This document shows, in pieces, positions 1-27,949 of a stretch of DNA of 27,949 nt. The DNA is from a virus. The stretch is from IMG/VR virus record IMGVR_UViG_3300044622_000109, positions 1-27,949 of that record. One strand, given 5' to 3'. A program made the translations under genes and the position numbers. The notes under the pieces were generated by a model that did not search any database, had not been told where the DNA came from, and saw only the letters and a list, made by a program, of their open reading frames with translations. The stretch's first letter is position 1, and each line of letters begins with the position of its first letter.

Positions 1-170
1 TCACCGTCTTCGGTTTCGAGAAGAACTTGCGGTGAGACAGTCCCGTCGTCCCACTTGTGAGCACCGACGGAAAGAACGGTGCCGGTGATGGTGTCGCCTA
101 CGTTTTCGAACTTGATGTAGTCGCCACCGACCTTCATTTCTGGGTTGTCCCAGATGCTTGCTGATGTCAT
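1..170 (-). CDS. Conserved actinophage protein, possible OB-fold DNA-binding protein (3' end cut by window)
   Basis: An open frame starts at ATG 170 and runs off the left edge of the window, giving about 56 residues that begin MTSASIWDNPEMKVGGDYIK and continue with a short beta-rich stretch (GDTITGTVLSVGAHKWDDG). I recognise the WDNPEM/GGDY/FENVGD pattern as one seen in actinophage proteins next to recombination nucleases; no function is known to me. The alternating hydrophobic residues would suit an OB-like barrel, which is inference. The ribosome binding site is weak (a GA-rich run just upstream). It is the last visible gene of the leftward early operon, 59 bp after the Cas4-like nuclease, so a role in DNA binding or recombination is plausible but unproven. 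Confidence 0.6.
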   Translation of the reverse strand, partial: MTSASIWDNPEMKVGGDYIKFENVGDTITGTVLSVGAHKWDDGTVSPQVLLETEDG

Positions 171-229
171 TGCTTTTCTCTTTTCTGTGTTGGGTTAGGT
201 CGGGTCCTGTTGGGCCTGACTGGGTTGGG

Positions 230-943
230 TTACTTATCCGCGCCGGGACATCCGACGAGGAGTTCTGTTGATGCTGGGAGGTAGAACGGGCAGAAGTGGC
301 AGTAGCTCTCTGTCGCTGGTAGCAACGGAATCGCTGCCGCTCCGGCTGCGTTCACAACCTCGCGAGCGGTGTTCAGGCGGTCGATGCCTGCTTGCGCAAT
401 GCTTGCGTCGTAAGGTTCTGTCCAGACGTGCAAGCCGCGCAATGAGCCTCCGCGGGGGAGGAATGCTATACCTACATCCGCAACTTCGTAGCCCTTATTG
501 ATGAAGCCCATCGCGTAGAGATGCACCTGAGTGCGGTACTGATCTCCGACGCCGTTGGCCTTGTATCGCTTCAGGCTTGAGTCGCCGATTACCTTCCAGT
601 CAAGGACGAGCTTGCGCTCAACGTCGTAGAGGTCGACGCTGCCACCGAGGCCGTCTGCGACCTCGACTCTGTGCTCGACCAGGTAGCGAGCCGGATGGTG
701 GTTCGCGTTGATCGCCATGTATGCGTCCGCAATCCAGGCGTGCACGCTCGTGCCGATGGTTGCCAACCAGGTGTCAGGCTTGTTGACGGCTGGAGTGTCG
801 AGGAGTCGGTAGCCGATGCGACGAATGCACGGACTTCCGACTTCACTTGGACCGATGACCTTTTGGAGAGAACGCGGCGCATTGGCTGAGGCGTTGTCGA
901 TGTTGGTGCGGATCTCGTGAGCGAGTTCGAGTGTGTCAATCAC
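230..943 (-). CDS. Cas4/RecB-like PD-(D/E)XK exonuclease with four-cysteine Fe-S signature
   Basis: The 237-aa protein has the core of a Cas4/RecB-type nuclease: H68, a D104 motif (GGSVDLYD), the D115-x-K117 pair (LVLDWKVI) and the QxxxQ-like segment Q135YRTQ139 (motif QhxxY at 139-143). Four cysteines, C39 near the N terminus and C215, C218 and C232 at the C terminus, match the arrangement that holds a 4Fe-4S cluster in Cas4 and AddB proteins. Such enzymes resect DNA ends for recombination; in phages they usually work with an annealase and an SSB. The start is GTG at 943, fixed by a GTGA overlap with the stop of the 39-aa gene upstream. No cas1 or cas2 and no CRISPR array is present, so this is a phage recombination nuclease and not an adaptation module. 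Confidence 0.85.
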   Translation of the reverse strand: MIDTLELAHEIRTNIDNASANAPRSLQKVIGPSEVGSPCIRRIGYRLLDTPAVNKPDTWLATIGTSVHAWIADAYMAINANHHPARYLVEHRVEVADGLGGSVDLYDVERKLVLDWKVIGDSSLKRYKANGVGDQYRTQVHLYAMGFINKGYEVADVGIAFLPRGGSLRGLHVWTEPYDASIAQAGIDRLNTAREVVNAAGAAAIPLLPATESYCHFCPFYLPASTELLVGCPGADK

Positions 944-1059
944 TTGTCCACGGTTCCGTCAGTAACAGTCACGGTGTAGTTCGTGGCGTTGATCGTTGTC
1001 TGAGGTGAGTCGACGCAGTTGTGCGTTGCGCCGCAGTACAAGCAGACCCTGGTGCTCAT
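940..1059 (-). CDS. 39-aa cysteine-containing microprotein
   Basis: This small gene is supported by its junctions. Its ATG at 1059 overlaps the stop of the upstream gene (ATGA), and its TGA at 942-940 overlaps the GTG start of the Cas4-like nuclease (GTGA). The product begins MSTRVCLYCGATHNC and ends in a threonine/valine-rich tail. It has a CxxC pair (C6, C9) followed by H13 and C15, which could bind a metal as a minimal zinc knuckle. I do not recognise a family. Its position, locked between a YqaJ-like protein and a Cas4-like nuclease, suggests a small partner of the recombination proteins, but that is inference from context only. Confidence 0.6.
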   Translation of the reverse strand: MSTRVCLYCGATHNCVDSPQTTINATNYTVTVTDGTVDK

Positions 1060-1379
1060 TGGTCGCCCTCGCGGACGATCTCGAATCGACGGATGCGCTG
1101 GGTGGTGTAGCAGGCCTCCAACACTCCAGGAATGTCCTTGAGTAGTTCCTTGGCCTTGGTCTGGTCGAAGCGGCGCTGTTCAACAAAGCCCCACTTGATG
1201 GCAGGGTTGCCGTTGACGAGGCCAAGTGTGGATTCGCCAAGAGCGAGTTCAACGTGTGCGCGTGCGATGTCGATGCGCTCTTGTAGCGCTTTCATGTCGA
1301 GCTGGAGTCGCTTGTACTCCTCAAGCCAGTGCGCCACCGGTGTTGGTAGGTCGACTGGATCTGTTGTCATGTCACTCAT
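1056..1379 (-). CDS. YqaJ recombinase C-terminal-like accessory protein
   Basis: The 107-aa protein starts with a helical region (residues 17-50, HWLEEYKRLQLDMKALQERI, coiled-coil-like) and then has a short beta segment with a GNPAIKW element and an RRFD motif, ending in an IRRFEIV strand. This layout resembles the region that follows the nuclease core of YqaJ-type viral recombinases, here as a free-standing protein next to a separate Cas4-like nuclease. The resemblance is from memory and is not strong enough to name the gene. The start is ATG 1379, with an AAGGGGG-type ribosome binding site about 8 nt upstream. The gene overlaps the next one by 4 nt, so the products are probably translated together. 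Confidence 0.55.
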   Translation of the reverse strand: MSDMTTDPVDLPTPVAHWLEEYKRLQLDMKALQERIDIARAHVELALGESTLGLVNGNPAIKWGFVEQRRFDQTKAKELLKDIPGVLEACYTTQRIRRFEIVREGDQ

Positions 1380-1391
1380 TTAGTTTCCCCC

Positions 1392-1820
1392 TTAGTAGAA
1401 GTTGTGCTTTTGGTGGAAGGCCCAGGCAGCACACGGTCCGCCGCTTCCGTACTTGCGGCCTATGTAGGCCAAGGTCGCGATGAGTTGAGCCTTCTCATCG
1501 GTTGAGTGCTTCATGCCGAGGTTGTTGTAGGTCGACTTGAGCAGTTGTCCGATGCCACGAGCTGACGAGTCAGGGTTCTTGGCGTGCGGGTTGATGCCTG
1601 TGGTTTCCTTGTGCAGGATGTTCATGAGGCAGCGGTAACTCTTTGGTGTCAGTAGTTCCTTGGCCATGTCTTCGGCTTTGACTGACTTCATCGCTGTTGG
1701 AACTTCTTTGGTGACGATGATGACTTCAGGCTGTTGCATGTTGCTGACCAAGAAGCCCAGGTTGATGGCTATCAACATGAGCAAAGTCATTCGAGAGATG
1801 AGACCGATCCACAACTTCAT
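1392..1820 (-). CDS. Membrane-anchored lytic transglycosylase-like protein (SLT/APF C-terminal type)
   Basis: The 142-aa protein has one N-terminal membrane anchor (about residues 7-26) and no evident signal-peptidase site, then a short linker and a compact lysozyme-like domain. Visible landmarks are the putative catalytic E72 (ILHKETTG), SARGIGQLL at 86-94, and the closing GGPCAAWAFHQ...Y, which is the usual end of aggregation-promoting-factor and transglycosylase-like domains in Actinobacteria. It would cleave or bind peptidoglycan outside the membrane. The ATG at 1820 overlaps the whiB stop (ATGA). Its place in the early operon, far from the lysis genes at 6.4-7.6 kb, argues against a main role in lysis; wall remodelling or exclusion of other phages are alternatives. 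Confidence 0.75.
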   Translation of the reverse strand: MKLWIGLISRMTLLMLIAINLGFLVSNMQQPEVIIVTKEVPTAMKSVKAEDMAKELLTPKSYRCLMNILHKETTGINPHAKNPDSSARGIGQLLKSTYNNLGMKHSTDEKAQLIATLAYIGRKYGSGGPCAAWAFHQKHNFY

Positions 1821-2239
1821 GCACTTGCCTCACTTCTTCTCTTGTGTCGTAGGTATGCCGCCTGCGCTGCGTTCGGTGTCATGTCCAGCACCGCTGCGAT
1901 CTGGCGGTAGGTCATACCTCGCGCCTTCATCTCTTCCACGCGTTGACCGGCATCGGAGATGCGGCGCTTGCGTGTGACCTTTCCGCGCAGTGCGGTGCGT
2001 TCGCGTGGAGTTGTTGCTCCCCAGACGCCGTCTTCGATGTGCTCGTTGATGGCGTACTCGGCGCACTCGACCCGATGAACGCAGCTCATGCAGATGGTCT
2101 TGGCCAACTCGATGTCTGCCTTGGCCTGTGCACCTCCGCCATGCTCTGGGAAGAACAGGTCAGGATGGGCAGTGGTTGCGCAGACAGCATTCGGAAAGTC
2201 CGGAGCATCGAAGGCGAAGTTGTCCAAGAAGTTGCTCAC
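1817..2239 (-). CDS. whiB: WhiB-family Fe-S transcriptional regulator with C-terminal HTH
   Basis: Taking GTG 2239 as start gives 140 aa. That start overlaps the upstream stop (GTGA) and has GGAGA 7 nt before it. The four cluster-binding cysteines are C20, C50, C53 and C59, with the classic C-x2-C-x5-C spacing, followed by the G-V-W-G turn (71-74) and a basic segment (RGKVTRKRR, 86-93). WhiB proteins bind a 4Fe-4S cluster, pair with the primary sigma factor, and regulate transcription; they occur only in Actinobacteria and their phages. Beyond the usual fold is a second helical unit (residues 101-135, MTYRQIAAVLDMTPNAAQAA) that looks like a sigma-region-4 or LuxR-type HTH. Phage WhiB proteins such as that of TM4 can inhibit host WhiB function and affect superinfection. 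Confidence 0.93.
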   Translation of the reverse strand: MSNFLDNFAFDAPDFPNAVCATTAHPDLFFPEHGGGAQAKADIELAKTICMSCVHRVECAEYAINEHIEDGVWGATTPRERTALRGKVTRKRRISDAGQRVEEMKARGMTYRQIAAVLDMTPNAAQAAYLRHKRRSEASA

Positions 2240-2589
2240 AGCGGATCTCCGTATCCCGCCTCGCGAAGGAGCTTGACGGCGTCGCTCACTGGCAGGACAA
2301 CCCACCAGTCCGCAACTGAGTCAGTGCCAACACGATTGGGCTTGATGACGAGGAGGCCGTAGTCCGCTTTGGCGTTCTGCGCCTCAAGTTGGGCTTCCTT
2401 CATCCACGCTGGGATCTGGTAGGTCTTGTGGTTCTTCACTTCCCACGCAAGGCCGACGGTGCCTGTCACGTCACCTTTGTCGTCGGTCCCATGCAAGGCA
2501 CGACGCTCCGCGTGTGGAAAGCCGTGCCTTGCTAGGAACTTGACGAATGCTGTCTCGGCCAGCGTGCCCTTTTGGCGCGCTGCGCTCAC
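2236..2589 (-). CDS. Holliday junction resolvase-like / VRR-NUC PD-(D/E)XK nuclease
   Basis: The 117-aa protein has the compact endonuclease layout E12 (LAETAFVKFL), G39-D40, then E50-V-K52, the metal-binding E...D...ExK triad, followed by an amphipathic helix (WMKEAQLEAQNAKADYGLLVIK) typical of archaeal Hjr-like and VRR-NUC nucleases. Such enzymes cut branched DNA during phage recombination or before packaging. The start is GTG 2589, fixed by the GTGA overlap with the upstream stop and by a GGGGAGGG site about 7 nt upstream. It sits in the same overlapping operon as a Cas4-like nuclease and a YqaJ-like protein, so two nucleases of this superfamily are encoded within 2.4 kb. Specificity cannot be read from the sequence. 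Confidence 0.8.
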   Translation of the reverse strand: MSAARQKGTLAETAFVKFLARHGFPHAERRALHGTDDKGDVTGTVGLAWEVKNHKTYQIPAWMKEAQLEAQNAKADYGLLVIKPNRVGTDSVADWWVVLPVSDAVKLLREAGYGDPL

Positions 2590-2879
2590 GCTCTGCCCTC
2601 CCCGTTGATTGGGCGGAGGGAGCGCTCAACCTTGACGGATGTTGAAGGGAGCGCTCCCTCCTTCATCAACGACTGGGGTGTGGGCGTCCCAGCCGTGATG
2701 AGCCAGATGTACTCGCGCAGCTCTTCGGTCTCCCTGTAGGAGTCCCGCAACTGCTTGCGAAGGTCGTTGGTGCCCTCTTTCTTGTCCCACTCAAAGAAGC
2801 CGCCGAAGAGCATCCCGAAGATGAAGATGGCGATGCCGCCAGAGATCATGGCAATGGTTGTCAGCGAGATGGTCAGCAT
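2586..2879 (-). CDS. Small membrane protein with cytoplasmic coiled coil (97 aa)
   Basis: Starting at ATG 2879 (TGATG overlap with the upstream microgene) the product is 97 aa. It has one strong hydrophobic segment (residues 3-28, rich in I, G and F), then a charged helix (35-60, DLRKQLRDSYRETEELREY) likely to form a coiled coil, and a polar tail. No family is recognised. One membrane helix with a short N terminus suggests a tail facing the cytoplasm. A perfect 12-bp palindrome (2647-2658) and a 10-bp copy of it (2618-2627) lie inside the coding region. Small membrane proteins in early operons of temperate phages are often linked to exclusion or host takeover, which is only a contextual guess. 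Confidence 0.65.
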   Translation of the reverse strand: MLTISLTTIAMISGGIAIFIFGMLFGGFFEWDKKEGTNDLRKQLRDSYRETEELREYIWLITAGTPTPQSLMKEGALPSTSVKVERSLRPINGEGRA

Positions 2880-3037
2880 CAGTTGCCGCCTGTGATGATG
2901 CGGTTGAGCTTGGCCTGCTTGGCATCCCATAACAGAGCGTCACGAATCGAGCGGTCCTGTTCGGTCATTGGTGGGAAGAGAACGAGCAGAGTCGCCCCGA
3001 TCCCGATGGCTGCGGCGATAGCGATCAGAAGTTGCAT
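2879..3037 (-). CDS. 52-aa membrane microprotein
   Basis: This short gene starts at ATG 3037 with a clear AAGGGGG site 7 nt upstream, and its TGA (2881-2879) overlaps the next ATG by one base. The product starts MQLLIAIAAAIGIGATLLVL, a single N-terminal transmembrane helix, followed by a PP turn and a charged amphipathic segment (MTEQDRSIRDALLWDAKQAK). I do not recognise a family. It is the first convincing gene of the leftward early operon, directly downstream of the intergenic control region. It may act with the neighbouring 97-aa membrane protein, since the two are translationally coupled and have the same plan of one membrane helix followed by a charged helix. Confidence 0.65.
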   Translation of the reverse strand: MQLLIAIAAAIGIGATLLVLFPPMTEQDRSIRDALLWDAKQAKLNRIITGGN

Positions 3038-3083
3038 GTGTTGCCCCCTTGGTTGGTGTTCTGGTGATGGTCAGAGCTGACGA

Positions 3084-3101
3084 ACGCCAGGGGGCTGGCG
3101 T
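3084..3101. repeat. Hairpin in the early-operon leader (7-bp stem, 4-nt loop)
   Basis: The arms ACGCCAG and CTGGCGT pair perfectly around a GGGG loop (CCCC on the leftward transcript). The hairpin lies 47 nt before the ATG of the first early gene. There is no T tract after it in either direction, so it is not a standard terminator. It could be an operator, a leader RNA structure or chance. Confidence 0.4.
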
Positions 3102-3244
3102 CCGACAGATGAGCTATTCGAGAAAAATCCGCGTGGAGTGTGCCCGATTGGGCTATCAAGTCCTCGGATGTCTGACATACTTGTTTCACGACCGCCCCCT
3201 TAGTGGTCTTGAGGTATCTCCACCAAGTCGTGCGTTGCAGTCGT

Positions 3245-3260
3245 CCTAGATTCATCTAGG
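3245..3260. repeat. Inverted repeat 1 upstream of integrase (candidate operator)
   Basis: The perfect repeat CCTAGAT-TC-ATCTAGG has 7-bp arms and a 2-bp spacer. It directly abuts inverted repeat 2, and its right arm overlaps the possible -10 of the integrase promoter. This geometry suits a dimeric DNA-binding protein. No protein that would bind it is identified here. Confidence 0.5.
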
Positions 3261-3280
3261 GTTATTCGAGTGGGAATAAC
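3261..3280. repeat. Inverted repeat 2 upstream of integrase (candidate operator)
   Basis: The arms GTTATTC and GAATAAC are exact complements separated by 6 bp (GAGTGG), making a 20-bp element immediately after inverted repeat 1. The arm sequences differ from repeat 1, so the two are not copies of one operator. They may bind different proteins or serve as integrase arm or accessory sites. Confidence 0.5.
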
Positions 3281-3296
3281 GAACGGAGATTCACGA

Positions 3297-3319
3297 AAGT
3301 CAGTTCGTATCACTGACTT
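3297..3319. repeat. Inverted repeat 3: candidate attP core or operator (8-bp arms, 7-bp spacer)
   Basis: The arms AAGTCAGT (3297-3304) and ACTGACTT (3312-3319) pair exactly around the asymmetric spacer TCGTATC. Tyrosine recombinases recombine at inverted core sites flanking a 6-8 bp overlap, which is what this looks like, and it lies 76 bp before the integrase start. A repressor operator is equally possible. No host sequence is available to test identity with attB. Confidence 0.4.
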
Positions 3320-3379
3320 CAAAGGATCTCGGTTCGACCACTACTGCAACATCAACTGGGTGCCGATGCCTTGAACATT

Positions 3380-3392
3380 CCTTTACGAAAGG
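3380..3392 (+). promoter_or_regulatory. Small hairpin covering the integrase ribosome binding site
   Basis: CCTTT-ACG-AAAGG is a perfect 5-bp stem with a 3-nt loop. Its right arm is the AAAGG Shine-Dalgarno of the integrase. The spacing from AAAGG is 3 nt to ATG 3396 but 9 nt to ATG 3402, which favours the second ATG as the working start. The hairpin could lower integrase translation. Confidence 0.4.
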
Positions 3393-3395
3393 TTC

Positions 3396-4265
3396 ATGGC
3401 TATGTGTAGTCTCTCGATCACAGAGAGTCAACTTTTGACTCGGCGTGTCGCAAAAGTGGGAACAATCGACCCGACCGAGATGGAGCAAAGGCTCTTCGAC
3501 CGCTACGCGGCCAGGGGCTGGTCCAAGCAGGTGCTTATCAACGACAGGGCAACGCTTCGGAGGGTCTGTGCCAGAACTGGCGACCCCGATCTGGTCACCC
3601 TTGAGGACATGGAATCCGTTGTCATGAAGGCAACTTCGCAAGGTTCTCGTGCGAATTATGTTGCGCGAATCAAGTCCATCTTCGCTACTCTGCGTGAACT
3701 TGAACTCACAACCAACACCGCCGATCTCAAGCTCGCCAAGGTCCGCAAGCCTCGCGGTCTACCTCGACCCATCTCAGAGGCTCAAGCCCAGATTCTGCTC
3801 ACCCAGGCCAAAGAGCCTTACCGCTCCTGGTTCGTGCTGGGATGCTATGCCGGCCTCCGGGCGATGGAGATCTCAGGGCTAACTGGTGCCGACCTTGAGC
3901 AAGGACCCGAAGGGTATGTCCTGCGCATTCGGGGGAAGGGTGGCACCGATCTCACCATTCCGGCCCATCCAGAAGTGGTCAGGGTCATCAAAGAGGCCAA
4001 CACGCTTGGCCGGCTTTACTTCCTCAACCCCAACAAGATCAGCTCCTACGCCTGCAAGGAGATGAAGCGGCTGGGTGTGCCGATGAAGTACCACTCACTC
4101 CGTCACTATTTCGCCACAAGCGCTCTGAAGGCCTCTGGTGGGGATCTGTTGGTCGTGCGTGACTTGTTGCGCCATCAATCGGTGGCAACGACTCAGGTCT
4201 ACGCCCAGCTCGGCGAAGGTCGCACTCGCTCAGTCATCGAACTGCTCAACGTCCAAGACTCTTAG
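3396..4265 (+). CDS. int: Tyrosine recombinase / phage integrase
   Basis: The 289-aa protein has an N-terminal helical core-binding domain (about residues 22-115) and a C-terminal catalytic domain. The catalytic set is visible: R155 (GLRAMEIS), K182 (RGKGGT), H233-x-x-R236 (HSLRHYFAT), H260 (LLRHQS) and the nucleophile Y269 (TTQVYAQ). It would insert and excise the phage genome at an attachment site. At 289 aa it is slightly short for the family because the N-terminal arm-binding domain is small or absent. It is the only plus-strand gene, convergent with the long late operon and divergent from the early operon. ATG 3402 is an alternative start with better ribosome-site spacing; an in-frame stop at 3372 rules out a longer form. 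Confidence 0.95.
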   Translation: MAMCSLSITESQLLTRRVAKVGTIDPTEMEQRLFDRYAARGWSKQVLINDRATLRRVCARTGDPDLVTLEDMESVVMKATSQGSRANYVARIKSIFATLRELELTTNTADLKLAKVRKPRGLPRPISEAQAQILLTQAKEPYRSWFVLGCYAGLRAMEISGLTGADLEQGPEGYVLRIRGKGGTDLTIPAHPEVVRVIKEANTLGRLYFLNPNKISSYACKEMKRLGVPMKYHSLRHYFATSALKASGGDLLVVRDLLRHQSVATTQVYAQLGEGRTRSVIELLNVQDS

Positions 4266-4274
4266 AACGACGAA

Positions 4275-4310
4275 GAAGCCCCCGACACCATTGCTGGTGT
4301 CGGGGGCTTC
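4275..4310. terminator. Strong hairpin terminator between convergent integrase and late operon
   Basis: Two 16-bp arms (GAAGCCCCCGACACCA and its exact complement) surround a TTGC loop. The element lies 10 bp after the integrase stop and 31 bp after the dNMP kinase stop. Only the leftward transcript has a partly T-rich flank (TTCTTCGTCGTT). Actinobacterial terminators often lack a good T tract, so it probably works in both directions. Confidence 0.85.
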
Positions 4311-4341
4311 GTCCATTCAGGGGGCTGAATGTCGCTCCTAC

Positions 4342-4881
4342 CTAAGAGTCAGGCGGAGCGAAGAGCATGATCGCGGTCTCTACTTGGGCCAGTAAGTCCT
4401 CAAGGGTTCCGCTGTTGTCAAGAATGGCATCGAACTTCCAGTCATCCATCGCAGTCTCCGAAGAGTGCGCGTTGATGGGTTCGTTGCCTGGTCGGTTGAT
4501 TCGCCACACGGTTCCACCAAGTGCCTTGATGGCTTTGGCTTCGTTAGGGAATCGAACGTCGGCGAAGACTATGTCATCAGAGGGCAACAAGTCTCGCGTT
4601 GCCATTGTGACCCATACGTCTTCGTCAATCATCTGACGACCAACCTCGGTGCCAAGCACCTGAAGAAGTCTGCGCAGCTCTGGGAACATGACCTTGGCCT
4701 TGTCCCAGCCGAAGCGGTCGACTAGGTCTGCGACTCTTTCGTGAGGATCAAAGATGATTGGGTTGAGTGTGTAGAGAGCATCGCGCATCGGGTCAGCGAA
4801 GGCGCGGCGCTTGTGGTGTGAAAGTAATGAGGCAACGGTGTCCTTGCCGGATCGTGCGTAGCCTGAGAGGCCAACGATCAA
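4342..4881 (-). CDS. Deoxynucleoside monophosphate kinase
   Basis: The 179-aa protein has an N-terminal P-loop (GYARSGKDT, residues 7-15) and the plan of phage dNMP kinases related to T4 gene 1: a FADPMRDALY segment after the P-loop, a LLQVLGTEVGR-...-W motif in the substrate region, and DVRFPNEAKAI, a well-conserved block. It transfers phosphate from ATP to deoxynucleoside monophosphates, feeding DNA synthesis. The ATG at 4881 overlaps the stop of the metallophosphoesterase by 4 nt (ATGA). It is the last gene of the long leftward operon, just before the strong hairpin. Its placement behind lysis genes instead of with replication genes is a little unusual. Confidence 0.9.
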   Translation of the reverse strand: MIVGLSGYARSGKDTVASLLSHHKRRAFADPMRDALYTLNPIIFDPHERVADLVDRFGWDKAKVMFPELRRLLQVLGTEVGRQMIDEDVWVTMATRDLLPSDDIVFADVRFPNEAKAIKALGGTVWRINRPGNEPINAHSSETAMDDWKFDAILDNSGTLEDLLAQVETAIMLFAPPDS

Positions 4882-6092
4882 CGGCCTTCTCCAGCGATGA
4901 CCGCAAGGTCGCGACGTGGGTCATGTCCATCACCAAGAACGAAGGTGACCATGCCAGTTGGTGACTCAAGGCCTTGGCGTTCGCGGAACCATGGTGAGCC
5001 GCCGTCCATTGCTGGAACTTGAATCCAAAGACGTGGGCCGACTTGGTTGGCTTTGAAGTGGTGAAAGTGGGCACTGAGCAAGATGTCAGCGTCTCCGACT
5101 GGAGTGCGACCTGTTGCCTGTCCTTGCCACCACTTGACCAGGTCACGAGCTTGGTGGCCGTGAGCCATGCCAAGGATGACGCCGTTGTGGTTGATGGCGA
5201 GCGTTGCGTAGTCCTTCTCGGGATAACGGAACTGGATGTGCTCAAGGGCAGGGTTCTCAGCGCAAGCATCTTGCACTGCCGCTGCGATTTCGACTTGCCA
5301 GGAATCTGTTGGCTCACTGATAACGATGCGATGTGGCTCGTCATGGTTGCCAGGAACAACAGGGACGATGAGGTTCTCTGCAAGTGGTGCCATGGTTTTG
5401 AGCCATGTCATGAGCAAGCGTCGACCGAGTCGAACCTGTTGGGTGACTGTCAGGTCAGAGCGTCCGAGGACTTTGCCGTTCTGGCTTGTTGAGCCTTCGA
5501 TGCAGTCGCCTAGTTGTGGAAGGACGATGGTGCCGATCTTGCGGCCAATCTTGGTGAGTTCACGTTGGCGGTTGACTGCTTCGTCTAAGGCATAGAGAAC
5601 GCGCCTTGTGGTGCCTTCTGAGCCGTCTCCAGCATCCTTGCCGTATTGAGTGTCGCCTATTGCATAGACAGCGGCAAGATCGCCTGTGGTGGCTTTGATG
5701 CCTTTGGCTGGTCGCCACTTCTTGATCTCGTCAACGAGTTGCTCAAGGTCAAGGCCGTTGGCTCTGTTGATGTAGCCGGCAGGGACGATGCTGATGCGAG
5801 CGGCCTCAAGCCATTCGCCGTCGAACTTCTGCCACTGAGACTTGCGGACTCCGGTGACTCGCCACTGCTCAGGGTCGAGCTTGAACTCGCGGAGCAAGTC
5901 TGCGGCATCAGGTATCTCGCCAGCGTTGTGTGGCTTGGAAACTAAGAAGCCGCCTTGAGTGTCATCGACCTCAAGACGTGGACGCCAAGCGTCAGGTGTG
6001 TTGGTGTTGCGGATGTCTGAGCCGACGTTGGCCAGCTCGTGAAGGTTCTTTGCGTCTTCGCCCAGGCTCATGCGCCTGCGAGCTGGTTGCAT
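4878..6092 (-). CDS. Phage metallophosphoesterase
   Basis: The C-terminal two thirds carry the calcineurin-like phosphoesterase motifs in order: AIGDTQYG (about residue 145), QLGDCIEG (195), PGNHDE (247), a GMAHGHQ segment (308) and SAHFHH (340). These ligate two metal ions. The first 125 residues are a separate region of unknown role that contains WLEAARIS and a tryptophan-rich stretch. Genes of this plan are common in actinophages, often annotated as metallophosphatase or SbcD-like, but the substrate is unknown. I chose ATG 6092, which has AGGGGAG 9 nt upstream. The alternatives are TTG 6098, and ATG 6071, which makes an ATGA overlap with the HTH gene stop. Confidence 0.85.
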   Translation of the reverse strand: MQPARRRMSLGEDAKNLHELANVGSDIRNTNTPDAWRPRLEVDDTQGGFLVSKPHNAGEIPDAADLLREFKLDPEQWRVTGVRKSQWQKFDGEWLEAARISIVPAGYINRANGLDLEQLVDEIKKWRPAKGIKATTGDLAAVYAIGDTQYGKDAGDGSEGTTRRVLYALDEAVNRQRELTKIGRKIGTIVLPQLGDCIEGSTSQNGKVLGRSDLTVTQQVRLGRRLLMTWLKTMAPLAENLIVPVVPGNHDEPHRIVISEPTDSWQVEIAAAVQDACAENPALEHIQFRYPEKDYATLAINHNGVILGMAHGHQARDLVKWWQGQATGRTPVGDADILLSAHFHHFKANQVGPRLWIQVPAMDGGSPWFRERQGLESPTGMVTFVLGDGHDPRRDLAVIAGEGR

Positions 6093-6355
6093 CGGCAACC
6101 GCTCCCCTGGAAGCGACGACGATGCTTGGTGACCGTGGCGTCTTTAATTTCGTAGCCATGCTGGTTCAAAAGACGAGCAACCGCCGAGGCTGAGATCTTT
6201 GATTTGTCAATCAAGTCAGTCAGCGCTCGGCGGTCGTCATCAGATAGTTCATTGAGTATTCGGTAGACCTTGCAGTGATAACCCTGCCGAATTGGCGGAT
6301 TGGCGACTAGGTCATTGATCGAGTCAACGAGACTCGCTTTTGCTTTTGCGTTCAT
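6068..6355 (-). CDS. Helix-turn-helix DNA-binding protein (95 aa)
   Basis: Residues 54-81 (ISASAVARLLNQHGYEIKDA, then TVTKHRRR) form a helix-turn-helix of the kind seen in small actinophage proteins that end with HRR and a CxC. Here the end is HRRRFQGSGCRC with C87 and C89. The N-terminal half is helical (LVDSINDLVANPP, KVYRILNELSDDDR). The two cysteines and H28-C28-like residues might bind a metal, but this is uncertain. The ATG at 6355 has an AAGGGGG site that lies inside a possible hairpin (6358-6384). It may regulate the downstream metallophosphoesterase and kinase genes; no target site is identified. Confidence 0.7.
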   Translation of the reverse strand: MNAKAKASLVDSINDLVANPPIRQGYHCKVYRILNELSDDDRRALTDLIDKSKISASAVARLLNQHGYEIKDATVTKHRRRFQGSGCRCNQLAGA

Positions 6356-6357
6356 TT

Positions 6358-6384
6358 ATTGGTCCCCCTTATGGACGAACCAAT
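6358..6384 (-). promoter_or_regulatory. Hairpin enclosing the ribosome binding site of the HTH gene
   Basis: On the leftward transcript ATTGGTTC pairs with GGACCAAT (8 bp with one G-U), and the loop side contains the AAGGGGG ribosome site, just 2 nt before the ATG at 6355. Base pairing could limit translation of the HTH gene. This is read from complementarity only; no folding energy was computed. Confidence 0.4.
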
Positions 6385-6412
6385 CGTAACGCTTTCACAC
6401 TACTTTTTGAGA

Positions 6413-6637
6413 TTAGTCCAGAACGTCGGCAGGGTCAGTGAATAGTGCTTCGTCAGTCTTTGCGTTCTCTGCGCGTTGTGCGTACTCACCAAGGCCAAGG
6501 CTTGAGAGCACGAATGCAACCGCTGCCTCTACTGGCACGTCAGGAAAGATTGCAGTCGCAATGAGTGCAACGGCTGAGGATACGAATGCAGCGACTCGCA
6601 CAGGGTTGGCGTGGATGAATGACTTGATGCTTGTCAT
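6413..6637 (-). CDS. Small membrane protein, candidate holin (74 aa)
   Basis: Starting at ATG 6637 with a purine-rich site upstream, the product has a short charged N terminus, a hydrophobic helix (about residues 12-27, VRVAAFVSSAVALIATAIF), a second weaker one (30-46, VEAAVAFVLSSLGLG), and an acidic tail (ENAKTDEALFTDPADVL). It lies immediately after the endolysin in the same transcript, where actinophage holins or holin-like proteins commonly sit. The family is not certain. The longer open frame that extends upstream into the endolysin is ignored because it has no ribosome site and overlaps a well-supported gene. Confidence 0.65.
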   Translation of the reverse strand: MTSIKSFIHANPVRVAAFVSSAVALIATAIFPDVPVEAAVAFVLSSLGLGEYAQRAENAKTDEALFTDPADVLD

Positions 6638-6660
6638 GTTTTCTCTTTTCAGTTGGAGGG

Positions 6661-7116
6661 TTAGCGGGACAGGACTGGGGTCTTCAGGCAGGCAACATCG
6701 AACTTCTTGCCAACCTTGTCCCCACTGGGCTTGAAGGAGACGTGGATGTGGTGGTCGTGCGCGTTGGTGCCGGTGTATGGACGCCACGCGAAGTTCTCGC
6801 GCTCTGAGGCGATGCGGCCTTGGAAGATGATGTAGGAGATGCGAGTGCGCTCACGGTCACGAGCCAGCACACGCAACTGCTCGGCCAGCTCTTCAGCGGC
6901 TTTGTGGTTGCCTGCGCGGACGTTGAGATCTGCGTCGATGTCAATGGCGCGAACTACTCCGCCAGCACTCCAGTCCGGATTGTGGTCCGAGGTTGAGGAT
7001 GCCTGGTGAGAGGCATCTCCGATCCATCCATCGCTGCGCTTGTCACGGCGTGGCCAGCGGCGGTTGATCTGATTGCGAAGGGTGACGCCAGCGGCACTGA
7101 GGTAGTAAGAGGACAT
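6661..7116 (-). CDS. Endolysin, M15/VanY-type peptidase (151 aa)
   Basis: With ATG 7116 (AAGGGAG 5-6 nt upstream) the product is 151 aa. The opening (MSSYYLSAAGVTLRNQINRR), SDGWIGDASH, and SDHNPD (H45) followed by VRAIDID (D59, D61), together with the C-terminal NAHDHHIHVSF (H120-H125), are the zinc-binding layout of D-Ala-D-Ala carboxypeptidase and L-Ala-D-Glu peptidase-like endolysins found in actinophages. It would cut peptide stems of peptidoglycan. There is no separate wall-binding domain and no signal peptide, so export must depend on a holin. Candidates for that flank it at 6413-6637 and 7148-7441. Confidence 0.85.
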   Translation of the reverse strand: MSSYYLSAAGVTLRNQINRRWPRRDKRSDGWIGDASHQASSTSDHNPDWSAGGVVRAIDIDADLNVRAGNHKAAEELAEQLRVLARDRERTRISYIIFQGRIASERENFAWRPYTGTNAHDHHIHVSFKPSGDKVGKKFDVACLKTPVLSR

Positions 7117-7147
7117 GGTTCTCCCTTGAAATTGGGTGGGCTTGGAG

Positions 7148-7441
7148 TTACTTGGTGAGCAGGTTGACGAAGATGCCAACGGAAGCGCCAAGAAGCGCGG
7201 CAGCGCCGGCGGTACGCCAGACGGTGCGCTCAATGGCACGGATGCGGTGCTCGTGGTCATCCACGCTCTTGGTTGCGTGGGTCATCGTCACTGTGACGAC
7301 GTCGAGCTTGTTGTCAATACTGGCGAGAATCTGACGGACCTCAGAGGCCTCTTCTCGTGTTTCGTTTCGGAACTCACTCAAGTCTCGCCAGACCTCCTTT
7401 GTCGTGATTTTGAACTCTCTGTGGTCTAAGTCCTCAGCCAT
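7148..7441 (-). CDS. Coiled-coil protein with C-terminal membrane helix (XhlA-like; lysis module)
   Basis: The 97-aa protein has a long charged helical N-terminal part (residues 8-70, with heptad-like ASEVRQILASIDNKLDVV) and a single hydrophobic C-terminal segment (about 76-95, TAGAAALLGASVGIFVNLL) ending in TK. This plan matches the haemolysin XhlA-like proteins that sit with holins and endolysins in many Gram-positive phages. The start ATG 7441 overlaps the stop of the 46-aa gene (TAATG). It lies directly upstream of the endolysin. It could be a holin partner, an antiholin, or a membrane attachment protein; sequence alone does not decide. Confidence 0.7.
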   Translation of the reverse strand: MAEDLDHREFKITTKEVWRDLSEFRNETREEASEVRQILASIDNKLDVVTVTMTHATKSVDDHEHRIRAIERTVWRTAGAAALLGASVGIFVNLLTK

Positions 7442-7581
7442 TACGAATCGGCCTCCGTATTACCTGAAATCAGTGCGGCGATGGTCGCCTTGAGCACTGC
7501 TATCTCCTGGGCTTGAGTGCCGATGGTCTCTCGCATAGATGCGAGGACGTCGTCGATTTTGATTTTGTGGTCTTCGTTCAT
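7441..7581 (-). CDS. 46-aa coiled-coil microprotein
   Basis: ATG 7581 overlaps the stop of the 1027-aa tail gene (ATGA) and has GGAGG 7 nt upstream. The product begins MNEDHKIKIDDVLASMRE and has a heptad helix (IGTQAQEIAVLKATIAALI, residues 20-38) likely to oligomerise, with no membrane segment. The function is not known. Its place between the tail tip gene with its C-terminal S74 chaperone and the lysis genes could make it a tail accessory or a lysis regulator. The longer open reading frame in this frame is ignored because it overlaps the tail gene and lacks a ribosome site. Confidence 0.6.
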   Translation of the reverse strand: MNEDHKIKIDDVLASMRETIGTQAQEIAVLKATIAALISGNTEADS

Positions 7582-10500
7582 GCGCTTGCCTCCAAGGTCT
7601 TGACGCGAGCTGTTAGCTCTTGCACTGCCTTGACTAGCGGCGCGATGAACTGCTCGTAGGAAAGGGATTGGGTAGATTCTGGGTCGTTGATGTCGTCCTG
7701 GACCCAACCAGCAAAGTCTTCAACTCCAGAAGCATCGAGCGCTTCTTTGACTTCCTGTGCGATGAAGCCGTAGTGAAGTCGCTGTCCTGGGTGCTCGACC
7801 ATTTCGAAGATTGGCTTGCCTTCAGGAGACTCGCCAACGATGGTGGCCTCGCCATTTTCATCAAGGGCAACTTCCTGACGACCAACCTTCCAGCGGTACT
7901 TCACTGGGCGAAGTGACTCGATGAAATCAAGCCCAAGCGGTGAAGTTGAGATGTCAGTCTTTAGGCGCGCATCAGAGGTTGAGATCGTGGTGTTGTTAGC
8001 GAACAAGCGCTGCCAACGACGGTTCGCGAAAGCGCCGGCTGATGTTGCTTGGCCGAGGCTGTAGGTGTTGTCCGAGTTTGGTGACCAGTCTGAGTCAACG
8101 CCGTAACCAGACGAAATCGAATGCAGCAGGATGGTGTTGTAATAGGCGAACTCACAGCGGTTCGCGCTAGTGCCTTGTGCGGTGACTTTTCCTGATCCAG
8201 TTGTCAGGATGTTGCCAGATGACTGGAAACCGTTCGCAGAGATTGCGCGGTCTGTAATCATGACGTATGTGTTGCTGCCGCTGGTTGGGTAAAGCACCGT
8301 CGTGCCGTCGAAGTTCCTAATGAACCCCGACGAAGTGAAGTTCCAACCAGCGCTTTCAGAGCCAATGTAGCCCGATGTCGCTCGAACTGCGCCGGTGAAG
8401 GTTCCGCTGGCTGCGTTGAAAGCAACCGATGCCGTGATGGTTCCAGCGGTGATGTTGTTGGCTGAGATGGTGCCGGCGTAGACGTAGCTCGATGAAATCT
8501 GTGTCGCCGTAATCGAGCCGGCTTCGATCTTGGATGCGTTGATTGCACCTGCTTGGATCTTGTCGGCTGTGATGGCGTTGGCTGAGATGTCTCCAGCCTG
8601 AATGGCTAGAGCTGCGATAGTTCCAGCCGTTACCGCTCCAGCGGCGAGCTTGCCAGCCACAACTGCGTTGGCTGCGATCTGGTTGGCACCGATTGCGTTG
8701 GCTGCGATCTTGGCTTGGACAACTGCACCGTCGACCAACTTGGTGGCATCGACTGATCCGCTTTGCAGGGCTGTCGCGCTCACGACTGCGCCATTGAATG
8801 GCCAAGTCGTCCACTGGTTAGCAATAAGGTCTGTGTCGACTAGACGCGCAACCAAGACTGAGGTCTGAGCGGTTGCAGCCGAAGCCACGCCGCTCTTGTT
8901 GTAGGCAACGAACTTGACGTAGTAGGTCGTCCCATAGACAAGGTCGGAGAAGACAATGGTGTCAGCGCCTGTCATTCGTCCCTTGTAGGTGCCAGCACCT
9001 GGGGTGAAGTTGTTGGTTGTCGAGACGTGGACGGCGACGTAGGAGAAGTCGGCAGGCATTGCTGAGCCTGTGCTGCTCAATCCATTCCATGTCACCGAGA
9101 TGGCGCCGAGGCGACTTGTGGCAGTTGGAGCGCTCGGAGTCAGGCCAGTTGCAGAGGTAATGTTGGAAGCGGTGAGGACGTACTCATTGGAAGCCGTTGA
9201 ACGGTTGCCTGAGTTGTCGACTGCAAAGACTCGGAAGCGGTAAGAAGTAGCAACGGTTAAGCCGCTGATCTTGGCGCTGTTGGTGTCGGCGTTGGCCTCG
9301 AACTCCCAGGCGTCTGTGCTTCCAGTTCGGATCTGTACCTCGTAGAAGTCAAGGTCATCCAGTGCGGTTGCGTCTGCGTTTGTGGTTGGCGCAGTCCATG
9401 TCAATGAGACCGAAGCGTAAGGGTCGACTCCTTCAACGTAGGCAGCGGTCGATCCTGTCAAAGAAGTTGGTGGAGATGGCGCGACAGTGTCTTCGGTAAC
9501 AGTCACGTCAACAGTTGGGGCGATGAGGTTTCCATTGCCGAGAGCAACTGAGCCAGAACTGATCGCTGCGAGCTTGCGGGAGGTGCGAATCTCGTTCTCG
9601 TAGATGCGGTCGCCAAGGGTTGCACTTGCAGTCAGAGATCCGCCAGACATGCTGACAGTGATCTGACGAACGCGTACACGCTCCAAGCCAGCCGCTGTTG
9701 CGGTGTAGACATAGTCGCCAACGTTGAAGTCTTCCAGTGGGCGAGGAGCATCGTCAGCAAGAGTCAGGCCGACAGTGAGCTGGCGAGCAGTGGTGGCAAG
9801 GTTGCCCAGGTAAGTGTCACCCAAGGCGTTGGCCGTTGCGGTGTCGTCAGTTCCTGAAGCGGTGAAAGATGTTTCGATGCGTCCGTAGGCAGAGACTCCA
9901 GCGGAGTTGGTGCGCTCGACCATGAGACCGCCGTCACCTTCAACCAGTGCAACAGTTGCCACTCTGTCAGCGCTTCGCTGCTCAGGGGCTTCGGTGAGGT
10001 TCTGTCCGTAGCGAAGGACGATGGGGTTCAGTCCTGTGGTGCGGTCTGTTCCGATTCCATCACTATTGGTGGCCTTGATGCTGGTCCCGATGGTCTGAAC
10101 TTCGACAATGCCGTACTCCTGAAGGCTGCGAAGGACGGAGAGGATCGTGTTGCGTGCTGGGTACTCCTGAGTCACTGTCTCTGACCAGGCAGCGCTGTTG
10201 GCGTCAGTAGTTGTGCTGAAGTCGCCACAGTTCAAGCCAGTCAAAGCACCGCGCCCTTGCGCTGCATCTATCAGAGTGCGCAGGATGTAGCCGGCGTTCT
10301 TGTTGTTAAAGTAGCGAGTCAGGCTTCCAGATGAAACTCCGCCGTCAGGATAGGCCAGGGCTGTTTCAAGGCGTGAGAGGACTCCTCGGCCAGTGACCGA
10401 GATGAAGCCGTCAGCGTTAGCTCTGTCGCGGTTGATGTTGGTGATGACGTAGCGAGTGTTGGTGTACTCGTTGCCTGTGGCGTCAAAGACTGCGACTTCA

Positions 10501-10661
10501 CGGAACTCGGTTAGGAGGTTGGCGTTGACTCCGGAGACTGGGTAGTCAAAGGAGATGGCACCGATGTCGTTGAACTCGACTCCGAGCTGATAGGAGACAG
10601 GGTCGGGCAGGAAGCCAAGAAGGGTCGCACCGTTGCGCTCGTAGAGGCGGAGGTAGATCAT
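7578..10661 (-). CDS. Tail tip/fibre protein: Tal-like N terminus, two FN3 domains, alanine-rich repeats, S74 chaperone
   Basis: The 1027-aa protein directly follows Dit (ATGA overlap) and has a modular build. Residues 1-385 resemble the Tal/minor tail protein N-terminal region of siphoviruses (DPVSYQLGVEFNDIGAI...). FN3-like domains lie at about 395-500 and 505-605. Residues 635-748 are a low-complexity stretch of roughly 10-residue units (AANAI-GANQI-AANAV-VAGKL...), likely a trimeric fibrous shaft. The C terminus (896-1027) is an intramolecular chaperone of the S74 peptidase family: SDARLKTDI with candidate catalytic S896 and K901, GFIAQEV, then a coiled coil (VKAVQELTARVKTLEA). Autocleavage before S896 is expected from family knowledge and would release the chaperone after trimer folding. 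Confidence 0.88.
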   Translation of the reverse strand: MIYLRLYERNGATLLGFLPDPVSYQLGVEFNDIGAISFDYPVSGVNANLLTEFREVAVFDATGNEYTNTRYVITNINRDRANADGFISVTGRGVLSRLETALAYPDGGVSSGSLTRYFNNKNAGYILRTLIDAAQGRGALTGLNCGDFSTTTDANSAAWSETVTQEYPARNTILSVLRSLQEYGIVEVQTIGTSIKATNSDGIGTDRTTGLNPIVLRYGQNLTEAPEQRSADRVATVALVEGDGGLMVERTNSAGVSAYGRIETSFTASGTDDTATANALGDTYLGNLATTARQLTVGLTLADDAPRPLEDFNVGDYVYTATAAGLERVRVRQITVSMSGGSLTASATLGDRIYENEIRTSRKLAAISSGSVALGNGNLIAPTVDVTVTEDTVAPSPPTSLTGSTAAYVEGVDPYASVSLTWTAPTTNADATALDDLDFYEVQIRTGSTDAWEFEANADTNSAKISGLTVATSYRFRVFAVDNSGNRSTASNEYVLTASNITSATGLTPSAPTATSRLGAISVTWNGLSSTGSAMPADFSYVAVHVSTTNNFTPGAGTYKGRMTGADTIVFSDLVYGTTYYVKFVAYNKSGVASAATAQTSVLVARLVDTDLIANQWTTWPFNGAVVSATALQSGSVDATKLVDGAVVQAKIAANAIGANQIAANAVVAGKLAAGAVTAGTIAALAIQAGDISANAITADKIQAGAINASKIEAGSITATQISSSYVYAGTISANNITAGTITASVAFNAASGTFTGAVRATSGYIGSESAGWNFTSSGFIRNFDGTTVLYPTSGSNTYVMITDRAISANGFQSSGNILTTGSGKVTAQGTSANRCEFAYYNTILLHSISSGYGVDSDWSPNSDNTYSLGQATSAGAFANRRWQRLFANNTTISTSDARLKTDISTSPLGLDFIESLRPVKYRWKVGRQEVALDENGEATIVGESPEGKPIFEMVEHPGQRLHYGFIAQEVKEALDASGVEDFAGWVQDDINDPESTQSLSYEQFIAPLVKAVQELTARVKTLEASA

Positions 10662-11545
10662 GCGATGAACCTCTTATTGCCGTGAACCTGGCAGGTGGTT
10701 GTCGATGCAAAGCCTGTGCCACCGATGTTGATGCTTGGCGTCAAGGTGGTCCAGTCTGGCGTCAGTTGAAAGAAGCGTGGGCCTGGGCTGTATGTAGTCG
10801 CAGCAAGCACGTTGGTCGGTGTTCCGGTGAAGGTCTCTGGATTCGGTGAATAGCCAAGATTGCCCACCTCTGACTTGAACGTCTTGCAGTTGATTCGCCA
10901 GGTCTGTCCAGCGGCCAGTGTGCCGCTGTAAAGGATGCGAGCGCCTGAGACTGTGTCCTCGACGTAAGGGTTGGCGGCAGGACCGACGAAGAGAAGAACG
11001 GGGTCAGTGATTGGTGCCGTCATTCCGGCGAAGGCTGAGAGTGTAATCGTGCGAATGCTGGCAGAGCCGGCTGGTAAGGCAGATGTCGGGATTGCGTCGA
11101 ACCAGAGCGGGTCAGGGAAGACCAGTTCCACGGTCATCGTTGCGGTGTTGTTGTCTCCGTAGTATTCAGGCGTAATGACTGCACCGACTTCGCCGTAGTT
11201 CCAACGCTCGGAGCCGTCTTCCATAAACTTCTTCACGAGCAAGGTTCCTGCGCGGAAAGAGAACAGGCTCAAGAGCTTGTCGATGTTGTTGCGGAAGGTT
11301 TCAGACTCAGTTGAGCCGGCAGGGATTACACCGGCAGAGTCCTTGCCGTTGACCAACAAGTCCAGCACCATGCGGCCTGTGCCGTAGTCCTTGGCTTGCC
11401 AGATTTCACCGTCGCGTCCTGGGACTTTCAGGTTGGAGCCAACAAGTCCTGCGGTGTTGTCCCAGCCAGTTCGGTTGGTGATCTGGTAGGCGTAGTCATC
11501 AAGGGCAACGCCCCCAACGACGATTCTTGGTGTGTAAGCGGTCAT
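10658..11545 (-). CDS. Distal tail protein (Dit-like)
   Basis: The 295-aa protein follows the tape measure protein and precedes the Tal-like protein, with 4-nt overlaps at both ends, the standard siphovirus order for Dit. The N-terminal region (NRTGWDNTAGLVGSNLKVPG RDGEIW) has the PGRDG element typical of phage tail-component/Dit N-terminal domains that stack as a hexameric ring on the tail tube. The C-terminal half (from about residue 160) is beta-rich and could be the galectin-like domain that contacts Tal. No enzymatic motif is seen. The assignment rests on gene order together with this N-terminal pattern. Confidence 0.8.
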   Translation of the reverse strand: MTAYTPRIVVGGVALDDYAYQITNRTGWDNTAGLVGSNLKVPGRDGEIWQAKDYGTGRMVLDLLVNGKDSAGVIPAGSTESETFRNNIDKLLSLFSFRAGTLLVKKFMEDGSERWNYGEVGAVITPEYYGDNNTATMTVELVFPDPLWFDAIPTSALPAGSASIRTITLSAFAGMTAPITDPVLLFVGPAANPYVEDTVSGARILYSGTLAAGQTWRINCKTFKSEVGNLGYSPNPETFTGTPTNVLAATTYSPGPRFFQLTPDWTTLTPSINIGGTGFASTTTCQVHGNKRFIA

Positions 11546-14373
11546 CGGTCGTAGGCTCCAATCAGTGCAAGGCGGGTGAGTGTGTTGGAGACTGTGACGC
11601 TGGTTGGTTCAGCGATTGGGTTGTAGTTGTTAATCACGACACCAGGTTGCGGTTGGCTGCCTGACGTGCCTGCGTTAGTTCCGGAAGTGCGGGAGTTGAC
11701 GGTTGGTGACTTCGGCGCTGTTGCGGTTCCGGTCGTTGTGTACTTTGTGACACCGATGAGGTCTTTGAGCCAGCTTGGAGCGTTGATCTTTCCGATCTTT
11801 GCGATTTCCTTGGCAAGAGTTGCGGCGACTCCGGCAATCTTTCCCTCGATTGAAGTGAGATCGTCTGCGAGGGATTTGACAACCTTCTGAGACTCAGCGA
11901 TGGCTGGGCCGTAGACAGCGTCTGAGACTGACTTGCCCAAGTCCTTGGCTTCCTTCTCGAAGAGGCCTTGGAGTTGGTTGATCTCTGTGATTGCGCCTTT
12001 GCCACCGTCTAGGACGGCAGCGGCTATCTGTGAGCCTGTCTCGACTCCGCTGTTGAGAATCTCTTGAAGGCTGGTCTGATTCAGACCTGCGCTCTGTAGG
12101 GCTTTGATCTGTTGGAAGAAGCCGGTTGCAGCGGTCACACGCTTCTTGAAGTCCGCGATCACTCGCTGAGACGTAACAAGCGAGCCGTTCTGAGCATCGT
12201 TGAGATCAGTCTGCGCCGTGGTTGCTGCGCGCTGCGCATCGGCTAAGTCACGCTCAGCCTTGAGCAAGCGCTCTCGTGCAGTTGCTGCTTGAGTCGAGGA
12301 GATGCCGTACTTAGTCACGGCATCGCTCATTGCTTTGTTCGCAAGAACAATTCTGCCCTGACTATCGGCGAGCTTGTCGTTGGCGTCGGCAAGTGACTCC
12401 TGAAGTTTAGGAAGATCCGCCTCCTGAATGGAGAAGCCTGCGACCGATGTGAACGAGCGGAAACTGTCAACGATTCCCTTCGCGAAGTCTGATGCAGTTT
12501 CCTGCAAGTCCTTCAGGTTGTCCTTGGCTGCCTTGAACGTGTCGCGAAGAACGTCACGAGTCTTTGCAAGGCCCAGGATCTTCTTCTGTGCATCGTCAAC
12601 GGCTTTGATGAGAACCTTGGAACCAGTTTTCTTGATGTCTTCAGCGATTTTTGCAAAGGCGCTTCGGATCTGGTCTTGAGTTCCCTGCACGCCCTTAATG
12701 AACCCGAGTCCGACGTTCTTGCCGATTTCTTGGAAGACCTTGGATGGTGAGGCGATGCCCAGCGCCTTCTTGACGAAGGATGGCAACTTGTCAGTGACGG
12801 TGCTCTTAATGGTATTGATGAGAATGGAGGCCATTGACTTGATGCCGTTGATGAGGCCAGTCATGATGTTCTTGCCGACGTTGAGCATCAGCGATGGGAG
12901 TCTGAGGTAGATGTTGAGCATTCGGCTTGGGATCGTCTTCATGAACCCCAAGAGTCCGTTCAGTCCTGCGACGAAGGCGTTTTTGAGTCCGCCGACTGCG
13001 CCCTTGCCAAGGTTGATGAGGGCAAGGCCTGCCTTGCGGAAGATGCCGAGGATGCCAATGTTCCAGAAGAACTGGAATGCACCAGTGACGGCTTGAATGA
13101 AGCCACTGAAGATTGACTTGACACCGTTCCAGACTTTTTTGAAGTCTCCTGTGAAGACGCCTGCGAAGACGTTGAAGACGCCAGTGATGACCTTGAGTGC
13201 GCCCTTGATGAAGTTGATCGTGCCCTTGAGTGCTCCGATGACTGCATTGCCGATGATCTTGAGGAAGAACTCTGCAACAGGTCGCACAATCGGAAGGACT
13301 GCGGCGAAGGCAGGGACGAGCTGGTTCATGATGATGTCGCCGATTTCCTTGAAAGCTGGACCGACGATGGCGAAGATCTGCTTGCCGAAGTCGCCCACGA
13401 TCTGGATCAGCGGCGTGATGCTTGCGCCGATAGATGTCAGCGCATCCTTGAAGACTTGAACCTTCGCGCTGGTCTTGCCTGACTCATCACCGAATGACTT
13501 GAAGAAGGCGATGATTGGCTGGGCGGCGGTCTTGATTGTCTCGAAGGCTGGCTTGAGGTTGTTAGCCAGGAGAGTCGTCAACTTAGTGACGGCAGGAAGG
13601 AGGGCACTGCCGACTTCGTTTCGGATGTCGACGAAGTTCTTGTTGAGGATTCTGGTCTGGTTGGCGAATCCGTCAGCGGTACGAGCCGCGTCACCTTGTG
13701 CATCCGTGGTCTTGGCAAGGATGAGGGACTGCGCTGCAAGCACCTTGTTGGCTGGGGTAAGTGCGGTCTTGACGCTACTGATTAGTCCAAGGCGCAAAGC
13801 CTCAGCACGCATTGAAGCGTCATCGAGGAGCACACCGTACTTTCGGATCGGCTCGGACTCACCACGAAGAGCAGCACCAAGAGCGGTGATGGCTTCGTCG
13901 GTGCTGGTGTTATAGAAGGAAGACAGGTCGCCAGCAAGTGCTGTGAGTTGAGTTGAGAATCCACCCAGCTCTTTGCCAGTCAGCCCTGCGCTCTTTCCGA
14001 ATACACCGAAAGTCGCAGAGGCATCGAGTGCCTCTTGCTTGGTCAGGAGGATGTTGCGCTTGGAGTCTTCTGCGAAGGCGACGACTGACTTGGTTGCGTC
14101 ACCAAAGATGACCTTGGTCTTGGAGAGAGTCTCAGCGAGGTCGGATGCTCCAGTGATTGCTCCCTTGAAGAAGCCAGCGAGGGCAGCGGTGCCGGCAACA
14201 GCGGCGAGAGGTCCGGCAACGGACTTGAAGGTTCCAAGTAATCCAGAGCCGAACTTCTTGCCACTTGCTGCACCAGCCGCGCCCATCTGTGGGCCGACTT
14301 GACCGTTGAGAGCTGTGCCGAAGCCTCTGGCCGACGGAATGATCTGGAGTGTTGCGTATCCGACGTTGGCCAT
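11542..14373 (-). CDS. Tape measure protein
   Basis: The 943-aa protein has the composition of a tape measure: alanine/glycine-rich, mostly helical, with hydrophobic stretches near the N terminus (PLAAVAGTAALAGFFKGAI) and in the middle (about residues 340-520, many GA/F/I runs). The motif GIASPSKVFQEIGKNVGLGF at roughly 545-565 is a hallmark of siphovirus tape measures. Its length sets tail length; at about 1.5 angstrom per residue, 943 residues suggest a tail near 140 nm, an estimate from the known relation. Coiled-coil segments (AARERLLKAERDLADAQRAA) follow. The ATG at 14373 overlaps the stop of the frameshifted chaperone (TAATG). It is the longest gene but one in the window. Confidence 0.95.
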   Translation of the reverse strand: MANVGYATLQIIPSARGFGTALNGQVGPQMGAAGAASGKKFGSGLLGTFKSVAGPLAAVAGTAALAGFFKGAITGASDLAETLSKTKVIFGDATKSVVAFAEDSKRNILLTKQEALDASATFGVFGKSAGLTGKELGGFSTQLTALAGDLSSFYNTSTDEAITALGAALRGESEPIRKYGVLLDDASMRAEALRLGLISSVKTALTPANKVLAAQSLILAKTTDAQGDAARTADGFANQTRILNKNFVDIRNEVGSALLPAVTKLTTLLANNLKPAFETIKTAAQPIIAFFKSFGDESGKTSAKVQVFKDALTSIGASITPLIQIVGDFGKQIFAIVGPAFKEIGDIIMNQLVPAFAAVLPIVRPVAEFFLKIIGNAVIGALKGTINFIKGALKVITGVFNVFAGVFTGDFKKVWNGVKSIFSGFIQAVTGAFQFFWNIGILGIFRKAGLALINLGKGAVGGLKNAFVAGLNGLLGFMKTIPSRMLNIYLRLPSLMLNVGKNIMTGLINGIKSMASILINTIKSTVTDKLPSFVKKALGIASPSKVFQEIGKNVGLGFIKGVQGTQDQIRSAFAKIAEDIKKTGSKVLIKAVDDAQKKILGLAKTRDVLRDTFKAAKDNLKDLQETASDFAKGIVDSFRSFTSVAGFSIQEADLPKLQESLADANDKLADSQGRIVLANKAMSDAVTKYGISSTQAATARERLLKAERDLADAQRAATTAQTDLNDAQNGSLVTSQRVIADFKKRVTAATGFFQQIKALQSAGLNQTSLQEILNSGVETGSQIAAAVLDGGKGAITEINQLQGLFEKEAKDLGKSVSDAVYGPAIAESQKVVKSLADDLTSIEGKIAGVAATLAKEIAKIGKINAPSWLKDLIGVTKYTTTGTATAPKSPTVNSRTSGTNAGTSGSQPQPGVVINNYNPIAEPTSVTVSNTLTRLALIGAYDR

Positions 14374-14989
14374 TAGGTCTCCGATTCTGTTGTCTGTAAG
14401 CGTTCGCGCTGAGCGAGTAACCGCTCAGCAAGTCTTTTGGCTCGGTTGGCTTCCGCGGTTTCCTTGCCTGTTGGTCGTGCTGGGTGTGGTTCCCCGCTTG
14501 TGGCGTGGAACAAGTCAGTGATGAGGAAGTCAGTCAGAGACCAGCCGAAGGTGATGTCGTTCTGTGCTGCCCATGTCGCCGATCCTGGTGGCAGGTATGC
14601 AACAAGAACTGACAGGCGACGAAGTGAGAGCTTGCCGTGGTAGAAGTCCGAAAGGTCGACTTGGTAGTAACGCTGGAGGTCTGCCTCTAGCGCTTCCCCA
14701 TGCTCGCGGAGTAACCCGACAAGCTCAGTCAGTTTCCCTGGAGACCGACTGCCTTAGCGATTGCCTGGAAGAGTTCATTGAGGTCAGTCACCTTGCGAGG
14801 CTTTGCCTTGAACTTTGCCCACTGATCCGGTCCCAATAGGGCACGGACGATGGAGACAATCTTGTCGTCTTCTACTGCTTCAAGGACCTCTAGGTCCCAT
14901 TCCATTGTATTATCAACGGAGTACTTCACGCCATCGAAGGTGAAGGACGGACGGACCTTGGTTGCTTCTGCTTTTGCTGGAGTTGTCAT
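14373..14989 (-). CDS. Tail assembly chaperone, long form made by -1 ribosomal frameshift (205 aa)
   Basis: The short chaperone frame ends ...GLQGN-stop with the codons CAG GGA AAC TGA. The last bases of CAG plus GGA AAC form the slippery heptamer G-GGA-AAC (14738-14732). Slipping back one base reads the C of AAC again, then continues in an open frame of 119 codons (LTELVGLLREHGEALEADLQ...) ending TAA at 14375-14373, one base overlapping the tape measure ATG. The product is 86 + 119 = 205 aa. This matches the lambda G/GT-type arrangement, in which both forms are needed to assemble the tail around the tape measure. The C-terminal extension is helical and ends in a basic coiled-coil-like segment (AKRLAERLLAQRERLQ). 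Confidence 0.85.
14729..14989 (-). CDS. Tail assembly chaperone, short form (86 aa)
   Basis: This 86-aa product starts at ATG 14989 (AAAGGAAA upstream) and ends at the TGA immediately after the slippery site. It has the profile of actinophage tail assembly chaperones: a short beta N terminus (RPSFTFDGVKYSV), then helices (MEWDLEVLEAVEDDKIVSIV, DQWAKFKAK, LNELFQAIAKAVGL). It lies between the major tail protein and the tape measure, the conserved place for this gene. It acts in the cytoplasm by binding the tape measure before tube polymerisation and is not kept in the virion. It is the more abundant of the two forms in known cases. Confidence 0.88.
   Translation of the reverse strand: MTTPAKAEATKVRPSFTFDGVKYSVDNTMEWDLEVLEAVEDDKIVSIVRALLGPDQWAKFKAKPRKVTDLNELFQAIAKAVGLQGN
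14732..14738 (-). promoter_or_regulatory. Slippery heptamer GGGAAAC for -1 programmed frameshifting
   Basis: On the minus strand the heptamer G-GGA-AAC is in the correct phase of the short chaperone frame (X-XXY-YYZ), directly before the zero-frame TGA. A slip of -1 enters a 119-codon frame ending at the tape measure start. A weak downstream stem (GCTTG with CGAGC) is possible but not convincing. Confidence 0.85.
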
Positions 14990-15038
14990 TGGTATTTCCT
15001 TTCGCGGTGCGCGGTTAGTGGCGGATTGTTAGAGAAGA

Positions 15039-15066
15039 GCTGGGCCGCTCCGCGCAACGGCCCAGC
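15039..15066 (-). terminator. Hairpin after the major tail protein gene
   Basis: The 9-bp arms GCTGGGCCG and CGGCCCAGC face each other across a 10-nt loop, 22 nt after the major tail protein stop. On the leftward transcript they are followed by TCTTCTCT. It probably terminates a fraction of transcripts, so that the highly needed tail tube protein is made in excess over the chaperone and tape measure. Confidence 0.7.
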
Positions 15067-15087
15067 CCTCCACTTTTCAGTCTCTGA

Positions 15088-15636
15088 TTAAGAGGCTGAA
15101 GATGGACCAGAGATTTCGGTGTATAGAGAACCGTCTGTCTCTGGGTAGATCGTTACTGTCACTTCATAGACAGTTAGGCCAGACTCAGACTCGACAACTT
15201 CGCCAACTTCTTCAACAACTGCACGCTTGACAGTGCGGCGCTTTGTAGCGCTGCCGTCGCGTGTCTCGAAGCCGATTGCGAACTCTGTCAGAGTTGGAAC
15301 CTTGACGCTCTTGGTTGTTACGCCAGAAGCGGTGGTGCGAGTTGAGCCAGGGTTAACAAGACCGAAGACAGTTGCGTTGTCTTCTAGGCATGTGAACTTG
15401 ATGGTGCGCTTGTGCTTTGACTTGGTCTTCTTGACCAAGAGGCCGCCCCAAGCATAAATCTCGTTTGACTCCTCTTCGCGAGACTCGGCAAAGCCGGCTT
15501 CTCCGTCGAGTAGTCCAACGGCTGTCCAGGCATTACCCCAGGCGCTTGTGACGTTGGTTGGTCCAGTCGCGTTCGCAGTACCGATGTAAACATCAGCATT
15601 CTGCCAGAGCGCGGCGTTTGTGGCGTCTCCCGCCAT
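15088..15636 (-). CDS. Major tail (tube) protein
   Basis: The 182-aa protein starts at ATG 15636 behind a strong GAAGGAG site. It begins MAGDATNAALWQNADVYIGT and is beta-rich, with EESNEIYAWGG and VKKTKSKHKRTIKFTCLE segments characteristic of actinophage tail tube proteins. The final residues (TISG...) form a small C-terminal extension, possibly surface exposed. It polymerises as rings that form the tail tube. Position supports the assignment: it follows the tail terminator and connector genes and precedes the tail assembly chaperone. A hairpin lies directly downstream, in keeping with high expression. Confidence 0.9.
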   Translation of the reverse strand: MAGDATNAALWQNADVYIGTANATGPTNVTSAWGNAWTAVGLLDGEAGFAESREEESNEIYAWGGLLVKKTKSKHKRTIKFTCLEDNATVFGLVNPGSTRTTASGVTTKSVKVPTLTEFAIGFETRDGSATKRRTVKRAVVEEVGEVVESESGLTVYEVTVTIYPETDGSLYTEISGPSSAS

Positions 15637-15651
15637 AGTTTGTCTCCTTCG

Positions 15652-16071
15652 TTAGAGGGTGGAAGGTCGCAGTGAGACTGCGACCGTGAAACTGGAGAGA
15701 GGGTCGCCGCTCTCCGGATCACTGGTTGGGATTACTCCCGACAGTGGCTTGCATACGCGGATGCGCGCATCGCCCTCGAATGAGAGCAACAACGCTCGGC
15801 AGGCTTGAGCTAAGGCAATGCCTTTGGCTTCGGTGCTATGCCAGACCGAAACTCGGATGGTCGCTTCCTCGTTGACTTGCTGAGTCAGTGATGACCCATC
15901 AAGACGGACGAGGATGTATGGGGTGTGCTTCTTGTCCAGGGACTTGTCTGTTGGGACCTTGGTGCCAACAGTTGCGCCCTGTGCGTAAGACTGATCGACA
16001 AGCTCCAAGCGGTCGCGGAGTGTTTCAACGACTGCGAGCATTGCGTCAGGAAAGATGATGATCGGCTTCAT
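15652..16071 (-). CDS. Tail terminator / tail completion protein
   Basis: The 139-aa product starts at ATG 16071, overlapping the upstream stop by one base (TAATG). It begins MKPIIIFPDAMLAVVETLRDRLE, then a strand-rich part (TPYILVRLDGSS, EATIRVSVWHSTEAKGIALAQACRALL), and ends in beta strands. This alpha/beta plan, with an IRVSVWH strand followed by a long helix, fits lambda gpU/HK97 gp10-type tail terminators, which cap the tail and join it to the head. The gene order (adaptor, stopper, connector, terminator, tube) supports it. Family membership is inferred from fold pattern and order, not from a decisive motif. Confidence 0.7.
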   Translation of the reverse strand: MKPIIIFPDAMLAVVETLRDRLELVDQSYAQGATVGTKVPTDKSLDKKHTPYILVRLDGSSLTQQVNEEATIRVSVWHSTEAKGIALAQACRALLLSFEGDARIRVCKPLSGVIPTSDPESGDPLSSFTVAVSLRPSTL

Positions 16072-16352
16072 TAGTTGCCCTTCACTTGTAGGCCTTGACT
16101 TGCAGCGGCCTGGGTGAGAGCGCCGTACTTGGCCTGAATACCCATGCCGATTGGGTGCTTGATAAGCACCGCCGATGCGGCACGGTCTGTGGTGTAGTGC
16201 TCGACCTTGATCTCGGCATCGTGCTTGGCGACACCTTCATTGGAGCGAGCTGCGCTTCCGACTGCCTCAGCAAGAGAGGTGATCTCGTTGCGAACTTCGC
16301 TTTGCTTGAGCATCAGGCTCATGCCAACGCGGTCAAGTCGGACGATGGCCAT
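16071..16352 (-). CDS. Neck/tail completion protein (93 aa)
   Basis: The product starts at ATG 16352, directly after the upstream stop (TAAATG). It is helical at the N terminus (LKQSEVRNEITSLAEAVGSAARS), then has a strand (DAEIKVEHYTTDRAASAVLIKH) and a glycine-rich turn. Small proteins with this plan at this place are usually HK97 gp10-like or neck proteins between the head and the tail terminator. There is no motif that proves it. The short 63-aa frame in the same DNA is a shadow. Confidence 0.55.
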   Translation of the reverse strand: MAIVRLDRVGMSLMLKQSEVRNEITSLAEAVGSAARSNEGVAKHDAEIKVEHYTTDRAASAVLIKHPIGMGIQAKYGALTQAAASQGLQVKGN

Positions 16353-16691
16353 TTAGCCCTCTAACTTGCGCACTCGCGCTTGGATGTGCGTCTTGGTGCG
16401 AAGGTTGCGGCCAACAACTGGCTCACCTTCAACGGTGTAAGTGGTGGATTCGATCTGAACCTGGTCGCGTGGACCGATGACGGTGTCGGCTGGAAGGTAG
16501 AGGCGGAAGAACGCGCTGGAGCTGTTGCGCTCTGCGTCCTTGTTTTCCCCACCTGTTCCTCGTTCGGCCTGGAGCCAGCCCTTAGTGGAAACCACGTCGC
16601 TGTCTTCGTTGAAGTCGACTGTTGGGTTGCCGTACTCATCCAAGATGGTTGCTGGATGAATGATGAGGACCTCGTCTGGGAGGTTGGTCAT
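16353..16691 (-). CDS. Head-tail stopper (head closure) protein
   Basis: From ATG 16691 the product is 112 aa: a short N terminus (MTNLPDEVLIIHPAT), then an SH3-like beta barrel pattern with GWLQAERGT, AFFRLYLPADT, VIGPRDQVQIESTTYTVEGEP and VGRNLRTKTHIQARVRKL. This matches the head-closure or stopper proteins of siphoviruses (SPP1 gp16-like), which seal the portal channel. A TTG at 16697 would overlap the upstream stop (TTGA) and is an alternative start; no good ribosome site is seen for either, so translational coupling is likely. Confidence 0.75.
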   Translation of the reverse strand: MTNLPDEVLIIHPATILDEYGNPTVDFNEDSDVVSTKGWLQAERGTGGENKDAERNSSSAFFRLYLPADTVIGPRDQVQIESTTYTVEGEPVVGRNLRTKTHIQARVRKLEG

Positions 16692-16693
16692 TA

Positions 16694-17131
16694 TCAATCG
16701 AGGTTGCCCATGTAGTAGTCGTCAGGCAGTGGCGTTGTTGGGTCGTAGTACTCCGAAGGAGTACGAATCGTGCCCATGCCTGCGCCACCTGTACCAGCGG
16801 CCATGCGCACAATGCGGCGCTCGTCCTCTGTGAGGTAGACGCCGCCGACGTTGTCGGTGCGGTATGAGTAGTCGCCGATCTGCTCAGAGGAGAACCCGTC
16901 AGGATTCTTGTACTCACGAAGAGCCGCCTTGATGACGATGGTGACAACCTGAGCCGGAGCGGTGACAGTGCCACCGTCCAGCCAAGGCTTGCCAGCCTCG
17001 GCTCTGACCAGAGATGAAGCATCCTCAAGAGACGCATTGGCACGAGCAAGGTCAGCGCCCTGCAAAGACCCGATTTCAAGACCGAGTCGAAGTTCGAGAG
17101 CTGATACCTCAGCAAGTGCTTTCAGTGTCAT
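16694..17131 (-). CDS. Head-tail connector / adaptor protein
   Basis: The 145-aa protein has a helical body (ADLARANASLEDASSLVRAEAG, then APAQVVTIVIKAALREYKNPDG), then GFSSEQIGDYSYRTDN and a C-terminal helix (TEDERRIVRMAAG). This helical bundle, with the signature of a Trp/Pro-linked second half, fits the SPP1 gp15/HK97 gp6-like adaptors that bind the portal. It is the first gene after the coat protein, the usual place. ATG 17131 has only a weak GGAAAC upstream. The gene has no other visible domain. Confidence 0.75.
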   Translation of the reverse strand: MTLKALAEVSALELRLGLEIGSLQGADLARANASLEDASSLVRAEAGKPWLDGGTVTAPAQVVTIVIKAALREYKNPDGFSSEQIGDYSYRTDNVGGVYLTEDERRIVRMAAGTGGAGMGTIRTPSEYYDPTTPLPDDYYMGNLD

Positions 17132-17175
17132 TGAGTGTGTTTCCTATCTTCTAGTCAGAGCCGAGGGTTGGTTAC

Positions 17176-18084
17176 TTATGAACCGTTAGCAGATACCTTC
17201 ACCGCAGGGATTGCGGCAGTGCCGTCAACCTGCTTGGTCAAAGACATAGTCTCTGTACCGATGAAAGTTGACACGATTGAACGGTCAGCTAGAACAGTTG
17301 GGTCATAGTCACGGATGTAGCGAAGAGCAAAGCCGTTCGCTGCAACTGACTGACCGAATGTGACGCCTTCTGGAACGCGTGGAGCGCGCACTGCAAGAGT
17401 GAACGCGTCGCGGTGGTAGAAGTAGCCAGCTCCCGCAGGAAGCATGTTGGACTCGATGATTTCGAAGCCCATCAAGCGGCCAAGTGAAGCCTCGCGAAGT
17501 GCATCGCCAGTTCCAGCCTCGTTGACCTTGCGAAGTAGGTCGCTCTTCAATAGAGCAGCCGCTACGTCAGTGCCTACGGCAGCGACGAGGTTAGTTGTTG
17601 GGACTCCCATTTCGCGGAGCTTCTTGCGAGCCTCTGCGAATGCTGAGATGTAGTCGGATCCCCATGTGAGGCCGATTCCAGCAAGAGCTGCGATCTCGTC
17701 TGCAACTGCCTTCTCAACTGAGTAAGCAACCGCAGTTGTCTGTGGAAGTAGAACCTGGCGACCAAAGTCTTCAAGTTCCATGTTGAGGTCTTCGTCAGTC
17801 AATGAGACTGCGCTGTAAACCTGCTTTGAGATTGTTACTGGCTGAACCGCTGGCTCAGTGATTGTTGAGACAGTGATTGCAGAAGTTGCACCGTATGCGC
17901 GGTCGTTAGCAGTTAGAGCCAACGGACGCTTCACGTTTACAACGTTTCCAACTCCACCAGCGAAGTCAGCTTCGAAGTCGCGGTTGATTGTGCGAGCAAG
18001 CACCATGTCAGGCAATAGAAGCCCGAGTGCTGTTGAGGCGATTTTGCCTGCAACGTTTTCCTGTGTTCTGAATGTATTTGCCAT
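17176..18084 (-). CDS. Major capsid protein (P22 coat protein-like, HK97 fold)
   Basis: The 302-aa protein has the N-terminal pattern MANTFRTQENVAGKIASTAL...LLPDMVLARTINRDFEADF, GVGNVVNVKRP, then a beta-rich body with VQPVTISKQVYSAVSLTDED and a long helical spine segment (VEKAVADEIAALAG). This layout is that of P22 gp5-like coat proteins that occur in many actinophages, and it adopts the HK97 fold. About 300 aa is short for P22 gp5 (430 aa) because the insertion domain is missing. It lies directly downstream of the scaffold gene. The ATG at 18084 follows a rather distant AAAGGA site (12 nt). Confidence 0.9.
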   Translation of the reverse strand: MANTFRTQENVAGKIASTALGLLLPDMVLARTINRDFEADFAGGVGNVVNVKRPLALTANDRAYGATSAITVSTITEPAVQPVTISKQVYSAVSLTDEDLNMELEDFGRQVLLPQTTAVAYSVEKAVADEIAALAGIGLTWGSDYISAFAEARKKLREMGVPTTNLVAAVGTDVAAALLKSDLLRKVNEAGTGDALREASLGRLMGFEIIESNMLPAGAGYFYHRDAFTLAVRAPRVPEGVTFGQSVAANGFALRYIRDYDPTVLADRSIVSTFIGTETMSLTKQVDGTAAIPAVKVSANGS

Positions 18085-18121
18085 TTGGCGTTGGTTTCCT
18101 TTCAGGAGGACCGTTTAGTGG

Positions 18122-18655
18122 TTAGTAGCGTGCGCGAATCTTTGCGGCAGTTGCCGCAGGGTCGAAGGCGTCGTCTGTGTCAGCGCCTGAGCCTGGAACA
18201 AGCCGAGGCTTGGGTTTTCCAGGCACTTCATCGGCGGGACGCTTGGAAGCGCCAGCCCAATCGGCAAGCGCCTTGGCGCGTGCCTCAATCTCTTCGCGGT
18301 TGGAGCCGTTGAGAAGGTCGGCAGGGACGCCGTATTCCTTCGCGACTTCAGCGACGAGAAGAGCTGAGCGAGTCTGGTTCAGTTCGGCCTCTGCACGCTC
18401 TGCGCGCTCTTGGATTCGCTGAAGCTCACTCTTTTCCGCATCTTCCTTCTCGGCCAGTTTCTTGCGAAGGTCTGCGAGTTCATCCTTGGCTTTCTTGGAT
18501 TCATCGCGCAGGTTCGTCACAAGACGTGCGGCACGGTCAGGGTCGAAATCACCCTCCCAGCCTGGAGCCTTGCCATCTGTCGGTGCGGTTTCGTTTGTTG
18601 CGGAATCGACCGGAGCGGTTGCATCGGTCGCTTTATCTGTTGGCTCGTTAGCCAT
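18122..18655 (-). CDS. Scaffold protein
   Basis: ATG 18655 has AGGAGG 6 nt upstream and gives 177 aa. The N-terminal 45 residues are polar and disordered (threonine, alanine and aspartate rich), the middle is a long coiled coil (residues about 50-110, SKKAKDELADLRKKLAEKED...RAERAEAELNQTR), and the C terminus is again flexible and ends in basic AAKIRARY, a likely coat-binding tip. This is the classic scaffold architecture, and the gene is directly upstream of the capsid gene. A longer frame reaching back to 18748 has no ribosome site and overlaps the VG15-like gene, so I rejected it. Confidence 0.9.
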   Translation of the reverse strand: MANEPTDKATDATAPVDSATNETAPTDGKAPGWEGDFDPDRAARLVTNLRDESKKAKDELADLRKKLAEKEDAEKSELQRIQERAERAEAELNQTRSALLVAEVAKEYGVPADLLNGSNREEIEARAKALADWAGASKRPADEVPGKPKPRLVPGSGADTDDAFDPAATAAKIRARY

Positions 18656-18679
18656 AGTCATCCTCCTGGGATGTGAAGT

Positions 18680-18699
18680 CCCAACGCCCTTGCGTTGGG
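18680..18699 (-). repeat. Hairpin between the VG15-like gene and the scaffold gene
   Basis: The 8-bp arms CCCAACGC and GCGTTGGG enclose a 4-nt loop (AAGG on the leftward transcript). There is no T run after it, so a full terminator is unlikely. It sits 19 nt upstream of the scaffold AGGAGG site and could be an attenuator or an RNA processing or stability element that raises scaffold and coat expression. Confidence 0.45.
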
Positions 18700-18708
18700 A
18701 AGATCTGG

Positions 18709-19464
18709 TCAGCCCTCTAGGTAGAGGGACTGGTATTGCTTGCGCCATGCTTGGACGGCTTTGTTGTTGCCGTCTCCACCAGGGAACTTGCCTGAGACCG
18801 TCTCGTCGTATGACGCACGGAACTCTTCAGCTCGACCTGGCCATGGTGCGTTGAAGTCAAAGACTGGGACCGGTGTGCAACCGCACCCATCGTGCGACTT
18901 GAACTTGGCCGTCGTTTCCGACTTGTATGCAGGACCTCGACTGGCTAACAGTGCGCAGAACGCGCAAGGCCTGCCGTCGGTTAAGCGCGCCCAGCCGACT
19001 GAACGGTTGTCGCGCTTTACACTGCTAAGGATAGTCCCTCGGCCACCATTTATGACGTGACGCTGAGCGGCCTTAGCCGTTGCTCTCAGTGCTGCATCTC
19101 TGGCTGCAAAGGCGTCTCGTCCTTGTGAGAGTGAGGCCTTGATGTTGATCGGACCAGTGACAAGCAGACTCGTGAAGAGCTGCTTTTCATCAACCGTCTC
19201 AGACAGTGTTGGAGTGAACTGACTGGTGATGTCAGCGTCTTGACGGATCCCGAGGTAGTAAGTCGAGCCGAGGCTTGCACTCACTCTGCGACGAGCGTTG
19301 ACCACGGCTTGCATTGCTGCGAAGTAGCCAGCAAAGGACTGGTCTACGTTGTTGACGTCTAGGAGTGGGAAGACTCGTGCGACGTCAAGAGCGACAATGG
19401 CTTGAAGTCTTGCTTGTGCGAGGCGGTGTTGTTCAGAGAGTCGCGCCTGTTCGGCGTATCCCAT
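18709..19464 (-). CDS. VG15/MuF-like minor capsid protein
   Basis: The 251-aa protein is helical in its N-terminal half and carries a zinc-binding-like block at residues 157-197: C167-x-x-C170, then H191 and C194-x-C196, in the sequence GRPCAFCALLAS...SHDGCGC. This is the signature of the VG15 branch of MuF-like minor head proteins, which bind the portal and may be ejected with the DNA. The ATG at 19464 overlaps the portal stop by one base (TAATG), the usual portal-MuF order. No C-terminal toxin domain of the kind sometimes fused to MuF proteins is present; the protein ends after the metal site and a short helical tail. Confidence 0.85.
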   Translation of the reverse strand: MGYAEQARLSEQHRLAQARLQAIVALDVARVFPLLDVNNVDQSFAGYFAAMQAVVNARRRVSASLGSTYYLGIRQDADITSQFTPTLSETVDEKQLFTSLLVTGPINIKASLSQGRDAFAARDAALRATAKAAQRHVINGGRGTILSSVKRDNRSVGWARLTDGRPCAFCALLASRGPAYKSETTAKFKSHDGCGCTPVPVFDFNAPWPGRAEEFRASYDETVSGKFPGGDGNNKAVQAWRKQYQSLYLEG

Positions 19465-21083
19465 TACGCTGTGGCAATCTCACTGAATCTGATGTTGATG
19501 GTGTTCTCTGTCTCCACACCGTTCACGAAGAGTCGGATGGTGACTCCTGGGTTGGTTGGTGAGGTCTCAATCGCAAAGCGTGAGCCAGGAACTCCGAGAG
19601 TGCCGCCAGTCATGATGTGCTCAACGCGACCGCTTCGACCATCTACTAGGTCGACCACGTCGCCAGTGCTGACACCCTGGTAGGAGTCAACGACTTGACC
19701 CTCACCGCTGTACTCGGCTGAGCGAGTTGGCGTTGCTGGTGTGTCTTGAACGGTGGTCTGACGTTGCATGTCACCAAGGAGAGCGCCGAAGACGTCTCCC
19801 TGTGTGCGTAGCGTCTTCCAACGCTCGACGTCTTGGTCTGTGACTCCAGGGATGCGCTCCCATGCGGCTTCTGCCGGCACGGAAAGCATCTGAACCATCT
19901 TGCCAAGGGCATCGACAGTCTGAGCAAGAGAACGAGCCTCAGTGTCGCGCCAGCGAACTTGAGCAGAGTCATCGGCTGCGCCTTCTGAGTCTCCATCGGC
20001 TGCGGCTGCAAGGCGTAGAACCTGCTCCCAGCTCTCACCGAAGAGAGTCTCGTACTCGCCGATCTTGCGCTGAGTTGATGCTTCAGCGGCAGCGAGTGCA
20101 TCGGCTGACAAGTTGACCAAGTCACCAAGCAGAACGTGAGGAGGGGTCTGTGCGATTGCAGCAAGTGAGCGAACGGTTGAGGCGTAAGTCTCAAGGTGTC
20201 CGCCGACCTCTGTCTGGTCGAAGTCACCGAACTTGGCATCTGGTGAGTCAGTAACCCAGAGGCGATCCACTGCGGCCTTGAAAGGCTCAATGGCTTTGCC
20301 AGATTCTGAGTCGATAGGAATCGCCAAGCCAGTTGCCCAGCGTTGACGGAATGATGCGTATTGCAGCGCGATCATCAACGAGAAGACTGACTCGTTGACA
20401 CGGTCCTGAATGTTAATGAGCGGAGCAACGATGCCGCGTGAGTTGTCATCCAAGCGGTCACGGAAGCGCACAAGAGGCGTGACGCCAAGGTTGTGGAACT
20501 CTGTATAGATCAGCTCCGGCTTGTCGACCGAGTCCTTGCCGATGCGGACTGTGTAGGTCGCTTCGTTGTCATAGAGGCGGTACAACTTGCCGCCTGACAT
20601 GTCTGTGCCTGACTCGACAAGTGCGTACTGAGGCCACTCGTCATCTTGGTCAAGGTAGAGAGCGTGGACGCGTGTTGGAGACAGTGGACGGATCAGTGGT
20701 CCTGTGTCGCCAGGTAGGACAAGAACGTAGCTCTGGCCGTACTCAAGAGCGCCACGGTGTGCGATGGTCTGACGAGCATCAAGGCCGTTGCTCTGCCAGT
20801 AGGTCCATGGGTTGGCGTTGTCGATCTCCTTGGCTGGACGGTATCCGTCAACGAAGAGACCTTTGGCGAAAGTGTCAGAGATGAGCGGAAGCCAGTTGGT
20901 GATGGAACGAAGTGCGAGGTGCTTGTATTCAGCTTTCGCGCCGCGTGGCATGTAAGGCAAGTCATGGTCGCCGTTTAGGTAGCGCTCAATCCGTCCGATT
21001 CTGCCGTCGCGTGAGGTCTGATGTCTGTGTTGATCGATCATCCCCGCCGCGAGGCTCTCAACGGCTTTTGGGTCCAAGGCCAC
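19464..21083 (-). CDS. Portal protein (SPP1 gp6-like)
   Basis: The 539-aa protein starts at GTG 21083 with AGGAGG 6 nt upstream. It has the plan of SPP1 gp6-type portals: an N-terminal helical region with RIGRIERYLNGDHDLPY and NWLPLISDTFAKGLFVDGY, a central wing with DQDDEWPQYALVESG, a clip/stem section (LINIQDRVNESVFSLMIALQ, typical) and the C-terminal crown with many alanines. After about residue 450 follows a beta-rich tail (GDVVDLVDGRSGRVEHIMTG) that resembles tails seen in other actinophage portals. It forms the dodecameric DNA channel. It lies between terminase and the MuF-like gene. Confidence 0.93.
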   Translation of the reverse strand: MALDPKAVESLAAGMIDQHRHQTSRDGRIGRIERYLNGDHDLPYMPRGAKAEYKHLALRSITNWLPLISDTFAKGLFVDGYRPAKEIDNANPWTYWQSNGLDARQTIAHRGALEYGQSYVLVLPGDTGPLIRPLSPTRVHALYLDQDDEWPQYALVESGTDMSGGKLYRLYDNEATYTVRIGKDSVDKPELIYTEFHNLGVTPLVRFRDRLDDNSRGIVAPLINIQDRVNESVFSLMIALQYASFRQRWATGLAIPIDSESGKAIEPFKAAVDRLWVTDSPDAKFGDFDQTEVGGHLETYASTVRSLAAIAQTPPHVLLGDLVNLSADALAAAEASTQRKIGEYETLFGESWEQVLRLAAAADGDSEGAADDSAQVRWRDTEARSLAQTVDALGKMVQMLSVPAEAAWERIPGVTDQDVERWKTLRTQGDVFGALLGDMQRQTTVQDTPATPTRSAEYSGEGQVVDSYQGVSTGDVVDLVDGRSGRVEHIMTGGTLGVPGSRFAIETSPTNPGVTIRLFVNGVETENTINIRFSEIATA

Positions 21084-21100
21084 TTGAGCCTCCTCTCATG

Positions 21101-22723
21101 TTAGAAGCCAATCAACGTTCCAACCTGACCTCGGCGCTTGCCCAGGACGTTCTCGGCGAGAACTCGTTGCCTTGCCATTCGTGCGAGCACGAACGCAGCC
21201 AACGCGTCGACTTTGTGCGGGGATTCCCGCGTTTCTTTTCCGAAGCTGACTCCCCAACGGTTGGGGCGACGCCGTGCGTTCTTGACATGGCGACCCAACC
21301 TGGGGTCTCCGTCATGGGGGCACTCCCCATCTACGATTGCGCGGTTGAGGGCTTCAACTGCTCGAACTGTGTCGGCAGCGTGACCTCTCATGTCCCATGC
21401 AACGGGGTGTCTGACGGTTGCTTTGACGAGTAACTTCTCGCCGTACTGCTCACGCCAGAAATCGACATCCGTCTCCCAGTAAGCAACGTCGGAGAAGAAC
21501 CCGACGACGTCATGAGTGGCGAAAGTGTGTGCGACAAGGTCGCGGACTTGATCCTTCGGAACGATCCAGCCTTGGCCGGCAGGACCGGCAGGCTTTTCCC
21601 ATAGACCAAGCAAGAACGGTGCACCGTCAGAGATACGACAGGCAACCAAAGCGGTGGAGTCGTCGGTCAGAGAACCGTCGAATCCCAGAGTGACGGACTC
21701 ACCTTCAGCTAGTGCTGGGAGGTCGTCCTTTTCGTTAGCGTCCCACTCAACTGGTGAGACCCATGAGTCAGCGGCTGCGACTATCTGGTTGAGATAGAAG
21801 CGGCGCGACTCCTCTGGGGGAGTGCCTGGGTCGTAGACCTCATCGGCGATGCGATTGAGGTCGACCCATGTGGCGTCTCCATACGAGGCCCGAAGGCCTT
21901 CAATAAGAGCGGGGCGATCTGCCAAGTCGATGTCGGCAGGAGCCTCTCTGGAGTCATAGAGCAAGCCCGATGACTTTGAGCGGCCTTCTTTGATTGTCAG
22001 GAAATCTTGGTACGACTTCTCCGCAACCGATTCTTCACCAGGTGCGTGAGCGTTTGTCGTTTCGATGGCGCGAGCTGCACCATCTCTGGACTTGGCAAGG
22101 TTGCGTCGGATAACTCGGGCGAGTTTTGCTCCACCGTTTGTCTCTGACCAGTGATGGGTCTCGTCAAGAACGGCGAACGATGGTCGAGCGCCTTCAGCGC
22201 TTGGAGCTGAGGCGGTGATAGGTACAAGCCGACCACCTCCTGGAGTGTAAATACGAGTGAGTCCAACGTCGATGCCGTAGTCATCAACGATGGGCGAATC
22301 TTCAACCATCGAGAGAACAACGGACATGGTGTTGGTCGTCTGCACTTCAGAGACACCAGCCAGGTTGATCCATGGCATTGGGTGAGGTGCTGCGACTGGG
22401 TCGCCGTTGGCGTTCCAACCGTCAAAGCGACAAGGACCGACCAACTCGTTCAGACACATTGCTGCAAGGAATGGAGACTTGCCCCAACCTTTGGAGCGAC
22501 GAAGCACTCCGCGTCGGTAGATGAAGCGTCCAGTGATGTCGACGCCGTACCACCACAAGAGGAAGTCCTCTTGCTCTTGAGTAAACTTGAAAGGGTCGCC
22601 AGCGTTGGTTCCGTCTGGCTGGCGTAGGTAGTTCTCTGCCCAGTCGATAACTTCGTAACCAAGTGAGAACTCGGGCAAGCCTTCGGGACGAGTGACGACC
22701 GCGCCATGGCGGTCAGGCATCAT
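21101..22723 (-). CDS. terL: Terminase large subunit
   Basis: The 540-aa protein shows both halves of the packaging motor. The ATPase has Walker A at 75-83 (RRSKGWGKS, a known variant) and Walker B at 183-188 (FAVLDE). The nuclease has the acidic residues D349 (LGFDGSLTDDST), D412 (FFSDVAYW) and D506 (HKVDALAAFVLA). It translocates DNA into the procapsid and cuts it. The start ATG 22723 overlaps the TerS stop (ATGA), and 17 bp separate it from the portal. There is no intein or insertion. Whether packaging is cos or headful cannot be told from the sequence in view. Confidence 0.96.
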   Translation of the reverse strand: MMPDRHGAVVTRPEGLPEFSLGYEVIDWAENYLRQPDGTNAGDPFKFTQEQEDFLLWWYGVDITGRFIYRRGVLRRSKGWGKSPFLAAMCLNELVGPCRFDGWNANGDPVAAPHPMPWINLAGVSEVQTTNTMSVVLSMVEDSPIVDDYGIDVGLTRIYTPGGGRLVPITASAPSAEGARPSFAVLDETHHWSETNGGAKLARVIRRNLAKSRDGAARAIETTNAHAPGEESVAEKSYQDFLTIKEGRSKSSGLLYDSREAPADIDLADRPALIEGLRASYGDATWVDLNRIADEVYDPGTPPEESRRFYLNQIVAAADSWVSPVEWDANEKDDLPALAEGESVTLGFDGSLTDDSTALVACRISDGAPFLLGLWEKPAGPAGQGWIVPKDQVRDLVAHTFATHDVVGFFSDVAYWETDVDFWREQYGEKLLVKATVRHPVAWDMRGHAADTVRAVEALNRAIVDGECPHDGDPRLGRHVKNARRRPNRWGVSFGKETRESPHKVDALAAFVLARMARQRVLAENVLGKRRGQVGTLIGF

Positions 22724-23166
22724 TCTTCGGTGGCTCGCTTTGCGATGCGTTCACGAGCTGATGAGCCAGGAACAAGTGAGAGCACTGAGGCATCTTTGCC
22801 GTCAGTCGGTTCGATGACCATGCGAGCGCGTTGTCTGTCGACAACTGTCGCGCCAAGGCGTTCCTCGTTGAGACGAATCTCAGAGAGGATCGTGGACTTT
22901 GGATCTGCCAGATACTGCTCGAACAAGTAGGCCACCATCCCCAACCGTTGCCAGTCGGTGTCGATGAACTGCTTGGACTGCGGTGCTGTTCTCCAGGTTT
23001 CGTACCACTTGACCACCATTGGCGGCCAGTTCTTCCTGCCAGTCAAAGCGACGAGGTCCGGTCCTCGTTTCGCTCCGTCGTCTACAAGGTGGGAAGTTGA
23101 GATTGGGTCTTTGATTCTGTGGCGGCGTTGATCTGCCGGCTTCGGTGCGGGACCGCGTCCTGCCAT
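22720..23166 (-). CDS. terS: Terminase small subunit (P27-like family)
   Basis: The start is ATG 23166 with AAGGAGG 6-7 nt upstream, giving 148 aa. The N terminus MAGRGPAPKPADQRRHR is the classic opening of P27-like small terminases in Gram-positive phages. The middle (WYETWRTAPQSKQFIDTDWQRL) and ATVVDRQRARMVIEP fit the same family. The protein binds the packaging start site and stimulates TerL. The N-terminal extension of the longer open frame lies over the end of the glycosyltransferase gene and is rejected. The gene directly follows the glycosyltransferase, not a capsid or replication gene, which is unusual. Confidence 0.9.
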   Translation of the reverse strand: MAGRGPAPKPADQRRHRIKDPISTSHLVDDGAKRGPDLVALTGRKNWPPMVVKWYETWRTAPQSKQFIDTDWQRLGMVAYLFEQYLADPKSTILSEIRLNEERLGATVVDRQRARMVIEPTDGKDASVLSLVPGSSARERIAKRATEE

Positions 23167-23182
23167 GGTGTGCCTCCTTGCG

Positions 23183-24250
23183 CTACTTAGCGCCAGCGCT
23201 TGCTGGGTTGAGGGTGTTTGAATAGAAGCTGAGGTTGCGAGCAAGTCGCTCGTCATCAGGTGAAAGTTCGAGTGCGTCGGTGCCGTGTAGGAAGGCGACG
23301 TAGCCAAGCCCTAGATTCCAAGCGGCAAGGGCGGCCAAGTCGTGAGGTTGTGGACCCCAGGCGAATGCTTCGCAGAGGTACTCAAGCGGCTTGACGGTGA
23401 TCGAGAGCGCTCGCTGTGCGGCTGCGTGGCAGCCGTTCCAGTCGCCGGTCTCGTAATAGTGCTGGGCCAGTTCAACCCATGGCTCGCGTCGATCAGGTGC
23501 CTCAGCGCATGAGCGGAGCAACCATGTTTCGCGGTCGGCCTTGTCGAGCTTGGCGAGGTAGCGCATAGACGCTGCTCGCTCAGGTCGCCATCTGGCTTTG
23601 CGAAGACTCAGGTGGCGAAGGAACTCGGCTTGGGCTTTGTCGTGCTGGCCGTGGAAATAGAGTTCGCGTGCGTAGTAGAACGCGTTCCGGTCATCGCTTT
23701 GATCTTCCTTGACAGCCAGTTCTAAGAGCGGCAAGTACTGACCACGCGACTTGGTGTTGTCGGGATGGTGATGAATCTCTAGCGGTATCCAGTCTTGGAC
23801 TTCGTTGTTGCCGACGAGAACCTCGTGGACTGGGTGCTTCCATCGGTAGCCCTTGCGAGCGTGGATCTTGTCGCCTCCATAGACGAGGCCTGGTGTGCCG
23901 TCTTCGTTCCAGCTCCATGTGTATGAATAACGTGGGCGTGTAACGGCTTTGGATACAGTCTCAAGGTGTGCGCGCCAACCAAGTTGGAGCACTTCATCCA
24001 TGTCGAGTGCAATGCAGTAGTCAACGTCTTTGGGAAGAACGTCAAGTGCTGCGTTGCGCGCCTTGTCAAAGCGCCACGGCTTGATGGTGATGGGAACGAC
24101 TGTGATTCCCAGCGACTTTGCCAGCTCGACGGTGTTATCAGTTGAGCCAGTGTCTGCAATGAGAATGACGTCTGCTTCTTTGGCGCTTTCATGCCATCGA
24201 GCGACGAACTGTTCTTCATTGAGTGCGATTGTATAAACTGCGATTTTCAT
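23183..24250 (-). CDS. GT2-family glycosyltransferase with TPR-like C terminus
   Basis: The 355-aa protein has a GT-A fold N-terminal domain (residues 1-190): IALNEE (8-13), ADTGSTDNT (32-40) and the metal-binding CIALDMDEV (79-87). The rest (about 190-355) is made of helical repeats of the TPR kind (NAFYYARELYFHGQHDKAQ, PWVELAQHYYETGDWNG). This arrangement is common in bacterial and phage glycosyltransferases that modify proteins or glycans. The sequence has no membrane segment. It lies between the fibre genes and TerS, which suggests glycosylation of a virion protein, a process known for some actinophage capsid and tail proteins, or of the host surface. The sugar is unknown. Confidence 0.88.
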   Translation of the reverse strand: MKIAVYTIALNEEQFVARWHESAKEADVILIADTGSTDNTVELAKSLGITVVPITIKPWRFDKARNAALDVLPKDVDYCIALDMDEVLQLGWRAHLETVSKAVTRPRYSYTWSWNEDGTPGLVYGGDKIHARKGYRWKHPVHEVLVGNNEVQDWIPLEIHHHPDNTKSRGQYLPLLELAVKEDQSDDRNAFYYARELYFHGQHDKAQAEFLRHLSLRKARWRPERAASMRYLAKLDKADRETWLLRSCAEAPDRREPWVELAQHYYETGDWNGCHAAAQRALSITVKPLEYLCEAFAWGPQPHDLAALAAWNLGLGYVAFLHGTDALELSPDDERLARNLSFYSNTLNPASAGAK

Positions 24251-24277
24251 TTGATTTCCCCCATGGGAGGAATGCTA

Positions 24278-24463
24278 CTACGCCTCCGGAATAATCGGGG
24301 TGGAATAAGACGCTTGCGGCGTGGAAATCGGCGTGAATTGGTCCGGCCCTGGATTCAGGTAGCGTTGATAGTCTGAGTTGGCTTCATCTTTAGGAATAAA
24401 GGAGACAGAGCCGTCTTCATTGTGTCGTTCAATAACGAAATCGTGTTCAATGTAATTTGTCAC
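24278..24463 (-). CDS. Small fibre-associated protein (61 aa)
   Basis: The product starts at GTG 24463, one base overlapping the fibre gene stop (TAGTG). It contains GSVSFIPKDEANSDYQRYLN, a short conserved pattern (IP...NSDYQ.YL) often seen in small genes directly after phage tail fibre genes. The rest is a proline/threonine-rich tail (TPISTPQASYSTPIIPEA). The role is not established. It may be a fibre subunit, a fibre chaperone or a remnant of a larger assembly protein. The position makes fibre-related function the best guess. Confidence 0.6.
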   Translation of the reverse strand: MTNYIEHDFVIERHNEDGSVSFIPKDEANSDYQRYLNPGPDQFTPISTPQASYSTPIIPEA

Positions 24464-25608
24464 TATAACTCCGCGCTAAGGTCGATTCGTCCAAGTGTTG
24501 TCTTGGTATACATGAAAGCCGCGTTTCCAGTCGTTAAACCGCTCGCAACTGTGTAGCGAAGTTCGCAACTGTTGACTTTTATGTTGCGAGCTTCCAAAGC
24601 GGTAGTTGCTATTTCATTACCAGCCGCGCCTGTAATTATGAAATCCGTCTGAGAAGAGAAGGTTACGGTTGGATTTATTCTCATTTTTGGATAAGGGAAC
24701 GCCCCAAAGCCACCAGTTGAAGCAAAGTTTTGGGCAACCATAATTGTTTGATTAGCATTACTTCCACCGGCAGAATAGTCTATTACTCGGTTGAAGTAGT
24801 ATAGACAGGCAGCATGTTCCCCTTGGATGGTGCCCCCCGCACGAGAGAAGGCGGTCGGAGTCGACCCAAGTTCGAGCTGAACTCCGGTGACCTCAAAGAA
24901 GTCGGCAGCGCCAGCGGTTCCGCTTAGGACGGAGAAGATGCGGACGCCGATTTGAGTGGCATTGCTAGGGACATTGAATGTTCCTGAATAGCGCGCCCAG
25001 CTTGTTGTGATTTGGACGTCGGGTGCGGATTCGGCATAACCAGTCCAACCTCCGAACTGTGCTGAGGCTGCTTGATTCGTTCCTGTGCCTGAGTTGATGC
25101 GAATGCTGAGGGTGTTGTTGGTGGTCGAATAATTAGCGCCTGCGCGAGCCCAAAAAGACAGCGTAATGGTTCGGCCTTGTAGCGGGATGCTAGAGGCAGT
25201 CTCTAGGGCTTGCGAAATGCCCATTGTTCCCGTCGTTGCGTTTCCCGCATTTCGTTGCACTCGTAATGCGTTCACGAGACCCGTTGGCAGAGACGATGTG
25301 ACCTGAGTGGCCGTACAAGAAGGGCCGCCTTCAAGTGTCAACAGCCAACGGTCAGCACAATAGGCTCCAGAGGTTGTGAAAGTTGTCCCACGTTGGAAGA
25401 AGTCCATCCCTCCGTTGACAACGAAGTTCTTGGCCCCTGCGTTGTAATTTGTCAAGGACAGCTCTGCATCAAGGGCGGCCTGGAGACCAGTCACGTCAGA
25501 GATCGCGAAGCCTGTGTGAGTGTGAGGACCAGTGCCGACAGGGATCCAGGTGTCCGTCTCTGCGTCGTAGACGTATGCGGGACGCGTAGTGGTGCCGATT
25601 GTTGGCAT
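24463..25608 (-). CDS. Tail fibre with carbohydrate-binding-like domain (putative receptor-binding protein)
   Basis: The 381-aa protein starts at ATG 25608 with a strong AAAGGAGG. The N terminus (YVYDAETDTWIPVGTGPHTH, then DVTGLQAALDAEL) is a typical phage fibre attachment region. From residue 60 it follows a known plan: FVVNGGMDFFQRGTTF, ADRWLL, then ITLSFWARAG, FEVTGVQLELGS, TAFSRAGGT and ACLYYFNRV. Together these form a jelly-roll domain of carbohydrate-binding-module type found at the tips of many phage fibres. It would bind host-surface sugars. The final part (about 300-381) is a separate beta-rich tip. The base composition of the last 400 bp (24463-24850) looks more AT-rich than its neighbours, which may mark a domain swap. 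Confidence 0.75.
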   Translation of the reverse strand: MPTIGTTTRPAYVYDAETDTWIPVGTGPHTHTGFAISDVTGLQAALDAELSLTNYNAGAKNFVVNGGMDFFQRGTTFTTSGAYCADRWLLTLEGGPSCTATQVTSSLPTGLVNALRVQRNAGNATTGTMGISQALETASSIPLQGRTITLSFWARAGANYSTTNNTLSIRINSGTGTNQAASAQFGGWTGYAESAPDVQITTSWARYSGTFNVPSNATQIGVRIFSVLSGTAGAADFFEVTGVQLELGSTPTAFSRAGGTIQGEHAACLYYFNRVIDYSAGGSNANQTIMVAQNFASTGGFGAFPYPKMRINPTVTFSSQTDFIITGAAGNEIATTALEARNIKVNSCELRYTVASGLTTGNAAFMYTKTTLGRIDLSAEL

Positions 25609-25668
25609 TCGGTCCTCCTTTGTTGAATTGTTGGGTTACTTACTCGGATGCGAATAACGTGCGGGGAT

Positions 25669-25905
25669 TTAGAGGACGAGCGTGTCTGCCTCTTCGGCAG
25701 TCAGTGGCTGGCCTGCGATGAGCTTGGCCTTGGCTGATGCCTTCAGCGCTGCCAGAGCTGCGGCTGCTTCTTCCTGGGCGATCTGGTCAGCCAGTGCCTG
25801 CGCTGCCATCGCTTCGCGCTCGAGGATCTCCTGCTCAGTTAGCGGGACGATTGTCTCGGTCTGTGTTTCGCAGTCGAACTCGACGCGTGTGAGGACTTCA
25901 GTCAT
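25669..25905 (-). CDS. Small helical protein in the fibre cluster (78 aa)
   Basis: The ATG at 25905 has AAGGAG 7 nt upstream. The protein begins MTEVLTRVEFDCETQTETIV and continues as an alanine/glutamate-rich helix (EQEILEREAMAAQALADQIA..., ending LTAEEADTLVL). It resembles small genes that accompany phage tail fibres, sometimes related to fibre chaperones. I see no diagnostic motif. It lies between the tandem beta-domain genes and the large fibre gene, on the same transcript, so a role in fibre assembly or attachment is the most likely one. Confidence 0.6.
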   Translation of the reverse strand: MTEVLTRVEFDCETQTETIVPLTEQEILEREAMAAQALADQIAQEEAAAALAALKASAKAKLIAGQPLTAEEADTLVL

Positions 25906-25914
25906 GGTGGCTCC

Positions 25915-26430
25915 TTATGAGTTCTTGATGCCGTAGAGGGTGGCGGTTGAGTGCTGGACGAAAGTTGAGACCTCAGGAACCAGCGTGAGGGAGGTGATGG
26001 CCGCAGTGTTAGCCCAGAGTGTTGCGTTCATGTCCATCTGAGCGTTCGACGCGTTGTTCTCAGAGACTGCATCGGTGCTGATGGACTTGTTCTGAGTCGT
26101 TGAGGCGTAGTTGGGAATGTAGATCTCAATGTTGGAGAAGGTGCTGGCCGTTGACCCTGCCGCTGTCAACGCGAGTGAGACGTAGCGAGAGGCGTAGTTG
26201 GCTGAACCTGCCGCTGTTCCAGTTCCACTCAAGTTTCGGTAGGTGTAGCCAGTTCCTGACGCATTGAGTGTGATGAAGAGGTTGTCTGCCTGTTGAGCAG
26301 AACGAGCTGAACGCCCTGACAACTTCACAACAAGGTCAGTGAATGTCTGCGGAATGTTGGTGAAGTCGATGCTCGCAGCTCCACCGGCTCCAACGGTGAC
26401 GGTGGCGATTGCTTGCATAGTTGTTGGCAT
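25915..26430 (-). CDS. Tail/receptor beta-domain protein, tandem paralogue C (171 aa)
   Basis: This is the third of three adjacent paralogues in order of transcription. Like the other two it has an early FTNIPQTFTDLVVKL block, a central Y-x-N-Y-A-S-T-T-Q-N-K segment followed by alternating small residues, and the closing TLYGIK. The protein is threonine/serine/alanine-rich and almost wholly beta, as expected for a trimeric fibre or tail-surface domain. No catalytic residues are visible. The three genes follow each other with 2-3 nt gaps, so they form one transcript with the large fibre gene downstream. A host-recognition role is inferred from position and composition. Confidence 0.7.
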   Translation of the reverse strand: MPTTMQAIATVTVGAGGAASIDFTNIPQTFTDLVVKLSGRSARSAQQADNLFITLNASGTGYTYRNLSGTGTAAGSANYASRYVSLALTAAGSTASTFSNIEIYIPNYASTTQNKSISTDAVSENNASNAQMDMNATLWANTAAITSLTLVPEVSTFVQHSTATLYGIKNS

Positions 26431-26433
26431 CGT

Positions 26434-26943
26434 CTAGGCCGCCTTTATTCCGTAGAGGGTGAAGGTTGAACCGATTGCCCAGACAGCGCCGTTGACCGGC
26501 TGAGTAGTGATCTGCGTGATCGCTGCCGTTGTTGGGATGAGTGAGACCTTGGCTTGCACATTGAACCCCACACTTGAGCCGACGAAGTTGGTGCGTGAGA
26601 TCACTGTCTTGTTGGTTGTTGTGTTGGCGTAGTTCATGAAGTTGTAGGTCTCCATCGACCATTCACCAGCATTTGAAGTGCCGGGAACGTAGCCAGCGCG
26701 GAGAGCGATCTCGGCTGTACCTCGTCCAGAGGATCTGCTTGATCCGTTGCCTTCTAAGTAGGTGCCGCTGTAGTTCGTCGTGACACTGTTGACACGGATT
26801 GCGGTGATGTCATAGGCACTGCTCACGCGAGCGGATTGGATGAGGATGAGGTCGGTGTATGTCTGCGGGATTGAAGAGAACGTGATGATGCCTGCGGTGC
26901 TAGTGAGGGTCGTCGTCGCGATTGGCTCGTATGTTGCCGGCAT
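26434..26943 (-). CDS. Tail/receptor beta-domain protein, tandem paralogue B (169 aa)
   Basis: The middle copy begins MPATYEPIATTTL and shares FSSIPQTYTDLILIQ, a YANTTTNKTVISRT block and the end TLYGIKAA with its neighbours. It differs strongly between these blocks, as expected for a surface domain under variation. There is no membrane or signal segment. Its start ATG 26943 follows the previous gene by 2 nt. It may be a fibre tip or a decoration protein. I know this FxxIPQTxxDL...LYGIK plan from phage tail-associated proteins of aquatic phages, but no precise family name can be given. Confidence 0.7.
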   Translation of the reverse strand: MPATYEPIATTTLTSTAGIITFSSIPQTYTDLILIQSARVSSAYDITAIRVNSVTTNYSGTYLEGNGSSRSSGRGTAEIALRAGYVPGTSNAGEWSMETYNFMNYANTTTNKTVISRTNFVGSSVGFNVQAKVSLIPTTAAITQITTQPVNGAVWAIGSTFTLYGIKAA

Positions 26944-26945
26944 CG

Positions 26946-27572
26946 TTAGGCCCCCTTGATTCCGTAGAGCGCGATTACAGAACCAGCGGCAAGATAGTTT
27001 CCACCAGTCAATGATGGACTCAGCGTTGTGATCGCCGCAGTTCCTGGAAGTGTTAGTGGAAGGTTGCTTGCAAAGCCGATCGTTCCGCTGCCGTTTGCGT
27101 CGTAGCCGTAGAGGGTGCGCAGAGTCTTGTTCTTGTTTGTGTTTGTGTAGTCCAGGATGTCGGTGATTGAAACACCGAAGGCAGACGCCGTTGAGGACGC
27201 CGCCGGAAGCGTTGCGATGAATGATGAATACTGGCCCGTATAGCCGTTGGCATACGTCAGATTTCCATCTCCTGAAAGTGAATGAGTAGCACTTCCAGTA
27301 GATCCTGCATTGTTGTTGTAGTTGTAGAGATACAGCGCTTCATTCGTAGCGGCCGTTAGCGAGCGAGCGAAGATTCTCAACTGTAGATGCTGGAACGTCT
27401 GCGGGATGTTTGTGAATGTCACGCTGCCAGTTGTCGTTCCGCTGATTGTGTAGCTGGCGATCGACTCATAAGAGGACGGCGAGAAGACAGGATTGCCAGC
27501 GAGCATGGACTTGTATTCCATGCGGCCAGTGACCAGCGTTCCAGGCGCGGAGAGTTTGTAGACAGGTGTCAT
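26946..27572 (-). CDS. Tail/receptor beta-domain protein, tandem paralogue A with N-terminal extension (208 aa)
   Basis: This copy is longer because of an N-terminal extension of about 35 residues (MTPVYKLSAPGTLVTGRMEYKSML) which precedes the shared domain (YESIASYTI...). The shared blocks are FTNIPQTFQHLQLRIFARS, LDYTNTNKNKTLRTL and the closing ALYGIKGA. The extension may attach the protein to the tail. It is the first of the three and follows the small 101-aa protein by 3 nt. The three paralogues differ in their middle parts, so they may bind different receptors or form a mixed trimer. Confidence 0.7.
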   Translation of the reverse strand: MTPVYKLSAPGTLVTGRMEYKSMLAGNPVFSPSSYESIASYTISGTTTGSVTFTNIPQTFQHLQLRIFARSLTAATNEALYLYNYNNNAGSTGSATHSLSGDGNLTYANGYTGQYSSFIATLPAASSTASAFGVSITDILDYTNTNKNKTLRTLYGYDANGSGTIGFASNLPLTLPGTAAITTLSPSLTGGNYLAAGSVIALYGIKGA

Positions 27573-27575
27573 GGG

Positions 27576-27881
27576 TTAGTTGATCTCGACGCCTGCGATG
27601 TGAAAGTTGATAGTGGTCGCAGATGCGCCACCAGTGATGGTCTGAGCTGCAGTCAGCGGTTGCTTCATGTCGATGACAGTTGAGTCGAACGCGCCAACTG
27701 TGACAGTGGTCGCAAGGTTGACTCCACCAAGACCAAGAGTGAACGTTCCGGCGCTTCCCGCAGTGTTGGTCACAACGATGCTGGAGACGACCGTCGTGGT
27801 CGAGGCCGGCACTGTGTAGAGCACAGTCGAAGTCGTAGTTGTTGCGGCTCCTCTGAAGAGGGTCTTGGATGTAGTCGCCAT
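27576..27881 (-). CDS. Small beta-rich virion protein (101 aa)
   Basis: The ATG at 27881 follows an AAAGGAGT site. The protein, MATTSKTLFRGAATTTTSTV, then YTVPASTTTVVSSIVVTNTAG...FTLGLGGVNLATTVTV, is a threonine/valine-rich beta sandwich ending FHIAGVEI. I recognise this plan from small structural proteins next to tail fibre genes in many phages, but no function is assigned. It heads the fibre cluster within this window and is probably a tail or fibre component. Confidence 0.7.
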   Translation of the reverse strand: MATTSKTLFRGAATTTTSTVLYTVPASTTTVVSSIVVTNTAGSAGTFTLGLGGVNLATTVTVGAFDSTVIDMKQPLTAAQTITGGASATTINFHIAGVEIN

Positions 27882-27929
27882 TAGTTACGACTCCTTTGCT
27901 GTTGGTAGGAATACTCCTATTGGAGTGAG

Positions 27930-27949
27930 TTAGAGAGCGCCCATCAGGT
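27930..27949 (-). CDS. C-terminal end of an upstream gene (partial, six codons visible)
   Basis: On the minus strand the window begins inside a frame reading ...LMGAL and stop (TAA 27932-27930). Ending in a few small residues followed by the next gene's ribosome site 20-40 nt later suggests the end of another gene on the same transcript. Five residues are too few to identify it or to be certain that the frame is real. In between, a short inverted repeat (ACTCC...GGAGT) lies near 27912-27925. Confidence 0.25.

Follow-up and report, generated by a model that had tools for sequence, protein, structure and literature searches.

Tail fibres determine which bacteria a phage infects. In Bifidobacterium prophages, the Rin shufflon inverts receptor-binding segments, stored in one prophage, between 11-bp rix sites, and it has also been suggested that the invertase is supplied in trans (Mavrich et al. 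2018, PMC6109161). Brujita, whose integrase belongs to the IntBrujita subgroup of the simple tyrosine recombinases, integrates into the host chromosome. The dif site of the Xer system consists of inverted arms around a 6-bp spacer. Integrons (IntI, attI, attC) have a site next to the gene of their tyrosine recombinase, and the cassettes adjoining that site change; phage-borne integrons have been reported (PMC9892861). A search of open-licence papers found no description of tail-cassette exchange at direct sites.

The locus described here lies in a linear IMG/VR contig (IMGVR_UViG_3300044622_000109); the whole 27,949-nucleotide stretch that was analysed is referred to as the window. Three inverted repeats lie upstream of a gene for an arm-less tyrosine recombinase. 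On balance, we favour the view that the second repeat is the site of this enzyme, that the enzyme comes from a family exchanging tail-fibre cassettes, and that the site sits in an upstream structured element.

The Rin shufflon is the nearest described system. In both, receptor-binding genes with variable C-terminal segments have an XerD-like tyrosine recombinase of the arm-less type as their neighbour, the crossover sites are short, and the host is actinobacterial, in the case of the window phage probably. Rin inverts its segments, whereas here the sites are direct, the spacers differ between the two ends and the alternatives are found in other genomes. The 11-bp Rin sites contrast with inverted arms around a 6-bp spacer, and the Rin recombinase is encoded at the receptor-binding genes, whereas that of the window is not at the tail locus. 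The several inverted site copies and alternative gene ends of a Rin or Rci shufflon are replaced in the window, an incomplete contig, by direct copies and one tail-fibre cassette. The Brujita integrase has the same two-domain fold, length and lack of an arm-binding domain, but is only about 25% identical in the structural alignment, and no host integration was found here. The resemblance to integrons lies in the site beside the recombinase gene, the changing adjacent cassettes and the presence of IntI among the structural matches; the sites here are not folded attC but short repeats in double-stranded form, and no cassette arrays were seen. The geometry of dif recurs here, but phage-borne, with many different spacers and among tail genes.

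The recombinase and its relatives

The recombinase gene (3396–4265, + strand; Pfam PF00589, phrog_1) encodes 289 amino acids and is located between the dNMP kinase gene and the early genes. It runs against the other recognised genes, which are all on the − strand. A hairpin with a 16-bp stem and a 4-nt loop (4275–4310) separates the recombinase gene from the convergent dNMP kinase gene and is probably a two-way terminator. R155, H233/R236, H260 and Y269 are invariant across 27 aligned recombinase sequences. The AlphaFold model (pLDDT 85) shows two domains only, after a disordered N-terminus, and its best match in the PDB is the Brujita integrase (5vfz), followed by XerA and the integron integrase. 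The catalytic residues, together with a core-binding domain without an arm-binding domain, place the enzyme among the simple (arm-less) tyrosine recombinases. XerC and XerD are among the best family models, yet score well below cut-off; the integron-integrase model TIGR02249 gives 44.7 bits against a cut-off of 265, so the enzyme is not classed with the integron integrases.

Two contigs, L002 and L183, represent the same phage as the window (99.9% identity). The terminase is about 66% identical to those of Arthrobacter and Curtobacterium phages. Searching viral contigs with the recombinase matched 212 relatives, of which 80 were kept; same phage excepted, these are 44–57% identical. Relatives in isolated phages reach about 27–31%, best among the matches listed, and matches in 395 Actinomycete genomes are only about 29–34% identical. 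None of the 84,980 bacterial and archaeal genomes searched yielded a close relative.

In most viral loci, the recombinase gene adjoins variable tail-fibre genes and lies directly downstream of the tail genes (T-type). The window, L020, L004, L062 and L070 have it beside early genes (E-type). The T-type sequences form one clade in the tree, save one poorly filled row, and the E-type sequences fall outside it. One contig (L181; 3300010885_016774) carries two related recombinases, tail-side at 7161–7928 (+) and early-gene-side at 11778–12845 (−), and the sites of the two have the half-site GAGTGTGTAA in common.

The repeats and their fold

Repeat 1 (3245–3260) reads CCTAGAT-TC-ATCTAGG (7/2/7), repeat 2 (3261–3280, + strand) GTTATTC-GAGTGG-GAATAAC (7/6/7), and repeat 3 (3297–3319) AAGTCAGT-TCGTATC-ACTGACTT (8/7/8). 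All three are perfect, as the sequence-only reading had reported, and their clustering does exceed chance: none of 2000 simulated 146-bp stretches of local composition held three repeats. Of shuffled windows, 1% have three non-overlapping repeats within 80 bp somewhere along their length. The window itself has 33 perfect repeats whose arms are at least 7 and whose spacers are at most 8, against a mean of 14.5 in Markov shuffles. The window contains no further exact copy of the full 20-bp repeat 2 site or of repeat 3.

Two features had been overlooked. Repeat 3 sits in the middle of an imperfect palindrome of 57 bp (3280–3336, 19 of 25 pairs), and positions 3234–3244 pair with 3340–3350 (GTTGCAGTCGT/ACTACTGCAAC). 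Because this closing stem encloses the repeats, the 117 bp from 3234 to 3350 fold as one closed, compact element with three hairpins. Relative to shuffles, the RNA fold of 3236–3400 has a z-score of −4.7 on the + strand and −6.2 on the − strand, and the DNA fold of 3234–3350 one of −5.5.

Nearby, a 76-residue ORF (3025–3255, − strand) has no homologues and its ATG lies inside repeat 1; it is probably not a gene. An imperfect inverted repeat, CTGACGAACGCCAG/CTGGCGTCCGACAG (3077–3108; 86% complementary, 4-nt gap), lies upstream of the early genes.

Long closing stems around two or three hairpins, unrelated in sequence, also stand upstream of the other early-located genes (z = −5.9 in L020, −5.5 in L181, −7.6 in L004, −6.6 in L070 and −6.3 in L062), and in L020, L181 and L004, the site forms one of the hairpins. 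Very stable nested folds thus precede six early-located recombinase genes, with z about −5 to −8, as one would see if the recombinase were controlled by a structured RNA leader or attenuator, with the hairpins working in the mRNA and not as DNA sites. We regard this as improbable: both strands fold equally well, a search of Rfam up to E 5 gives no match, the site is accompanied by just one short hairpin at the tail-linked genes, and the site sequences reappear as cassette junctions. The element may act as an RNA leader, a cruciform or a folded recombination site. Under the favoured reading of repeat 2 as a recombinase site, the other repeats would make up a structured element that either controls the recombinase or presents repeat 2 to it.

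The proposed core site

T-type genes have an inverted repeat of the form arm-TC-N6-GA-arm just upstream; examples are AACACTC-CATTGG-GAGTGTG, AACACTC-CAAAGG-GAGTGTG, GGAACACTC-CACAGA-GAGTTAG and GGAACAATC-CACACC-GAACCT. Most tail-linked loci have this form no more than 140 bp ahead of the recombinase gene, where 0.046 would be expected per 120 bp. Repeat 2, directly upstream of the window gene, has this form, as does AACACTC-GAGTGG-GAGTGA at the same place in L020. There, TC-GAGTGG-GA is identical to the window and both arms have changed in step (TTATTC-GAGTGG-GAATAA in the window, ACACTC-GAGTGG-GAGTGA in L020). L004 and the early site of L181 likewise have the spacer GTGTCC in common, with different arms. 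Since L020 keeps the spacer and its flanks while the arms change together, repeat 2 is a better candidate for the core than repeat 3, to which the sequence-only reading had assigned that role. The adjacent enzyme would bind and cross over at 3261–3280, with inverted arms and a 6-bp overlap.

Arms that change around a kept spacer are in line with a recombinase core; the reverse would be seen in a repressor operator. This bears on the earlier suggestion of a lysogeny control element, in which repressor or activator operators, most likely repeat 3, would occupy a divergent control region. The pattern AAGTCAG-N9/10-CTGACTT of the palindrome region recurs upstream of the L062 recombinase gene, and among the loci compared, only the window phage and L062 have it, both upstream of the recombinase; the repeat 3 arms at L062 hint at a shared regulator. 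However, the region yielded no repressor gene and no sigma-70-like promoter, although a promoter overlapping the first two repeats had been suspected, and we consider operators very improbable. Conservation differs between the repeats. Repeat 1 is not kept in relatives, which is what had been named as counting against the earlier proposal, but the form of repeat 2 persists, and both L062 and L020 have sequences resembling repeat 3. What is supported of that proposal is a recombination-site region beside a tyrosine recombinase; the repeat 3 core, the attP/attB pairing and the lysogeny control found no support.

Possible integration into a host

The same region had been read as attP with a host attB. 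In its ordinary form, this reading has the enzyme integrate the phage at repeat 2 (or 3), attB lie outside the searched genomes, and the tail-linked relatives be a specialised offshoot. The nearest solved structure, that of the Brujita integrase, belongs to a genuine integrase (PMC8138268). Early-located enzymes stand outside the tail-linked clade, with L181 having one of each, and the site is single copy in both L020 and L004, with no extra copies found there. The single-copy sites keep the attP reading alive and count against exchange, since L020 and L004 have early-located enzymes like that of the window. On the other side, the query that found 212 relatives in viral contigs found no close one in the 84,980 cellular genomes, and hence no prophage with this enzyme there. 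A search for attB with 3236–3396 gave chance-level matches only in the 395 Actinomycete genomes. Neither does an attP predict site-like repeats around the tail-fibre gene of the window. We hold the attP reading to be unlikely, while giving it real weight.

Three candidates for integration sites were discarded. Recurrent 19/21 matches in a DUF59/SufT-like gene come from one conserved codon stretch, and the similarity, confined to short words, ends there. Another gene has an exact match of 22 bp, which is no more than chance predicts for 395 genomes. An attP at a tRNA end finds no tRNA in the window or its relatives.

Cassette junctions in tail-linked relatives

In aligned T-type contigs, one site marks precisely where a constant recombinase side meets unrelated cassettes. 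In 31 contig pairs, near-identical recombinase regions are joined to different upstream cassettes; mean identity is 0.97–1.00 rightwards, starting 4 bp before the site, and median identity is 0.24–0.33 leftwards past 10 bp from the site. Cassette variation in the tail-linked relatives thus has its breakpoints at the site.

The same site appears as a junction of variable left and right parts in phages without an adjacent recombinase. In 12 such tail loci, the same 17-mer, GGAACAATCCACACCGA, joins different parts on both sides, with left/right identities of 0.42/0.98 (L197/L198), 0.89/0.27 (L197/L208) and 0.21/1.00 (L200/L208). Among these loci (L191–L208), the exact 17-mer is kept at the end of a small tail ORF.

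At its other end, the variable stretch has a short island within the tail-fibre gene that encodes GGT(I/L/V)QGE; the DNA of this island, CAAGGAGA, is identical in 12 otherwise unrelated cassettes. Part of the DNA likeness on this side is due to the protein motif, identity being 0.61 at third positions versus 0.86 at the first two. Comparison of the two ends shows tail-side and recombinase-side junctions to be alike in the arms and unlike in the 6-bp spacer (CAAGGA versus CACACC and others). Repeats of GGAACAATCCA in L118 and L147 were considered as marks of tandem cassettes and dropped, as the upstream copies lie inside tail-fibre genes.

These junctions suggest that tail-linked members of the family swap receptor-binding tail-fibre cassettes at such sites. 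Recombination at each junction would be limited to its counterpart in the genome of another phage, so that the cassette would be swapped and not deleted. Tentatively, we see here a natural form of recombinase-mediated cassette exchange, in which shared arms with incompatible 6-bp spacers would let co-infecting phages swap host-recognition cassettes without deletion; the gene for the enzyme could lie elsewhere than at the tail locus, or another phage could provide the enzyme. Such junctions could equally arise where short conserved ends undergo homologous recombination. If the exchange reading is true, a dedicated cassette-swapping enzyme explains the hypervariable tail ends of environmental phages, the annotation of many genes as integrases says little for a temperate life style, and engineered two-site cassette exchange in biotechnology has a natural counterpart.

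The tail region of the window

The window recombinase is far from the tail genes. Its tail-fibre gene, a putative receptor-binding cassette (24463–25608, − strand; phrog_4492 tail fiber, E 5.6e-35), is bracketed by two site-like sequences in direct orientation. S2 (25639–25658, − strand; GTTATTC-GCATCC-GAGTAAG) lies just upstream of the gene, after the ORF 25669–25905. S1' (24291–24308, − strand; TTATTC-CACCCC-GATTAT) lies at the 3' end of the cassette, at the end of a small ORF (24278–24463, − strand) whose homologues have a junction site at their 3' end; this is the position of the recombinase-side site in the relatives. The counterpart of their tail-side junction is CACCATC-CAAGGG-GAACATG (24815–24840, − strand), which encodes GGTIQGE within the tail-fibre gene.

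The pattern TTATTC-N6-GA has four matches in the window against 0.22 expected. They are repeat 2, here termed S3, on both strands, S2 (25644–25657) and S1' (24295–24308). By a neutral arm score, the case is weaker. S2 scores 12/14, the best in the window after S3, where shuffles contain a mean of 0.43 matches scoring at least 11. S1' scores 10/14, which on sequence alone is chance level (shuffle mean 4.25); beyond sequence, the case for it rests on its position. The link between S3 and the tail sites is therefore only likely. The spacers of S3, S2 and S1' (GAGTGG, GCATCC and CACCCC) all differ, so this genome holds no textbook partner pair. No contig was found that shares the flanks of the window around another cassette, and other contigs with its S1' end belong to the same phage only. 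We infer that the enzyme, now in the early region, would act at a distance on the sites around its own tail-fibre gene.

Between tail genes, TCACTC-CAATAG-GAGTAT (27911–27928, − strand) resembles the recombinase-side site of L268 (CACTC-TAATAG-GAGTC). L183 continues the tail region of the window rightwards; a long collagen-like fibre gene with repeated GPTGA/GIQG (L183:1–1671) lies upstream of the window's tail genes. A gene resembling β-1,4-glycosyltransferases (phrog_13126; 23183–24250) separates the tail-fibre cassette from the small terminase gene. The tail genes at 25915–26430, 26434–26943 and 26946–27572 are diverged paralogues arranged in tandem, and all three end in a YGIK motif.
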